Of a stretch of 64,000 nucleotides of DNA, positions 1 to 64,000 are shown piece by piece. The translations under genes and the position numbers were made by a program. The DNA lies in assembly GCA_028287785.1 (NCBI GenBank), contig JAQBOZ010000006.1, forward strand, positions 1 to 64,000, in the 5' to 3' direction. The first letter of the stretch is position 1. Each line of letters starts with the position of its first letter. The stretch is from Chlorobiota bacterium (GTDB lineage Bacteria > Bacteroidota > Ignavibacteria > OLB7). The notes below the pieces were generated by a model. The model made no database searches and was not told the origin of the DNA. It saw only the letters and a list, made by a program, of their open reading frames with translations.

Positions 1-287
1 GCTTGGGCGAGGGTGATGACGGCTGGCATCATGGAGGGCATCCGGCATCTGCCTTGCCAGCCCCATCGGGGCGTACCGGTTGTAGGAATGCCATGTCTTG
101 TACGCTCGCAAGCTCCATCGGAGCCGACGATCCCCGCACCATGAAGGATGGTCCGCTCCGATGGAGCTTGAGCGGGAAAGGGGCCATTGTTGCGACAACC
201 GGCGTGCTCCTACGGAGCTTGAAGAGGGATGAAGGGATCGATCATCGTTCAGCGGACCGGAAGCCTGATTCACCATGCGTCACTACC
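1..287 (-). mobile_element. Dispersed MITE-like repeat, copy A (left end outside window)
   Basis: This stretch matches the reverse complement of the element at 13803-14112 along its whole visible length. It carries the same CCCCATCGGGGCGTACCGG module, the AGCTCCATCGGAGC hairpin arms, and a terminus ending CACTACC at 281-287. It has no protein-like reading frame. The terminus is degenerate (GCGTCACTACC instead of GAGTCACTACC), so this copy looks older than the others. Its other end lies before the window. Confidence 0.75.
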
Positions 288-345
288 TGAAATGGCCCCG
301 ACGAGTAACGCACTCCATCAGGAATTCCGCACCATACGGCCGGCA

Positions 346-1587
346 TCATCCCATCCCTGCATCCTTCCGCAGCACGTAGAGCGGCGCCTCCGGCGGGCAG
401 CCGAGACGGAACGGAAACCAATGGCCGACGCCGGATGAGGTATAGAGCTGCGAGCCTCCCTTCCGATAATGTCCCCAGAGATAGTTCTTCGGCATCCACG
501 GCTCCAGCACACTCCTGCCGTTGAAGCCGACCTGCGCGCCATGCGTGTGCCCGGCCACCGTAAACGGAATCTTCTCCTCCGCCGCAATATCAAGCCCCTC
601 GGGACGATGACTCATCAGCAGATGAAAGGCATCCGACGGAGCGCCGTCGAACGCGGCCCGCACCGAACGCTGGAGAAACGCGTGGTTCCGCTCGCGCTGC
701 CCCATCATCACGGGATCATCCGCCCCTCCGATATAGAGCGCGCCGCCACCGATCGCGATGGAGGTGCCGGAACTGCGGAGCAACGGGATCGGGCCGGCAT
801 CGATGATCCTGACGATCTGCTGGATGCCGCGGAAATATTCGTGGTTGCCGAGCGAGGCGAACGTGCCGTACTTCGTCTTCAGCCCGGCGATCAGCCTGAG
901 CGCGTCCGGCAGCATCGCCACATCGTCGGAGATATCGCCGGAAACCAGCACCAGATCCGGTCGGGTCGATTGCGCCGATTCCATGATCTTCTCAAGATCG
1001 TCCAGATCGACATAGTTGCCGATATGGATATCGGAGAGATGAAGAATCCGCAGGCCGTCAAGATCGTGATGAAGATCGGGAAAGCGCATCTCCAGCTCCG
1101 GCATTCTGACCGCGCCGTGCGAGCTGATAAGGCCGAACCCGGCGGATGCGAACGTTACGACCGGAATGGTGGCGGCCGCGCCGGTGACGAACGAGCGGCG
1201 TCCGTGATCCGGCGCCGGATCGATGACAACGGGGCCGACCGTCACCTGATTGTTCCTCCGCTTCGCGATGATCCATCGGACCAGCCGTTCGATCGTAAGC
1301 ACGGCCCCGCTGAACGGAAGCGATACCGCCAGCGCGAGCGTAAGCGTCAGCACGACCGCCGATATCCCGGAGCCGATGGAGATCAGCCATCCAAGTCGCG
1401 CGGCGCTTCCCAGCGCCCAGAGAACCACCACCACGCCGCCGGCCAGCGGCGTCATCCAGAGCGCGCGGCGCACGCGAGGAATCGCCCACCACTGTCTGTT
1501 GAGCGTGACCAGCCAGATTGCAATCAGCAGCCAGAGCGCGGCCAGCGCCACGATGGTGAAGATCTGCGGAAAGAAGCTCGTAAGCAT
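346..1587 (-). CDS. Membrane-anchored metallophosphoesterase (YkuE/YaeI-like)
   Basis: The 413-residue protein belongs to the calcineurin-like metallophosphoesterases. The first ~110 residues hold about three hydrophobic segments (near 8-28, 45-65 and 68-95). A twin-arginine-like RRSFVTGAA followed by a hydrophobic stretch (130-150) lies just before the catalytic domain. The metal ligands are present: DIH at 186-188, GD at 217-218, GNHE at 247-250, SHR near 326 and GHTHG at 346-350. The domain therefore probably acts outside the cytoplasmic membrane on a phosphodiester or phospholipid substrate, as proposed for YkuE/YaeI relatives. The substrate cannot be read from the sequence. The start is the ATG at 1585-1587. 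Upstream is a gene-poor region of 550 bases, and no operon partner is visible. Confidence 0.88.
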   Translation of the reverse strand: MLTSFFPQIFTIVALAALWLLIAIWLVTLNRQWWAIPRVRRALWMTPLAGGVVVVLWALGSAARLGWLISIGSGISAVVLTLTLALAVSLPFSGAVLTIERLVRWIIAKRRNNQVTVGPVVIDPAPDHGRRSFVTGAAATIPVVTFASAGFGLISSHGAVRMPELEMRFPDLHHDLDGLRILHLSDIHIGNYVDLDDLEKIMESAQSTRPDLVLVSGDISDDVAMLPDALRLIAGLKTKYGTFASLGNHEYFRGIQQIVRIIDAGPIPLLRSSGTSIAIGGGALYIGGADDPVMMGQRERNHAFLQRSVRAAFDGAPSDAFHLLMSHRPEGLDIAAEEKIPFTVAGHTHGAQVGFNGRSVLEPWMPKNYLWGHYRKGGSQLYTSSGVGHWFPFRLGCPPEAPLYVLRKDAGMG

Positions 1588-2140
1588 AGAAGCGTATACC
1601 TGATGACGACTGCGCGGGAGGAACCTCGACGTGCAGATGAGATGCCCGTTCCGCGCTGAACTTCGAGGAATATCGGGCGGACGGCAACGGGCGCCGGACG
1701 AGCTTCGGCCCAGGCCCTATCAGCTCGATCGGTTCCCCGCTTCCATGGAGAACGCTGGGAGAGAGGGGAGATTGTCCCGCCAGACGTATCAGTATTTATT
1801 CACCATCGGCGAATCGGTCGCGCGGCGACCCTGTAGGCATCCCGGAATACGTGACCGATTCCCGTACACCGATACCGCCCCGGTGGATGGATGGACGGGC
1901 ATCGAGGCTGGTTTCGGAAGTTCGTTACAACACGATATGGTGTCGAAAAGGCTTGATTTTCGCGAAAATCGGCGTGGTCGCCCTCCTGGGGTCCCCCAGT
2001 CACCCCCCATCCGCCGCGGAGCAAATCCGGTGGCACATTCCTTGGACTACCCTTTAAACAGAGAGAGAAACTGGACCCTCTCTCACGAGGCAGGCTGGAC
2101 ACCTGCTTCGGATCTTCAACTCTTCAGATAGGACCCTGAC
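1588..2140. other. Intergenic region with no recognised gene
   Basis: This gap lies between divergently transcribed genes and so must hold both promoters. I see no convincing coding frame. It contains a perfect 16-base palindrome, GATTTTCGCGAAAATC, at 1955-1970, and a GAGAGAG/CTCTCTC pair near 2062-2090 that could form a leader hairpin in the transcript of the next gene. Neither can be assigned to a known regulator. Confidence 0.4.
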
Positions 2141-2437
2141 ATGCGGTATACTTCGATCCTCGCCTTCCTCCTCGTAGTGCTCTTCGGAGCGGCTTCTGCA
2201 CTGGACCTCAGAGCCGCAACCGCCAGCGATAACAAGCCGGTGGTGGAGAAGGTGGTTCGTAAAATCGAGAAGAGTGCCCCCGCGAATCGGGTGGAGTCGC
2301 CGGTTGCCCCGGTCAACTTCCCGAACGCGCCATTGACCGCGGATACGCTGAACATGCAGACCAATCATCTCCCAAGCCAGACGACCATGGTCGTCAGCGA
2401 CGACGACGCGGCAGGGATGATGTCGATCGATAAGTAA
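2141..2437 (+). CDS. Small exported protein of unknown function
   Basis: The 98-residue product starts with a typical Sec signal peptide (about residues 1-25, hydrophobic core ILAFLLVVLFGAASA). The mature part is short, polar and apparently unstructured. I recognise no family. A strong intrinsic terminator follows at 2503-2541, which supports a real monocistronic transcript rather than a chance frame. It is probably a periplasmic or secreted small protein; no catalytic or binding motif is visible. Confidence 0.6.
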   Translation: MRYTSILAFLLVVLFGAASALDLRAATASDNKPVVEKVVRKIEKSAPANRVESPVAPVNFPNAPLTADTLNMQTNHLPSQTTMVVSDDDAAGMMSIDK

Positions 2438-2502
2438 TGATGATCATAAGCGGTTGGTGGAGCAGACGACCTGCGTAACGCAACAACGTTCCGTAACGCG
2501 AG

Positions 2503-2541
2503 AGAGTCCGACGATAGGGGTATCGTCGGACTCTTTTTTTT
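2503..2541 (+). terminator. Intrinsic terminator after the small exported protein gene
   Basis: A perfect 14-base-pair stem (AGAGTCCGACGATA with TATCGTCGGACTCT, loop GGGG) runs directly into a run of T residues on the + strand. Confidence 0.92.
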
Positions 2542-2581
2542 GCCGGTCATCCCGGCCACCGGAAGGGCGTAACCCGCGCCG

Positions 2582-4099
2582 TCAATTCACCAGACGCCAG
2601 CCCGCTCCGTTGAAGACGAACATTCTGCTCTGACCGGGGTTGATGATCGTCCCCGGAGGAATGCCGCCGGCATTGGCGTTATCGTCGTTCGAGATGATCA
2701 GCAACTGTCCCGGCGTCCCGGCGGCGGGAAGATTGATCAGGATCGGGACGTTGGCGTTATCGTCGGTGATCCGGAGCACGGAGACGCTGGCGGGCACATT
2801 GATGGTTGCCGCGGCAGGCACCTGAAGGAGCGAAAGAGCGGTCGATCCCGACGAGACCAGAAGCCCCGCCCCGCCGCCGCCGGCGATTTCCAGCGCCGCG
2901 CCGGGGGTTGCGGTCCGTATGCCGACCGTGCCGTCATCCCGCACCGTGAAGAGCGGGATGTTCGCGCTATTGGAAACGTCGAGCGCCGAGCTGGCGGCGG
3001 TTGTGCCGTTTCCCTTCACCGAAAGCCGCGAACCCGGCACCGGCGTGCCGATCCCCGAATTCCCGGTGGTGATCACCGAAGCCACATTGAGCGTCGTGGT
3101 GGCGCTGATGTCGATGCCGCCGATCGTCCCGTTGGCGATCTTCACCGATGTCACCGCGTCGTCGGCCAGCTTCGCGGTGGCAACGGAGCCATCGGCGAGC
3201 TTGACGGAGGTGACGGAGCCATCGGCAAGTTTGATGGAGGTAACGGCGTTATCGGCCAGCTTCGTGGTGGTAACGGCGTTGTCCTTGATGGTCGGGTTGG
3301 GATAGGTTCCCGTCAGGTCGCCGCCGGCCGTGCCGGTCGCCGTAAACGAAACCCCGGCCGCGATCTTCCCCTGCGTGATGGCGCCATCGCGGATCTTCGC
3401 GGTGGTCACCGATGTATCGGCGAGCTTCGCGGTGGTGACGGAGCCGGCAGCCAGCTTGGCGGTGCTGATCGCGCCGTCGGCCACATCGAGGCCCGCCACC
3501 GGCCCGCTGCCGTTCGTGATCGCCAGCGTGCCGCCGCTGCTCTGCACTCCCTGAATGCCGGTTCCCCCCGCGCCGCCGGTGGAAGAGATGGTGATCGTGT
3601 TGCCGTTCTTGTTGACAGTGGTGGCGCCGCCCCCCTGAATCGTGATCGCCCCGTCAAGGCTGTTGATGCTTGTGACCACCCCGGTGGCGCCGGGCGCCAG
3701 CGACTTCGCCTGATCCGCAATGATCGCACGGAACGCATACGGAACCGCCGTCAGCAGCGTCCGCGGCGACAGCTCCTGCCCCGCCGCGCCGAGCGTGATC
3801 CCGAGATAGTACGGCTTGTCGAAGCTGATCGCCGAGGGAATCGGCGTTACCGACCCGATGATGATGTCGAAAATCCCCTGCCTGAACTGAACCGACGCAT
3901 GAGCTTCGGTATAGATCGGGGTTCCCGTGGGGCTCTCGGAAAGCGAAATGGTCACGGCCATCGTGCCGTTCACTGCATTCCCGCTCCCGTCGCGAACCTC
4001 CCCCTGATAGCTTATCGTCCGCGGCACCTGCGCCACCGCCCCCGACGTAATGGCGACCGACGCAAACAACAGGAGCGTGGCAAGGCGTTGCAATGTCAT
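2582..4099 (-). CDS. Secreted protein with KLAD-type decapeptide repeats
   Basis: The 505-residue protein has a signal peptide (residues 1-23, cleaved after GAVA). An N-terminal beta-rich domain (about 25-125) begins YQGEVRDGSG and resembles Bacteroidota surface modules that open with a folded domain. The middle (about 205-330) is a run of ten-residue units of the form GSVTTAKLAD. It is interrupted by one glycine-rich spacer, and later units read DAVTSVKIAN. Such repeats occur in tail-fibre-like and trimeric fibre proteins and suggest an elongated, possibly trimeric, stalk. The C-terminal ~150 residues are Gly/Ala/Thr rich and end in GAGWRLVN. No T9SS sorting domain is seen. A strong Shine-Dalgarno (AAGGGGGAACC) precedes the ATG at 4097-4099. 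Function is unknown; a surface structural role is inferred. Confidence 0.75.
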   Translation of the reverse strand: MTLQRLATLLLFASVAITSGAVAQVPRTISYQGEVRDGSGNAVNGTMAVTISLSESPTGTPIYTEAHASVQFRQGIFDIIIGSVTPIPSAISFDKPYYLGITLGAAGQELSPRTLLTAVPYAFRAIIADQAKSLAPGATGVVTSINSLDGAITIQGGGATTVNKNGNTITISSTGGAGGTGIQGVQSSGGTLAITNGSGPVAGLDVADGAISTAKLAAGSVTTAKLADTSVTTAKIRDGAITQGKIAAGVSFTATGTAGGDLTGTYPNPTIKDNAVTTTKLADNAVTSIKLADGSVTSVKLADGSVATAKLADDAVTSVKIANGTIGGIDISATTTLNVASVITTGNSGIGTPVPGSRLSVKGNGTTAASSALDVSNSANIPLFTVRDDGTVGIRTATPGAALEIAGGGGAGLLVSSGSTALSLLQVPAAATINVPASVSVLRITDDNANVPILINLPAAGTPGQLLIISNDDNANAGGIPPGTIINPGQSRMFVFNGAGWRLVN

Positions 4100-4395
4100 G
4101 GGTTCCCCCTTCTCGATTGAAAGATGTTAGCTGGCTGAGCGAGATGCGATCCTCGGCGTCCGGTCCTTACATCCCGGCGGGGGTGGGTGACACCGCTCCC
4201 GGATGGGACCGGCATTTCAGCAGATGGAACAGTCAATACGCCGAAGCCGACAAGGCTGTAACGTCATAACGTAATCAACTTCCAAGTTGTTATCAACAGC
4301 GATCATGGAACGAAGCCCTCTCACGCCTGAAACGGAGAGGGCTTTACGGAATATCAGCCCCATAAAGGCCGGCTATCGGCGGCAACGCGCGCGAT

Positions 4396-4575
4396 CGTAG
4401 TGACTCAGTTCAACTCCAGCCTCCGGTTGGCAGCGCAATGATCCATCGATGATCCTCTCATCACTCTTCAAGCTCCGTCAGGAGCGTGCCGGTTGCAGCA
4501 ACGATGGGGCTGGGAAGACGGATACCGTATATGACTCCGGGCATCATCCACGGCATCTCAACCTGAGTCACTACC
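4396..4575 (+). mobile_element. Dispersed MITE-like repeat, copy B (internally shortened)
   Basis: The ends are the same inverted pair as copy C: GTAGTGACTCAG at 4397-4408 and CTGAGTCACTACC closing at 4575. The interior keeps the CACTCTTCAAGCTCCGT module and the GATGGGGCTGG module. It lacks the two central AGCTCC hairpin modules, so it is about 180 bases against about 310 for copy C. The flanking octamers CGCGCGAT (4388-4395) and AGTGCGAT (4576-4583) agree at 6 of 8 positions, which is consistent with a decayed target duplication. Confidence 0.8.
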
Positions 4576-4864
4576 AGTGCGATACATAAACAAGGAAAGG
4601 CCGGAAGATCATCTCCCGGCCCTTTATCCTGATGTAGTGGTGTTTCAAGGGACGGCCCGCCGTCCCTCTCCCTGCTGTGACACCCGGCTCCGCGCTGCGC
4701 GGCCACATCGGGAACGCCCCGCTCCCGGATTGTTCGAAACAATGAACGCTGGAATCAACGATCGGTTCCAGCCGTTCGCACACCCGCATGGAGCTTTTTC
4801 ATCGGCGCGCTTCCGTTCAGGATGCCGCGGGCCGGTATGAAGAGCTCATCGCAAGCCCTCACGA

Positions 4865-4920
4865 GTTTCAGAAGGCCGGAGTCTGAACGAAGGGTGCGCC
4901 GGACTCCGACCTTCTGAAAC
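4865..4920. repeat. Long inverted repeat (19 bp arms)
   Basis: GTTTCAGAAGGCCGGAGTC at 4865-4883 pairs with GACTCCGACCTTCTGAAAC at 4902-4920 with one mismatch, enclosing an 18-base loop. There is no T run on either side, so it does not look like a simple intrinsic terminator. Confidence 0.7.
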
Positions 4921-5328
4921 ATTGGCGCCACGTGAGCCGCGAGTTGAACACTCCAAGGCTCCAACGCAACGCCATTCCCCCTGTCGTCGTGGATAAAATT
5001 TTCTATGCTGGATAAATACTTCGCGCCCGGATTGGGCATCGCGCGGGGCAGGTCGCAAGGGATGAAAAAAGATCGTGGCAAACGTACAATCGGGTAGTCT
5101 CGAAATCGTGCTCAAATTGACAACCAGCCAGGGCAATCCACGACTGATAATCGGCGGTATCTGCCGTGTTTCACCGATTTCAGGCCACATCGCAATTTTT
5201 TTTTCGACGATTTCAATGTGAGCCGAATCGGATGGATGGTGGCATGAACAATGACAGGGCGATGGCGCTCCCGCCGCTGTATGCGGGGACGGAGGCGCGA
5301 TAAGCGCAAGGAATATCGGCCGACCGGC

Positions 5329-6660
5329 CTATCTCCTCTTGAGCGTCATCCGGATGCCGTATTTCGGTCGCATGGTGATCGACGGAAACGGGACGATGGA
5401 TTGATCCGGGACCAGCGAGAGATGAAACCGCTGGACGATGGACGCCAGAAGCAGCGTCGCCTCCATCATCGCAAAGCCATCGCCGATGCAGCGCCGGGCG
5501 CCACCACCGAACGGAAAGTAGGCGAACCTGGGGAGCCGCCGCGCCAGATCATCATCCCAGCGCTCCGGCCGGAATGCCTCGGGGTCGTCGAAGAACCGGG
5601 GATCGCGCTGGATCACCCACTGGCTCATGATAAGCTGCGCGCCGGCGCCGATATGATATCCGCCGATCTCGCAATCGACCGCGGCCTCGCGCCCCACCCG
5701 CCACGCCGGCGGAAAGAGCCGCATCGACTCCCGCACCACTCTGTCGGTATACTGAAGCGTCGCCATATCATCCATCCGCGGCTCGCGCCCCTTCAGCACC
5801 TCCTCGAGCTCCTCCACCAGCCGCGCCTCGGCGCCGGGATTCAGTGAGAGGAGATAGAGCGTCCATGAAAGGGCGATGGCGGTGGTCTCGTGCCCGGCCA
5901 GAAAGAGCGTGATCGCCTCGTCGCGGAGCTGGAGATCGGTCATGCGGCTCCCATCCTCATCCTGCGCGCCCAGAAGCAGCGAGAGGAGATCGCCCGAACC
6001 GTCGCCGTTCTCCCTCCGCTCGGCGATGATGCCGTAGATGATCTCATCCAGCCTGCCGATCGCCCGCTTGAACCGGCGGTTGCGCGGCAGCGGAAGCGCA
6101 TCGAGCAGGCGCATAAACCCCATCCGCTCGATAAAACGCTGAAGCGCCACCTCCAGCGCCGCACCGAAATCCTCGGCGTGCTGCACCACATCGGCGCCGA
6201 ACAGCGTCTTGGCGACGATGCCGAGCGTCAGGCGCATCATCTCCTCGTGGATATCCATCGTCTCGCCATCGTGCCAGCCGGCAAGCATCTCCCGCGTCAG
6301 ATCCACCATCGTAACGCCGTACGACGCAATCCGGTCGCGATGAAACGCCGGCTGCATCAGGCGTCGCTGGCGGAGCCAGAAATCCCCCTCGCTCGTCAGC
6401 AGCCCGTTCCCCAGCACCGCACCGGCCTCCCTGAGCAGCCGGGGCTTGATAAAGTTCCGGTTCGATGTTACCAGCACCTCCTCCACCAGATCGGGATGGC
6501 TGAGGAGATAGGCGTCGATATTGGCGACCCTGAGATGAACGAAATCGCCGTGGAGACGGGCGCACTCGGTCATGAATTCGAGCGGCTGATTCCGCATGCG
6601 CGGAAGATGTCCCAGAAGGAAATGTCCTTTCGGCGCGGGAGGGGCTGTCATCGTATTCAT
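5329..6660 (-). CDS. Cytochrome P450
   Basis: From the ATG at 6658-6660 this encodes 443 residues, a typical soluble bacterial P450 length. An upstream in-frame ATG (6870) would add 70 atypical residues. Family signatures are all present: WLRQRR in helix C (95-100), the oxygen-activation motif AGHETT in helix I (255-260), ExxR of helix K (ESMR, 311-314) and the heme loop FPFGGGARRCIG with the cysteine thiolate ligand at 391. The protein should be a heme monooxygenase on a hydrophobic substrate. The nearest types I can suggest are CYP102/CYP110-like fatty-acid hydroxylases, but this is only inference. No ferredoxin or reductase gene is adjacent, so electrons must come from elsewhere. The gene is divergent from the DedA gene across a 267-base gap. 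Confidence 0.93.
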   Translation of the reverse strand: MNTMTAPPAPKGHFLLGHLPRMRNQPLEFMTECARLHGDFVHLRVANIDAYLLSHPDLVEEVLVTSNRNFIKPRLLREAGAVLGNGLLTSEGDFWLRQRRLMQPAFHRDRIASYGVTMVDLTREMLAGWHDGETMDIHEEMMRLTLGIVAKTLFGADVVQHAEDFGAALEVALQRFIERMGFMRLLDALPLPRNRRFKRAIGRLDEIIYGIIAERRENGDGSGDLLSLLLGAQDEDGSRMTDLQLRDEAITLFLAGHETTAIALSWTLYLLSLNPGAEARLVEELEEVLKGREPRMDDMATLQYTDRVVRESMRLFPPAWRVGREAAVDCEIGGYHIGAGAQLIMSQWVIQRDPRFFDDPEAFRPERWDDDLARRLPRFAYFPFGGGARRCIGDGFAMMEATLLLASIVQRFHLSLVPDQSIVPFPSITMRPKYGIRMTLKRR

Positions 6661-6927
6661 CGGGAGAGGATTGTCTGTTGCACGATCGAGCGAAAACCGG
6701 AACATGCGGACATCGATGCGATCGCAATTGCGGATCACGCCCCGCTTCGTATGTTCCGGTCCTGAATATATCCACGCCCGCTTCAGCGGGCAACAGGACG
6801 TGACCGCGCCGGGACAGAGGGGAATGTTCACGGGACCGGAGCCCGCCGGCGCGACTTCACTGACTTCCATCCCCGACCATTTCCAGCGAAACAGCCCGGC
6901 CTATTTTTTCAGAATTCCATAGCGCTC

Positions 6928-7587
6928 ATGCATGCAGTTATTTATTGGATCACGCAGTGGGGATATCCTGCGATATTCACCCTGCTCGTGATGGGCGTGG
7001 TGGGAGTTCCGGTGCCCGATGAAACGCTGCTGGCGTTTGTCGGATATCTGGCATATAAGGGAAACCTCGATTTACTGCCGGCGATTGCCACGGCATTTTT
7101 CGGGAGCATCTGCGGCATCACCATCAGCTATATTCTCGGCAAAACGCTCGGGCTGAAAATCCTCCTTAAATATGGAAAATATGTCCATATCACGCCGGAT
7201 AAACTCGACAAGACGCACCAGTGGTTCGAGCGGTTCGGAAAATGGCTGCTGATGATAGGATATTTTATTCCTGGGGTGCGGCATCTTACGGCATATGTTG
7301 CCGGAACGTCGGACATGGAGCTTCCCCATTTCATGGTCTTCGCCTACACGGGCGGCTTTATCTGGTCGCTGGGATTTATCATGCTGGGATATCTCCTTGG
7401 CGATAAATGGGAAATGGTGATGCGATCGGCGCACCGCCATATTCGAATTGCATCGATGATCGCGGCGGGACTGCTGATGGTGTATCTTCTCTGGAGATAT
7501 CTGAAACGGAAACCGGCGGCCGTGGAACCACCGCAGGAAATCGTGGAAATACCAACAATCACCGATGGCGCCGATGGTTCGGAATGA
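6928..7587 (+). CDS. DedA family membrane protein
   Basis: The 219-residue protein has the DedA/SNARE-associated fold: an N-terminal amphipathic start, GVPVPDE at about 26-32, and several transmembrane segments. The loop GYFIPGVRHLTAYVAGTSDM carries the conserved Arg and Gly of the family. A final hydrophobic helix (about 176-194) precedes a Pro/Glu-rich cytoplasmic tail. DedA proteins are implicated in flipping undecaprenyl phosphate or other lipids and in membrane-potential homeostasis; the exact substrate here is unknown. The gene stands alone on the + strand. Its start follows an AT-rich stretch (6900-6925). Confidence 0.9.
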   Translation: MHAVIYWITQWGYPAIFTLLVMGVVGVPVPDETLLAFVGYLAYKGNLDLLPAIATAFFGSICGITISYILGKTLGLKILLKYGKYVHITPDKLDKTHQWFERFGKWLLMIGYFIPGVRHLTAYVAGTSDMELPHFMVFAYTGGFIWSLGFIMLGYLLGDKWEMVMRSAHRHIRIASMIAAGLLMVYLLWRYLKRKPAAVEPPQEIVEIPTITDGADGSE

Positions 7588-7674
7588 TATTCGGTGAATA
7601 TTCAGGACGATATTTTCGCGATGAAAAACATCGTCGTCACGAATATCGCATTCGATGCGATGGATCGAACCATG

Positions 7675-9678
7675 TTATTCCTCCACCACCACGCTGACGC
7701 TGGCGGCCAGAAGCCGATCCTCGGGATAATTCACCGGGCCTGATGCATCAGCTCTGGATGTGATGCTCACGGTACGGGATTTCAGCATCCCGCGGAGCAT
7801 GGTCACAATCTGCTCGCCACGCACCCCCCCGCTACGATCGCCGGCGGGGGCAATCACGGTAAGCCGCGCGGGCCCCTCCACGGAGGTCGCGATGCGCCTG
7901 AGTGCCTGGCTGGTGGCGGCCCCGTCGCTTTTCGCGGCCCCGCCGATCAGCATGTAGGTGGAGCGGCTGGAGATGCCGCCGCGCACCGGAGCGGCGGCGG
8001 CCGACGGAAGAAGCAGCGGCAGCGAATCCCGCGCCGACGTGGTGGCGCCGGTCGAATCGATGACGGTGAGATCGGCGACAATCGGCGGCAGCATGGTATC
8101 GGAAAGATCATCGGGGATACGAAAGGCAAGCTCGGGATTGCGCGTCGTGTCGGAATATCGCCCTATCTCGCTGGCCCCCTGGCTCAGCACGATTCTCCAC
8201 TCCCGCACGCCATGTCTGGCAGTGATCTCCGGCTGAAGGTCCAGCACCGGCTGGCGAAACCGTCGGGATTTCCATTCGATCCGGAGCGGCCCGGCGATAT
8301 CCCCGGATGGCCTGATCCTGACGCAGCGGTCAAGGTCGCCGCCGGCCGCCATCGGTCGCGCAACGGAGAGCGCGATGCGCGCCGGCTCGATCCCCCACGA
8401 TTCCTCCAGATATCGCCGCACCCGTTCGGAACGCGCCACCGCCAGCGAAGCATCTTCATCCCCCGCCGCCGATCCCGCCAGCGTGACCCTGGAAGCCGCG
8501 TGCTCCCGCATGCGGAGGCCGATGATATCGAGCCCGCGCCGGTAGATATCGGCCGGCTCCATCGCGGCAAGCGATGCGTACGAGAATCCACCGGCCCGCG
8601 CATCGCCATGAACGAACCGCGCCGGCAGCTCCGCCGACGCGCGATCGAAGAAGATCAGATCGGGAAGAGGCATCTGCCGGATCTGGGAGATGGTATCGGC
8701 GTGGAGGATCGATTCCTGATGATGCGCCCCCTTCTCATCGACCGCGTAGAGATCGATCGAGGCGCTGAGCGCGTTCCCCTGGTCGGTGTCGACGGCCACG
8801 GGTTTCGGTGGCTCGGTCGCTGGCGGCTCCGCCGGCACAACCGCGGGGGCCACGGGGGGGCTCAGATCAAACATCAGGGCAACGCTCACGCCCGCGCTGA
8901 GCCATTGCGGAAAGGATGTGAAGCCGGTCGGGCTCAGATCCCCGCGCACCACCACCGCCCCGACAAGCGACGTGGTCCGGTCAAGCCCGTAGGTATAGGA
9001 TGGCGCCAGCACAAACCCCCAGTGGGAGGAATAAGGCTGTATGTTGCTCCCATCGATCGTGGTTTCGAAACCGAATTCGCTGACGCCGGGCCTGGGAATC
9101 GCATCGGAATACGTGTACCGGGTGAAGATCGGATACCCCACCCAGAGCCCTCCCCCCAGACCGAACGGCCCGATCGCGTTGTAATGAGCCATCACATCGA
9201 GCTGCGCGGAGAGGGTGGAGGATCGAACGGAGAATTCGTAGCTGTTGACCGCGACAGGGTTGATAGCGGGTTGACCGGTGATACGATCGGATTGCAGGCG
9301 ACCCGAACCGATGCCGATTGAAAGCTCCACCATTCCACCGAACGGGCTCCCCGACGAGAATTCCGGAAGCGCCATGGTGGTTCCGAACCGGAGGAAATCG
9401 GAAGCGCCCCTCATTCTGTCGTTATCGCAATTGCACCAGCCTGCCGCGTTCCACGTCCGGTCGATCTCCAGCGGCCGCCCGGCCTCGAAACCGACCATGG
9501 GGCCAACCACCACATGCTGCGCGCGGATGCCGGCCGGGGCCAGCATAAGGGCGATAAGGAGTGCAATGGCGGGCGCGCCACGGCGTCGTATGCGAATCGA
9601 CAGGTTCAACGCAATCCGTTCGTAAGAATTGTTCCACCGGAAGCCTGAAACGGGGCCGGCTGTTCGTGAAGAGGGCAT
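7675..9678 (-). CDS. OmpA family outer-membrane protein with N-terminal barrel-like domain
   Basis: The 667-residue product has a signal peptide (hydrophobic core about 35-50, ending GIRAQ). A ~230-residue beta-rich domain resembles an outer-membrane barrel. A proline-rich linker (PAEPPATEPPKP) follows. Next comes an OmpA-like peptidoglycan-binding domain with the pattern VTLAGSAAGDEDASLAVARS...VRRYLEESWGIEPARI. An Ig-like segment and a second, weaker OmpA-like unit (TVIAPAGD...GEQIVTMLRG) complete the protein. This layout occurs in Chlorobi/Kapabacteria-type OmpA proteins that tie the outer membrane to peptidoglycan. The first ~25 residues before the signal region look extraneous, so translation may begin further in; the ATG at 9676-9678 is kept for lack of a better candidate. 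Confidence 0.82.
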   Translation of the reverse strand: MPSSRTAGPVSGFRWNNSYERIALNLSIRIRRRGAPAIALLIALMLAPAGIRAQHVVVGPMVGFEAGRPLEIDRTWNAAGWCNCDNDRMRGASDFLRFGTTMALPEFSSGSPFGGMVELSIGIGSGRLQSDRITGQPAINPVAVNSYEFSVRSSTLSAQLDVMAHYNAIGPFGLGGGLWVGYPIFTRYTYSDAIPRPGVSEFGFETTIDGSNIQPYSSHWGFVLAPSYTYGLDRTTSLVGAVVVRGDLSPTGFTSFPQWLSAGVSVALMFDLSPPVAPAVVPAEPPATEPPKPVAVDTDQGNALSASIDLYAVDEKGAHHQESILHADTISQIRQMPLPDLIFFDRASAELPARFVHGDARAGGFSYASLAAMEPADIYRRGLDIIGLRMREHAASRVTLAGSAAGDEDASLAVARSERVRRYLEESWGIEPARIALSVARPMAAGGDLDRCVRIRPSGDIAGPLRIEWKSRRFRQPVLDLQPEITARHGVREWRIVLSQGASEIGRYSDTTRNPELAFRIPDDLSDTMLPPIVADLTVIDSTGATTSARDSLPLLLPSAAAAPVRGGISSRSTYMLIGGAAKSDGAATSQALRRIATSVEGPARLTVIAPAGDRSGGVRGEQIVTMLRGMLKSRTVSITSRADASGPVNYPEDRLLAASVSVVVEE

Positions 9679-9864
9679 AAACTACCACCGGACCGGGGTC
9701 GAGACAACGACGCGCCCCCCCAAATTTCGTCACGGAGATATCGCCGGGATCAACATATAAGGCCACTGTGAGCAAACGAGCGAAAAAAAGTTTATGATTG
9801 CTGTCACGTTTCCCCCGGAGAGCCGGTCACTTCAGGTGAACAGCTTCCGGAGTATCGATATTAT

Positions 9865-10542
9865 ATGAGTCAACTACTTGTGGCACTGTCCTCACCGATC
9901 GATTCGGAGCGCGAGAACGATCTTGCGCGGCCGAAGAGCCCGAATGACGACACGATTCTGCTGGATAGATTCTTCGCGGGGGAGAATTCCGCGCTCGTTG
10001 AGTTGTACGACAGGCACAACCATCGCCTGTATATCTATTGCCTGAAGCTGCTCGGCTCCCCGGAACAGGCGGAGGATCTGACCCAGGAAGTGTGGGAGCG
10101 CATCGCCCGTCTCCGCTCGAAGCCGCAGACGATTCATAATCCTGTCGGCTTTCTCCTGACGATCGCCCGCAACCTCTGCTTCAATCATCTGAAGTCGCGG
10201 AAGCGGTTCTCCCCCATCGACGAGGTGGACGAAGTGGAGGCCCGGATGGCCTCCACACAGACATCACGCGAGTTGAGCGATCTTGAGGAGCTGGTGGTGG
10301 CGGCGCTGGCGGAGATCCCCCCCGATTATCGCGAGGTGCTGGTGTTGAACCTGTATTGCGGATATCGCCTGGAGGAGATCGCGACGATGCTCGGAAAATC
10401 GGCCGATGCCATACGGAAACGGGCATCGCGCGCACGAATGCAATTGAGAACGATTGTGATGGAAAGGATTCAGACACAGGAAGGAACTGAAATGATGGCG
10501 ATCGCCGCGACCGCATTCGGCATCGAGGAGGAGAAACGATGA
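9865..10542 (+). CDS. ECF-type RNA polymerase sigma factor
   Basis: The 225-residue sigma-70 family protein has region 2 at about 30-100 (LVELYDRHNHRLYIYCLKLL, then EDLTQEVWERI, the -10 recognition helix). Region 4 lies at about 140-200 (LAEIPPDYREVLVLNLYCGY, then LEEIATMLGKSADAIRKRAS, the helix-turn-helix). No region 1 or region 3 is present, as expected for extracytoplasmic-function sigmas. Its stop overlaps the start of the next gene in an ATGA, so sigma and anti-sigma are translationally coupled. The 185-base gap upstream is divergent from the OmpA-like gene, which could be a target. Confidence 0.93.
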   Translation: MSQLLVALSSPIDSERENDLARPKSPNDDTILLDRFFAGENSALVELYDRHNHRLYIYCLKLLGSPEQAEDLTQEVWERIARLRSKPQTIHNPVGFLLTIARNLCFNHLKSRKRFSPIDEVDEVEARMASTQTSRELSDLEELVVAALAEIPPDYREVLVLNLYCGYRLEEIATMLGKSADAIRKRASRARMQLRTIVMERIQTQEGTEMMAIAATAFGIEEEKR

Positions 10543-11333
10543 CCGATTTCGATAGAAATACCATGATCGAACGCTACATGGCCGGCAGGATGGAAGCCTC
10601 CGAAAAGAAGACATTCCTGCGCCGGGTGGAGCAGGATGAGGGGTTGCGCCGGGCGCTCTACGCGGAAACGCTGATAAGCCGGGCCATCCGCTCCGATCGC
10701 TCCGCCGTCCCCAGCCAGCCAGCCGACTCCCGCGCGCGCTTTCTGACGATGCTTGCGGTGGTGGCGCCGGAGACGGCAATCCCCACGACGGGAACCGGCG
10801 GTGGAACGTCGGCGGCGGGAAAGCTCGCGGGGATGGGAAAGTTCATCGGCGGCAGCGGCGCGGCAAAGGTGATCATCGCCGCGGTGATAGGCATCACGGC
10901 CACCGTTGGCATGATCCTCATCGTTCCAACGCTCTCCCACACGACAAGCACGCAGGCCGTATCCGTTACGGCTCCCGCGGTACGGCAGACGCAGACGGCA
11001 CCCGCGGCGGAAACCGGGGAGAAGACGAGCGCTCCGGCACCCGCCGGAAATCAGTCGCCGTCGGCGCTTCCGGTCGAGGTACAGTCGCCACGGGCGGATG
11101 CGACGAGAGAACCATCAGCGGAATCCGGCCGGGTTGTGACGAACGCCGAGGGGAGAAAATCCTCGCCGGAGACGCGCTCCCCGATCACCAGCCAGACACG
11201 TGCGAAGGAGCGGATGAACGCATCCGAGACGGCCAGCGCCAGCAGGTCGAAGAAGGATAATGTGCCGATGCTTGGTGAGTCGACGGAGGTGCCGATTCAC
11301 TCACATCCGGCAACCATCAGGAACGGGAAATAG
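10539..11333 (+). CDS. Probable membrane anti-sigma factor
   Basis: The 264-residue protein overlaps the sigma gene by four bases. The N-terminal ~45 residues (MIERYMAGRMEASEKKTFLR...) resemble the short cytoplasmic sigma-binding segment of anti-sigma factors. A glycine-rich stretch leads to one transmembrane helix (about 109-127, VIIAAVIGITATVGMILIV). The rest is an Ala/Thr/Ser/Pro-rich, low-complexity periplasmic tail of ~130 residues. There is no clear HxxxCxxC zinc motif. The assignment rests on position, coupling and topology, not on a strong family match. Such a protein would hold the sigma factor at the membrane until an envelope signal releases it. Confidence 0.75.
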   Translation: MTDFDRNTMIERYMAGRMEASEKKTFLRRVEQDEGLRRALYAETLISRAIRSDRSAVPSQPADSRARFLTMLAVVAPETAIPTTGTGGGTSAAGKLAGMGKFIGGSGAAKVIIAAVIGITATVGMILIVPTLSHTTSTQAVSVTAPAVRQTQTAPAAETGEKTSAPAPAGNQSPSALPVEVQSPRADATREPSAESGRVVTNAEGRKSSPETRSPITSQTRAKERMNASETASASRSKKDNVPMLGESTEVPIHSHPATIRNGK

Positions 11334-11476
11334 CGAACCGCCTCGGAGCACTCACTATCGGTCGCGCGATGGCTTCAATGTCATCCGCGACCGTGCCTGT
11401 TTATGGCGGGTCATTACCGGCACCATCCCCATCCTCATTGCTTTCCCCCGCCCCGGAAGTATATTTCGTCACTGTT

Positions 11477-12154
11477 ATGAGAATTCTACTCGTTGAAGAT
11501 GATCAGGGCATCGCCGAGGTAATCCGGCGCGAGCTTGCCAGCCAGCATTACTCGATCGATATCGCGTACGATGGCGAGGAGGGAGAGGATCTGGCGCTGA
11601 GCAGCGATTACGATATCATCCTTCTGGACCTGATGCTTCCAAAGAAGGACGGCCGCGATGTCTGCCGCGCGCTTCGGAAGGAGGGAATCACCACGCCGAT
11701 CCTGATGATGACGGCGCTGGGGGAGGCCGAGGATATGATTCAGGGGCTGGACGTGGGCGCCGATGATTATCTGGTGAAGCCGTTTCATATCGGCGTGCTG
11801 CTGGCGCGCATCAGATCGCTGAGCAGGCGGCAATCGGACCAGAAGAGCACCGAGATGACGATCGCGGATCTGGTGCTGAACACGGCCAAGCGGACGGTGA
11901 CCAGAAGCGGCGTGCCGATCACGCTGACCGCCAAGGAGTTCGCGCTGCTGGAGTACTTCATGCTGCGCCGGGGAAAAGTGGTCACGCGCGATATGATCAG
12001 CGAGCATGTCTGGGATATGAACTTCGATCCCCGCTCGAACGTCGTCGATTCGCTGGTCCGATTCCTCCGGCAGCGGGTGGACAAGGGCTTCGAGCCGCAG
12101 CTTATTCATACGGTTCGCGGGGTGGGCTATCTCTTCTCCGACGAGGAGACCTGA
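11477..12154 (+). CDS. OmpR/PhoB-type response regulator
   Basis: Translation from the ATG at 11477 gives 225 residues. The upstream in-frame extension to 11369 has no receiver character and is left out. The receiver domain has acidic residues in VEDD (7-9), the phosphoacceptor D51 (LLDLMLP), T79 (MMTALG) and K101 (LVKPF). The C-terminal winged helix (about 128-222) shows LTAKEFALLEYFM and the final RGVGYLF typical of OmpR-family DNA-binding domains. It pairs with the histidine kinase that begins 63 bases downstream. Confidence 0.95.
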   Translation: MRILLVEDDQGIAEVIRRELASQHYSIDIAYDGEEGEDLALSSDYDIILLDLMLPKKDGRDVCRALRKEGITTPILMMTALGEAEDMIQGLDVGADDYLVKPFHIGVLLARIRSLSRRQSDQKSTEMTIADLVLNTAKRTVTRSGVPITLTAKEFALLEYFMLRRGKVVTRDMISEHVWDMNFDPRSNVVDSLVRFLRQRVDKGFEPQLIHTVRGVGYLFSDEET

Positions 12155-12217
12155 GGCGGCCTCCGGTCCACGCGCCGGCCCGGCCGGGTTTCCGGCTCCC
12201 TTACTCTCGCACTCCGC

Positions 12218-13621
12218 ATGTTTACGATCACAACCCGGCTCACCCTCCGCTATCTTCTGATCTTCGGCACGATCGTCAGCGCCATCGTGGTGGTGATGTA
12301 CACCGTCTTTGAATCGAACGAGCGGGATTCCTTCGATGCCGAGCTTCGGGACTACGCCGAATTCCTCGTCTCCGGCGTGAACACCTCCACCGGCAGCGTT
12401 TCCGACATGTTCGATAATCTTCAGGACGTGACCGGCCAGGCGAACCTCCGGTTCCGGTCGAAATGGTTTCTGCTGATGACCCGCGACAGCGTTGTCTATG
12501 AGAGCGGGCAGCAGGATTCGATCGAGGATATGGTCGATTCGCTCCAGACGATGCTCCCCAACCGGGGCCGCCCGAAATTCCGGACGATCCAGGCCAACGG
12601 CATCACCTATCGCGCGTTTGCCCTTTCGATTCCCAACACCCAGAAACTGCGGCTCGGCATCGTCGTGGTCGGCTCGCTGGACCGGCTGGAGGCAACGCTT
12701 GAGCGGCTCCGGAACATCCTTCTGATCATCGTCCCCGCCTCGCTGCTGCTGGCCGGCGTGGGAGGCTGGTTTACCGCGCGGCGGGCGCTGGCCCCGGTGG
12801 CGGAGATAACATCGGCGGCGGCGGCGATCTCCTCCAGCAATCTCCATCAACGGGTCAGCGGCGGGAACTCCACCGATGAGCTGGCGCAGCTTGCCAGCAC
12901 ATTCAACGCGATGATCGAGCGGCTGGAGCTGACGTTCAACAGCCAGCGCCGTTTCGTGGCCGATGCCTCGCATGATCTCCGCACGCCCCTCATGGTGATC
13001 CAGGCCAAGCTGGACCATATCCTCACCCTGCCGGAAATCGACCCGCCGGTGCGGGAGGATCTTGAGCACTGCCTGACCGAAGTGGACAGGATGAGCCGGC
13101 TGGCAAACGATCTTCTCCTGCTCGCCAAGGCCGACGCCCACCAGCTCCGGCTGATCAAGGCGCCCGAACGGCTGGATGAGATCGTGGTGGACTGCGTCAG
13201 CAAGCTGAAGAACCTGGCCGGGCAGCGAAACATCTCCCTCTGGGTCGATGTGGATGACGCCGTGGAATTCTCCTGCGATTCCGCGACGCTGCAACGCGCC
13301 ATCATGAACGTGATCACCAACGCCATCACCTACTCGCACGAATCCTCGACGGTCACCACGCGCCTTACCGCCCAGGACCGCGCCGCGCTTATCACCATCT
13401 CCGACAACGGCCCCGGCATTCCGGCGTCCGATATCCCGCAGATCTTCGACCGCTTCTACAGAAGCGACACGGCCCGGAGCACTCCCGGATCGGGGCTTGG
13501 GCTGGCAATCGCCAGGACGATCATCGAGGCGCACGACGGCACCATCGCGATAGCATCGGAGGAGGGGAAGGGGACGATAGTGACGATCGGCCTGCCGGCT
13601 GAAATAATGATGGATGCATAG
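12218..13621 (+). CDS. Two-component sensor histidine kinase
   Basis: The 467-residue membrane kinase has a first transmembrane helix at about 10-31, a periplasmic sensor of ~135 residues and a second helix at about 167-187. A HAMP linker (about 188-240) precedes the HisKA box DASHDLRTPL with the phospho-accepting H252. The HATPase domain has an N box (NVITNAITYSHES), a G1 box (DNGPGIP), an F box (FDRFYRSD) and a G2 box (GSGLGLAIA). The periplasmic sensor has no recognised ligand-binding family. The layout is like the CusS/heavy-metal sensor and other OmpR-linked kinases, but the signal is unknown. With the preceding regulator it forms a two-gene operon directly after the sigma/anti-sigma pair. 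Confidence 0.95.
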   Translation: MFTITTRLTLRYLLIFGTIVSAIVVVMYTVFESNERDSFDAELRDYAEFLVSGVNTSTGSVSDMFDNLQDVTGQANLRFRSKWFLLMTRDSVVYESGQQDSIEDMVDSLQTMLPNRGRPKFRTIQANGITYRAFALSIPNTQKLRLGIVVVGSLDRLEATLERLRNILLIIVPASLLLAGVGGWFTARRALAPVAEITSAAAAISSSNLHQRVSGGNSTDELAQLASTFNAMIERLELTFNSQRRFVADASHDLRTPLMVIQAKLDHILTLPEIDPPVREDLEHCLTEVDRMSRLANDLLLLAKADAHQLRLIKAPERLDEIVVDCVSKLKNLAGQRNISLWVDVDDAVEFSCDSATLQRAIMNVITNAITYSHESSTVTTRLTAQDRAALITISDNGPGIPASDIPQIFDRFYRSDTARSTPGSGLGLAIARTIIEAHDGTIAIASEEGKGTIVTIGLPAEIMMDA

Positions 13622-13794
13622 CAGGGCGCTGCATTGCTTGCGGCGCCCGGACCCTTCAACAATGATCGAATGCAAAGCGACCATATCGGCGTGCATGAGA
13701 TATGCTCCCGACGGTAAAGGCCAACATCGCCGGCGATGTCGTGTCATGGGGTGATTATCCCGAACTCATCTCCGTGCACCGTGACAACCGACCC

Positions 13795-14120
13795 CGACCG
13801 ATGGTAGTGACTCAGTTTGAATCCAGTCTTCCATCTGCTAAACAATCATCGATCGGCGATCCCTCCTTCACTCTTCAAGCTCCGTGGGAGCGCACCGGTT
13901 GTAGCAACAATGCTCCCATCTTCTCGCTCAAGCTCCATCGGAGCGTACCATCCCCGCATCCGTGCCAAATGGTACGCTCCGGTGGAGCTTCAGATCATCG
14001 AAGACGTGGCATCGCTACAACCGGTACGCCCCGATGGGGCTGGAAGGAGAGATGCCGAATGCTCTCGATGAGCCCGAACAGCATGAGCCGTATCCCAACC
14101 TGAGTCACTACCCGACCGAT
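13795..14120 (+). mobile_element. Dispersed MITE-like repeat, copy C, with 8 bp target duplication
   Basis: The element body is 13803-14112. Its ends are inverted repeats: GGTAGTGACTCAGTTTG at the left and, read on the other strand, GGTAGTGACTCAGGTTG at the right (one mismatch in 17). The octamer CGACCGAT occurs on both sides (13795-13802 and 14113-14120), the signature of a transposition target duplication. Inside are palindromic modules such as AGCTCCATCGGAGCGTACC and its inverse, and CGCCCCGATGGGGCTGG. No open frame resembles a transposase, so it would have to move by a transposase in trans. Confidence 0.85.
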
Positions 14121-14436
14121 TGGCAATTTCGCGAACAATTCGCCGCGACACCCATCACAACCCGGCAGGCCCGACGTTTTACGGCACACCACCCATCAAA
14201 TTTTATTATTAAAATCCCCGTACAATATATCCGGAAAAAGCCTCGATTCCGGCCTTCCGCGTCATTTGGCCATAAGGGCCAATTGCCTTGCAACGCGGGC
14301 CGGGCAATGAATTCATGATTTTTTTATTCTATCATCAATTCATCATTTTCCCCCGATAAATTTGTATTCGTTATTCGATGTGGGCGCTGCTCCAATGATA
14401 TTTCAAACCCCTTATTCATAGAAGGACAACAGAATC
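14121..14436. other. AT-rich upstream region of the first Asr-like gene
   Basis: No coding frame is supported. The G+C content falls sharply between about 14200 and 14420, with runs such as TTTTTTTATTC and a TTGTATTCG near 14362. This stretch presumably holds the promoter of the gene at 14437. An AAGGA Shine-Dalgarno lies about 10 bases before its ATG. Confidence 0.5.
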
Positions 14437-14658
14437 ATGACTGCAAAGAATATCCTCTCGGCCGCGCTCGTGGCTGCTCTCTCGCTCGGCACGGTTGCTT
14501 TCGCACAGAACAAGCCGGCCAAGCCCGCCAAGACGACCGTCCAGGCCGCCCCGAAGGAAGATGGCGCCATGACCCCGAAGAAGAAGATCGCCCGCAAGCG
14601 TCACGCTGTCAGGAAGCACAAGGCTCAGACCGCGGCGACCGCCCCCGCCAGCAAGTAA
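14437..14658 (+). CDS. Small exported lysine-rich protein (acid-shock/Asr-like)
   Basis: The 73-residue product has a clean signal peptide (residues 1-23, cleavage after AFA). The mature part of about 50 residues is rich in Lys, Ala, Pro and Thr (KPAKPAKTT, PKKKIARKRHAVRKHK). This composition resembles the Asr acid-shock proteins of enterobacteria, where basic Ala/Lys/His-rich mature peptides act in the periplasm; the similarity is one of style, not proven homology. AAGGA upstream of the ATG and a perfect terminator at 14669-14706 support expression as a single gene. The next small gene (15025) has the same plan. Confidence 0.75.
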   Translation: MTAKNILSAALVAALSLGTVAFAQNKPAKPAKTTVQAAPKEDGAMTPKKKIARKRHAVRKHKAQTAATAPASK

Positions 14659-14668
14659 TATCCCGCAT

Positions 14669-14706
14669 GAAGGGCGGATCGTGAACCGATCCGCCCTTCG
14701 TTTTCA
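14669..14706 (+). terminator. Intrinsic terminator of the first Asr-like gene
   Basis: A 13-base-pair stem, GAAGGGCGGATCG with CGATCCGCCCTTC, is followed by GTTTTC on the + strand. Confidence 0.88.
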
Positions 14707-15024
14707 ACAGACTGTTGAACAACCTCATCCGCGGCGGCGGCAATCACATTCGGCCGCCCTGCATCTGATGGTTGTTGAACAGCCCGTTGACAGAATGGGC
14801 CGCTGGCCCGGCAACGGAGGCCCTCCCAGGGGATACCGTTACCCACTCTTCAGCAGCGAAATAGTTCCTTGAATCAGCGAACGAGAAATTTATTGTCCGG
14901 TGATCGGTAAGAGATTTTATCATCTCCCCATCATGTTCGGGCTCTAAGTTTGCATTCATCGGTTGCGCATCTATCAGCAACCGCTACCGTTTTCCAACAA
15001 CAATTATAACTCAGGATTCCGACC
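14707..15024. other. Intergenic region between the two Asr-like genes
   Basis: No gene is supported. A near-palindromic pair, CTGTTGAACAACC (14712-14724) and GGTTGTTGAACAG (14770-14782), flanks a GC-rich core. The last ~150 bases are AT-rich and presumably hold the promoter of the gene at 15025. Confidence 0.45.
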
Positions 15025-15183
15025 ATGAAGAAGCTCATCATCGCAGCTCTTGCTGTTGCCGTTACCTTCGGCGCTACCTCCGCTTTCGCACAGGATGCCA
15101 AGCCTGCCAAGACCACGAAGCACATGGGCCACAAGAAGGGTCATCGTCATCACAAGAAGGCTGCTGCTGCAACCACGAAGTAA
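15025..15183 (+). CDS. Very small exported His/Lys-rich protein (Asr-like)
   Basis: This gene is only 52 codons long. It begins with an ATG preceded by AGGA and starts MKKLIIAALAVAVTFGATSA, a textbook signal peptide with cleavage after AFA near residue 22. The mature ~30 residues are dominated by Lys, His, Thr and Ala (HMGHKKGHRHHKKAAAA). It repeats the plan of the gene at 14437 and is followed at once by a strong terminator, so I treat it as a real gene. The His-rich mature part could bind metal ions or buffer protons in the periplasm; that is inference. Confidence 0.8.
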   Translation: MKKLIIAALAVAVTFGATSAFAQDAKPAKTTKHMGHKKGHRHHKKAAAATTK

Positions 15184-15201
15184 TTTGTTCTCCTGATCGG
15201 T

Positions 15202-15234
15202 AAAAAGCCGGGTTGCCATGCGACCCGGCTTTTT
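15202..15234 (+). terminator. Intrinsic terminator of the second Asr-like gene
   Basis: A 12-base-pair stem, AAAAAGCCGGGT with ACCCGGCTTTTT, carries its own T run on the + strand. The matching A run means it could also work on the opposite strand for the gene ending at 15291. Confidence 0.9.
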
Positions 15235-15290
15235 CATGTTCAGCCCGTTCGTATCGGGAAATATGGTCGGCCCGAAATAATGCTGAACAG

Positions 15291-18059
15291 TCACGGATTA
15301 TTCGCCGCATGGAAATGGGCGGCATACCTGCGATTGCCGACGAAGGGAATGGGCAGGTGATCCCTGTGGCGGATATCGCCATCATCCCTGTCACTGGTGG
15401 GACGCCGGTAGGTCAGCTCCAGCAGCGCTCCTCCACCGGGACGGAGGGTGATCTCCACGGCGCGATCGCCACGAACGATCGTATCCAGCCCCACGCGCGG
15501 GGCCGAAGTCAGCGCCAGACGCGCTGTGTCCGGAAAAACCTCGCGGATATGAATGTAGTTGGAAGGGTCGCCGTCCGGGTGCGGCATGTTCAGCGTGAGG
15601 GAGATTGTCCGCGTCTCGGCGAGCGTGTCCAGCTTCCTGCCATAATCGCTCGTTGCCGATGTATCATCCGGCCGTTCGAACGTGCGACGATTGACGACGA
15701 ACAGGTAGTTGGTATCGTACTGATGCCGGCTGGTATCGGCGCCCCGTTTCCGGTTGAACAATCCCAGCTCCACATAGGTCAGCGAATCGGGATCGCGATA
15801 AACCGCATTCCCGCCAACCGCCGGCTTCCACGAGCGGACGGCGTTGACGATCTCCGTTGACGGAAGCGGCCGGCTGATCGTCACTCCGGGATCGGTCATA
15901 TAGGATTGCGGGACCGTGAAATGGATCGAATAGCCATCGCGCCAGCGGAGCTTCAGCATTTCCCTGCCGACACTCGGGAACCAGACCGTATCCAGCCACT
16001 GCATTTCGCGCAGGCGCACCCCCCAGCCGGTATAGAAGCTCGGCAACGTCGCGGTCTGGTTCATGCCGGTCCTGACCGTGAACGGCGAAACACGATCGGC
16101 GGTCCGGTCGGTGAAAAACCCCACCGGCCCCCAGTTGCTTCCAAATAATGTGGTGTGCCCCTCATCGATCGGAGCGGCATCGTTCATCACCTCGTCCGTA
16201 TCGGAGCCCACCCACGCATAGTGTACGCCACGGGCGCCGTAGCAGAGGGCGAGGTTGCAGATCAGACGGAGCTGCGCCGCCTCCAGAATCCACTGCATGT
16301 CCGGCCTTGCCTGGATGCTGTCGCCGATTTTGAACCATTTGATGTTCACCTGCCCATGCTCGCCGATCCACGGAATCAGCCATCGTCCGGTGCGGCTGGC
16401 GGCGCGGGCCGCGTATCCCAGATCGGTCAGCTTGTCGTATTGATAGGGATAGATGCTTCGCCCCGTGTTGTACTGGCCGATGGTGGCCCGCTGGTAGACC
16501 TTTTCATACAGCTCCACGCTGTCGGCCGTCTCCCCCAGCCGCGGGACATTCCAGACGCCGCCGTCGTGCATCGCCAGCACGGGGGGCTGTTTGAAGCTGG
16601 TGTCGAACCCGAATTTGACCGCATTGTAGGCCCACCCGGCCGACGTGGGATAGAAACCCGGCTCGACGGTGGCCGCGTTGCTGATCAGGGCCTTGTGAAG
16701 CGTGACCTGATTAAGCTCATAATGCGGGCGAAGGCTCCGCGTGGTGTCGCCACCGGGCGCCGTGCTGTCGCGCAGAAGCCGGTCGATGGCGTTGAACCCG
16801 GCGTATTCCGAGAAGAGCGGCTCATCGCCGAAGTAGGCCAGCGGGATGTTCGTTCGCGGCCTGGTGGTCGGGCCGGGGGTGGCAGTGCCATAATAGAGTC
16901 GCCGCGCCGCCTTCACCAGTTGCCGGCGATAGGCAACGCTGCCGGAATCATCCCCCAGCATAAGCTGCCCGAGCGTATCGCGCACGGCGATGCTCCTGAG
17001 CGCCAGCTTCTCCCCGCCGATCCAGCGGATGCGGATATCGAAACGGTGGGCGGAGTTGTCGCCGCTGGCGGGGCCGGCAATGCCGGTGACGGGATCGCGG
17101 ACAAGGTTGATCGGAAACACCGGGGAACGGTAGCGATCGAAGTCGGGTGAACCATGCGCCGTGTCCGGCTTCAGATCCGATTTCCTCACATACACCGATG
17201 TGTAGAGATAGGCAGTGTCCCGCCGCGCCGTATGAATCGCCGACCCGGCGAGCCTGCAGGTTGTGCGATTCGGAACCTCGTTCCAGATATCAACCGCGAG
17301 GAGGGTATCGGTATCGGCCGCACCGCCACCAGCATTCGCGAACAGATGCCCGGTGACGGCGATGAAATAACTTTTCGTCCCCCAGTCGCCGCGCGGGAGA
17401 TGGAGAATCGTCTCGCCGTTCTGCGTGGAGTCATAGCGACCACGACCCGGCCAGCGGTAGACCTGAAGGCTGTCGTGGCCGAACACCGCCTGCTGGGCCA
17501 CCGTGGCTCCCGGCGTTGTGTTCGATTTATCGTACACCTGTTCCAGCGCGCGCGCGCCCTGATACCGTTCTATCGGGTTCCTCTCGATCATCCCTCCCGA
17601 CAGCGTGAGAAACCTGCACTGCCAGTAATACGATTCATACGCGTCGAACGGAAAGAACGTCACCTGCCGACCCCAGCCCGATTCCCCGGAGAACCTGTCG
17701 ATCCAGGACATCAACCGTTCGTTCGGCCTGGTCGCCCTCCCCATGAGGAGCGTATCCACCAGCGCCACCGGGTTGTTCCCCCGGAATTCCATCGCGTTCA
17801 GGCCGAGCGAGCGCGCAAACTTCCAGAGATCCCCGACCGAGCCGCTCGTCGAGTTGGTCGCCATCTCCCCGCCGATGAAGAAAACCGTATCGCTGAGCCC
17901 GTGAATGGGAATCAGCGGAAGGGCGAGATCGTCCGGCAGTGGCTGATCGGGATAGTACGGCCGTTGCGCCGGCAGCCGCGCCGACCCAAGGAGCAGAAGC
18001 ATGAGGATGATGGGCGCATATCGCCTGATGGTTCTCTGACGTGGAGAGTATATCGGCAT
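15291..18059 (-). CDS. Large secreted protein of unknown function
   Basis: From the ATG at 18057-18059 the protein has 922 residues and a signal peptide (core YAPIILMLLLLGSARLPAQ). An upstream in-frame ATG at 18125 would add 22 residues before it. The mature protein has no family I recognise with confidence. Segments such as FGDEPLFSEYAGF and YGARGVHYAWVGSD, with many aromatic residues and a beta-sandwich-like C-terminal third, are reminiscent of glycoside-hydrolase-like secreted proteins with a TIM barrel. No catalytic pair can be pointed to. It lacks a T9SS C-terminal sorting domain. It stands alone between the Asr-like genes and aspS. Confidence 0.7.
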   Translation of the reverse strand: MPIYSPRQRTIRRYAPIILMLLLLGSARLPAQRPYYPDQPLPDDLALPLIPIHGLSDTVFFIGGEMATNSTSGSVGDLWKFARSLGLNAMEFRGNNPVALVDTLLMGRATRPNERLMSWIDRFSGESGWGRQVTFFPFDAYESYYWQCRFLTLSGGMIERNPIERYQGARALEQVYDKSNTTPGATVAQQAVFGHDSLQVYRWPGRGRYDSTQNGETILHLPRGDWGTKSYFIAVTGHLFANAGGGAADTDTLLAVDIWNEVPNRTTCRLAGSAIHTARRDTAYLYTSVYVRKSDLKPDTAHGSPDFDRYRSPVFPINLVRDPVTGIAGPASGDNSAHRFDIRIRWIGGEKLALRSIAVRDTLGQLMLGDDSGSVAYRRQLVKAARRLYYGTATPGPTTRPRTNIPLAYFGDEPLFSEYAGFNAIDRLLRDSTAPGGDTTRSLRPHYELNQVTLHKALISNAATVEPGFYPTSAGWAYNAVKFGFDTSFKQPPVLAMHDGGVWNVPRLGETADSVELYEKVYQRATIGQYNTGRSIYPYQYDKLTDLGYAARAASRTGRWLIPWIGEHGQVNIKWFKIGDSIQARPDMQWILEAAQLRLICNLALCYGARGVHYAWVGSDTDEVMNDAAPIDEGHTTLFGSNWGPVGFFTDRTADRVSPFTVRTGMNQTATLPSFYTGWGVRLREMQWLDTVWFPSVGREMLKLRWRDGYSIHFTVPQSYMTDPGVTISRPLPSTEIVNAVRSWKPAVGGNAVYRDPDSLTYVELGLFNRKRGADTSRHQYDTNYLFVVNRRTFERPDDTSATSDYGRKLDTLAETRTISLTLNMPHPDGDPSNYIHIREVFPDTARLALTSAPRVGLDTIVRGDRAVEITLRPGGGALLELTYRRPTSDRDDGDIRHRDHLPIPFVGNRRYAAHFHAANNP

Positions 18060-18160
18060 GGCTCCGCGTGAAAAAGAATACCCCCTGTCAGGAGGTTGAG
18101 AAACCGGATTCTGAAGAGGAGGCATCGATCAACATATGTCGGCAGCCGTCGGCGCTTCGA

Positions 18161-19927
18161 TTATTCTTCGCGCAACTGAATATGGAGCGGCTTCAACTGC
18201 TCGTTGGCGAGCGGCGACGGCGCTTCATCCATCAACGATGCCGCGCTCGCGGTTTTCGGAAATGCTATCACGTCGCGGATATTGTCGGTGCCGGCCAGCA
18301 CCATGATCAGGCGATCGATGCCGGGGGCGATTCCGCCGTGTGGCGGCGCGCCGTAGCGGAACGCCTCCAGCAGAAATCCGAATTTCTTCTGCGCTTCCTC
18401 GTCCGACAGGCCGATATAGGAGAAGATCTTCGCCTGCGTCTCGCGGTCGTGGATACGGATGGAGCCGGAGGCCAGCTCGTAGCCGTTGATCACCAGATCG
18501 TACGCGTTGGCGCGGACCCGCAGCGGATCGGTCTCCAGAAACCCCTCATCCTCCCGCTTGTACGATGTAAACGGATGGTGCGCCGGGGTGATCGTCCCGG
18601 TTTCCTGGTCCATCTCGAACATCGGAAAATCGATCACGAAGAGGGGCGCGTCCGTGTTCTCCGGGATCAGCTTCTCGCGGCGGGCGATATCGAGCCGGAG
18701 CGCGCCAAGCGCGATGTGGCAGGTGCGCCATTCATCGGCGACGATCAGGAGCAGATCCCCCTCGTCGGCGGAGAAACGCTCGCGCATCCCATCCTTTTCC
18801 TCGTTCGAGAAGAACTTCGCGGAGCCCCCCTCCATGTCATCGGCGGTGAGTTTCAGCCAGACCAGCCCCTTTGCGCCGTAGCGCTTCGCCACCTCGGTCA
18901 GATCGTCGATCTGTTTGCGGGAATAGGCCGCGCCTCCCGAAACCCTGATACCGGCGATGGCGCCCCCCGATTCCAGCGTCCCCTTGAAGACGCTGAACCC
19001 GGTGGAGCCGAAAAGATCGGCGACATCCTGCAGTTCCACGTCGAACCGGATATCCGGTTTATCGGTTCCGTAACGGCTCATCGCCTCGTGATACGGCATG
19101 CGGAGAAGCGGCAACTGGAGATCGACCCCCTTCACCTCCTTCCAGATCCTGACCAGATATCCCTCGATAAGCTGAAGGACATCCTCCTGCTCCACAAACG
19201 CCATCTCAAGATCGAGCTGCGTGAATTCCGGCTGGCGATCGGCGCGGAGATCCTCATCGCGCATGCACTTCGCGATCTGCATGTAGCGATCGTATCCGGC
19301 CACCATCAGAAGCTGTTTGTAGATCTGCGGCGACTGCGGCAGGGCGTAGAATTTTCCGGGATGGACGCGGCTCGGCACCAGATAATCGCGCGCCCCCTCC
19401 GGCGTGGAGCGGACAAGCATCGGCGTTTCGATCTCCACAAAGCCGTTTTCAGCGAAATACTGGTGGGTAATGCCATACACCTGGCTCCGAAGCCGGAGAA
19501 TCCGCTGCATCTCGGCATCGCGGAGATCCAGGTAGCGATATTTCAGCCGAAGCTCCTCCCCCACCTGACCACGCTTGCCGATCTCGAACGGCGGCGTCTC
19601 CGAGCGATTCAGGATCACCAGCTCCGTGCAATACACCTCCACCTCGCCGGTGGGGATGAAGTGATTCGGGTTTTCGCGACGGCGCACCTCCCCGGTGACG
19701 GCGATCACATACTCACTGCGGAGGTCGCCGGCCCTCTCCATCAGATCCGGGGCATGCTGCGGGGAGAAGACGAGCTGGACGATGCCGGTATGATCGCGAA
19801 GATCGATGAAGATCAGGCCGCCGAGATCGCGGCGGGAGGCCACCCAGCCGTTGAATGAAACGTGGGAGCTGATCTCCGCCGGGCGGAGCCGGCCTGCGTA
19901 ATGTGTACGAGCTGGATACGGGCGCAT
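18161..19927 (-). CDS. aspS: Aspartyl-tRNA synthetase
   Basis: The 588-residue product is a bacterial-type class IIb synthetase that charges tRNA with aspartate. It has an N-terminal OB-fold anticodon-binding domain ([20 protein letters not shown]). Motif 2 has [27 protein letters not shown] and the region after it [17 protein letters not shown]-type insertion occupies the middle, and motif 3 is [18 protein letters not shown]. The length fits the bacterial enzyme (about 590). The start is placed at the ATG 19925-19927 ([10 protein letters not shown]), since the 15 extra residues of the longer frame do not match the family. Whether it also charges tRNA-Asn cannot be decided here. Confidence 0.97.
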
Positions 19928-21745
<1,818 letters not shown>

Positions 21746-21853
21746 CCCCGCGCGATAACGCAATTGAACGCGAAGGGGCGTGGCTCTGATGAACGGCCCG
21801 CCCCTCGCCGCTACAACTACCGAGAGTAGATCCCAGGTTTACCGATTACTATT

Positions 21854-22291
21854 ATGGCCGACAAGACATTTCATGTGGAGATCGTGACGCCCCGCAGCCA
21901 GGTGTTCAGCGGAGAGGCATCGATGGTTACGCTGCCGGGAGTGATGGGACCGTTTCAGGTGCTCTACAACCATGCGCCCATTCTGACGGAGCTGGAAATC
22001 GGAGATATCAGGATTGTTGGCGACGGACAGCGCGAGCATCACTTCGCGACCTCCGGCGGCTTCATGGAGATGAACAACAACCGGCTGACGGTGATCGCGG
22101 AGACCGTGGAGTCCGCCGAGGCGATCAACGTGGAACGCGCCGAGGGGTCGCGCCAGCGGGCGGAGGGTCGCATTCAGGAGGCGCGCCGCGCGCACGACAA
22201 GGAGATCGACATGGTCCGCGCGGAGGCGGCGCTGGCACGCGCCACCAACCGACTGAAGGTCGCCGGCAGCGCGAAAGCAGTCCGGGCATAA
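21854..22291 (+). CDS. atpC: F1F0 ATP synthase subunit epsilon
   Basis: The 145-residue protein has the N-terminal beta-sandwich of the epsilon subunit (FHVEIVTPRSQVFSGEA, PGVMGPFQVLYNHAPILT, the His-Ala-Pro signature). A C-terminal helical hairpin (RAEGSRQRAEGRIQEARRAH...) can inhibit ATP hydrolysis. It lies 108 bases after atpD on the same strand. A GC-rich imperfect stem (AGGGGCG with CGCCCCT near 21774-21808) in that gap might attenuate or stabilise the mRNA. Confidence 0.95.
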   Translation: MADKTFHVEIVTPRSQVFSGEASMVTLPGVMGPFQVLYNHAPILTELEIGDIRIVGDGQREHHFATSGGFMEMNNNRLTVIAETVESAEAINVERAEGSRQRAEGRIQEARRAHDKEIDMVRAEAALARATNRLKVAGSAKAVRA

Positions 22292-22305
22292 CGGAAAACG
22301 GCCCT

Positions 22306-22570
22306 GTGGCCGAACCAGCCAGCCCGATACTCATCAGGAGGGAGGATGGCCCCCCGTTTCTCATACGCTCCGAGAGGAGGAGGCCGGTCGCCCTGATCCC
22401 CGAGGCCGTTATCGAGGTTGTCAGCAAGGGATACGAGGCAAAGGATCTCGAGAAAGGATGTCGTCGTCGTCAATCCCTACACGCTTCCGGTTCTTCATGT
22501 GCGGCGCGATGGGGTGAACCGGCTGACATCCCCCGTCACGATCGATCTTCAGTGCCGCTGCACCGTATAA
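22306..22570 (+). pseudogene. Broken Uma2/DUF820-type nuclease-fold gene remnant
   Basis: Reading in one frame gives PEAVIEVVSKGYEAKDLEK, close to the conserved PDVVIEVVSPG...KDLE segment of Uma2 (DUF820) restriction-fold proteins. In another frame, from 22458, translation gives DVVVVNPYTLPVLHVRRDGV and ends at a TAA (22568-22570), matching the family's VVDPYxxxVxVYR part and C-terminus. The usual ~20 residues between the two parts (YLAxGVxEYW) are missing, and the reading frame shifts at the joint. The normal N-terminal ~100 residues are also absent. I infer a decayed Uma2 gene left between atpC and fur. Confidence 0.6.
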
Positions 22571-22756
22571 TCCCGGCTCGCCGGTTCAGATTCCGCCCCG
22601 ATGCTCTCCGCCGACGGGCGTTTACGTTTTCTTCCTCCCCGCTTCTCCGACCGCACGCTTACACTTTGGGTTATCATTCCGCATGTTCTTCCCTTGCACA
22701 CCTCCGCATCCCTCCCTATGTTTGTTTCTGGACTCGGTCTTAATAAGAATTCCTTG

Positions 22757-23263
22757 ATGCACTCAATAGCGGAAAAACGGGCAAAGGAGCGGTTCACGGA
22801 GTTTCTCCGCGACGGCAACTACCGCATTACCTCGGAACGGTTCGAGGTACTGGCGCAGGTACTGAAGTACAACGAGCACTTCGACGCCGATTCGCTCTAT
22901 CTGCGGCTTCGCGCGGAGGGGAGCAAGGTATCGCGGGCCACCGTCTACAAAACGCTTTCCCTCCTCCACGAATGCGGCCTTGTCTCCCGCTACATGTTCG
23001 CCCCCGGCGATTTTGCCCAGTACGAAAAAACAATCGACCGCCCCTGCCATGACCATATGGTCTGCACCAAGTGCGGCCGCATCATCGAATTCCCCAACGG
23101 CAGCGTCCGATATCTTCAGAAGCAGATCTGCGACCACCATGATTTCGAGGGGATCTATCACACCCTTCAGATCTTCGGCGTCTGCAGCGACTGCCGGAGA
23201 AGCCGCCGGAATGGATCGCGCAACGGCGTGGCGACGTTCGAAACGGAGGATCATGCCAACTGA
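22757..23263 (+). CDS. fur: Ferric uptake regulator (Fur family)
   Basis: The 168-residue product starts at the ATG 22757; ATG 22718 is an alternative that adds 13 residues. The N-terminal winged helix (about 10-85) contains YRITSERFEVLAQVL and SRATVYKTLSLLHECGLVSR. The C-terminal dimerisation domain has the metal-binding HDH at 98-100 (PCHDHMVCTKCG) and two CxxC pairs at 103/106 and 143/146, the structural zinc site. It leads an operon with feoA (11-base overlap) and feoB, so it probably represses iron(II) uptake, including its own operon, when iron is plentiful. No convincing Fur box was found by eye. Confidence 0.93.
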   Translation: MHSIAEKRAKERFTEFLRDGNYRITSERFEVLAQVLKYNEHFDADSLYLRLRAEGSKVSRATVYKTLSLLHECGLVSRYMFAPGDFAQYEKTIDRPCHDHMVCTKCGRIIEFPNGSVRYLQKQICDHHDFEGIYHTLQIFGVCSDCRRSRRNGSRNGVATFETEDHAN

Positions 23264-23489
23264 TATCACACAGCTCGTCGATGTTCGCCGCGGTACGCGG
23301 GGAACGATACTCTCCCTGCCGGAGGATTCCGAGCTTCGCTCCCAGTGCATCCGGCTCGGGATCTGCGTGGGCGCCAGCGTCCTCTGCATCGAACGCCTGC
23401 CGGGCGGGACAATCATCCTGGAGGCGAGCCGTCAGGAAATCGCTCTGGGGAGGAACCTGGCAAAGCAGATCGGCGTTGCGATAGGATAA
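23253..23489 (+). CDS. feoA: FeoA, iron(II) transport accessory protein
   Basis: The 78-residue SH3-like protein is read from the ATG at 23253, which has an ideal GGAGGATC Shine-Dalgarno inside the 3' end of fur. Family features are ITQLVDVRRGTRGTILSL at the start, the CIRLGICVGASV segment (the LxxLGlxpGs motif) and a C-terminal EIALGRNLAKQI (the IaLrxxeAxxI motif). FeoA interacts with the FeoB transporter at the inner face of the membrane. Overlap with fur and the 63-base gap to feoB show co-transcription. Confidence 0.93.
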   Translation: MPTDITQLVDVRRGTRGTILSLPEDSELRSQCIRLGICVGASVLCIERLPGGTIILEASRQEIALGRNLAKQIGVAIG

Positions 23490-23552
23490 CCACGAGATGA
23501 ATCCGGGCGCACTCCCAATCGCCCAAACGATCGACTACGGAACAATCCGAAC

Positions 23553-25619
23553 ATGAACGATAGCTCCTCTCTCTCCCCCGACGATATAACGGACGTGATA
23601 CCGCATACCGCGCACCGTCATGTGGATACCAGCGCGGCGCAGTTCCTCAGCAAAAACAAGACGAAGCTGGTCCTCGTCGGCAATCCGAACGTCGGGAAAT
23701 CGGTGTTCTTCAACCACCTGACCGGCCTCTATGTGGATGTCTCGAACTTCCCCGGAACCACGGTGGAGGTTTCGCACGGCGAAAATCCCAAATATGCCGT
23801 CTACGATACCCCCGGCATCTACGGCGTCAGCTCCTTCAACGATGAGGAACGGGTCGCCAGGGATATCATCCTGGAAGCCGATATCATCCTCAATGTCGTG
23901 GACGCCGTCCATCTGGAGCGGGATCTGTTTCTGACGCTTCAGCTTATCGACATGGGGAAGAAGATCGCGGTCTGCCTGAATATGATGGATGAGGCGGAAG
24001 ATCGCGGGATCAGGATCAACGTCGAGGAGCTTTCCAACCGGCTCGGCGTTCCGGTGCTTCCCACCACCGCCATCCGAAAGAGCGGATTCGACAAGCTGGA
24101 GGCCCATATCCCGCAGGCCTGCCCGGGCCGATCGGACGCATCGCTTCACCGGCATCTTCACGAGCTGCTGAACTGCGTTGGCTCGCAGGCGGAAGGGCTG
24201 ATGGTGCTGGAGGGGGACAAGGTTATCGCCGAGCGGCATGGCGTGGAGCCGGGGGGGGATCGCGAGCTGATTTATGTCGAGCGTCGCAACCGCGTCAACA
24301 GGCTGCTGGACAAGGTGGTGACCGCGACCGAACGGAAGAAGACGCTCTCCGCGCTTCTTGGGCGCATCTCCATCTCGCCGATCTACGGCTTCCCGTTCCT
24401 GGCTATCGTCCTCTACGCCATCTATCTCTTCGTCGGCCAGTTTATCGCGCAGGATGTCGTCGGCTTCACCGAGAAGACCCTTGGCGATCGCTACTTCGAG
24501 GTCTTCGTCAAGGATCAGGTATCGTCGGTGACCGGGACCACGATCAAGGTGGAGAAGATCGGCAGGACGGCGGCAGGGAACGATACCACCATCGCGGCGC
24601 GCACCTATGTATTCCCGCACGGGACGCACGCGGACCCCGTGCTGGCGGATCAGATGAAGGCGTTCAGGAAGGTGGGGCTGAACTCCATCAACTATAAATA
24701 TTCATCGGCGCTGGCGATCATCTTTTTCGGTGAGTTCGGCGCGTTTTCGATGACTGTCACCTATCTGGTCTTTCTCCTGCTGCCGCTTGTCCTCGGGTTC
24801 TACCTCTCCCTGTCGATTCTTGAGGATTCCGGATATCTCCCGCGTCTCGCCACGTTCGTGGACCGCTCGCTGAACGGCCTGGGGCTCAACGGCAGGGCGA
24901 TCATCCCCCTTATTCTGGGGCTTGGCTGCGTCACGATGGCGACCATCACCACGCGACTTCTCGGCAGCGACAGAGAGAAGCGGATCGCCACGGCGATCCT
25001 CCAGTTCGCCATTCCCTGCTCCGCCCAGCTCGCGGTGATCGCCGCGCTCCTGGCGACGGCCGGCATCAAGGCGACGTTGATCTACACATCGATCATCATA
25101 ACGATCTTCATCGCGATAGGAACCGTGCTGGATAAGGCTCTTCCGGGAAAATCCACCCCGTTGCTGCTGGACCTTCCCCCGATGCGCCTTCCGCGCGCGC
25201 GCAACGTGCTGCAGAAGACGTGGGTGAAGACGTTCGCCTTTATGAAGGAGGCCACCCCCTGGTTCTTCGTGGGCGCGCTGGCCGTATCGATCCTTCAGGT
25301 GACCGGCATCCTCGACATGTGGGTCAACCTCCTCTCGCCGATCACGACCGGCTGGCTGAAGCTGCCGGCGGAGGCATCCACCGCCTTCGTGATGGGCCTT
25401 GTCCGTCGCGATTTCGGCGCGGCCGGCCTCTACGCCATGCACCTGACGCCAATGCAGGTGGTGGTTGCGCTGACCACGATCACCCTCTTCGTCCCCTGCA
25501 TCGCGTCGCTGATGGTGATGCTGAAGGAGCGGGGAACGCGCGAGGGCTTTACGATCTGGGTTGGAAGCTGGGTGATGGCGTTCGGCATCGGCGGGCTGGT
25601 GGCGATGATCCTGCTGTAG
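23553..25619 (+). CDS. feoB: FeoB, iron(II) transporter with GTPase domain
   Basis: The 688-residue inner-membrane protein has an N-terminal G domain: G1 GNPNVGKS (43-50), G3 DTPG (85-88) and G4 NMMD (143-146). A helical regulatory domain follows. The membrane part has about eight helices with Gate regions (IIPLILGLGCVTMATITTRLLGS and the later AFVMGLVRRDFGAAGLY). The conserved cysteine of the GLGC motif and the FVxGxxRxDFGaaG motif are kept. A polar insertion of ~75 residues follows the first membrane helix (about 305-380), longer than I expect for the family; it probably faces the periplasm. The usual short C-terminal soluble part is missing. Confidence 0.96.
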   Translation: MNDSSSLSPDDITDVIPHTAHRHVDTSAAQFLSKNKTKLVLVGNPNVGKSVFFNHLTGLYVDVSNFPGTTVEVSHGENPKYAVYDTPGIYGVSSFNDEERVARDIILEADIILNVVDAVHLERDLFLTLQLIDMGKKIAVCLNMMDEAEDRGIRINVEELSNRLGVPVLPTTAIRKSGFDKLEAHIPQACPGRSDASLHRHLHELLNCVGSQAEGLMVLEGDKVIAERHGVEPGGDRELIYVERRNRVNRLLDKVVTATERKKTLSALLGRISISPIYGFPFLAIVLYAIYLFVGQFIAQDVVGFTEKTLGDRYFEVFVKDQVSSVTGTTIKVEKIGRTAAGNDTTIAARTYVFPHGTHADPVLADQMKAFRKVGLNSINYKYSSALAIIFFGEFGAFSMTVTYLVFLLLPLVLGFYLSLSILEDSGYLPRLATFVDRSLNGLGLNGRAIIPLILGLGCVTMATITTRLLGSDREKRIATAILQFAIPCSAQLAVIAALLATAGIKATLIYTSIIITIFIAIGTVLDKALPGKSTPLLLDLPPMRLPRARNVLQKTWVKTFAFMKEATPWFFVGALAVSILQVTGILDMWVNLLSPITTGWLKLPAEASTAFVMGLVRRDFGAAGLYAMHLTPMQVVVALTTITLFVPCIASLMVMLKERGTREGFTIWVGSWVMAFGIGGLVAMILL

Positions 25620-25671
25620 AAACCCGTCGGCACAACGGGCGAACAATCAACGATGATAGTGAGATAAGGGT

Positions 25672-25953
25672 ATGGCGATGACGATGTTCAGACGGAAAGG
25701 GAAGGGAAAGCCGGCCGATGGCGGTCTTGCTCTGGAGCTTCCGATTCTCGGCAACGGGGCCGACACGGAGCTGCTGCGAAAGCTGGACATGGAGGTCAGG
25801 AGCTGCCCCACGTGCAGCTATTCGATCGCCAACCCGATGAACGATCGATGCCCGCGCTGCTTTACGCTGGTTCCGCTCAGCGAACATACCAACTGCGGAG
25901 AATGCTCCCACCAGGGGAATTGCACCTATGGTGGGGATCAGCATCAGGGCTGA
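25672..25953 (+). CDS. Small zinc-ribbon-like protein in the feo operon
   Basis: The 93-residue soluble protein is basic at the start (FRRKGKGKP). It then carries CPTC and, 11 residues on, CPRC, a treble-clef or zinc-ribbon arrangement. A second cluster, CGECSHQGNC, ends in a His/Gly tail. Seven cysteines in a 50-residue span imply bound Zn or an Fe-S cluster. It lies 52 bases after feoB on the same strand, so it is probably part of the iron operon. FeoC proteins are also small and metal-binding but have a winged-helix body, which I do not see here. No family name is assigned. Confidence 0.75.
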   Translation: MAMTMFRRKGKGKPADGGLALELPILGNGADTELLRKLDMEVRSCPTCSYSIANPMNDRCPRCFTLVPLSEHTNCGECSHQGNCTYGGDQHQG

Positions 25954-26120
25954 TCGCGCGATCAGCGCCGGCGCAACAGCACTGATGCCCGACCAGCCGG
26001 AGGCCCACCCAACGGCACTCCCTGGAATTCCCCCGCACTGCCGGCCAACGCCGGCAGTTTCATTTTCAGCACCTTCGAAGCTGACGGCCCCATCCCCCGG
26101 AGCGGGCGCGGATGAGGCGG

Positions 26121-26639
26121 TCAGTGCACCTTGAGCTTGCTCAGGATCTTCTCGAACGCCACAATCTCCCCTCTGTGCAGCATGTTCTCCTGCTGAAGCA
26201 TATCCACCTTCGTCTCCAGCAGCCTGGCAAGCTGCTCCAGCAACACTCCCCGTTCCGCCGGTTTCGCGGCCGCCAGCAGGCCTCTCACCCGCTCGATCTC
26301 CCCGGTAATGGTTTCATCGTTCTCCTCTATCGAGGGATACTGCACGGAGGAGGCGACGCCGGGATCATGTACCAGGCCGGCGCTTACCCGTCGCTTCACC
26401 TCTTCTCCCGCGCGGCTCGCGGCATACATCTCGCCATCGCCGGTAACCAGCCAGTGAACATTGCACCCCAGATTCGCCACGCGGGAGAGCACTGATGCCC
26501 CCGGCTCACGGTCTCCGCACAGATACTTCTGAAGATTCGAAGGCTTCATGCTGATTGCTTCCGCGAATGCCTTCACGGAACCGCTGGCAGTACCAAAACG
26601 AACCACCCCGAATAGACGTAGCCTTTGACCAGGATTCAT
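26121..26639 (-). CDS. CI-like helix-turn-helix regulator with coiled-coil tail
   Basis: The 172-residue protein has an N-terminal helix-turn-helix (about 18-60: VKAFAEAISMKPSNLQKYL and PGASVLSRVANLGCNVHWLV). The following TGDGEMY matches the WLLTGxGxM end typical of the phage CI repressor HTH domain. The C-terminal third (about 110-170) is a long amphipathic helix likely to form a coiled coil for dimerisation (EIERVRGLLAAAKPAERGVL, KVDMLQQENML). The S24/LexA-type self-cleaving peptidase of CI is absent, so it would not be inactivated by RecA. It is divergent from the small gene at 26744. Confidence 0.85.
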   Translation of the reverse strand: MNPGQRLRLFGVVRFGTASGSVKAFAEAISMKPSNLQKYLCGDREPGASVLSRVANLGCNVHWLVTGDGEMYAASRAGEEVKRRVSAGLVHDPGVASSVQYPSIEENDETITGEIERVRGLLAAAKPAERGVLLEQLARLLETKVDMLQQENMLHRGEIVAFEKILSKLKVH

Positions 26640-26743
26640 GGTGTGACAAAATAGTGTACAATGATAGGTTTGCCTTGCACGGTTTGATATACTTTGATAT
26701 ATTTAAACGTAAACCCTTCGACAACTCTTCGACAACCAAAGAT
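26640..26743. promoter_or_regulatory. AT-rich divergent control region with operator-like direct repeats
   Basis: This 104-base gap separates two divergent regulator genes and is clearly richer in A+T than its surroundings. It holds tandem repeats TTTGATATACTTTGATATATTT (two TTTGATATA units, about 26680-26701) and CTTCGACAACTCTTCGACAACC (two CTTCGACAAC units, about 26717-26738). Tandem 10-11-base units in this position are what a repressor operator would look like. The assignment to either regulator is inference. Confidence 0.65.
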
Positions 26744-26947
26744 ATGAAAACATCCAAACTTGATCTCCACCGGCTACCGTACCGTGGGATATTGGCTGAA
26801 ATCGCTCGTGAAGATGGAGTTGCCAGGCAGGCAATACAGAAGCGGGCTAGGAAGGGAGACCCGGAAACGCTGGCAAGGATCGATGCCAAGAAACGAACCC
26901 GGGATGGGAAGCTGAGAGAATATAATAATACGCTTCGATCCAGATAG
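26744..26947 (+). CDS. Small putative DNA-binding protein (Cro-like position)
   Basis: The 67-residue product, from the ATG at 26744, is strongly basic. It contains YRGILAEIAREDGVARQAIQ, which has the spacing of a short helix-turn-helix, followed by an Arg/Lys-rich tail (KRARKGDPETLARIDAKKRT). The codons are more AT-rich than those of the neighbours. The longer frame to 26555 overlaps the opposite gene and is discarded. By position it would be the counterpart of the CI-like gene. An alternative is a remnant of a larger phage gene. Confidence 0.55.
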   Translation: MKTSKLDLHRLPYRGILAEIAREDGVARQAIQKRARKGDPETLARIDAKKRTRDGKLREYNNTLRSR

Positions 26948-27345
26948 TGCCCGATTACCGGGCCCAGGCCTTTTTCTTCAAGAATCAATTCCCAACGCCT
27001 TTCCGCCGAAACCATCTGTATTCTCGATGGTTGTGATGATGACTACAATGATACACTTCAGAATTTCACTGATTTACGCATCTATACTGGCAGCGAGTGG
27101 CCGCTGACCAGCCGGAGTCGAGCACCGGCACGGAGTGGTTCTGCCTCCGCATCCGGTGCTCCTCCGGGGCCTTGTGTGGGGTTGGTCTGCATGGGATTAT
27201 ACCCCATGTCATATCGTGGTCTCCGGGCCGGCAGCGCCGTCCGTATCTCCGCTCCCTCGGCCATCGGGTGGCTCCCGGTGGAAATGGATGCAGCGCGCCG
27301 GCCAGGAACCGCGCCAGCCGGACCGTGGTGGTCGGCTCCGGCGCG

Positions 27346-27386
27346 CCGGGCGTCCCTCTCGCAAGAAAGGGACGCCCGGTCGTTTT
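27346..27386 (+). terminator. Intrinsic terminator, + strand
   Basis: A 12-base-pair stem, CCGGGCGTCCCT with AGGGACGCCCGG, is followed by TCGTTTTTG. No confident + strand gene ends near it other than the small regulator about 400 bases upstream. Confidence 0.8.
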
Positions 27387-27408
27387 TGTTGGATAAGGAG
27401 TACGGCGG

Positions 27409-27451
27409 GGATGAAAACACTCCGGCCCGCCGATGGATATCGGCGGGCCGG
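27409..27451 (-). terminator. Intrinsic terminator of the von Willebrand A gene
   Basis: A perfect 13-base-pair stem, CCGGCCCGCCGAT with ATCGGCGGGCCGG (27422-27451, loop GGAT), is followed on the - strand by AGTGTTTTC. It lies 28 bases beyond the stop of the 27479 gene. Confidence 0.85.
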
Positions 27452-27478
27452 AGCCGCGCGCATCATGTTCATCGGTTA

Positions 27479-29161
27479 TCAGTCGTTGGCCGGTCCATCG
27501 GATCGCGTCGCGACGCCCTTGTTGATATTCTCCTCCAGCTTGTCCAGCAGCTTGATCTCGTCGGCAAGCCCCTCGTTCTGCAGAACGGTGTTCTCGATCA
27601 TCGCAACACCCTTGGCACGCCCTATCACATCGATCGCCTCCTTCCTCTTCCCCTCGGTCAGCAGCGTGCAGCCATCGCGCAGCCCGAAATAGATATTGGT
27701 GAGCGCCACGGCCATCCGCATCCCGTCGTGCGTGTAGAACTGCGTCCCCGGCTCCATCCCCGCCGTTCCGGTGTGATGAAGATCCGCGTGCTCGTTATGC
27801 GTCCGGCCACCGATATCGGTAAAACTCAGATCCCCCGAGGCCAGTTCGTCCCCCGGATGGAAGGCGAGCGGACCATCGCCATCCTTTTCGTAGCGGAGGA
27901 TGATGGCGCCGTGATTCGAGGAGAGGAACACCGTGGGAACGTTCAACTCGGCATCGTGGCTGCCGGGCGTCCAGGTCGGCAGGCCGTAGACCGCCTTCAG
28001 CTTCATGCCGGCGGGGGTGGCGATCTTCACATGCAGATCGTACACCAGCGGCGTCACCAGATAATCGAACTCCTTGTCGAATACCGTCGCGATCTTCTCC
28101 GGCGATTCCAGGAAAAACATGTTCGCCCCCCGCGCCTGCGATACCTTGTAGGCAACATCCTGACCGAAGTTCGATCCGACGCCGAAAAGGCTCAGGCCGA
28201 TATTCTTCTTCGAGTATTCCTCGATCGTCCCGAGAAAACTCCCCTCGCTCGTGATCCCCACGTTCGGCTGCTCGTCGGTGAAGAGGAGCATCCGTTTCAT
28301 CGCGCCTGGGCGCGACGGCAGATTGTCCAGCTGCGTGTAGCCCATCACCATGCCGGAGAAGAGGTTGGTCCCCCCCACCACCCTGATCCTGTTGATCGCG
28401 GCGAGAATATCGGCACGGCGATCACCACGCGTGGCGGGGAGAAGCAGCTCGGCCTGATCATCGAATTCAACCATCAGAATCTCATCGTCGGCGGTCAGTT
28501 TCTCCGCCAGCTTTCTCAGCGCGGCCTGCACGGAAGCCATATTCCCCTGCATCGATCCGCTCCGGTCCACCACCACGACAAGCTGAAGATTGGAACGCCT
28601 GAAGCCCTCGGCCTGGACGTTGGAGTTGAGGCCGAGATGGACGAAGAGGGCGTTGGATTTATCGTCGACCGTGGGAGCGTAGCCGTAGCCGAGCGAGAGG
28701 CAGAGCGGCTCGGCGCAATCGCCGGATGGGACCGGGATATCGTGCTCGCTGTAGAGGCCCTCGGGGGAGAAATCGAGAAATTTCGGGATGGAGCCGGCGT
28801 TGATAAGCTGCCGCGCGTAGCCGATATCCTTTGCGCCGCCGATCGTGGCGCCGAGCGTCCCTCCGTACGTCCCCAGGCCACCGGCCGACGATGTAAAGCC
28901 CGGAGAACCGATATGCACCGCCTGATTGCTGAACGATCCCCGGCCGACGGCACTGGACCCGACCGACTCGAAGCTCCCGGCCGGCGTGGTGGTTCCGATC
29001 TTCGCGGTCGGGACCGGCGCGGAGAGCGCATCGCCCGCCTTCATATCCCGTTCCGTGCTGTCGCGCGCCACGGTTCCCTGCGCCGAAAGGAGCGCCGGCA
29101 CCATCGATAATCCCAGCGCGAGCAGAAAAGGAAGCCCGGTTCGAAGTCGCATAGTCATCAT
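27479..29161 (-). CDS. Secreted von Willebrand factor A domain protein
   Basis: From the ATG at 29159-29161 (Shine-Dalgarno GGGGAT eight bases upstream) the protein has 560 residues. A signal peptide (about 1-28, ending LLSAQ) is followed by a Gly/Ser-rich low-complexity stretch. A VWA domain has a full MIDAS: DRSGSM (199-204), a Thr in GGTNLFSG and an Asp in LLFTDEQPN. A C-terminal beta-rich part and a helical tail (IKLLDKLEENINKG) complete it. The layout resembles YfbK/Batl-like secreted VWA proteins. It probably binds a protein partner through a divalent metal. The divergent neighbour (29373) is an outer-membrane barrel protein. Confidence 0.85.
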   Translation of the reverse strand: MMTMRLRTGLPFLLALGLSMVPALLSAQGTVARDSTERDMKAGDALSAPVPTAKIGTTTPAGSFESVGSSAVGRGSFSNQAVHIGSPGFTSSAGGLGTYGGTLGATIGGAKDIGYARQLINAGSIPKFLDFSPEGLYSEHDIPVPSGDCAEPLCLSLGYGYAPTVDDKSNALFVHLGLNSNVQAEGFRRSNLQLVVVVDRSGSMQGNMASVQAALRKLAEKLTADDEILMVEFDDQAELLLPATRGDRRADILAAINRIRVVGGTNLFSGMVMGYTQLDNLPSRPGAMKRMLLFTDEQPNVGITSEGSFLGTIEEYSKKNIGLSLFGVGSNFGQDVAYKVSQARGANMFFLESPEKIATVFDKEFDYLVTPLVYDLHVKIATPAGMKLKAVYGLPTWTPGSHDAELNVPTVFLSSNHGAIILRYEKDGDGPLAFHPGDELASGDLSFTDIGGRTHNEHADLHHTGTAGMEPGTQFYTHDGMRMAVALTNIYFGLRDGCTLLTEGKRKEAIDVIGRAKGVAMIENTVLQNEGLADEIKLLDKLEENINKGVATRSDGPAND

Positions 29162-29372
29162 AATCATATCCCCGGCATAAATGGAATTAAACCTGACGAG
29201 GCAAAGCGAGTTGTGAAAGCGCCATCGTCCGATGGCCGCCGCTCTCGCATCCAAGCGCTCGATAAACTAGATTGCAGACGACAAAGCGGATTGGATGTAA
29301 CGCGGCGGTAAAAAGTTTGGTGGGGCGAAACCTGGCACCGTAGTTTTACGCATGCCGAAGCCAGCTTCAATT

Positions 29373-30809
29373 ATGATAAAACGATACGATCGATTTCTTC
29401 TCACATTTGTTCCGCTGCTGCTGGCGGCCGGTTTCTCCGTCGGCATCGCGCAACCCGCCATTCCGGCCGGCGAGGCCGTGTGGCCGCCGGAGCTGTATAC
29501 CGGGGAGAATGTGGTGACGGTGACAATGCCGGCCGGCATCAAGGAGATACGGACCGTGCAGACCCCGAACGTCAGGGTGGAGGGGGCCGGCGTGGTGGAT
29601 TGCCGGAAGCAGTATCCGCTGAAAGTCTATGTGACCACCGCCAGCCAGACGGTGGTGCTCGATATCACCATCATCGACTGCAACAACCGGCGGATCAGGC
29701 GCCAGCTTGGGCTGCCGACCACATGGCAGCTCGACAACAATCGCTATGGCGCCGTGGAGCAGATGAAGACCGCATGCCGGGATTTCTCCGTGCGGGCGAC
29801 CGGTGAGGACCCGATCTATCTGGATTCCATCTCGGTCGATGATCCCCGGCTCCGGCTGGAGCTTCCGCGCAAGCTGCCGATTCGCGTTTTTCCCAACGAT
29901 AATTTCTCCTATACGGTCTGCTTCACCGCGGATTCCACGACCGGCATCTTCAAATTTCCCGTCACCACCTGGATACGCCGCCCCTATCCGTCCGGCGGAA
30001 AGACAACCTACGCCGTCGCCGATTCCGGCGTGGTCCGCGTGGTGCAGAGAAAAACCCCGCCGCCGCCGAAGCCGCCGGTGATTCCCCCCGATACGGTTCA
30101 TCAGATCATCCCTCCCCTCGTGGAGGATACAGTGACCGACCCCACCACATTCCGTTCGGTGGCGGTGCCGAATGCCATCATCCCGCCGGCCGGGCATTTC
30201 TACGTGGGGGATTACGATTTTCTTGGGCTCACGGCGGGCTATTCGCTGGACGATCATCTGATGGTTATCGCGGCCGGCGCGCTGCCGACGCCGGATGACT
30301 GGGGAGGGCTGCATCAGGAGATGTTCGGCGCGTATTCGCTCGGGTTGAAGGTGGGGCTGCCGCTGGCGAATGATCTGAATGTGGCGGCGGGATATCAGTG
30401 GGGACGGAGCGTGTACGATCAGGCGGCAACGCCGCTGCTCGATTCCAGGATCACCATCAACGCCCCCTACGGCGCCATCAGCTACGGCGATGATGACAGC
30501 CGGATCTCCGCGACGTTCGGCTACGCGTTCAAGCACCACAGCAAGCCTGACCAGAAGCAGGAGTTCGATGAGAACGCCACGTTCTTCGCGGTCGGCGGCG
30601 ATGCCCGGATAGCGCGGCACTGGAAGCTGGCGGGGGAGATCGTCACGGTGGAATCGCTTGGCGCGATCCCGATCGTCGCGTCGGCGCGATATTTCACCAA
30701 CAGCTACGCCATCGATTTCGGCGTGGGCTATGTGGGCATCGCCACGGGAGATAACGCCGCGCCGAAGATCCCGCTGGTGCCGGTGCTGAGCGCGATTTTT
30801 GTGTTCTGA
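29373..30809 (+). CDS. Outer-membrane beta-barrel protein with N-terminal beta domain
   Basis: From the ATG at 29373 (an ATG at 29352 would add seven residues) the protein has 478 residues. It has a signal peptide ending GIAQ. A first domain of ~220 residues is beta-rich, with cysteines in VVDCRKQ, IIDCNNR, KTACRDF and YTVCFTAD, perhaps two disulfides. A proline-rich linker (KTPPPPKPPVIPPD) follows. The C-terminal ~220 residues show alternating hydrophobic strands such as LGLTAGYSLDDHLMVIAAGA and end in AIFVF, with the terminal Phe of many outer-membrane barrels. No specific family is recognised. A palindrome lies just after its stop. Confidence 0.72.
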   Translation: MIKRYDRFLLTFVPLLLAAGFSVGIAQPAIPAGEAVWPPELYTGENVVTVTMPAGIKEIRTVQTPNVRVEGAGVVDCRKQYPLKVYVTTASQTVVLDITIIDCNNRRIRRQLGLPTTWQLDNNRYGAVEQMKTACRDFSVRATGEDPIYLDSISVDDPRLRLELPRKLPIRVFPNDNFSYTVCFTADSTTGIFKFPVTTWIRRPYPSGGKTTYAVADSGVVRVVQRKTPPPPKPPVIPPDTVHQIIPPLVEDTVTDPTTFRSVAVPNAIIPPAGHFYVGDYDFLGLTAGYSLDDHLMVIAAGALPTPDDWGGLHQEMFGAYSLGLKVGLPLANDLNVAAGYQWGRSVYDQAATPLLDSRITINAPYGAISYGDDDSRISATFGYAFKHHSKPDQKQEFDENATFFAVGGDARIARHWKLAGEIVTVESLGAIPIVASARYFTNSYAIDFGVGYVGIATGDNAAPKIPLVPVLSAIFVF

Positions 30810-30831
30810 GTACGTAGTTGTCGCTGTCGCA

Positions 30832-30860
30832 GTCGGGGGCGGTTTAAAACCGCCCCCGAC
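30832..30860. repeat. GTCGGGG-type palindrome, copy 2
   Basis: GTCGGGGGCGGTTT, a central A and AAACCGCCCCCGAC form a perfect 14-base-pair inverted repeat between two convergent genes (stops at 30809 and 30897). It may act as a two-way terminator there. Compared with copy 1, the stem bases differ in pairs. Confidence 0.85.
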
Positions 30861-30896
30861 GGATGCACAGACGGACGCGCACGCAAATCACGCAAA

Positions 30897-31511
30897 TCAC
30901 GCGCGCGATATCACTTCCAGCTCATCTCCCTTCGATTCCATCTGATAGATCAGCGGCACGCCGGTCGGGATATTCAGATCCATGATGGTCCTCTCGGTAT
31001 ACTTGTCGAGCTGATAGAGAATCGAGCGGAGGGAGTTGCCGTGCGCCACCACCATCACATTCTTCCCGGCGCGAAGATCGGCGACGATATGCCCGGTGAA
31101 GTAGGGCATCACCCGCTTTATCGTCATCTCCAGGCTCTCCCCCTTCTCTCCGGGAGGGGCGATATTGAAACTCCGCCGCCAGATATGCACCTGTTCGTCG
31201 CCATACTTCAGCGCGGTCTCCGCCTTGTTCAACCCCTGAAGATCGCCGTAGTGGCGCTCGTTCAACGCCATGTTTTTTATCAGCGCCATCTCCGGATGGC
31301 CGGCCGCCTCCAGCGCGATCGTCGCCGTGTCGATGGCGCGGCGCAGCTCCGAGGTATAGACCACGTCGATCCGCACGCCGCGCAACTTCTCGCCGGCGCG
31401 CCGTGCCTCCTCCCGCCCCGCCTCCGACAACGGAACATCCTCCCATCCGGTAAAACGATTTTCAAGGTTCCACTGCGACTGGCCGTGACGGAGAAGGATC
31501 AGATTGGGCAT
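30897..31511 (-). CDS. gpmA: 2,3-bisphosphoglycerate-dependent phosphoglycerate mutase
   Basis: The 204-residue histidine phosphatase-superfamily enzyme interconverts 3- and 2-phosphoglycerate in glycolysis. The catalytic LRHGQSQWN is at 7-15 with H9 as the phosphorylated residue. Other family marks are FTGWEDVPLSEAG, ELRRAIDTA, NERHYGDLQGLNK (acid/base Glu) and VVAHGNSLR (second His). It is somewhat shorter than the E. coli enzyme (250 residues), as in many bacteria that lack the long C-terminal tail. It converges on the gene ending at 30809. Confidence 0.95.
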   Translation of the reverse strand: MPNLILLRHGQSQWNLENRFTGWEDVPLSEAGREEARRAGEKLRGVRIDVVYTSELRRAIDTATIALEAAGHPEMALIKNMALNERHYGDLQGLNKAETALKYGDEQVHIWRRSFNIAPPGEKGESLEMTIKRVMPYFTGHIVADLRAGKNVMVVAHGNSLRSILYQLDKYTERTIMDLNIPTGVPLIYQMESKGDELEVISRA

Positions 31512-31589
31512 GAAGGATTGCTGATTGAGGTTGTTGATTGAATCATCGCCGCGGGAGCCGGGGCCGCCGATGTTGAATGCGCCGCGCTG

Positions 31590-33410
31590 TCATTGGCCGG
31601 CGGTGTAGAACTCGATCGAATCGATCGTGAAATCATAGTCGGCCGGTTCAAAACCGCTCACCCACAATCCCACCCCATACATGTCCCTGCCGGTCCAGGG
31701 AACCGGCGCAGACCAGCTCTGGCGGAATTTGGTAAACGGAAAATCGAGCTGCGTGAAATCGGGATGCAGCTCGATCCTCACCGAGTGGAAGTCGTAGTTT
31801 TTCACGCCGGTGGTCATCGCGTTCAGGGAAACGCGGCTCTTCGCGGACTTGATGCGAATCCGCATGCCGGCAAAGCCCGTTACGTCGAACGGCGTGATGG
31901 CCGTGTCCAGCCCCAGCGAAATCCCCACGAAGCCGGGCCGGCCATCCTTCGGCATCATCTTCCCCCAGACGTGCATGGCGCCGTTGCGATATTCCATGTG
32001 GAGAGTGGAGGGCGAGCCCTCCTCGATAATCCGACTCCACGCCGTCCCGGCCGTGCTTCTGGCGGAGTCGGAGAAATCATCGATCAACCGTGCCGTCCAC
32101 GGCTTCGACGCCGGATGGAGAAGGGCCTGGCGGTCCACGACGGCGCCATGATAGATCACCATCGCGATCTTCTGCGTGTTGGCGATATCATCGATCGGCG
32201 AGCCGTCAAGCACCACCAGATTGGCGATGCTCCCCGGCTCCACGCCGAATTTTCTGCCGAGAAAATCCCCCGCCGTGGTTGTTGCCGCGGCCAGCGCCGT
32301 CCAGGGGGAAACGCCGGACTTCACCATCAGCTCCAGCTCCCTGTGGAGGGAATATCCCTGGAACGTGCCGGGATTGCCGGCGTCGGTTCCGGCCAGCAGC
32401 GGCACGCCGCCATCGGCCAGCTTCTTCACCGAGCGGAAGAGGCTTGTCCCGATCTGCGCCTGCCAAGTAAAGAAGCCCTTCGAGCGCGGGTCCATCACCA
32501 TGCTGTCGGCATAGGCCGCGATGATGGCGGGGGTGACAACTTCCTTCAGGAGCGGGCGATCGAGAAGCGCGGGGTTCCGGTACATGTTCAGCAGATCGCT
32601 CTCCACGGTCATCGTGGGGCACTCGTACGCGCGCCGCTTCGCCATCAGCGCCACCAGATCGTCGGGGATATCGCCGCCGCCGTAGATATGCGTGATGCAG
32701 GTGGCGCCCGCGTCCAGCGCCTCCCGCGCATCCTTCCACGTGCCGATATGAATCACCGTCTGTATCCCCAGCTTCGACGCGGTTTTCACGGCCGCCTCCA
32801 TCGTGGCGTGGTCGATTGTCGGCATCATCGTAAATGCGTGATCGTAGACGATCTTCACAACATCGGGATGGCGTTTCGCCAGATCGGTCACGGTGGCCGT
32901 TGCCTCGGCCGGGGAGTTGATGACGCGGGTCGGCATGCCGTACTCCGTGCCATGCCCGCCGGTGCAGGTAAGAATCGGGCCGGCGCAGTAGATATCGGCG
33001 GCAAGCAGGCCGTTTGCCCGCTGCGCGTCGCGCAACCGGAAGATCTGATCCTCCGGCGAGAAGAGATCGAGAAATCCCGTCACCCCGGCGTAGAGCATGA
33101 TTTTCGCGGCCTCGGCGGTGCCGAGGTATGCGATCTGATTTCCCGGAGCAAGGTTCCCGAACGAGTGAACGTGCATATCGTTCAGGCCGGGGATCACCCA
33201 CTTCCCGGCAAGATCGATCACCTCCCCCTTGAAGACCGACGGCGCCTCTCTGAGGATATCGGAGATCTTCCCGTTATCGATCACGATGGCGCCGTCACGG
33301 ATCTCCCGCCGGACGGGATCGACGATCCGCGCGTTTTTCAGCAGCAGCCATTGCGCCCCCGCCGGGGTGGCGGCAAACGAGAGAAGGAGCAGGAGCACGA
33401 GAGAGCGCAT
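31590..33410 (-). CDS. Secreted amidohydrolase with C-terminal CIA30-like domain
   Basis: The start is the ATG at 33408-33410, giving 606 residues with a signal peptide (1-20, AATPAGAQ). The longer open frame upstream is not coding. The metal-dependent amidohydrolase domain has a small beta sandwich (LKNARIVDP), HxH at 80-82 (NDMHVHSFG), later His in VIHIGTW and ITHIYGG, and the catalytic Asp in LLAGTDAGNPG. The domain is like imidazolonepropionase or prolidase-type secreted amidohydrolases. The last ~165 residues (from about LIDDFSD) form a beta-jellyroll resembling CIA30/NADH:ubiquinone oxidoreductase intermediate-associated proteins. They show the IDDFSD start, MRIRIKS and the final FTIDSIEFY. 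The substrate is unknown. Confidence 0.87.
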   Translation of the reverse strand: MRSLVLLLLLSFAATPAGAQWLLLKNARIVDPVRREIRDGAIVIDNGKISDILREAPSVFKGEVIDLAGKWVIPGLNDMHVHSFGNLAPGNQIAYLGTAEAAKIMLYAGVTGFLDLFSPEDQIFRLRDAQRANGLLAADIYCAGPILTCTGGHGTEYGMPTRVINSPAEATATVTDLAKRHPDVVKIVYDHAFTMMPTIDHATMEAAVKTASKLGIQTVIHIGTWKDAREALDAGATCITHIYGGGDIPDDLVALMAKRRAYECPTMTVESDLLNMYRNPALLDRPLLKEVVTPAIIAAYADSMVMDPRSKGFFTWQAQIGTSLFRSVKKLADGGVPLLAGTDAGNPGTFQGYSLHRELELMVKSGVSPWTALAAATTTAGDFLGRKFGVEPGSIANLVVLDGSPIDDIANTQKIAMVIYHGAVVDRQALLHPASKPWTARLIDDFSDSARSTAGTAWSRIIEEGSPSTLHMEYRNGAMHVWGKMMPKDGRPGFVGISLGLDTAITPFDVTGFAGMRIRIKSAKSRVSLNAMTTGVKNYDFHSVRIELHPDFTQLDFPFTKFRQSWSAPVPWTGRDMYGVGLWVSGFEPADYDFTIDSIEFYTAGQ

Positions 33411-33456
33411 GCGATAGCCGTTGACATGGATGGAAAGGCGCGCAACGCGCAACCGT

Positions 33457-34308
33457 TTACTGCGCGGATGGCCCGCCCGGAGCCTTGCCGCCACCATCGG
33501 GACGTGTGGGCGTGGTGGCCGGCTCGCCATCGGGGAGGAGCTTGATGGCGGGGATATCGGGGATATGAAGATGATAGAATGCGTAGCGATAGAGCGCGTC
33601 GAGCGCCTGAAACTCCGGCTCCCCCATCGTGTAGTCGATCTCCCCGCGCAGATACCGCTGGTAGAACGCGTTGGCCTGCGCCGACTGCGGATGAAGCGCC
33701 GCGCGATCGGCAAGCGTCAGCACCCCCTCATCGCGGGCGGCGGTCAGATCATCCAGCGCCCCCTGCGCCACCATCGCCACGCGACCCCAGGCGACCATAT
33801 AGGGGAGGGGCGCCTCCACCGCATCCTCCCATTCATCGGTCAGGTCCAGCGCGGATGTGTGCGATGACGCGGCAAAGATGGCCTCATCCCCCACCACCAG
33901 CGCGCAGTCGGCAACGGCAAGCATATCGGCGATCGAGGCATCGGGAGCGACCTTCACGATCTTCGGAACGATATCGTGCTTCTCCGAGAGGACGATGCGG
34001 GCAATCGCGATCTCAGCGGCCGTGGGGTCCTTCACCGCCATCGAGCCGAAGCTGATGAGCCCCTTGTTGAAGGCCAGCCGCATCAGCCCGGCAAATCCCC
34101 GCGTGGTGATCGCCAGGCCGGGGACCAGCGCGTAATCCACCACGCCGATGGCATGCGCGTACTCCAGCGACGGCGTCAGCGCGATATCGGCCTCCCCCTG
34201 GTTTACCAGCTCGCCGGGATGATCAGTGGCAACGATCTCCCATCCCCTTCTTCCCAGCGCGTCCGCGATCGGCTCGGTCGCGAACTCTTTTCTATAGGCG
34301 AATCTCAC
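33457..34308 (-). CDS. mqnA: MqnA/MqnD-family menaquinone (futalosine pathway) enzyme
   Basis: The 283-residue protein has the periplasmic-binding-protein-like fold used by chorismate dehydratase MqnA. It shows GELVNQGEADIALTPSLEYA (the family's dVaPvSsieYa), GLAITTRGFAGLMRLAF, VVGDEAIFA (the LLIGDxAL motif) and LTDEWEDAVEAPLPYMVAWG (the LgeeWxxxTGLPfvfAvW motif). MqnA makes 3-enolpyruvoyl-benzoate, the first step to menaquinone from chorismate. The start is a GTG (34306-34308) with GAGGAT upstream. The C-terminal 25 residues are Pro/Gly-rich. MqnD-like specificity is not excluded. No other menaquinone gene is adjacent. Confidence 0.82.
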   Translation of the reverse strand: MRFAYRKEFATEPIADALGRRGWEIVATDHPGELVNQGEADIALTPSLEYAHAIGVVDYALVPGLAITTRGFAGLMRLAFNKGLISFGSMAVKDPTAAEIAIARIVLSEKHDIVPKIVKVAPDASIADMLAVADCALVVGDEAIFAASSHTSALDLTDEWEDAVEAPLPYMVAWGRVAMVAQGALDDLTAARDEGVLTLADRAALHPQSAQANAFYQRYLRGEIDYTMGEPEFQALDALYRYAFYHLHIPDIPAIKLLPDGEPATTPTRPDGGGKAPGGPSAQ

Positions 34309-34379
34309 GTCTGTTATCCTCGGTCATGCGTTCATGGACAATCATCTATCGCAAAAATATACGGACTGACGGGCGGAAT

Positions 34380-35619
34380 TCATTGCGCGGGATCAGCGGG
34401 AACACGCATCGAGCGCAATGGAGAAAGGAGGAGCGCGATGGCCGCGACGGAAATCCCGGCCGCTCCGGCCGCAAGCGCAGGCCGCACTCCGGCGAACTCC
34501 CCGATGATCCCGCCGATCAGCAGCCCGAGAAGGCCCAGCCCCGTCCCCGTGATCCGCATCGCCGAGCCGTCCCATCATCTGATTCGGAATCATGATCTGC
34601 TGGACCGTCACTTCGTTGATGAAGTAGATCGTCAGCGCGCAATCCCCCACAAGCTGGGCAATCGCCGGAAGCCCCACACGGAGATAGATGGAGCCCCCGG
34701 CCAGCGGAAGGAGAAGATTGGCCGCGCCGAACAGGAAGAGCGCGAGGATCATCGACATGCCGGCTCCCAGCCGACGGCCAACGCGACCTGCAATCGCCGC
34801 GCCTCCCAGCGCTCCCAGTCCTCCCAGGCCGATAAGCACCCCCACGATGATCGGATCGAGCATCAGCAGCCGGAGCGTGTAGAACCAGTAGAGCGCCCCG
34901 ATAAAGCTCCCGAAGAAATAGAACGCGCCGCTTCCGGCCATCACGGAACGGAGAATCGGCGTGGAGAACGCCAGGCGCAGCCCTTCGGCGATCTCACGTC
35001 GCAGGTGGGATTGCTCCGAAGTCACGACCGGCTTCTCCGGCGTCCGTATCCTCGCGATGAAGAACGCCGACGCGAGAAACGAGACGGCATCGGCAAGAAT
35101 GGCGAAAGGAACGGTGATCGTCCTGACGAGTATTCCGGCGATGGCGGGGCCGGTGATCTCGGCGATCGACTCGCTGGCGCGGAGCCTGCTGTTCGCCTCC
35201 ACCAGCCGGGCGGGGGGGATCAGCAATGGGAGAAAGGAAAGATCGGCCAGCTCGAAAAAGACCGAGAAGATGCCGGCGATAAACGTCACGCAGTAGATCA
35301 ACCCGATATGCAGCACGCCGAACGCGGCGGCCACGGGGATCGTCCCCAGCAGCATGGCGCGCGCAAGATCGGAGATGATCATCACCGGCCGGCGGCGAAG
35401 CCGGTCCACCCAGGCCCCCGCGAACAGCCCCGCCAGCAACGCCGGCGCAGTCCCAATTGCCGTGAGCATCCCCATCTGGGCCGGCGTGGCGGCGAGAAGC
35501 GTCACCCCGAGAATCGGCAGCGCCGACCGGGTGATATGGGAGCCGAGCTGGGAGATGGTCCCCCCGATCCACAATCTTCGGAAGTCGGGATGATGACGAA
35601 GAGCGGCCGGCGCCGTCAT
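34380..35619 (-). CDS. MFS transporter, frameshifted near its 3' end
   Basis: This is a major facilitator protein of about 412 residues from the ATG at 35617-35619. Motif DRLRRRPVMI lies between helices 2 and 3 and there are about 12 predicted membrane helices. The continuous frame loses homology after QQIMIPNQMMGR, near 34572: it turns hydrophilic and ends at 34393. A shift to another frame at about 34553-34572 gives MRITGTGLGLLGLLIGGIIG and a further hydrophobic helix (LAAGAAGISVAAIALLLSPL), ending at the TGA 34380-34382. This matches how drug/macrolide-efflux MFS proteins end. So either one base is missing in the sequence or the gene is slightly broken. The exported substrate is unknown. 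Confidence 0.8.
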
Positions 35620-35718
35620 GATGCCGATGCCGCGCGGGGCCTGCTGGAATGCTTCATATCGCAACGTTCTCGTTGAATTCTTCAATCGGCGCGGTGCATA
35701 TCCCGTCGGCGCCGGCCG

Positions 35719-36966
35719 CTATCGCGGCAGCTCCGCCCGCTCCACCAGACGGACCGTGTCGCGGGCTATCAGCAGCTCCTCATCGGTCGGGATCACATAG
35801 GCGCGAAGCGTGGAGCCATCGGCGGTGATCTCCCCCTCGGCGCCGGCCACCAGCTTCGCGTTCCGTTCCTCATCCAGCCGGAGCCCGCACCAGCCCATAT
35901 CGCGGCAGATGCGGGAGCGGATCTCCGCCGAGTTCTCGCCGATGCCGCCGGCGAAGATAATGGCGTCGGTGCCGTTCATCTCCGCCAGGTACGCGCCGAT
36001 ATACTTTTTGATGCGCTGCACGAATATCTCGATGGCAAGCCGCGCCCGCCGGTCCCCATGCTCCCGCTCCTCGGCCAGCAGCTCCCGCATATCGTTGGTC
36101 AGCCCGCTGATGCCGAGCAGCCCCGACTGCTTGTTGAGCAGCGCGTCCACCTGCTCGATGCCGAATCCCTCCATCGCCATCAGGTATTCGATGATCGCCG
36201 GATCGATATCGCCGGACCGCGTCCCCATCACCAGCCCCTCCAGCGGCGTAAGGCCCATGGATGTATCGAGCGACCGGCCCCCCTTGACGGCGGTGGCGGA
36301 GCAGCCGTTGCCGAGATGGATGGTGATCACGTTCACATCGCTCTTCGGGATGCCGAGGATGGTGCGATAACGATAGGCGATGTAGCGATGCGATGTCCCG
36401 TGGAACCCGTAGCGGCGGAGCTTGTAGCGCCGATAGAGCTGGTAGGGAAGCGCATAGAGATAGGATGCCTCCGGCATCGACTGATGGAAGGCGGTATCGA
36501 AGACGACAGCCTGCGGGATGCCGGGGCCGAAGATCTCCGTGGCCGCGCGGATTCCGCGGAGATTATCCGGGTTATGCAGCGGCGCCAGCGCGATGCACTC
36601 CTCGATCCCCTTGATCACCTCCGGCGTGATCAGCGTGGAGTTGGTGAACTTCTCGCCGCCATGCACCACGCGATGCCCGACCGCGTGAATCGCCGAGAGC
36701 GAGCTGACCCCCTCGATCCCCGCCTCATCGGAGACCAGCCACCGGAGCGCCGCGTCGATCGCGCCGCGGTGATCCCGGATCGGCTGGGCCGTGCGGACGA
36801 TGTTCCCCGCGGCATTCTCGAAGCTGATCAGCGCCTGCGACCCTATCCGCTCGATCACCCCGCGCGCCAGCCGCCGGTCGCGGTTGCCGGCGATCATATC
36901 GAGATCGGTATCGATCAACTGGAATTTCAGCGAGGAGGAGCCGGCGTTCAGGACAAGTACGTTCAT
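35719..36966 (-). CDS. ackA: Acetate kinase
   Basis: From the ATG at 36964-36966 the product has 415 residues. It belongs to the acetokinase family, which phosphorylates acetate with ATP, or makes ATP from acetyl phosphate. It has the phosphate-1 motif NAGSSSLK (7-14), VVFDTAFHQ, RYGFHGTSHRY, the signature LGNGCSATAVKGG, DTSMGLTPLEGLVMGTRSGD and the final FAGGIGENS. The long frame upstream to 37050 is not coding. No phosphotransacetylase gene is adjacent. Confidence 0.97.
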   Translation of the reverse strand: MNVLVLNAGSSSLKFQLIDTDLDMIAGNRDRRLARGVIERIGSQALISFENAAGNIVRTAQPIRDHRGAIDAALRWLVSDEAGIEGVSSLSAIHAVGHRVVHGGEKFTNSTLITPEVIKGIEECIALAPLHNPDNLRGIRAATEIFGPGIPQAVVFDTAFHQSMPEASYLYALPYQLYRRYKLRRYGFHGTSHRYIAYRYRTILGIPKSDVNVITIHLGNGCSATAVKGGRSLDTSMGLTPLEGLVMGTRSGDIDPAIIEYLMAMEGFGIEQVDALLNKQSGLLGISGLTNDMRELLAEEREHGDRRARLAIEIFVQRIKKYIGAYLAEMNGTDAIIFAGGIGENSAEIRSRICRDMGWCGLRLDEERNAKLVAGAEGEITADGSTLRAYVIPTDEELLIARDTVRLVERAELPR

Positions 36967-36997
36967 CGTTGGGACGTTATCGGGAAAGAAAAATGAG

Positions 36998-37029
36998 AAC
37001 GGGCCTGAAGGGATTGCCCCAGGCCCGTT
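36998..37029 (-). terminator. Intrinsic terminator of the lipoprotein gene at 37064
   Basis: AACGGGCCT (36998-37006) pairs with AGGCCCGTT (37021-37029). On the - strand this is followed by the T-rich CTCATTTTTCTTTCCC. It sits between the stop of the lipoprotein gene (37064) and the ackA start. Confidence 0.82.
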
Positions 37030-37063
37030 GATATGCGATATCGGCAGCATCGTTACCGGACGA

Positions 37064-37624
37064 TCACTGCATGGCTTCCTTATGGAGCGCCTGGAGCCAG
37101 TCCGCGATCACCTTCGCGCTGGCCGCCTGATTGTCGAAGGAAAAATCGCCGCGGCGACGGAGAACGATCCACGTATAGATCCCCCTGGTGCCATCGTAGC
37201 GATAGAATCCGACATCCTCGTTCCCCATATCGGCGCCGGTATGCGTGGTATCGGAGTAGCTTCCGAGCTGGGCGGACGCCATCAGGCTTTTCATCCGTTC
37301 AAGGGAATCGCGGGGGATTGTTCTGAGGAATTTCCGGTTCGGGGCGTACTCCGCGGCCAGATCATCGGCCGTATACTCGCCATTCTGATGCGGCTGCCAT
37401 TCCGGCGTGCCACGGAAATCCCACTGGAAGGAGTAGATATTCCCCGCGCTGTCGATGGAGAGGCCGGAATGCGCGAAGCCCCATGCGTAGTTGAGTGACG
37501 ATGCCTCGAAGAGATATTTCTGCGGAACGGATTGGGACGTGCCGGGATCGACGCCGCCATGGGGGCAGCAGCCGGGAAGCGCCAGCAGCAGCGCCAGGGC
37601 CATCAGGGTGAGTGTCGCTTTCAT
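37064..37624 (-). CDS. Putative lipoprotein of unknown function
   Basis: From the ATG at 37622-37624 this encodes 186 residues with a type II signal peptide (MKATLTLMALALLLALPGCC, lipobox LPGC). The mature part has a beta-rich, cystatin- or DUF-like pattern with YRYDGTRGIYTWIVLRRRGD and no recognised motif. It is followed by its own terminator at 36998-37029. A palindromic repeat lies upstream. Confidence 0.75.
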   Translation of the reverse strand: MKATLTLMALALLLALPGCCPHGGVDPGTSQSVPQKYLFEASSLNYAWGFAHSGLSIDSAGNIYSFQWDFRGTPEWQPHQNGEYTADDLAAEYAPNRKFLRTIPRDSLERMKSLMASAQLGSYSDTTHTGADMGNEDVGFYRYDGTRGIYTWIVLRRRGDFSFDNQAASAKVIADWLQALHKEAMQ

Positions 37625-37702
37625 CGCATGCCTCGTTGAATGAGTAGAGGAAGATTTGAGAAGAGACACGGATTCCGGCGGCGCGTAACAGAGCGTTGGG
37701 GA

Positions 37703-37760
37703 CGTTGTCGGGGGACGCTTGGGGTTTGGGGACGTTTGAAACGTCCCCCGACACAACGTT
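37703..37760. repeat. GTCGGGG-type palindrome, copy 3 (double)
   Basis: The inner part GGGGACGTTTGAAACGTCCCC is a perfect 21-base palindrome. An outer pair, GACGTTGTCGGGGGACG with CGTCCCCCGACACAACGTT, has a two-base bulge. It lies between nuoI (stop at 37766) and the lipoprotein gene at 37624. Confidence 0.8.
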
Positions 37761-37765
37761 TATGT

Positions 37766-38272
37766 TCAGCCTTTGTATTGCCGGAGGAATTCCAGACGAT
37801 CCTGAAGCTGCGAAACCGGCACCAGAAGCCTGTCCTTGCCGAAGATCGCGTCCTCCGGATGCTCGAACACCAGCTCGTAATCCCTGGACATCACGATCGC
37901 CTCCTCCGGGCAGACCTCCTCGCAATAGCCGCAGAAGATGCAGCGGAGCATGTTGATCTCGAACTTCACCGGATAGCGCTCCTTCTCCTTCTCGGTCTCC
38001 GCCGCCTGCACCTCGATGGCGATTGCCGGGCAGACGCGCGAGCAGAGGCCGCAGGCCACGCACCGCTCGCCGTAATCCTCCTGGACCAGCACCGGACGGC
38101 CGCGATAGCTGGCGGCGGGGATATATTTTTCCTCGGGATACTCGCGCGTGAACTTCGGCTGGAACATCTGCTTCAGCGTCAGCCCCAGCCCCTTGGCTAT
38201 CTCGGGGATGTAGAGCTTCTCCCAGAATGAGAGCCGCTCGGCCTCCCCGGTGCGTACTGTTTTGGTTGCCAT
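37766..38272 (-). CDS. nuoI: NADH-quinone oxidoreductase subunit I
   Basis: The 168-residue peripheral subunit of complex I carries two [4Fe-4S] clusters (N6a/N6b). The cysteine motifs are [12 protein letters not shown] (C71, 74, 77, 81) and [12 protein letters not shown] (C111, 114, 117, 121). The N-terminal helix [19 protein letters not shown] and the [13 protein letters not shown] link are typical. It is 50 bases downstream of nuoH. Confidence 0.97.
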
Positions 38273-38322
38273 AACTCTATCGATCCAAATAATTCACTAT
38301 CTCTCGAACTACCATCACGCGA

Positions 38323-39384
38323 TCAGTGCGACTGGATCACCGACACGACGATCGCGGTGATCACGACATTGGCGAGCGCCAGCGGGAACATCACGCGCCA
38401 TCCCAGATTCATAAGCTGATCGTACCGGAAACGCGGGATGGACCAGCGAACCCAGATGAAGAAGAAGACCAGCGCCACCGTCTTGATGAAGAGCGCGCCG
38501 AACTGGAGGAGCGCCCGCAGCACATCGTGCTGTTTGAAGAAGGCCCAGTTCTCCACGTCGGGGAAATGATAGCCGCCGAAGAAGAGCGTCGCCATCAGCG
38601 CGGACATCAGGATCACGTTGCCGTACTCGGCCAGGAAGAAGAGCCCGAACTTCAGGCCGGTGTATTCGGTGTGGAACCCTCCCACCAGCTCCGGCTCCGC
38701 CTCGGCAAGATCGAACGGCGCGCGATTGGTCTCCGCGAACGCGGCCACAAGGAAAATCAGGAAGCCGAGCGGCTGCACGAAGATGTTCCAGCGGGGGATG
38801 AAGCCAAGCCACGATCCCCCCTGCGCCTGAACGATCTCCGTGATGTTCAGCGTCCCCATGTAGAGCATCATCCCAACCAGCGAAAGCCCCATCGAAAGCT
38901 CATAGCTGATCATCTGCGCGGAGGAGCGGAGGCCGCCAAGGAGCGAGTACTTGCTGTTGGATGCCCAGCCCGCCAGCGTGATGCCGTAGACGCCGAGCGA
39001 GGAGAGGGCGAACAGCAGAAGCAGCCCCACGTTGAGGTTCGGCGCCACCGTCGGGACGATCACCTTTCCGCCGATCGTAAAGGCATCGGCGAACGGGATC
39101 ACGGCCCAGACCGCGATGGCGATGGCGATCGAGATGATCGGCGCCAGCAGATGGAACCCGTAGTCCGCCTGCGCCGGGACGATATCCTCCTTCATCACCA
39201 GCTTGAGCACGTCCGCGAACGACTGGAGCGAGCCGCGCCAGCCGGTACGGTTCGGGCCGACGCGATTCTGAATCCATGCCGACACCTTCCGCTCGAACAA
39301 CACCACGTAGGCCGCGCCGATCAGGAAGATGTGAAGCACGACGATGATCTTGACGACCAGGATGACAACGTCTATGAGCAACAT
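38323..39384 (-). CDS. nuoH: NADH-quinone oxidoreductase subunit H
   Basis: The 353-residue membrane subunit has eight to nine transmembrane helices and lies at the quinone-binding chamber. Signatures are ERKVSAWIQNRVGPNRTGW, LQSFADVLKLVMKEDI, GWASNSKYSLLGGLRSSAQM and AEAEPELVGGFHTEYTGLKF. A hairpin repeat fills the 200-base gap between nuoG and nuoH. Confidence 0.97.
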   Translation of the reverse strand: MLLIDVVILVVKIIVVLHIFLIGAAYVVLFERKVSAWIQNRVGPNRTGWRGSLQSFADVLKLVMKEDIVPAQADYGFHLLAPIISIAIAIAVWAVIPFADAFTIGGKVIVPTVAPNLNVGLLLLFALSSLGVYGITLAGWASNSKYSLLGGLRSSAQMISYELSMGLSLVGMMLYMGTLNITEIVQAQGGSWLGFIPRWNIFVQPLGFLIFLVAAFAETNRAPFDLAEAEPELVGGFHTEYTGLKFGLFFLAEYGNVILMSALMATLFFGGYHFPDVENWAFFKQHDVLRALLQFGALFIKTVALVFFFIWVRWSIPRFRYDQLMNLGWRVMFPLALANVVITAIVVSVIQSH

Positions 39385-39411
39385 TGGAACTCTGAACTAT
39401 ATCGAAGATGT

Positions 39412-39593
39412 GTGCTCGGGGCGATGCCCCGAGCACCAGGGATTGCGCCCCTCCGGGGCTTGACGAAAGAAGAGAGGGTTTCCACTTTTACTGAACCCCA
39501 TGGGAAAGAAGATTTCCACTTCCACTAAGCCCCAACGGGGCGCCATGGCTTCCGCATGGGGTGCAACCCCATGGGAAATAGGGTCTGCTAGAA
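39412..39593. repeat. GCCCTGTGCAC-type hairpin repeat, copy 1, inside the nuo cluster
   Basis: A perfect hairpin, GTGCTCGGGGC-GAT-GCCCCGAGCAC (39412-39436), is followed by CAGGGATTGCGCCCCTCCGG. Further CCCCATGGGAAA units occur at about 39497-39507 and 39569-39579. The first ~55 bases match 44480-44532, with paired changes in the stem. Confidence 0.85.
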
Positions 39594-41318
39594 CTTATCG
39601 TTCGCCATGATCTGCGGGCGAAACTCATGCGGGATATAGGTCCAGCCATGCGGCACCGGACGATCCCCCCTGCCAAGCTCCACGCCGTGATACTGATCGA
39701 GCTGATCGTAGCTCATCGCCTTGAACGCCGGGAGGCGATTGCTCATCTCCTCGAAGATATCCTCGGTCCAGGAGTAGTTCCACCTGGTGCCGATGGCGCG
39801 GGCCACAGCCTGGATGATCTGCCACGCCGGACGGCTGTCGCGACGCTCGCCGTGGGTCCAGCGGTCGTTGTACGCCCCGAACTTGTCGAGACGGGACATC
39901 TTCATCCCCATGATCCGCTCGTTCTCCTGCGTCACCACCGCCGGCATGAAATGCTGCACCGTCCGGTTCACGTTCACAAATGTCCCCTCCTTCTCCGCGT
40001 ACGTGGAGGTCGGGAGCACCACATGGGCCAGACGGGCGATCGGCGTAGGATTCCAGGCATGGACTACCAGAAGGCTCAGCTTCGCGAGCGCGACGGCCAG
40101 ATCCTCATCGACGGGAAGGTTCTGATCCAGGACGTAGAGCGCCTTGATCTTCCCCTGCTTCACCCCCTCCAGAATCCCCTTCAGATCATGCCCGGCCTTG
40201 TCCGGCGCCACCCCTGCCTCGGCCGCCCCAAGGGCGTTCGCCGAGCGGTCCGCAACGCGCAGTTTCTTATCGGCGAACGACGGGTCCGCGTAGCGCATGA
40301 AATCGATGCTGGAGGCGCCGATCACCTCGCGGGCGAACTTCGCCAGCACGTAATTTTCCTCGCATGTGGCGTGCGGCGATCCGATAAACGCGATCTCCGC
40401 CGGCTTCAGGCTCTTGAGCCCTCCGGCCACCATCAGATGCGCCTCCTCCCAGCCCACCTCGGTCATCTCGCCATCGCGGCGGATGACGGGGCGGACGATC
40501 CTCTCGTCGTTGACGTAGTGGAACTCCCCCAGGCGACCGGGATCGCACATCCAGTACTCGTTCACTTTCATGTTCACCCTCGGCTCCAGCCGGAGGATCT
40601 CGTTGTTCCTGACGCCGACATGGGTGTTGCAGCCGCGGGCGCAGCCGGGGCAGATCGATTCGTTGAAGGACATATCCCAGACGCGCGCCTTGAACCGGAA
40701 ATCGCGCGAGGTGAGGGCGCCCACCGGGCAGATGTCGATCACGTTCATCGAGTACGGGTTGTCGAGCTCCGTGCCGGGGAAGGTGTCGATCGTCACATGA
40801 TCGCCGCGATTGACAAAGGTGAGCACCGGCTGCTCGGCAACCTCGTCGGAGAAGCGGATGCAGCGGGAGCAGCTTATGCAGCGCTCGCCGTCGAACAGCA
40901 CCTCGGGGCCGAACGGCACCCGCTTGTCCTTGGCCTGCTTCAACTCCACGAACCGGCTCTCGCCGCGCCCATGCTCGAAGGCATAATCCTGGAGCTTGCA
41001 CTGGCCCGCCTCATCGCAGATCGGGCAGTCCAGCGGATGGTTGATCAGGAGAAACTCCATGATCGCCTCGCGAGCCTTGAGCACGCGGTCGTTGCTGGTA
41101 TGCACAACCTGTCCGTCGGCCACCAGCGTGGAGCAGGCAATCGCCAGCTTGGGGAGCTTTTCCACTTCCACCAGGCACATGCGGCAGTTGCCGGAAACCG
41201 ACAGCGCGGGATGCCAGCAGAAGTGCGGCACATCGATGCCGCTTTCGAGCGCCGCTTCGATCACGGTCTTCCCCGAAGCGCACTCTATCGTCTTTCCATC
41301 TATCGTGATTGTAGGCAT
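39588..41318 (-). CDS. nuoG: NADH-quinone oxidoreductase subunit G
   Basis: The 576-residue iron-sulfur subunit has an N-terminal ferredoxin domain binding [2Fe-2S] (CWHPALSVSGNCRMC). A His/Cys-ligated cluster site follows (HPLDCPICDEAGQCKLQD). Then come CISCSRCIRFSDE and DICPVGALTS for [4Fe-4S] clusters, and CPGCARGCNTHVGVR of the molybdopterin-oxidoreductase-like domain. The C-terminal part is short for this subunit (often 700-900 residues), as seen in some Bacteroidota. Downstream come nuoH and nuoI; nuoA-F and nuoJ-N are not in the window. Confidence 0.95.
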   Translation of the reverse strand: MPTITIDGKTIECASGKTVIEAALESGIDVPHFCWHPALSVSGNCRMCLVEVEKLPKLAIACSTLVADGQVVHTSNDRVLKAREAIMEFLLINHPLDCPICDEAGQCKLQDYAFEHGRGESRFVELKQAKDKRVPFGPEVLFDGERCISCSRCIRFSDEVAEQPVLTFVNRGDHVTIDTFPGTELDNPYSMNVIDICPVGALTSRDFRFKARVWDMSFNESICPGCARGCNTHVGVRNNEILRLEPRVNMKVNEYWMCDPGRLGEFHYVNDERIVRPVIRRDGEMTEVGWEEAHLMVAGGLKSLKPAEIAFIGSPHATCEENYVLAKFAREVIGASSIDFMRYADPSFADKKLRVADRSANALGAAEAGVAPDKAGHDLKGILEGVKQGKIKALYVLDQNLPVDEDLAVALAKLSLLVVHAWNPTPIARLAHVVLPTSTYAEKEGTFVNVNRTVQHFMPAVVTQENERIMGMKMSRLDKFGAYNDRWTHGERRDSRPAWQIIQAVARAIGTRWNYSWTEDIFEEMSNRLPAFKAMSYDQLDQYHGVELGRGDRPVPHGWTYIPHEFRPQIMANDKF

Positions 41319-41523
41319 AGGAGCTAGTAAGGCTTGACGTCTCTCGCATGGGAAGCTGAAGCCCCTTGAGGACGGGCATCGCGGAGCTGATATCGACCTG
41401 TCGGGGAAGACGCCGCATCCCCCGGATGGAGCGGCCCGCCGTCGGGTCAGGACCGCAAAACTACGATGATTCGGGAGATTGGAGAAGTTACGATCAGAAT
41501 CAGATCGTGAGATCGCGACGCGC

Positions 41524-42444
41524 TTATTTGATGCGCTTGTAGAACCACCAGTTGTCCGCCACCGGCTTCAGCGTGATAAACTCGTTCCGCGATACCGGCG
41601 GAAGCGCTCCGGGATCGGGGGCGTTGATATAACCATAGGAACCTTTTTCAAGAGTTCCGGCCACGAAGAGTATCAGATCCGGGTAGCGGGGATCGCGCTC
41701 GATCCGTTTGATCCCCACCTTCCGTTTCAGCCGCTCCAGCGCCGGACGGTCCAGCGTATAGAAGATCAGATCGCTGCCGTCGATATCATCATCCAGCTCG
41801 CGGTATTCCTCCAGCTTTGCAAAATCGACATCGCGAAGGGCGAAGTCGTTCCAGAGCCGGCCCCGGGCCAGCGGGACGGCGATCTTCTCGGCGTCGGCGC
41901 GGTTCAGCCGCAGGATGGCGCGCAGGCTGTCGTCCGGGAGGAGCATCCGTTGCAGATCGGTGTGAAGAAGCCGGTACGTCGGGGTCGATGTGTCGATCTC
42001 CTGCAACGACTGACGGATCTGCGACCGCTGCAACGGCGACGGAAACCGCCGGAGCGCCTCGATCCGCCAGATCGTATCGCCGGCGCAGTAGAGATACCAG
42101 TTCTCCTTCTGCCCCCCGCTCTCCACAGTGACATAGGCAACCGCGCGACTGTAATCCCCCACCGCCCCGGCCAGCGACGGGATGGAGTCGATACGGAGAT
42201 GGGCGTTGCGCGGCAGCATTCCCTTGAATGTACGGGGATCGCTCTGCGCGAACTCCCCGATCAGCCGGTTGCGAAACGCGCCCCGGTTCACCGAATCCTC
42301 CGCCGATGCGGTCTCGGTCAGAAACGAGTAGATAACGCCGCGCGGGGTTGTCCCCCTGGGAAGCTCCTGCGCCCCGCCGGTAGTGACGGAAGCAACCAGA
42401 AACGCGACGATGACAAGCGTGCGAAGCGGCGAAAATCCTCTCAC
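41524..42444 (-). CDS. Exported protein of unknown function
   Basis: The 306-residue product has a signal peptide (about 1-25, FLVASVTTGGAQ). The mature protein is mixed alpha/beta with conserved-looking YSRAVAYVTVESGGQKENWYL, similar in style to lumazine- or DUF4878-type stress-response folds. No family is assigned. Its start codon is a GTG (42442-42444) preceded by GGAGGAGGTGATTGC, an almost perfect Shine-Dalgarno, and the pncA stop codon lies inside that sequence. The two genes are therefore tightly coupled. The C-terminus ends DNWWFYKRIK. Confidence 0.7.
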   Translation of the reverse strand: MRGFSPLRTLVIVAFLVASVTTGGAQELPRGTTPRGVIYSFLTETASAEDSVNRGAFRNRLIGEFAQSDPRTFKGMLPRNAHLRIDSIPSLAGAVGDYSRAVAYVTVESGGQKENWYLYCAGDTIWRIEALRRFPSPLQRSQIRQSLQEIDTSTPTYRLLHTDLQRMLLPDDSLRAILRLNRADAEKIAVPLARGRLWNDFALRDVDFAKLEEYRELDDDIDGSDLIFYTLDRPALERLKRKVGIKRIERDPRYPDLILFVAGTLEKGSYGYINAPDPGALPPVSRNEFITLKPVADNWWFYKRIK

Positions 42445-42448
42445 GCAA

Positions 42449-43180
42449 TCACCTCCTCCCGGAGCCGACCGGCAGATCGCCGGAGGTCCCGATTGTGATC
42501 CCCAGCTCGGCCAGTTCCTCCATCGCCCGCTCCCGCGAGCCGGCCGGCGAGCCTACGAAGCGGGTAAGGTCCTCCAGGTAGATCACCTCCAGCCCGGAAT
42601 CGGCGGCATCGGTGGCGGTGTAGAGGACGCAGTAGTCCCCCGCCAGCCCCACAACGAAGACGCGCTCGATCCCCTTCGCCATCAGACATTCAGCCAGCCC
42701 CGTGGTGATGCCGTCGTTCTCCCGGAAGGCGCTGTAGCTGTCGGCATGAGGACGATATCCCTTCCGCGCGATATGCGTGGCGCGCGATACATCCAGCCGC
42801 GGGTCCAGGCTCTCCCCATCGCCCCCGATCACGCAATGGTCCGGCCAGAGCATCTGCTGATTTCCACGGGCCTCCTCCAGATAGGCCCGGAGATCATCCA
42901 GGCTGAAGGCCGCGCTTTCCGAAAGCTCCACCCCGCCGCCCCGCAGCTCATCGAGCGTCACGGCGGTGAACGGCGCGCGATGGGCATAGGAACTGGCAAA
43001 GGAGACGTGGCCGGGCGGATGATGATCCTGCGTGAGCACGACCTCCGTGAACAGGCCGGCGATCCGGTTGATCCCCTCGACGATGACATCCCCCTCGGGG
43101 ACTGCCAGCGCCCCACCCGGCTGGAAATCGAGCTGCTGATCGACGATGATCAACGCATCGCGATCGTGTCTGATAGTCAT
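42449..43180 (-). CDS. pncA: Nicotinamidase
   Basis: The 243-residue cysteine hydrolase converts nicotinamide to nicotinate for NAD salvage. The catalytic triad is D14 (IIVDQQLDF), K140 (ARKGYRP) and C184 (GLAGDYCV). Metal ligands are D52 and H54 in TQDHHPPGH. The WPDHCV motif that forms the substrate pocket is present. A segment of about 25 residues between SFASSYAHRAPF and WPDHC is longer than in E. coli PncA. The gene is the first of a pair with the exported-protein gene at 42444. Confidence 0.93.
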   Translation of the reverse strand: MTIRHDRDALIIVDQQLDFQPGGALAVPEGDVIVEGINRIAGLFTEVVLTQDHHPPGHVSFASSYAHRAPFTAVTLDELRGGGVELSESAAFSLDDLRAYLEEARGNQQMLWPDHCVIGGDGESLDPRLDVSRATHIARKGYRPHADSYSAFRENDGITTGLAECLMAKGIERVFVVGLAGDYCVLYTATDAADSGLEVIYLEDLTRFVGSPAGSRERAMEELAELGITIGTSGDLPVGSGRR

Positions 43181-43312
43181 GTGATCTCACGATGAAGAGG
43201 CCCCCCGTGGCTCCACGCCCGGAACAACCCCGAAGATTGGAAGCGTCCCGCAATCTAAAACCTAAACCGCAAAGTCCGCGTGGCAATTCCACCCGGTGAA
43301 CCACTATATTGG

Positions 43313-43801
43313 ATGATGTCGTTCAATTCCCAAGGCTTTCTCAAGGTACGCTCCCTTCTGGGCGCATGGATGGGGGGCGCCTTCGCCGGCGCGCTCGTGG
43401 CACTGTGCGTCAGCGCCGGCGCGCTTGGAACGGGCGAGGCGCTTTCGTTCATGGTCTTCATCTTTATCATCAACTGCGCCGCGCTCTTTCCGCTCCTGGT
43501 CCTGGTCGGGCTGCTCCTGATCCTGATACGGCGCCGCGCGCCCGGCCTGCTGGCAAACCGCCTCCCGGCAACAGCCCTCATCGGCATCGGCGCGGGGATG
43601 GTGCAGGGGGGAATGATCTTTACGATTGCCACAGTGATACCGTTCGGGCATGGCAGCGACCTGATTGAATTCCGGAGCCTGCTGGCCGCCACCGGAGCGC
43701 TTTCCGGGCTGGTGGCGGGCGGTCTGATGGCGATGAGCGCGACGGCCGCGATGCGATCGGCATCATCGCCGGTGGAACCTGGGGAGGATACGGCGGCATG
43801 A
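43313..43801 (+). CDS. Small integral membrane protein, coupled to ispD
   Basis: Read from one of the adjacent ATGs at 43313/43316, this is about 161 residues and has four hydrophobic segments (near 18-40, 48-72, 85-108 and 120-150). Small-residue motifs (GAWMGGAFAGALVALC) suggest helix packing. No family is known to me. Its stop overlaps the ispD start in ATGA, so the two are co-translated. Confidence 0.65.
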   Translation: MMSFNSQGFLKVRSLLGAWMGGAFAGALVALCVSAGALGTGEALSFMVFIFIINCAALFPLLVLVGLLLILIRRRAPGLLANRLPATALIGIGAGMVQGGMIFTIATVIPFGHGSDLIEFRSLLAATGALSGLVAGGLMAMSATAAMRSASSPVEPGEDTAA

Positions 43802-44478
43802 ACTTCGCCGTGATCATTCCATCGGCCGGAACCGGCTCGCGAAGCGGGCGTGACATCCCGAAACAGTACGTGGAGATCCTCGGCCTGCCGGTGCTGGCCC
43901 ACACGATCCGCGCGTTCAGCGGGTTTCCCGGCTGCGCGGAGATCATCATCCCGATCGACGAGCGCTGGCGCGATGTGGCAGTGCGATGCGCGGCCGGCAT
44001 TGATATCGTCACGTTCGTGGCAGGGGGGAACCAGAGGGGCGCCTCGATAGCAAACGGGCTGGCGGTGATCGGCAGGGAGGTGGATCTGGTGCTGGTGCAC
44101 GACGCGGCGCGACCGTGCGTATCGCGGGATCTGGTGGCGCGCGTGCTGGAGGCGGGCGCCCGTTATGGAGCGGCCATCCCCGCCCTCCCGATCAACGAGA
44201 CGGTAAAGCGGGTGGACGAGCAGGAAATCATCCTTGAGACGATTCCCCGCGGCTCACTACGCGCCGCCCAGACACCGCAATGCTTCCGGCGCGATCTTCT
44301 GGAACGGGCCTACGCGCACGCCGCGCACCATGACATCGTCGCTACCGACGACGCGTCGCTGGTGGAGGAGCTTGGAGAGGAGGTCCGGGTGGTGGAGGGA
44401 GAGTGGGAGAACCTGAAAATCACCCTGCCGATCGATTTCGAGAGGGCGGAGAAGGTGTTGATGGCGCGGCTCTGTTAG
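43798..44478 (+). CDS. ispD: 2-C-methyl-D-erythritol 4-phosphate cytidylyltransferase
   Basis: The 226-residue enzyme of the MEP isoprenoid pathway joins CTP and MEP. It has the nucleotide-binding loop VIIPSAGTGSRSGRDIPKQY. This carries GTGSR, with a serine where many relatives have methionine before G. Also present are VLVHDAARPCVS (the HDAARP metal/substrate motif), RAAQTPQCFRRD, ATDDASLVE and NLKITLPIDFE. It is the only + strand operon in the 30.9-61.7 kb stretch, together with the preceding membrane protein. Confidence 0.95.
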   Translation: MNFAVIIPSAGTGSRSGRDIPKQYVEILGLPVLAHTIRAFSGFPGCAEIIIPIDERWRDVAVRCAAGIDIVTFVAGGNQRGASIANGLAVIGREVDLVLVHDAARPCVSRDLVARVLEAGARYGAAIPALPINETVKRVDEQEIILETIPRGSLRAAQTPQCFRRDLLERAYAHAAHHDIVATDDASLVEELGEEVRVVEGEWENLKITLPIDFERAEKVLMARLC

Positions 44479-44479
44479 C

Positions 44480-44640
44480 GTGCACAGGGCGATGCCCTGT
44501 GCACCAGGGATTGCGCCCCTCCGGGGCTTGAGGAGATTGTGCCGCCAACGACACGGATGGCGTTGTTCCTTCCCAGAACCCCAGACTGTTCAATAACCTA
44601 TGGGCGCAATTCCTGCTGCACAGGGCGATGCCCTGTGCAG
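44480..44640. repeat. GCCCTGTGCAC-type hairpin repeats, copies 2 and 3
   Basis: Perfect hairpins GTGCACAGGGC-GAT-GCCCTGTGCAC (44480-44504) and CTGCACAGGGC-GAT-GCCCTGTGCAG (44616-44640) flank ~110 bases. The first is followed by the same CAGGGATTGCGCCCCTCCGG as at 39437. The pair lies between the convergent ends of ispD and the SseB-type gene and could terminate transcription from both sides. Confidence 0.88.
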
Positions 44641-44642
44641 CG

Positions 44643-45386
44643 TCACAACTCATCGGCATCATAAAACGGCTTCGTCTCGGTGCGAAGATATTCCCCCAGG
44701 CCATCGGCGGCCAGCCGAACGAAGTGCACGCCTTCCGCGCCGACCGATCCGGCCAGCAACCCGACGCGCCCGCGGAACAGCTCGAAATCATCATCGCTCA
44801 TCCCCGTCTCGAACGCCATCACGATCTTCGGCTCCTCGGTAACTCCCTCGGTGGAAACCTGCGCGATATAAGCGCGGAGGACATCGGGTCGCGATGGAAG
44901 CGCGCTCCGCAGCTCGTTCATCAGCCTGACCGGATACTCGCGCGGCTGCCCCACCATGATGCCGCCGAACGCGCCGGCATCGGCGCCGGAACTGAAGATG
45001 GAGCCGTCCAGAATGCCCCGTATCTCCGGCGGCGTAAACTCCTTCTCGTTCCTGTTCCCGTAGTTCAGAATCACCGAATCGAACCCGAGGCTTACCTCCA
45101 GCAGCACGCGCGCGGGAAGCTCCACAAGCGGCGGATGGTCGCGAAGCGAGGAAGCGGGGGCGCGGGATGTGAAGAGAAGGATGGAGCGTTTGCCGTACAG
45201 ATCATACGGCCGCAGCAGAAGCTCGCCATCGCGCTGTTCTCCGGGAACCATGAGCGTTGCGGCGAGCAGCCGGCGGTAGAACGCCTCGCGAAGCTCGGGA
45301 GCGCGCACGGCATCGGCCAGAAGGGCGTCGAGCGGGTCATCGGCGGGGGAGCCGGCGAAGAGTTTGGAGAGGAAGCGCATGGGCAT
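44643..45386 (-). CDS. SseB-domain protein
   Basis: The 247-residue cytosolic protein has two halves like SseB (enhanced serine sensitivity). The N-terminal half has SILLFTSRAPASSL, LPARVLLEVSLGFDSVILNYG and EFTPPEIRGILDG. The C-terminal half has REYPVRLMNELRSAL, VLRAYIAQVSTEG and PKIVMAFE. SseB-type domains occur in proteins of poorly known function; a role in protein interactions is likely. It sits alone between repeats and a terminator. Confidence 0.75.
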   Translation of the reverse strand: MPMRFLSKLFAGSPADDPLDALLADAVRAPELREAFYRRLLAATLMVPGEQRDGELLLRPYDLYGKRSILLFTSRAPASSLRDHPPLVELPARVLLEVSLGFDSVILNYGNRNEKEFTPPEIRGILDGSIFSSGADAGAFGGIMVGQPREYPVRLMNELRSALPSRPDVLRAYIAQVSTEGVTEEPKIVMAFETGMSDDDFELFRGRVGLLAGSVGAEGVHFVRLAADGLGEYLRTETKPFYDADEL

Positions 45387-45401
45387 GACGGCACTGAAAC
45401 G

Positions 45402-45441
45402 AAAACTCCCCGGAACGCTTCACGGAGCGCCGGGGAGTTTT
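45402..45441 (-). terminator. Intrinsic terminator of the thioredoxin-like lipoprotein gene
   Basis: A 12-base-pair stem (AAAACTCCCCGG with CCGGGGAGTTTT), extended by a further GCGCTCCGTGAAGCG inner hairpin, is followed on the - strand by CGTTTCAG. It lies 14 bases after the stop at 45456. Confidence 0.88.
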
Positions 45442-45455
45442 GAACGATGAGCTGA

Positions 45456-45995
45456 TTACTTCTGCGAGAGATAGCTTGCCAGGTCCTTCTCGACCGGCGT
45501 TCTGTTCTGCGTCACATCGGTGTTGATCGTGCCGGCAACCTTATCGCCGTTCATCACGATGAACATCGGGGCGTCGGTGATCCTGTACTGCTGCTTGACC
45601 GCATCGGCGATGCCGTTGAGGCGCGAGTCGGTAACGTAGAGGATCACGTGATCGTGCGGGATGCCGGCGGCATCGAGCGCCTTCATGATCGGCGGCATCC
45701 AGGTCTGCGTGGTCTGGCAGCCGCAGTTCGGCTTTACGGCCATCACGATCGTATGCCTGGACGGATCGAACGATGACTTGATCGTGGCGACCGACTGATC
45801 GAAGGTCGTCTTCCCCTCGGTGGAGGGATAGGAGTCGTATCCGGTCTGATACCACGCCTTGTAGCCGGTATTGGTCAGAAATTCCTCGATCGTGGTCTGG
45901 CCGAGCGTCGTCGTCGTTGTCGCCGTCGGGCTGCTGGTGCAGGAGGCAACTAGGGTAACAAGCGCGCAGAGCGCAAGGGTAACAAGAGTCCTCAT
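45456..45995 (-). CDS. Thioredoxin-like lipoprotein
   Basis: From the ATG at 45993-45995 (GGAG upstream) the product is 179 residues long with a lipobox (LVASC). A Thr/Ser linker leads to a thioredoxin-like fold with SRHTIVMAVKPNCGCQ, a conserved-looking TDAPMFIVMNGDKVAG (the cis-Pro strand region) and KDLASYL at the end. The active-site CxxC is replaced by PNCGCQ, so two cysteines are separated by one residue. This suggests a non-classical redox or metal-binding role. It is the last gene of an operon with the DUF1844 gene and nadK (22-base gap after nadK). Confidence 0.75.
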   Translation of the reverse strand: MRTLVTLALCALVTLVASCTSSPTATTTTTLGQTTIEEFLTNTGYKAWYQTGYDSYPSTEGKTTFDQSVATIKSSFDPSRHTIVMAVKPNCGCQTTQTWMPPIMKALDAAGIPHDHVILYVTDSRLNGIADAVKQQYRITDAPMFIVMNGDKVAGTINTDVTQNRTPVEKDLASYLSQK

Positions 45996-46017
45996 GGCTG
46001 ATCTGTTCTCCATAATA

Positions 46018-46971
46018 TTATTCATCTGAGACAATTCGCTGGATATTCAGGACGGGTTCTCTCCCCCACAGAAGCTTGGCGCGGAGGAGATCAAAATATG
46101 TTGTCGACGGCCTTTTAACAAGGGATGCTTTCTTCTCATAGCGCGTAATTCTGATCCGCGCGTTCATCGGCACGGTTCTGTGAATCTGCCCGTCGGCATA
46201 GACCCGGACAGTATCCTCATGGCGCACCGATGTTGCCAGGATATCGAGCTCCGCGCTGTCCGGCACAACCACCGGCCGGGCGGTAAGCATGTGGGGAGCG
46301 ATCGGGGCGATCACCATCACACGGGTGTTTGGCGCCACCACCGGCCCCCCGACCGCCAGCGAATAGGCGGTGGAGCCGGTCGGCGTGGCAAGTATCAGGC
46401 CGTCGGCATTGTAGGTGCCGAGATAATCGCCATCGATATAGACCTCCAGATGGAGCATCAGCGCGCCATCGCGCTTATCGATCACGATATCGTTCAGGCC
46501 GATCAGCGGCTCGATCTCCGGATGGTCCGGGAACGTCGCCTGAAGCAGCGTCCGCTCCACGATCCTGCATCCGCCGTCCACCAGGTCATCGATCGTCTGT
46601 TCGAGCGATTCGACCGAGAACTCCGCCAGGAACCCGAGTTTCCCCAGATTGATCCCCAGCAGCGGCACCCCGGAGCCGGCCAGAAGCCGGCTGCTGGAGA
46701 GCATCGTCCCATCGCCGCCGAACGCGATCACCACCGTCGTCCGCGTCCGCATCTCCTCCGCGGAAATGAACTCGCCGATCCCCGCCAGCTCCGGGAACGC
46801 GACGGCGAGCGACTCGTGGAGAAGGAAGGGAATCGATCGCTCGTTCAGAATCGCGACAAGCCTCCGAATTCCGTGCACGCACTCCGGCTTGCCGGTGTTG
46901 CCGATAATGCCCACGAGCATCTCATCACGTCCATCACTCTGGTTGGCGTGGGCCTGGAAAGGCGAACTCAT
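46018..46971 (-). CDS. nadK: NAD kinase
   Basis: The 317-residue enzyme phosphorylates NAD to NADP. It contains FGGDGTML (GGDGT at 85-89), GINLGKLGFLAEF, GLNDIVIDKRDG (family LNEVVI, with Asp for Glu here), YNADGLILATPTGSTAYSLA and PIAPHMLTARPVVV. Translation from the ATG at 46969-46971 fits an AAGGTG Shine-Dalgarno placed over the stop of the DUF1844 gene. The alternative is M18 (46920). It is the middle gene of a three-gene operon. Confidence 0.95.
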   Translation of the reverse strand: MSSPFQAHANQSDGRDEMLVGIIGNTGKPECVHGIRRLVAILNERSIPFLLHESLAVAFPELAGIGEFISAEEMRTRTTVVIAFGGDGTMLSSSRLLAGSGVPLLGINLGKLGFLAEFSVESLEQTIDDLVDGGCRIVERTLLQATFPDHPEIEPLIGLNDIVIDKRDGALMLHLEVYIDGDYLGTYNADGLILATPTGSTAYSLAVGGPVVAPNTRVMVIAPIAPHMLTARPVVVPDSAELDILATSVRHEDTVRVYADGQIHRTVPMNARIRITRYEKKASLVKRPSTTYFDLLRAKLLWGREPVLNIQRIVSDE

Positions 46972-46980
46972 GAATTCACC

Positions 46981-47325
46981 TTACGCCACATTATCGGGGA
47001 TCTCCCCCCCGGTGCCGGGCGGAAGTTCCGTATCCGCATGGGGAGATGATGGATTTTTATCTCTATTGACCTCGGCGACGTAATTAAGTCGCAGATCGCG
47101 CAACGCGGTGGTCAGCATCCGGCTCTCCTCATCGGTGAGATTTCCGCTGGTCCGCTCCTCGATCATCGCCAGCAGGTCGATCATGAACTGCGCTCCCTGA
47201 AGCTCGCGGTCCACCTTCCCGGTCATCGGGTTGGCGAGCTTTCCCATTGCCATCATCGCCTGCGAGTTGAACATCATCACCATGCTGGCGAACATCATCG
47301 ACGATTTTTCCGAAGGTGTCTCCAT
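46981..47325 (-). CDS. DUF1844 family protein
   Basis: The 114-residue protein is read from the ATG at 47323-47325, which has AGGA upstream; the longer frame is not supported. It contains the family pattern SMVMMFNSQAMMAMGKLANP, FMIDLLAMIEERTSGNLTDE and MLTTALRDLRLNYV of DUF1844, an all-helical family of unknown function. Its stop lies inside the nadK ribosome-binding site, so the two are translated together. Confidence 0.85.
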   Translation of the reverse strand: METPSEKSSMMFASMVMMFNSQAMMAMGKLANPMTGKVDRELQGAQFMIDLLAMIEERTSGNLTDEESRMLTTALRDLRLNYVAEVNRDKNPSSPHADTELPPGTGGEIPDNVA

Positions 47326-47465
47326 TGTTCCTGCAACGCTTTCTATCTGAGAAATATTGATTGTTCGCGATATCGCGCCGGAAAATAACGATCGGCATGA
47401 TATCGGGATGATCCGATTTTTTTCCGCGTTCAATCCGGCCACGGAGCCGGCGGCAGGGAACGTGG

Positions 47466-48263
47466 CTATGAACGGTCCCGCGTCATCATCCAGTACCTGC
47501 CGAAGCTCACCACGTTGTTCATCAGATCGAACGTCGCGGCCAGCACACCGGGGACGCCGTCGCGGATGCCACGCTTCAGGAAGAGCCGTTCCAGCCAGCG
47601 CCTGAGCGGACGGACGATCATATAATGGCGGATTGTCCTCGGGGTGATCGGCACCCCGCGCGCGGCCAGCCTGGACGCCTCGAAGCTGGTGTAGAACTCG
47701 AATTTCCGCAGCCAGATCTCGAACGTCGGATACGGGAAATGATCGAACGGGACGCTCAACTCGCCGATCGCCCCATCGATCTCCACCCGCTCGTGATGCG
47801 ACCGGCCGGGAAATCGTCCCTTGCCGCGACGGAACAGCCGGAGCTGATGATCAGGATAGTTCCCGCCATGCCTCAGGGGAACGCCGAAGTAGAAATTCCG
47901 CCGTGGGATCTTGAAGCCGTTCTCCGGGGGATTTCCCGCCACGATTCTGACGATCTCCTCACGCAGCTCCACGGGAATCACCTCATCCGGGTCCAGGCAG
48001 AGGAGCCATTCCCCGTGCGCCAGATCGAAGCTGATATTCTTATTGACCTCGGGAGTCAGATGATTGGGACGCGAGTGGACAGCGGCGCCGCATTTTTGCG
48101 CGATGGCGACCGTTGCATCGCTGCTTTCGCAGTCCACGACGATGATCTCATCACTCCATCCGCTGACCGAATCCAGCGCCCGCTGGATGGTATCCTCCTC
48201 ATTCCTCGCCACCATGCAGACGCTCAGGGAGGGGCCGTGGGAGGGCGGTCGATCGCTGCTCAT
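47466..48263 (-). CDS. Glycosyltransferase family 2 (LPS core WaaE/KdtX-like)
   Basis: The 265-residue GT-A enzyme has SVCMVARNEEDTIQRALDSV, DEIIVVDCESSDAT and a WLLCLDPDEVIP segment with the DxD metal site. A C-terminal half is typical of WaaE/KdtX beta-1,4-glucosyltransferases (PDHQLRLFRRGKGRF, HHERVEIDG, KFEFYTSFEASRLAARG). It probably adds a sugar to lipooligosaccharide core. It overlaps the stop of the upstream lipoprotein gene by four bases (ATGA), so it ends an operon of two lipoprotein genes and this transferase. Confidence 0.88.
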   Translation of the reverse strand: MSSDRPPSHGPSLSVCMVARNEEDTIQRALDSVSGWSDEIIVVDCESSDATVAIAQKCGAAVHSRPNHLTPEVNKNISFDLAHGEWLLCLDPDEVIPVELREEIVRIVAGNPPENGFKIPRRNFYFGVPLRHGGNYPDHQLRLFRRGKGRFPGRSHHERVEIDGAIGELSVPFDHFPYPTFEIWLRKFEFYTSFEASRLAARGVPITPRTIRHYMIVRPLRRWLERLFLKRGIRDGVPGVLAATFDLMNNVVSFGRYWMMTRDRS

Positions 48264-48679
48264 CGAATGCCGGTATCGTAGTTGAATGTCACGCGGCCGA
48301 TCCCGTCGTCGGGAACAACCACACGCTGCGCGGCGGGGGGAGCGGTATTCGGCATCGCTTCGAGCGGCAACGGGGTCAGCAGATATGTCCCCGGCGCCAG
48401 CACAAGGGCGAACACGCCCGATGAATCGCTTACGGCAACGCCGAGCTTCTCCCTCCCGTCCAGTTCAACGGAGATCTGCGCGCCGGAAACGGGGGCGGAG
48501 TTGTCAACGCCGGCGGATGTCATCGGATAAATCGGAGAACGGCGCACCTTCCCGATGATCCCCACATGAAGCCTCGCGGCATTCACGGGCCTCAGTCCGC
48601 CTCCGGTCGATCCGGCGCTGCCGCACCCCGCGAGAAGAAGAACGCCCATAACCACCGTCGGATAACTCAATCGGCTCAT
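48260..48679 (-). CDS. Lipoprotein with transthyretin/carboxypeptidase-regulatory-like domain (A)
   Basis: The 139-residue protein has a lipobox (VLLLAGCGS). The single mature domain resembles carboxypeptidase-regulatory or transthyretin-like beta domains: PVSGAQISVELDG, GVAVSDSSGVFALVLAPGTYLLTPLP and the C-terminal end VTFNYDTGIR. It is paralogous in plan to the next lipoprotein upstream (48708), which ends in the same eight residues. It is probably periplasmic or on the outer membrane; function unknown. Confidence 0.8.
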   Translation of the reverse strand: MSRLSYPTVVMGVLLLAGCGSAGSTGGGLRPVNAARLHVGIIGKVRRSPIYPMTSAGVDNSAPVSGAQISVELDGREKLGVAVSDSSGVFALVLAPGTYLLTPLPLEAMPNTAPPAAQRVVVPDDGIGRVTFNYDTGIR

Positions 48680-48707
48680 ATCAACGATCCCGGATCAGGT
48701 TGGAGAC

Positions 48708-49163
48708 TCAGCGTATTCCCGTGTCATAATTCAGCCGCACGCGCGTGATTTCCCCCTCGGTCACGTAAATCCTCACCGGCGCCGGAGGATGCGGAAACAT
48801 CGCGCCGGGGAACGGCTGCGGACGGAGATAATGCGTCCCCTCCTGAAGACGGACGAAGAACCTCCCCGTGGTGTCACTCGTGACGCGGGCCACCACCTGC
48901 CGGCTCCTGTCCTCGATCAGGATCAACGCACCGGCAAGGGCCGAGGAATCGATCCGCCCGTTCTCATCCACCGGACGGAGAGGCGAACGAAACACCTCGC
49001 CGGCGATGCCGGTCCGGCTCCGAACGCTGTCCATCACCGCGATGCTGTCCGCCGCGTGAAGATCATCGTCGGTCAGATCCCGCGTGGGCCGGTGGCAGGC
49101 CGGCAATATAGCCAGCGCCACGACAATGATGAGCCGAAGTGAAAGCCCGTCGCGCATGATCAT
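48708..49163 (-). CDS. Lipoprotein with transthyretin/carboxypeptidase-regulatory-like domain (B)
   Basis: The 151-residue protein has lipobox LPAC. The mature beta domain (ALAGALILIEDRSRQVVARVTS, DTTGRFFVRLQEGTHYLRPQ) ends VRLNYDTGIR, matching protein A at the extreme C-terminus and in the domain order. It is 28 bases upstream of A, and this tandem pair probably arose by duplication. Whether A and B work together is not known. Confidence 0.8.
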   Translation of the reverse strand: MIMRDGLSLRLIIVVALAILPACHRPTRDLTDDDLHAADSIAVMDSVRSRTGIAGEVFRSPLRPVDENGRIDSSALAGALILIEDRSRQVVARVTSDTTGRFFVRLQEGTHYLRPQPFPGAMFPHPPAPVRIYVTEGEITRVRLNYDTGIR

Positions 49164-49198
49164 GATTCAGTGATATTGAAGTGCCCGCCGCGCCGCCA

Positions 49199-51262
49199 TC
49201 ACGATTCGAGCGTGGTGACGGGACGCTGGCATGTGAAGTCCTCGCAGACGTAGGCGGCTGCCAGGCCATCGACCGGGCTCATTCCCAGCACCGTTTCGAC
49301 GTGCGCTGCAAGCCAGGGATCGGCTCCCCCCGGTTCCACCAGGAGCAGCGCGGTTCCGGGACGATATGCCCGCCGCGCCTGATCCACCAGACGCGCGGTC
49401 GATGCCGCATCGTCGGACGCGGCGATGACGATCTGTCGTGGCGGCTTCGATGCCGCCAGCGCCGCCGCGACCATCATCGGCATGGCGATCGGGTGCTGCG
49501 CCACGCGCGCAAGGAAAAGGGAGATGGTTCGCTCCGCCCTGCTTATCCGTTCGGCGTCGTAGAACAGCCGCCCCAGGCGGAGAAGGTTCATCGCCATCAC
49601 CGAGTTCCCCGCCGGCTCGGCGCCGTCGTGATCGCTCTTGGAACGGACCAGCACACTTGGATCATCCCCCGCCGTCATAAAGAATCCCCCTCCCTCCTCA
49701 TCCCAGAGGAGCGTTTCGGCCTGGCTCATCAGCCTCTCCGCCTCCTTCAGATATTCCACGGCAAACGTCGCCTCGTACAGATCGATCAGCCCGGCGATCA
49801 GGAAGGCATAGTCATCGAGATAGGCATCGAACCGCACCTCGCCATCCTTCAGCCGGTGCATCAGGCGTCCGTCGGGGTTCATCGTGGCGATAAGATGATC
49901 GGCCGCGCGACGGGCCAGCAGGGCAAAGGCCGGATCGCCGAGCGCCGCCGAGGACTTCGCCAGCCCCGAGATCATCAGCCCGTTCCAGGCTGTCAGTATT
50001 TTCTCATCGCGATGCGGCCTGATGCGCCCCAGCCGTTTGGCAAAGAGCTTCTCCCGCGCCGATCGGAGAAGGGCATCGACCTCATCCTCGCTTTTTCCGG
50101 TCTCCCCGGCAACCGAGGCGAGCGTCGACGTGGTGTGAAGGACATTCTTTCCATGCTCGAAGTTCCCCTCCCCGGTGATTCCATAGCAGGGAACCAGAGC
50201 CGCCAGCTCATCGGGGGAAAGGGCCTCCCGGAGCTGCGCGAGCGTCCAGACGTAGAACGTTCCCTCCTCCCCCTCGCTGTCCGCATCCTCGGCGGAATAG
50301 AAGGCGCCGCTTGCATCCATCAGGTCCCGCTCGGCATAGCCGATGGTCTGCCGGATGGTATCGGCAAAGCCCTTGTCGCCGGTAATCCGGTAGGCATCGG
50401 CATAGGCCGCCAGAAGCTGTCCCTGATCGTAGAGCATTTTTTCGAAATGGGGGACGCGCCATTCGGCATCCACGGAATAGCGCGCGAAGCCGCCGCCGAG
50501 CTGATCGTACATCCCGCCGGCCGACATGGCGCGAAGCGTATGAAGGGCCATCGCGAGCGCCGCATCGTTTCCACGCTCGTGATGGGCGCGAAGAAGAAAT
50601 TCGATGATAACGGGTCGCGGAAATTTTGGCGCCGCGCTGAAGCCGCCACGGCGCTGATCGTAGCTCCGCTCAAGCTGCTGGAGACAGAGGTCGATGATCG
50701 GCGCGGTATCGACGCTCTGATCGGCGGAGGCGGCCACAACCGAGCCCTGGGTCACCGCGCGCATGATCGCCTTGGCGGAACGGAGCACTTTCTCATGCTC
50801 GTTGACCCATGCGTCGTGAAGGGAGAGCAGGGCATCGCGGAAGCTGGGGCGACCGTATGCCGGCCGCGGCGGAAAGTACGTGCCGACGTAGAACGGCTGG
50901 AGATCGGGGGTAAGCCAGGCGGAGAGGGGCCAGCCACCGCTATGGTTGATCGCCTGCGCCGCCGTCATGTAGACATTATCCACATCGGGGCGCTCCTCGC
51001 GATCGACCTTGATATTGACAAAAAGCTCGTTCATCAGCCGCGCCGTCTCCTCGCTCTCGAACGATTCCCGCTCCATCACATGACACCAGTGGCATGTGGA
51101 GTATCCTATGGAGAGGAAGATCGGTTTCTCCTCCCGTCTCGCCTTCTCGAACGCCTCCTCCCCCCACGGATACCAGTCTACGGGATTATGGGCATGCTGC
51201 TGGAGATAGGGAGATTTCTCGTTGATAAGGCGATTCGCGGGTTGATCGGAACTGCTGGTCAT
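49199..51262 (-). CDS. YyaL/SPATA20-like thioredoxin-domain protein (DUF255)
   Basis: The 687-residue cytosolic protein has an N-terminal thioredoxin-like DUF255 domain ([32 protein letters not shown] with C57xxC60, [18 protein letters not shown]). A C-terminal (alpha/alpha)6-like toroid of the N-acylglucosamine-epimerase type follows ([33 protein letters not shown]). It is full length for the family. Its biochemical role is not settled; members occur in most bacteria and eukaryotes. The start is the ATG at 51260-51262. Confidence 0.93.
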
Positions 51263-51416
51263 GACCTGATAGACATATCTGGGGAGACCCCGGAGGCGCG
51301 CTCCGCGGGAAATTCCATTGACGGGCTGACGAAATGATTACGCCGGGGTTGCCGGAAGCTCTGTTCCCGCGGCTGGCGCTGCTGTGCAACATACCACTCC
51401 GCGGAGGGCTCGCATG

Positions 51417-51455
51417 AAAAAAAAATCGGGGCCTTCCTTCCACAGGATGGCCCCG
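51417..51455 (-). terminator. Intrinsic terminator of the T9SS-secreted protein gene
   Basis: On the - strand CGGGGCC (51455-51449) pairs with GGCCCCG (51433-51427), and nine T residues follow. It lies 45 bases beyond the stop of the gene ending at 51500. Confidence 0.87.
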
Positions 51456-51499
51456 AAATGTTCCACGGCCCGATGCCGCGGAAAGAGTATCACCTACGA

Positions 51500-52813
51500 T
51501 CAGCGGACCACGTTGACCTGAGTCGAGTAGACCTGGCCGCCGGTGACCATGCGGATGATGTAGGCGCCGTTGTTCAGACCCGCGACCGAAAGATCGGCCG
51601 TGTAGTTACCCTGGGGATACGATCCCTGCGCAAGGTTCCGGACAAGCTGGCCGTCCATGCCGAAGAGGTCGATCCTGACGTTCGACGGCTTGCCGAGCGC
51701 GAATGGAACGCGGGCATCCTTCGTCACGGGGTTCGGCGAGACAGCACCGAGGCCCTGAGCCGCGATCTTGTTGCCGAACTCGGCACGAACGCCGTTGAAC
51801 AGGCTGACGCTTCCCCAGAAGTTCATGCTGGCGTCATAGACCGCATTGAGCTTTCCGAAGGAAAGGAAGCTGGCGGCGCTGGTAAGGGAGTCATGCTTGC
51901 CGGTCTGGCTGCGGAGAAGCAGCACGCCGAAGCTCTTGTAAGCCTCGATCGGGTTGCGAAGCGTATCCGCAGGATCACCACCACCGGTACGATACTCGAG
52001 CGTTCCAATCATGCGCTGAACCTCGGCATCATCCGCGACCGGCTGCTGCTGTGCGGGTGCGTCAAGGTTCTCGTACATCACGATGGCGGACTCGCCGTTG
52101 GCGAAGCTGAGCGGCGTATCGAAGGTGAGCAGGGTCGGGACAACCACATTGTTGTCGTTGTCGATCGTGGCTTCCAGATCATCCGGGGTCAGCTCCTTCT
52201 CGTAGGCCACGGACTTCTCGAGCGTGGCACGGCTCAGGTTCTTGATCCCGTTTGCCTTGTATGTGGAGCTCTTGAAGTTGGTCGTGGTCTTATAGACAAC
52301 GATCCGGCCGCTGTTCGCCGCCACCAGGGAGTTGGGGTTCTTGAACACCGAGAGGCGGATCGAGTCGATCGTGAAATCGTGGGCGTCCTTGAACTGATCA
52401 ATATAATCCTGATCAGTCAACGCGGGATCATCAAACGAGAGGATACCGCTGTTCTCGTTGTAGATGCTGCCGCTGAAGAACGAGTAAAGCACACTCGGGG
52501 CAAAAATCTGACCGACGCCGCGCATTTCGATGAACGTCGTGCCGGCCTGATTCGTTGGAATTACGATCGGAACCGTAATGTCCACGCGGTTGGTATCACC
52601 GGTTTCGCCGAAACGGCGAAGGATATTGGACCACCAGCCGTACCCCGACTCCGCCAGAACCGATCCCGACCCGACATTCGGAGCTTTGACGGTTGAGGCA
52701 GCTGGGAATGGAATGCTGGTACGCTCTCCCGGCTGGCCCTGATCGGCCTGCTGCGCGAGCGCGACGCTCGCCACGGCGGCAAAGGCCATGGCAGTTGCTA
52801 GCATTTTTTTCAT
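51500..52813 (-). CDS. T9SS type A sorting domain-containing secreted protein
   Basis: The 437-residue protein has a signal peptide (1-20, AFAAVASVALAQ). The C-terminal ~80 residues match the type IX secretion sorting domain: AVSPNPVTKDARVPFALGKP, VRIDLFGMDGQLVRNL and GLNNGAYIIRMVTGGQVYST ending in QVNVVR. The central part has no recognised family. It is rich in Asp and Thr, with segments like TIDSIRLSVFKNP that resemble repeated beta modules. It should be exported across the outer membrane and cleaved or attached. AGAGGAT precedes the ATG at 52811-52813. Confidence 0.88.
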   Translation of the reverse strand: MKKMLATAMAFAAVASVALAQQADQGQPGERTSIPFPAASTVKAPNVGSGSVLAESGYGWWSNILRRFGETGDTNRVDITVPIVIPTNQAGTTFIEMRGVGQIFAPSVLYSFFSGSIYNENSGILSFDDPALTDQDYIDQFKDAHDFTIDSIRLSVFKNPNSLVAANSGRIVVYKTTTNFKSSTYKANGIKNLSRATLEKSVAYEKELTPDDLEATIDNDNNVVVPTLLTFDTPLSFANGESAIVMYENLDAPAQQQPVADDAEVQRMIGTLEYRTGGGDPADTLRNPIEAYKSFGVLLLRSQTGKHDSLTSAASFLSFGKLNAVYDASMNFWGSVSLFNGVRAEFGNKIAAQGLGAVSPNPVTKDARVPFALGKPSNVRIDLFGMDGQLVRNLAQGSYPQGNYTADLSVAGLNNGAYIIRMVTGGQVYSTQVNVVR

Positions 52814-53011
52814 GATCGATAGATCCTCTAGGTTATGAGTAAGTGTATTGGGAGTACTCTATGATATTGAAGGCTCCACCGGGCCACAGCAGCATAAGCC
52901 AAGGCCATGGGGCGATATTGATACGACATTCTGAATAAGAACAACAACGAAGATAAGAATTCTTCTCATCGGCCTGACAAATCAGGCTCGAATTGCCGCC
53001 ATCGAGGGATA
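52814..53011. promoter_or_regulatory. Upstream region of the T9SS-secreted protein gene
   Basis: This 198-base gap separates two same-strand genes with T9SS sorting domains. It is AT-rich and includes the palindrome AGAAGAATTCTT near 52953-52966. It must hold the promoter for the 51500-52813 gene and the 3' untranslated region of the next gene. No -10/-35 box is identified. Confidence 0.4.
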
Positions 53012-55075
53012 TCACCTGCCATGAACGAGCGTTTGTACTACCGAGGATGCCGTGCCGGACGCTCCGGTTACAGTCAAACGGCAGAGATAGGCTCCCACCG
53101 GGAGATCGCCGCCGCTCAACATCGCGGTTTGCCGCCCGGATTCAACAGGCCCGTCAACCACTGTCGCAACGGTCCTGCCGAGCAGATCGATCAGCTCCAG
53201 CCTGACATTTCCCGCCCCGGAAGGAACTGAGTATCGGATGACGGCCGAAGATGCGAACGGATTGGGAGAAATATCCACAATAGCAATTCCGGAGGCCGAA
53301 CCGGCGATATCGACACCTCCGATCTTTCCGCCGCCGTGGAGACGGACAACCGCCGATTTCGTGGCGTTCGATGCCACCGTCAGCGAGGCGCGGTCATCCG
53401 CATCGGCCGAGGGAGTGTAGGAAATGGGGAGATCCCACGAGGTTCCCGGAAGGATCTTGTGGGGAAGCGTGATGGAAGGGTCCACCTTGAAGCTCCCCGC
53501 CGCGGTCCCGCTGATCGTCAGCTTCGTCACCGAGATGGTATCGTATCCCGCCGTGTTCGTCAGCATCGCCGTGTTCGACGATCCCGCCCCTCCCGCGGCG
53601 AACTCCACGGTATCGGTGGCCGCAAGCACCGGACGGGTGCCGGTCCCCCCAAGCGTCACCATCGCGACGAACTTCGTCGTATCCCCGACCCTGTTATGCC
53701 GGAGGTTAAGGACGGCCGTCTCCAGCGCGAATCGGGAAGGACGGAACGATAAACGGATCGCGACCGAATCCCCCGGAGCGATCGTCACCGGAAACGCACC
53801 GGATGCCGGACGCGCCTGAAAATCGAGCGAATCCGATCCCACGATGGCGCCGGCCGTGATCACCACCGGAACAGGGCTGGTGTTGTGTACCCAGGCATCG
53901 CCGGTCAGCGTCATAAACCGCATTCCCGAGCCGAAATCCATATTCATGATCGAAACCGACACAAGGGTGCCGAGGCGCATCTTCGGGTCGCCGATCACCA
54001 CCTGCCGCCATGCGATCAGCGGCGATGCCGACCAGTAGCTTTCCGCCATGTTGAACCCGGCGGTATAGCGATCGAAGAGGATATCCGGCTCCGCCATCAC
54101 GGTCAGATAGGGCTCATCGGTATAACCCTTCACCGCCGAGGCGCCCTCCGCGATCCAGTCCGCCACCAGCGACTGGCCGTAGCCGGTGCCCGGCTGGAAG
54201 CTTCTTCCCCCGGTGGAGACATAGGTCTCGGCAATCGCCCCGTTCAACCATGTGTTTCCCGGTTTGGCAGCCTGGCCGCCTCCCGAATGGCCGTCATTGC
54301 TCCCCCACGATGCGTAGCCGATCACCCCTTTCGCCGCGTGGAGGTAGGTATCGGTGGTATCGAACAGAATGTTCATCCCCTTGCCGGAGAGGACCGAGTC
54401 GGCCCCGCGCAGCCAGTCATTGCCGATCTTGTATCCGCTGCTCCCATCCCTCCCCGGATCAACATCGAGCACCCAGAGCCCCTCGCCGACAAACGCAGGA
54501 TTCTCCGCCTTCACGATATATCCCTTCACCTGATCCACCGTATAGCCATCGAGCCGGGTGACCAGGTAGAAGGGCATCGTCGCCTGATCGTGCTTGAAAT
54601 GCTGGGTGGAACCGTAGTAGCGGGAGCCGTAGAACTGCGTCCGCGGGGTGAGCATGGCGTTGGAATCGCTGCCGTTGATCAGCGCCAGGCAATCCTCGAA
54701 CGAGGCCTGACCGCCCAGAAGATTGGGAAGCTGATCTCCCTGTCGCGTCGCCACACGGAGAGGGCATCCCTTCGTGGTCACGATATAATTGATCCTGTCC
54801 ACCAGATTGTTGGACTGCATCCAGCTCTGGAGCTTCCATTTCAACGGGACAAACGCGGCGGAATCCATCGTCTCGGTGGTATCCATTCTGAGATGATAGA
54901 TATGATTTGCCGGTATCCCGCGCCGCGAGGCGAAATAATCAGTGATCGTTACCGAGTTCCGGCTGGAATCGTTCACGATCAGGAGCACATCATCGTAGGA
55001 AACATTCTGGGCGTGGAGCGCCGTCGCCGCCAGGACCAGGATAGCGGCGCTCAGAAGGAGTTTGCAGGTGTTCAT
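53012..55075 (-). CDS. TIGR03790-family secreted protein with T9SS sorting domain
   Basis: From the ATG at 55073-55075 the product has 687 residues with a signal peptide (LSAAILVLAATALHAQ). The N-terminal ~380 residues fit the TIGR03790 family: VLLIVNDSSRNS, YFASRRGIPANHI, INYIVTTKGCPLRV, and the lane GYASWGSNDGHSGGG followed by YGQSLVADWIAEGASAVKGY. Beta-sandwich domains follow. The C-terminus carries a T9SS sorting domain (VDISPNPFASSAVIRYSVPS, LELIDLLGRTVATVVDG, GDLPVGAYLCRLTV). The family's biochemical role is unknown, with peptidase-like (gingipain/caspase-like) fold resemblance noted only as a possibility. Confidence 0.88.
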   Translation of the reverse strand: MNTCKLLLSAAILVLAATALHAQNVSYDDVLLIVNDSSRNSVTITDYFASRRGIPANHIYHLRMDTTETMDSAAFVPLKWKLQSWMQSNNLVDRINYIVTTKGCPLRVATRQGDQLPNLLGGQASFEDCLALINGSDSNAMLTPRTQFYGSRYYGSTQHFKHDQATMPFYLVTRLDGYTVDQVKGYIVKAENPAFVGEGLWVLDVDPGRDGSSGYKIGNDWLRGADSVLSGKGMNILFDTTDTYLHAAKGVIGYASWGSNDGHSGGGQAAKPGNTWLNGAIAETYVSTGGRSFQPGTGYGQSLVADWIAEGASAVKGYTDEPYLTVMAEPDILFDRYTAGFNMAESYWSASPLIAWRQVVIGDPKMRLGTLVSVSIMNMDFGSGMRFMTLTGDAWVHNTSPVPVVITAGAIVGSDSLDFQARPASGAFPVTIAPGDSVAIRLSFRPSRFALETAVLNLRHNRVGDTTKFVAMVTLGGTGTRPVLAATDTVEFAAGGAGSSNTAMLTNTAGYDTISVTKLTISGTAAGSFKVDPSITLPHKILPGTSWDLPISYTPSADADDRASLTVASNATKSAVVRLHGGGKIGGVDIAGSASGIAIVDISPNPFASSAVIRYSVPSGAGNVRLELIDLLGRTVATVVDGPVESGRQTAMLSGGDLPVGAYLCRLTVTGASGTASSVVQTLVHGR

Positions 55076-55422
55076 GAACACAATTGGTTGTATCAATGGA
55101 CCATCACGTATGAATCCGGGTAGATGCTTCCGGCGGGGAGATAATCTCACGCCCCCCCGCGCAGCCATGCCGTTCCGGAGCGGGAATCAACGGGGTAAAG
55201 GACGGAGTTCGGCGCAGATCGGCGGAAGCGGGCGCCCGGCACGTTCGCGCTCCGTGGGAGGAATAAACGGTATCGATACCGGCATGCAGGCGGAAAGATG
55301 CCTGTCACCGGTCGGGAAGTTACTAAAAGCTGGTAACAGAACAGGCCGTTGGCCGGTCAGGGGAGAGCATTCCAGGGCATTTTGTTGCGGGCATGGTGGT
55401 GGAGCTGCCGGCCGGCATGGTC
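55076..55422. other. Intergenic region with no recognised gene
   Basis: These 347 bases contain the upstream region of the TIGR03790 gene and the downstream region of the Ppx/GppA gene, both on the - strand. I see no coding frame with protein character and no strong hairpin. Confidence 0.4.
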
Positions 55423-57006
55423 TCAGGCGGATATCCCATCGGCCGGCACTTCCTCCAGGCTCCCCACGCGCACCTGCCGCTTGAAGATTTCCTCCATGAG
55501 ATCCTTCTTTCTGTTCGCGCTCCAGAGCTCGAACGTGGGGGAGACCCCGGCGGGGGAAGTCACCTTGAAGGTGATATTCCGGTCGTCGAACGCCGTCTCC
55601 ACTGATGCGATAGAGCCCTTATGCGTGCGGTCCAGCCCATCGGCGACGCGGAGGATGGCGGAGAGATAGCGCACCCGCTGCTGATCCGCGGCGCGGAGCT
55701 GCGCGAACGCCGGATGCCGTCCCTTGGGATGGGATTTCCGATGATAGCGGGCCACGTTGGCGATCACGGAGATCTCATCGATCGTGAAGCCGAGCGTTTC
55801 GCTGTTCTGAATCAGATAGTGGGAATGCTTGTGATGCGATGCGTGGGAGATATAATAGCCGATATCGTGAAGGAGCGCCGCCGCCTCCAGATGCTCGCGC
55901 GATTCCACATCCATCGCATGCAGCGGCTGGAGGGCATCGTAGATCGAAAGGGCAAGATCGGCCACATGCCGGCCGTGAGCCTCGTCGAAGTTGTACATCC
56001 GCCCGATCTTCATCACGCTCTCGTAGCGGAGATCGGAGAGATGCGCCAGCCCGTTGTGCTCCCCCTCATGCTTGGTGATCGTGTCCAGGATGATCCCCTC
56101 CCGCAACGCATAGGTGCTGATCGTCAGCTCCCTGAAGCCGCACTCCTCCATGATCGTCTCCATCGTCACCGCGCCGGCGGCCAGGATATCGGCGCGACGG
56201 GGATCGACTCCGGGGATGGCGGCGCGTTCCGCGAACGTCCTGGCCTTGATGATCCGCTGGGTGATATCGGAAACCTCGCGGCGCGTGATCGTGACCCCGT
56301 TCAGCGATTCCGGGACCGAGCCCCCGCGGGCGGTAAGCGCCATCGCCGCCACCGTCTGCGCGGTGCCGCTTGAGGCCACCACATGCCGGGGGAAGGCGCG
56401 ACGGATAACCTCGGCCACGTGATAGATCTCCCCCCGCAGAAACAGCCTGCATCGTTCAACCTGCTCGGCGGAGACTTTTTCGTCGGGGAAAAACCGCTGC
56501 GTCATCCGTATCGCGCCGATCTTGAAGCTGTTCGCGTAGCGTATCCCCCCCTCCTCACCGATCAGAAACTCCGTGCTTCCGCCACCGATATCGAACAGCG
56601 CGATCCGATCGTTATAGACCGGAAGGGCCTGAAGGATGCCCAGATAGATCAGCCTGGCCTCCTCGAACCCGGAAACCACTTCAATCTCGATACCGGTCCG
56701 ATCCAGCACTTTCCGGATAAACTCATCGCGATTGGCGGCCTCGCGGACGGCGCTCGTGGCAACGGCGCGCACCGGCGAGGCGGTTCTGGCCGCAACCAGC
56801 GCGAAGAGCTTCATCGCCTCGATTCCCCGCTCCATCGCCTCCTCCCCCAGATGCTTGATCTGCGATGGGCTCTCTCCAAGACGGACGGTCATCTTCTCCT
56901 TGGCAATCACCGAGAACTTCCTGTCGCCGAGCAGGCGGACGATCACAAGGTGAAAGCTGTTGGTGCCGACATCGATCGCGGCCAGTGTTTCCGGTTGCTC
57001 CGTCAT
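55423..57006 (-). CDS. ppx: Exopolyphosphatase / pppGpp phosphohydrolase (Ppx/GppA)
   Basis: The 527-residue protein has the ASKHA-type Ppx/GppA domains (AAIDVGTNSFHLVIVRL, AVATSAVREAANRDEFI, EARLIYLGILQAL, ALFDIGGGSTEFLIG, VASSGTAQTVAAM). A C-terminal HD-type helical domain follows (EAAALLHDIGYYISHASHHK and HSHYLIQNSETLGFT). The length of ~510-530 is normal for the enzyme with its HD part. It releases phosphate from polyphosphate and may act on pppGpp. Which substrate dominates cannot be told from the sequence. The Ppx assignment is used loosely. Confidence 0.92.
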   Translation of the reverse strand: MTEQPETLAAIDVGTNSFHLVIVRLLGDRKFSVIAKEKMTVRLGESPSQIKHLGEEAMERGIEAMKLFALVAARTASPVRAVATSAVREAANRDEFIRKVLDRTGIEIEVVSGFEEARLIYLGILQALPVYNDRIALFDIGGGSTEFLIGEEGGIRYANSFKIGAIRMTQRFFPDEKVSAEQVERCRLFLRGEIYHVAEVIRRAFPRHVVASSGTAQTVAAMALTARGGSVPESLNGVTITRREVSDITQRIIKARTFAERAAIPGVDPRRADILAAGAVTMETIMEECGFRELTISTYALREGIILDTITKHEGEHNGLAHLSDLRYESVMKIGRMYNFDEAHGRHVADLALSIYDALQPLHAMDVESREHLEAAALLHDIGYYISHASHHKHSHYLIQNSETLGFTIDEISVIANVARYHRKSHPKGRHPAFAQLRAADQQRVRYLSAILRVADGLDRTHKGSIASVETAFDDRNITFKVTSPAGVSPTFELWSANRKKDLMEEIFKRQVRVGSLEEVPADGISA

Positions 57007-57147
57007 GGCGTACAGGGAATCTGTTAGGGATACATTGACCAGGAAGATACGCTGGGGTATCGCAACCGGCGTGTTAAGATCTCAGTACGGAAACGGTACA
57101 AACGAAGGTCCAGTTTTCCGTCATCCGGGAAAGGGCCGGGGAGGGAC

Positions 57148-57360
57148 TCAATCCTTCAGATCACGATAGCTGGCATCCTTCACCTTGGAGTAGTCGATGC
57201 CGGAATTTTCCCGTTTCTCGACCACCGGCCTGGCGGGCCCCTTCCCGTCGAATCGTCGATCGCGACGTTGTCTGGGAGGCGCGAACAGCCGCCGCCAGGC
57301 CCCCTTGAGGGCCCAGTAGAGAAGAAAGACGGCGAACACCACTGCAAAAAGACGGAACAT
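57148..57360 (-). CDS. Small membrane-anchored protein of unknown function
   Basis: The 70-residue protein starts with one transmembrane helix (about 1-20, MFRLFAVVFAVFLLYWALKG). A basic Arg-rich segment (APPRQRRDRRF) and the polar tail IDYSKVKDASYRDL follow. The same kind of IDYSKVxDAxYxDL tail is known to me from small membrane proteins in related phyla, but without a named function. It lies between ppx and the nucleoside kinase. Confidence 0.7.
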   Translation of the reverse strand: MFRLFAVVFAVFLLYWALKGAWRRLFAPPRQRRDRRFDGKGPARPVVEKRENSGIDYSKVKDASYRDLKD

Positions 57361-57440
57361 GGGCGGATGCGATCTGGATGGAGCGACATCGGATGGATTC
57401 CTGCGGCGTTTCCGCGACGGGAATGGGACACAATATACGT

Positions 57441-58106
57441 TCAGGCGACATGGAAGAATCGGAGTCGCGCATCCGACGGACGGGTGATCTCCTCAACCAG
57501 CTCGTCGAAGCTCTCCTGATTATTCACGAAATCCATCCCGGCGGTGTTGACGATCAGGATGGGAGATGACGTGTAGTGAAAGAAATACTTGGTGTACGCC
57601 TCCGAAAGATCGCGGAGATAGCCCACGGTGATCGATTCCTCCATCGCGCGGCCGCGCCGGTGAATGTTGTTGATCAGACGGTTCAGGCTGCACTGGAGAT
57701 ACACGATCAGATCCGGCTTCTGCACCCTCCCCTCCAGCGCCGACACCACGGCATCATACAGCGTAAGCTCATGCTCGTTCAACGTGAGCGATGCGAAAAT
57801 CCTGTCCTTGTCGAAGATGTAATCGCTCACCACATGGTCGTAGAACAGGTCGAGCTGGTGGAATTCCTGCTGCTGGCGATATCTGCTCAGCAGAAAGAAG
57901 ATCTGGGTCTGGAACGCGAACCGTTTCGGATCGCGGTAGAAATCGGGAAGGAAGGGATTGTCCTCGAACCGCTCCAGCACCAGACGACCGCGAAGCCGCT
58001 CCGCCAGAAGCGTTGCAATCGTGGTCTTTCCGGCGCCGATGACCCCCTCGATCGCGATATATCGCGGGCGTGCCGCCGGGGCGATATGATTCGGCTGGTT
58101 GATCAT
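57441..58106 (-). CDS. Deoxynucleoside kinase
   Basis: The 221-residue kinase of the dNK family phosphorylates deoxyadenosine, deoxyguanosine or related substrates. It has the P-loop GVIGAGKTT (21-29), ERFEDNPFLPDFY, the FLLSRYRQQQEF segment and DRIFASLTLNEHE (DRSxxS-like, with I in place of S). The lid and base region is LIVYLQCSLNRLINNIHRRGR. The three bases separating it from folK indicate an operon folB-folK-dNK. Preferred substrate unknown. Confidence 0.92.
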   Translation of the reverse strand: MINQPNHIAPAARPRYIAIEGVIGAGKTTIATLLAERLRGRLVLERFEDNPFLPDFYRDPKRFAFQTQIFFLLSRYRQQQEFHQLDLFYDHVVSDYIFDKDRIFASLTLNEHELTLYDAVVSALEGRVQKPDLIVYLQCSLNRLINNIHRRGRAMEESITVGYLRDLSEAYTKYFFHYTSSPILIVNTAGMDFVNNQESFDELVEEITRPSDARLRFFHVA

Positions 58107-58109
58107 GGA

Positions 58110-58640
58110 TTACAGATATGGTCGGTCTTCCGCGTTGCCGGCCATCCGGATTCCGGCGGTATCGGGGAGGAGATCGAGCAGTTGGCGCACGGTACGGCCA
58201 AGCACGGGATGAACCGCATCGGGGGCGATCTCCGCCAGCGGCAGCAGGACAAACGCGCGACGCCCCATCTCCGGGTGTGGAATGGTGAGGAGGTCCGAGG
58301 AGATGACAAGATCATCGAAGAGAATGATATCGATGTCGATCTCCCGCTCGTGCCACCTGGGACGGGCAATCCGCCCAAGCGACATCTCGATCGCGCGCAG
58401 CAGGCCGAGCAGTTCGCGCGGCCCCACATGGCTGCGGACGGAGGCGGCACAGTTGAGAAACTCCGGCTGATCGCGATACCCCACCGGCTCGGTGGCATAC
58501 ATCGATGAGGCCGCGAGCAGCTCGATGCCGGGCGTGGCCGCGATCATCTCCAGAGCACGCGCCAGCGTGGCGGCGCGATCGCCGATGTTGGCTCCCAGTG
58601 AGAGATGGGCGAGATGTCCCTCACGGGATTCGGCTGCCAT
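58110..58640 (-). CDS. folK: HPPK, 6-hydroxymethyl-dihydropterin pyrophosphokinase
   Basis: The 176-residue folate enzyme has LSLGANIGDRAATLARALEM, SSMYATEPVGYRDQPEFLN and the HPPK signature RPRWHEREIDIDIILFDD with catalytic acids. IPHPEMGRRAFVLLPLAEIA follows. It transfers pyrophosphate from ATP to 6-hydroxymethyl-7,8-dihydropterin. It is three bases upstream of the kinase gene and 68 bases downstream of folB. Confidence 0.95.
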   Translation of the reverse strand: MAAESREGHLAHLSLGANIGDRAATLARALEMIAATPGIELLAASSMYATEPVGYRDQPEFLNCAASVRSHVGPRELLGLLRAIEMSLGRIARPRWHEREIDIDIILFDDLVISSDLLTIPHPEMGRRAFVLLPLAEIAPDAVHPVLGRTVRQLLDLLPDTAGIRMAGNAEDRPYL

Positions 58641-58708
58641 ATGCTTTCATGATAAAGAGGATGCGGGAGGGGGCGGGACGCTCCATCGCGGCGCGCTCGG
58701 GGGGCATT

Positions 58709-59092
58709 TCATGCTTCGACGGCCTCCCTCTGCAGGCGCGTCTCCACCTCCACCGCCCGGATAACGCCGTCGATCGGCACGGAGAGTTTGCGGAGGCGGA
58801 CGGTAACGGCCAGGGCAATTGGGAAACGGTCCATCAGCGCGCGGGAGATCTCCGCGACCAGGGCTTCCAGCAGCCTCCGATTGGTGCCGGTGAGGATATC
58901 GCGGGCAAGCTCGTACGCATCCTGATAATTGATGGTATCCTCCACATGGTCGGTCATCGCGGCTTTCGTGATATCGGCGTCGATTTCGATATCGAAGCTG
59001 TACCGGCCGCCGATCGCCCTCTCCTCCGCCCCAACGCCGTGACGGGCGTAGATCTCCGCTCCAATAATGCGAATTGTCGAGACATTCGGCAT
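58709..59092 (-). CDS. folB: Dihydroneopterin aldolase
   Basis: The 127-residue enzyme of folate synthesis has the family marks IIGAEIYARHGVGAEER, the NYQDAYELARDI segment and TNRRLLEALVAEISRALM. VRLRKLSVPIDG closes the fold. The ATG at 59090-59092 is preceded by GAGGTGGTGC. It cleaves 7,8-dihydroneopterin to the substrate of FolK, encoded next. Confidence 0.95.
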   Translation of the reverse strand: MPNVSTIRIIGAEIYARHGVGAEERAIGGRYSFDIEIDADITKAAMTDHVEDTINYQDAYELARDILTGTNRRLLEALVAEISRALMDRFPIALAVTVRLRKLSVPIDGVIRAVEVETRLQREAVEA

Positions 59093-59139
59093 GCACCACC
59101 TCGTTTATATTCTGATAACCTGGGCCTGTCCGCCGCAGC

Positions 59140-60171
59140 TCAGGAGCGGAGAGAATAGAACATCTGAAAGAACCAGCGGTTATGCCGGGCAAGCTGCGCC
59201 ACGCTCACGGGACGCCGACGGAGGATGATATCCCCCAGCCCGGCCATGCCAGCTCGCGCTCCGCGGAGGACCCCCCCAGCCCCCCCCGGCTTCCCCTTGA
59301 CGACCGCCGTCGCCAGCCGCTTTGCGGTCTGGAGCGTGGCAACCAGGAGGGCGAGAGGAATGGGAAAGTACTTGAACGCGATCCAGATGTTGTTCCGGGT
59401 GTCCACCTCGATTGCCCACGCCGGGGTCACGGCGCGCGCGGCATGCCGATGGATCAGGAAGAATCGGGGATCGAGAGCCACCGGGATATCGTGATAGAGA
59501 AGCTCCATCGCCAGGCCATGCTCCTCCGCCCCCCAGAACATCGTCTCGTCGTATCCGGCAGTGCGCTGGATTGCCTCGCGACGAAAGCACATCCCGGCGC
59601 CGACCACAAACATCCCCTCATATCCCCCACCGGCCAGCCTTCTCCGCGATCCGGTCCCCATGTTGCCGAACTCCGTGATGCCGGAGTAGAGGTTGACGCT
59701 TCTGAAGCAGACGGCGCCGAAGTAGGAATTGCTCTCCAGGAACTCAATCACCGCGCGGATGATGCCGGGAGTTCCCGGCGCGCAGTCCTCATCGAACGAA
59801 AAGATATACGGCTCCGGCCGGGTGAGCATCACGCGGTTGCGGGCAACGGCACCGAGATTTTCCTGAAGCGCCATCACCTCCACTTCATCGCCATACCGAT
59901 CGCGGACAGCCTTCGCGGTGCCATCGATGCTGGCGTTATCGATCACGATCAGGCTGACCCTGGAGCGCGGATAATCGATCGCGCGGAGGAGTTCGAGCGT
60001 CGTCATCACCTCATCGCGGCGATTGAAGCTCAGAATTCCGATGGCGATCGCCGGAAGCTGTTCGTCGGAACGAGGGCGAGGAGGATTATGAATTGCCGTT
60101 GACAATGCGGATCGGGATATCGTGTGCGGAGCGGGCCGGGCGCGGGGAAAGATAGCGGGGTGCGCGGTCAC
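59140..60171 (-). CDS. Glycosyltransferase family 2
   Basis: The 343-residue frame begins with a GTG (60169-60171) that overlaps the terminator region, so the true start may be further in. The GT-A core starts at AIAIGILSFNRRDEVMTTLE. It has VSLIVIDNASIDGTAKAV, LQENLGAVARNRVML, the FSFDEDCAPGTPG metal-binding acidic site and FWGAEEHGLAMEL. A C-terminal hydrophobic stretch (FPIPLALLVATLQ) suggests membrane association. It may build exopolysaccharide or lipooligosaccharide. It is 47 bases upstream of folB. Confidence 0.83.
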   Translation of the reverse strand: MTAHPAIFPRARPAPHTISRSALSTAIHNPPRPRSDEQLPAIAIGILSFNRRDEVMTTLELLRAIDYPRSRVSLIVIDNASIDGTAKAVRDRYGDEVEVMALQENLGAVARNRVMLTRPEPYIFSFDEDCAPGTPGIIRAVIEFLESNSYFGAVCFRSVNLYSGITEFGNMGTGSRRRLAGGGYEGMFVVGAGMCFRREAIQRTAGYDETMFWGAEEHGLAMELLYHDIPVALDPRFFLIHRHAARAVTPAWAIEVDTRNNIWIAFKYFPIPLALLVATLQTAKRLATAVVKGKPGGAGGVLRGARAGMAGLGDIILRRRPVSVAQLARHNRWFFQMFYSLRS

Positions 60172-60174
60172 GGC

Positions 60175-60208
60175 AAAAAAAATCCCGTGCGGGAACCCGG
60201 CACGGGAT
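60175..60208 (-). terminator. Intrinsic terminator of the TPR protein gene
   Basis: ATCCCGTGC pairs with GCACGGGAT (60200-60208 with 60182-60190), and on the - strand a run of eight T residues follows. It lies 24 bases after the stop of the TPR gene at 60232 and overlaps the first codons of the glycosyltransferase frame. Confidence 0.9.
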
Positions 60209-60231
60209 GGGAATCATCGAACATCGTCGTA

Positions 60232-61668
60232 TCAGCTTTTGGCTTCCAGAAGCACCTGGCGCACCTCGCTCAACTCGGCAACCTCCGGGAACTCCACCAC
60301 GAACTCGTCGCGAATGCCGGGATCGAGACGGATGGCGTTCTGAAGGGAAGAGGCCAGCTCCGCGTAGCGTTTCATCGCCAGGAGCGACTTGGCCCGGCCG
60401 TAATGGGATTCGCTCCACTCCGGCTCCAGGCGGATCACGTTGTCGAACGCGGTCAGCGAGTCATCGAACCGTCCATCTTCATAGAGCGTCTCCGCGTATT
60501 CGTACCAGCATTCCACATCGGAGGGATCGATCTCCGTGGCGCGCCGGTAGCAATTGATGGCATCGGCCACCTGTCCCAGATTATAGAGGGCATCCGCCCT
60601 GGCGAACCAGAGATCGGGGTCCATCGGGCTGATTGCCAGCGCCGCGTCGTAATCCTGGACGGCCTGCTCGAACTGCTCCAGAGCATCGTAGCAGCTCCCG
60701 CGACCGAAATAGGCCTCGTAGTTCTCGGGGTTGAACTGGAGGACCCTGGTAAAGCACTCGATGGCCTCGGTGAACTCCCCCATCTCCTCACAGGCATTTC
60801 CCAGGTTGAACCAGGCGGAGGAATCCTCCGGCTCGAATCGGAGGGTCTCCCGATAGCAGACGATCGCCTCGGGGAGCCGGGCAAGGTTGGCAAGGCTGTT
60901 CCCCTTGTTATACCAGGCGGCGGGGAACTCCTCATGAATCGCCAGGGCCATATCGTAGCTCTCGATCGCCTTCTGGAAATGCCCCTTCCGGCCCAGGACG
61001 ATTCCCCGGTTGTACCACGCGTTGAAGTTATACGGGTCCTCATCCAGATATCGCTCATACGCATGAAGCGAATCATCCAGCCGATCGAGATAATCGTAGC
61101 AATAGCCCAGCTCGTACCAGCATTCCTTGCCGAACATCTCGCTTCCGGTAAGGGACCGGAAGAGCGCCACGGCCGGCTCGTACTGCTCGGTGCGTTCCAG
61201 GGCAATCGCCTGATTGAACAGCGCCTCCTCGTTCTCCGGCTCACGCGCCAGGGCCCTCTGGAAGCACTCGATCGCCTGTTCGCCAAGCCCGAGCGAATCG
61301 AGCGCGACGCCACGGTTGATCAGCGTATCGATATCGGACGGATGGAGCGCATCGGCGCGATCGTAGCAGGCCAGAGCCTCCTCGGGACGGCCGAGATTCG
61401 TCAGGACAATTCCCTTGCGGAGCCACACGGCATGGCTGTATGGGGCGAAACGGATCCAGTGTTCACAGAGTCGCAACGCCTCATCGAAGGACTCCTCCTC
61501 GATACACTCCTCGACCAGCTCCTCCAGCACTTCCACATTCGGTATTGATATATCATCATCGCCGGCATCGCCGTTGAGGCGCTGACGAAACCGGCGGATC
61601 ATATCGTTTCGGTCCTCGGGGTTAAGTCCCTCAGAGAGGTCGTCGTCACCAAAATTATACGTATCCAT
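60232..61668 (-). CDS. Tetratricopeptide-repeat protein
   Basis: The 478-residue protein is almost entirely TPR repeats of 34 residues (about 11 units, from about residue 50 to 450). Examples are AWYNRGIVLGRKGHFQKAIE, AWFNLGNACEEMGEFTEAIE and LWFARADALYNLGQVADAIN. The first ~45 residues are acidic (DTYNFGDDDLSEGLNPEDRND). There is no signal peptide or membrane segment, so it is probably cytoplasmic and acts as a protein-binding scaffold. No partner is indicated by the neighbours. Confidence 0.9.
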   Translation of the reverse strand: MDTYNFGDDDLSEGLNPEDRNDMIRRFRQRLNGDAGDDDISIPNVEVLEELVEECIEEESFDEALRLCEHWIRFAPYSHAVWLRKGIVLTNLGRPEEALACYDRADALHPSDIDTLINRGVALDSLGLGEQAIECFQRALAREPENEEALFNQAIALERTEQYEPAVALFRSLTGSEMFGKECWYELGYCYDYLDRLDDSLHAYERYLDEDPYNFNAWYNRGIVLGRKGHFQKAIESYDMALAIHEEFPAAWYNKGNSLANLARLPEAIVCYRETLRFEPEDSSAWFNLGNACEEMGEFTEAIECFTRVLQFNPENYEAYFGRGSCYDALEQFEQAVQDYDAALAISPMDPDLWFARADALYNLGQVADAINCYRRATEIDPSDVECWYEYAETLYEDGRFDDSLTAFDNVIRLEPEWSESHYGRAKSLLAMKRYAELASSLQNAIRLDPGIRDEFVVEFPEVAELSEVRQVLLEAKS

Positions 61669-62016
61669 CAGGGAACGTTCCTCTATTCGGGTTGTCGAAG
61701 GCCGGCCCGGTGCATAATGGGCGCAGCTCGGGCGGCTGAGTTACACATCTATATTACACCCGCCCCTCCCTCCATGCAAGGACTATTTCCCCCTGGAGAT
61801 CGGGGTTCATTTCGATCCATCCGGCGGGCGGAGAGTGCGAAAAAGGCTTAAAAACAAGCAATCCGTTCATGTTACCGGATGACCGGCGCAATCGGCGGCG
61901 GAGAGGCTCACGGGTAGGCCGGATTTCGTAAGTTGCTTCTCCCGAAGCGGCATCCCGCAATGACCTCTGCCGATGAGAACCGCTTCGTTCGTACAGACGA
62001 TTATCCCGGTCGATTT
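61669..62016. other. Divergent intergenic region with no recognised gene
   Basis: The gap separates the TPR gene and the DUF1684 lipoprotein gene, which point away from each other, so it carries both promoters. An AT-rich patch (GTGCGAAAAAGGCTTAAAAAC near 61837-61858) is the likeliest promoter area. No gene or strong hairpin is seen. Confidence 0.4.
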
Positions 62017-62712
62017 ATGCGCTCACCTGCCGTTATCAGCGGAAAAGTTTTCAGCACCGGATTTCTGGCAATCGCTCTCCTGGTTTCCCCCGGCTGCGGG
62101 AACGGCAAAGGGAACACCGCGACCCTCCCCGGACATACGGACACCATCCCCCGGAACACCGAAAAGGCTCCCCCGGCCGCCTTCGATTCCGTCGCGATCA
62201 TCGTATCGCGCCAGCAGAAGGACACGGCGCTCCGGACTATGGAGGGCTCGCCGATTCCCGAGGCGGAGCGGGGAACGTTCCCCGGACTTCGCTACTATCC
62301 TCCCTCGCGAGCGATGGTCTTCAATCTGGCGATCGAGAAGATCACGCCGCCGGAGCCGGTCAAGATGCCGGCGACCAGGGGAGATGTCAGGACGTTCCAT
62401 CGCTATGGCAGGTTCTCCTTCAGCATCGATGGCACGCCGTGCACGCTTACCGCGTTCGTCTCCGATGAGCATCCCACCTCGCTCTTCGTCCCCTTCAAGG
62501 ATGCCACCAACGGATCGGAGACCTATGAAGTGGGGCGCTATATTGATCTGGAGGAAACAGGCGACGGCCATTATGTGCTCGACTTCAACGGGGCCTACAA
62601 CCCGTACTGTGCCTACAACAGCGCCTATACCTGTCCCATCGTTCCGGCCGAGAACATCCTTCGCGCGCCCATCCGCGCCGGCGAAAAGCTCCCGGCGACG
62701 GGCTCGCACTAG
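62017..62712 (+). CDS. DUF1684 lipoprotein
   Basis: From the ATG at 62017 (ATG 61960 is an alternative) the product has 231 residues with a lipobox (VSPGC). The mature part matches DUF1684: PGLRYYPPSRAMVFNLAI, KMPATRGDVRTFHRYGRFSF, SLFVPFKDATNGSETYEVGR and YVLDFNGAYNPYCAYNSAYT, ending in the CPIVPAENILRAPIRAGEK segment. DUF1684 proteins occur in many phyla with unknown function. It is followed by a hairpin (62726-62743) and another lipoprotein gene. Confidence 0.85.
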   Translation: MRSPAVISGKVFSTGFLAIALLVSPGCGNGKGNTATLPGHTDTIPRNTEKAPPAAFDSVAIIVSRQQKDTALRTMEGSPIPEAERGTFPGLRYYPPSRAMVFNLAIEKITPPEPVKMPATRGDVRTFHRYGRFSFSIDGTPCTLTAFVSDEHPTSLFVPFKDATNGSETYEVGRYIDLEETGDGHYVLDFNGAYNPYCAYNSAYTCPIVPAENILRAPIRAGEKLPATGSH

Positions 62713-62725
62713 ATATCCCCGGCGG

Positions 62726-62743
62726 CCTGAGCGTACGCTCAGG
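62726..62743. repeat. Perfect 18-base palindrome
   Basis: CCTGAGCGTACGCTCAGG lies just after the DUF1684 gene. It lacks a T run, so it is either an mRNA 3' hairpin or a protein-binding site. Confidence 0.6.
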
Positions 62744-62902
62744 ATCGGAAGACGATCTCCGACCATATCCCTGGGGACGCTAACTTTCCAGAATCCCGCG
62801 CCGTCTCGTACCAACGGAACAGGGCAAAGCAGTCGTTTCATCGGCGGAGGCCGGCCCGAACTATCCTGGCAATCAACAGACTCATTCCCTTTGACAATCG
62901 CA

Positions 62903-63520
62903 ATGAACCGTTCGTGGAGGAGAGATTCACTCCGGCTTCTCGCGCTGATCCCCGTTGTATGGTGGATTGGCTGCACCGGAGCAAGGCAGGCCAGGCAGAC
63001 AAACGATATCGCCACCGGCCGACCGCCGGTAACGCTGTCGTCGGATCAGATCCATTCGCCGAGCGGAGATATGTCGGCACGGGTGCCGCAGGACTGGGTG
63101 ACGGTGGACGCGGAGAAGCTGGAGGCGCCGCAGGTCTTCTCGATGGTGTGCAACCCGGACTACACGCTCTCGCTGATCTTCACGGAAGTGACCCTGGACA
63201 ACGCGGCGCGCGGCCTTTTCTCCCGCGACGGATTGAAAGGGCTGGCCGAGGCGAGCTTTCAGCGACGGTTAAAGCGGAGCAACGGCCGGGCGGTCATGAC
63301 CGGCGATGTGGAGGAATTTGCAATAGGCAAGCGGCGGTTCGGGGCATATACCTACACCACGGACTCGATGAAGACGCTGACGCGCGTCGCCATGTTCAAT
63401 ACCGGCGCGCACATCTACGAATGCGCGATCACCCACCTCGATTTCAACGATCGAGCGCTTCCACCCCAGGAGACGCTACGGAATGTTCACCAGATTATTC
63501 TGGGGAGCATCGAGTGGTAA
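62903..63520 (+). CDS. Lipoprotein of unknown function
   Basis: From the ATG at 62903 the protein has 205 residues and a lipobox (VVWWIGC). The mature domain is beta-rich, with SARVPQDWVTVDAEKLEAPQ, SMVCNPDYTLSLIFTEV and RFGAYTYTTDSMKTLTRVAM. It resembles the fold of small periplasmic stress or PsbP-like proteins, without a firm family. It is 190 bases downstream of the DUF1684 gene on the same strand. The longer frame reaching to 61973 overlaps the previous gene in another frame and is not used. Confidence 0.7.
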   Translation: MNRSWRRDSLRLLALIPVVWWIGCTGARQARQTNDIATGRPPVTLSSDQIHSPSGDMSARVPQDWVTVDAEKLEAPQVFSMVCNPDYTLSLIFTEVTLDNAARGLFSRDGLKGLAEASFQRRLKRSNGRAVMTGDVEEFAIGKRRFGAYTYTTDSMKTLTRVAMFNTGAHIYECAITHLDFNDRALPPQETLRNVHQIILGSIEW

Positions 63521-63622
63521 CGAGCGATAGTGAGACATCATTTGCAACGCATGCAATGGGGCACCACTCCGGCGGATACCGAAGTCTGGGATGAGTCCAC
63601 CATCGCAGCCGCGCAGTCGCGC

Positions 63623-64000
63623 TCAGGCATTGGCAAGGCCAACGCCTCGATCCCGCTGCTGGAGCCAGTACCCAATCCGCTCAAGGAGTTGAGGAACCCT
63701 GAACGGTTTGTTCACCAGATCGTTGGCATGCGTCTTTTCGAACCGTTCCCTCGTCACCTGATCCGCGGTAACGATAATCACCGGGATGCCCTGGGTTTCG
63801 GGGTTCGCCTTGATGGTCGCGGTAAGGGTTCCGCCATCAACCCGTGGCATGCGAAGATCCATCAGGATAAGATCAGGCTTCCAGGCCTTGATCTCATCGT
63901 AGACCGATTCATCCTCACACCACTTCGTCTCATAGCCCGCACGCTGCAACGCGAACTGCATCGCCTTGGCGATGGCAGCATTGTCCTCGACAACCATAAT
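63623..64000 (-). CDS. Response regulator receiver domain protein (5' end outside window)
   Basis: The frame ends at 63623 and runs past the window edge. The first in-window codons read IMVVEDNA, so the ATG at 63997 is probably internal and the true start lies beyond. The CheY-like receiver domain shows the acidic pair in VVEDN, the phosphoacceptor in LILMDLRMPR, a Thr in IIVTADQ and the conserved Lys in VNKPFR. The visible part is 125 residues. There is no DNA-binding output domain at the C-terminus; an output or kinase domain could only precede the receiver, outside the window. Confidence 0.88.
   Translation of the reverse strand: MMVVEDNAAIAKAMQFALQRAGYETKWCEDESVYDEIKAWKPDLILMDLRMPRVDGGTLTATIKANPETQGIPVIIVTADQVTRERFEKTHANDLVNKPFRVPQLLERIGYWLQQRDRGVGLANA

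Follow-up and report, generated by a model that had tools for sequence, protein, structure and literature searches.

Ends of an apparently orphaned MITE family in an Ignavibacteria genome link it to passenger-carrying IS1-type transposons

The locus analysed here is a 310-bp repeat in a 64,000-nucleotide stretch of Chlorobiota DNA (the window), and the question it raises is whether such a sequence is a transposon or a structural repeat and, if a transposon, which enzyme moved it. The initial annotation, made from the letters alone, described three copies of a MITE-like element within 14 kb, and its boundaries were found to hold (Table 1): copy C ends in GGTAGTGACTCAGTTTG and CAACCTGAGTCACTACC, inverted to one another with one mismatch, and carries the same octamer on both sides; copy B lacks the central part, starts its left end with a C for G and is flanked by octamers agreeing at 6 of 8 positions; and copy A lies in the opposite orientation with a more diverged end, GGTAGTGACGCATGGTG. 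The second end of copy A and its duplication fall outside the data because the window starts at base 1 of its contig (C37). Copy C is intergenic, downstream of the open reading frame at 12218-13621.

Table 1. Coordinates of the MITE copies in the window and of the parts of copy C
Feature	Position	Strand	Basis
Left target duplication octamer, CGACCGAT	13795-13802		sequence
Left terminal inverted repeat, GGTAGTGACTCAGTTTG	13803-13819	+	sequence, genome-wide end matches
Copy C, full-length 310-bp MITE	13803-14112	+	end-to-end single-hairpin fold
Left inner module, CAAGCTCCGTGGGAGCGCACCGGTTGTAGC, pairing with 14014-14043	13876-13905	+	sequence, fold
Central hairpin, AAGCTCCATCGGAGCGTACC...GGTACGCTCCGGTGGAGCTT	13930-13990		sequence, fold
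Right inner module, GCTACAACCGGTACGCCCCGATGGGGCTGG	14014-14043	-	sequence, fold
Right terminal inverted repeat, one mismatch to left	14096-14112	-	sequence
Right target duplication octamer, CGACCGAT	14113-14120		sequence
Copy B, 180-bp internally deleted MITE, flanks CGCGCGAT/AGTGCGAT	4396-4575	+	
Copy A, diverged MITE truncated at contig start, sole end present at 271-287	1-287	-	

The three copies belong to a genome-wide family. A search of the 4.75-Mb genome with the 17-base ends, as the initial annotation had proposed, gave 170 matches at up to two mismatches versus 0 for a reversed-pattern control, and the copy number of the MITE in this genome of the class Ignavibacteria is ~65-90. The loci that were fetched contain 129 ends (66 left and 63 right) and, with 51 paired copies in the flank analysis, represent most, not all, of the family. 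BLAST with copy C returned copies at 96% identity and lower. Copies are mostly 139-331 bp long, with one compound copy of 482 bp; they fall into at least two subfamilies, one of about 304 bp and one of about 310 bp, besides several deletion variants, and the ends are common to all. The copies are non-coding, stay below ~600 bp and cannot encode a transposase, and they combine 17-bp terminal inverted repeats with a target duplication of fixed length (8 bp) and many dispersed insertions, all of which are features by which MITEs are recognized. Bacterial MITEs such as MITEAba12 are likewise short, non-coding and multicopy, with terminal inverted repeats and a target duplication (PMC6382973). What sets the present element apart is its interior, in which palindromic modules form a mirror pair. 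The ends and driver of MITEAba12 are presumably different as well. Rfam gave no match in positions 1-15000 of the window, and a literature search with the raw end and module sequences returned no relevant paper.

Evidence that these repeats have transposed comes from their flanks. Over the 51 paired copies, flank identity is 75% (mean 0.748) when the lag is exactly 8 bp and only 0.24-0.28 at the other lags scanned from 5 to 12, and the octamers agree at 7-8 of 8 positions in 29 of them (17 perfect, 12 with one difference), a level of 7/8 being reached by 0.15% of mismatched flank pairings. At C2:305614-306235, a 310-bp copy is nested within an older copy, and once the inner copy and one octamer are excised, an uninterrupted element of 304 bp remains whose alignment runs over the junction without a gap, a base-exact empty site. 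Orthologues of the genes flanking copy C in G001, a genome of the same genus, are separated by a much shorter spacer without the element; this spacer is too diverged for base-exact comparison, and what it offers is synteny without the element only. The weak point that the initial annotation had seen in its own reading, namely that duplications might be missing from other copies, does not apply, in that other copies carry them and the nested insertion restores the older copy. On the grounds of the ends, the exact 8-bp flank agreement and the base-exact empty site the repeat is a MITE, and we regard it as confirmed that it is a real, once-mobile miniature transposon.

The fold of the element invites a different account, in which it is a non-mobile, conserved structural repeat of the REP-like hairpin kind whose ends merely flank palindromes. 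Copy C folds end to end into one hairpin (-154 kcal/mol, z = -13.9), its interior consists of AAGCTCC-N3-GGAGCG modules (307 genome-wide matches with at most one mismatch) that form a mirror-image pair around the central hairpin, and at least one two-sided change is found in 8 of 63 hairpin pairs, which points weakly to maintained pairing. Similar modules without the MITE ends are found in two other genomes, G002 and G049, where they have other surroundings, and the modules are therefore not specific to this MITE; this also supports, inside the class, the earlier suggestion that they resemble widespread repeats. The inner modules share with REP/BIME-type repeats a short, GC-rich palindromic form, dispersal over the genome and presence in relatives, but differ from them in lying within transposon ends. 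The two-sided changes are few, however, and exchange between the arms could be their source, while the 8-bp duplications, the nested insertion with its exact empty site and the deletion variants with the same ends leave this account with hardly any probability; the duplications and the empty site refute it as a full explanation. The interior of this once-mobile MITE does not resemble a transposon reduced by deletion, its palindromic modules being similar to others in the class. Modules with other surroundings were recorded at L338, L343, L347 and L350 (G049) and at L342, L346 and L349 (G002), those in G049 lying in mirror-image palindromic units that end in TTTGTAGAA and a second hairpin.

Copies devoid of a duplication were first suspected to stem from recombination. 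Many contigs begin or finish within a MITE copy, and 12 copy ends that have no partner on their own contig have an 8/8 octamer partner on another (for example the C11 end with C34:18458, CAACCAGC, and the C5 end with C34:18151, CGGGCTCC), the chance expectation for such matches being roughly estimated at ~0.01. These 12 pairings likely mark true neighbours. Since the partners sit at contig ends, misjoins at the repeat best explain several internal copies without duplication, and more simply than recombination would, and absent duplications are partly an assembly effect. Sites of break or misjoin in this genome are contig ends and C34:18151-18458, C6:48153-48461, C26:6057-6365 and C11:81996-82305. 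With an assembly that breaks and misjoins at the MITE, the 8-bp duplications are usable for re-pairing contigs.

The initial annotation had also advised looking for a transposase gene with matching ends, and an IS1-type transposon family with near-identical ends exists in other genomes. Searching 391 genomes of the class for GGTAGTGNCTCAGTTTG yielded inward-facing end pairs about 1-5 kb apart, and four of the five longest enclose a transposase of ~275 codons, three of these with perfect 8-bp duplications (the 8/8 agreement in 3 of 5 pairs is independent of any duplication-based choice). A transposase-based scan of named genomes gave 80 loci in Bacteroidota, Pseudomonadota, Acidobacteriota, Nitrospirota, Chloroflexota and others, 56 of them with an end pair and duplication and the rest mostly unresolved, several being truncated by a contig end. 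Named-scan loci and relatives were compiled into a set of 66 elements of 1.9-5.3 kb, of which 62 have perfect 8-bp duplications, a fraction biased upward because pairs were partly picked by their duplication. The 132 autonomous ends give the consensus GGTAGTG[TG][CG]TCA[GC]TTTGAA and follow the GGnnnTG pattern, with GG at the start of 131 and TG at positions 6-7 of all, and the target duplications of these elements fall within the 8-10 bp of IS1. The MITE consensus equals that of the autonomous ends save for an A at position 8, a base found there in 0 of the 132.

The transposase of these elements scores above the curated cut-off of PF03400 in four of four cases and matches it at E below 0.001 in 27 of 30 members, and it reaches 62-70 bits against the 100-bit cut-off of the NCBIfam IS1 equivalog NF033558. 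Homologues in public plasmids are annotated 'IS1 family transposase', and the predicted structure has an RNase-H-like DDE fold with a low-confidence insertion; a PDB sequence search with the transposase profile returned no match. The enzyme is encoded by a single ORF of about 275 codons in which the InsA/InsB frameshift arrangement is absent, and single-ORF members are a known subgroup of IS1. About 63 residues separate the inferred second D (TTDG) and E (VERQN), versus about 24 in classical IS1. By its NF033558 score the transposase clade is IS1-related, not classical IS1. With single-ORF IS1 the system shares GGnnnTG ends, an 8-bp duplication and the PF03400 domain; it differs in that the MITE is geneless and its autonomous relatives are 2-5 kb in size with passenger genes.

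We consider it very probable, from this agreement in sequence, that the MITE is non-autonomous and that its ends are substrates of an IS1-type DDE transposase supplied in trans. Such an enzyme would act on both GGTAGTG... ends (17-19 bp), and insertion into staggered breaks would leave the 8-bp duplications; the duplications are observed, and the chemistry would be that of known DDE transposases. As near-identical ends bound autonomous transposons elsewhere, the MITE most likely lives as a parasite on that passenger-carrying IS1-type family.

Two other drivers were weighed. IS1595-family and Merlin elements also make 8-bp duplications, Merlin ends start with GG (PMC8101967), some members carry passenger genes, and the genome of the window has three intact IS1595-type (PF12762) genes. 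Even within several kb of these genes, however, there are no MITE-type ends, none of 14 loci scanned in relatives gave a convincing end pair, and the MITE ends agree with those of the IS1-type elements at every conserved position, which makes an IS1595-type driver very improbable. The transposase tied to MITE-type ends is of another type, and with no DDE_Tnp_IS1595 transposase between these ends the candidate was rejected. The three genes (L147, L148 and L149) have no recognisable ends, and the gene that follows the one in L148 presumably encodes an RloB-type protein. The other possible driver is a transposase not yet sampled, from a different family that obeys the GGnnnTG end rule, for instance an IS6-like one: GGnnnTG ends and 8-bp duplications are common to IS1 and IS6 families (PMC6807381), IS240/IS6 DDE models match the transposase weakly, and the A at position 8 of the MITE end is unexplained by IS1-type ends. 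The 17-19 bp that the MITE and the IS1-type elements share go beyond mere GGnnnTG, however, and we hold such a driver to be very unlikely.

The proposed IS1-type driver itself has left little trace in this genome. The window is without a transposase, as had been noted, and a genome-wide search produced only a relic on another contig, 63 residues of an IS1-type transposase with two stops (G000:C35:28159-28347, locus L221), which adjoins what looks like an IS3-type insertion. The 95%-complete assembly contains no intact IS1-type transposase, and the exact driver was not found, since none of the 132 autonomous ends has the position-8 A of the MITE. With only the relic remaining, the MITE family looks orphaned in this genome; its driver would have decayed or be unassembled, so that the family is probably immobile here now. 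The active history first proposed for the element thus stands for the past, not for the present, the assembly being without an intact IS1-type transposase. An intact relative of 4,621 bp is present in G001 (L361:6282-10902), with an 8/8 duplication, an RmrA-like passenger and ends, GGTACTGGGTCAATTTG, that have four differences to the MITE end; G001 also has MITEs of its own, 266-271 bp in length, whose ends are related and whose interior differs. Through its ends, the orphan MITE of the window is connected with a family of transposases.

The MITE belongs to a known kind, the IS1-type MITE, and of greater interest is a by-product of the analysis, the passenger-carrying transposon family. Between one and six passenger ORFs are present in each of the 2-5 kb IS1-type transposons (L203, L205-L207, L225-L301 and L361); often these encode an HTH protein together with an M78 peptidase, of the RmrA or PD-Lambda-2 type, or are other genes of toxin-antitoxin-like or defence-like character. 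Of the 119 passenger ORFs, 16 matched PF06114 (M78 peptidase) and 15 matched HTH_3, these being raw counts with no background control, and PADLOC, also with no background control, assigned up to 15 to RmrA models and 13 to PD-Lambda-2_B. The linked transposons suggest that IS1-type enzymes carry defence and toxin-antitoxin genes between phyla. We tentatively entertain, while thinking it rather doubtful as a whole, that the ends mark a broad, perhaps undescribed IS1-type lineage which exchanges toxin-antitoxin and defence modules across phyla and spawns palindrome-filled MITEs that outlast their transposase and become a major source of genome breakpoints. Two further loci have ends like those of the IS1-type transposons. 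One, a cassette from G040 (L208:524-1576), spans 1,053 bp between ends of the same kind with a 7/8 duplication and contains a 238-codon ORF and mere fragments of the transposase gene; the other, from G099 (L204:466-5699), holds 5.2 kb between two such ends, without transposase or duplication, and includes a BrnT-type toxin gene.
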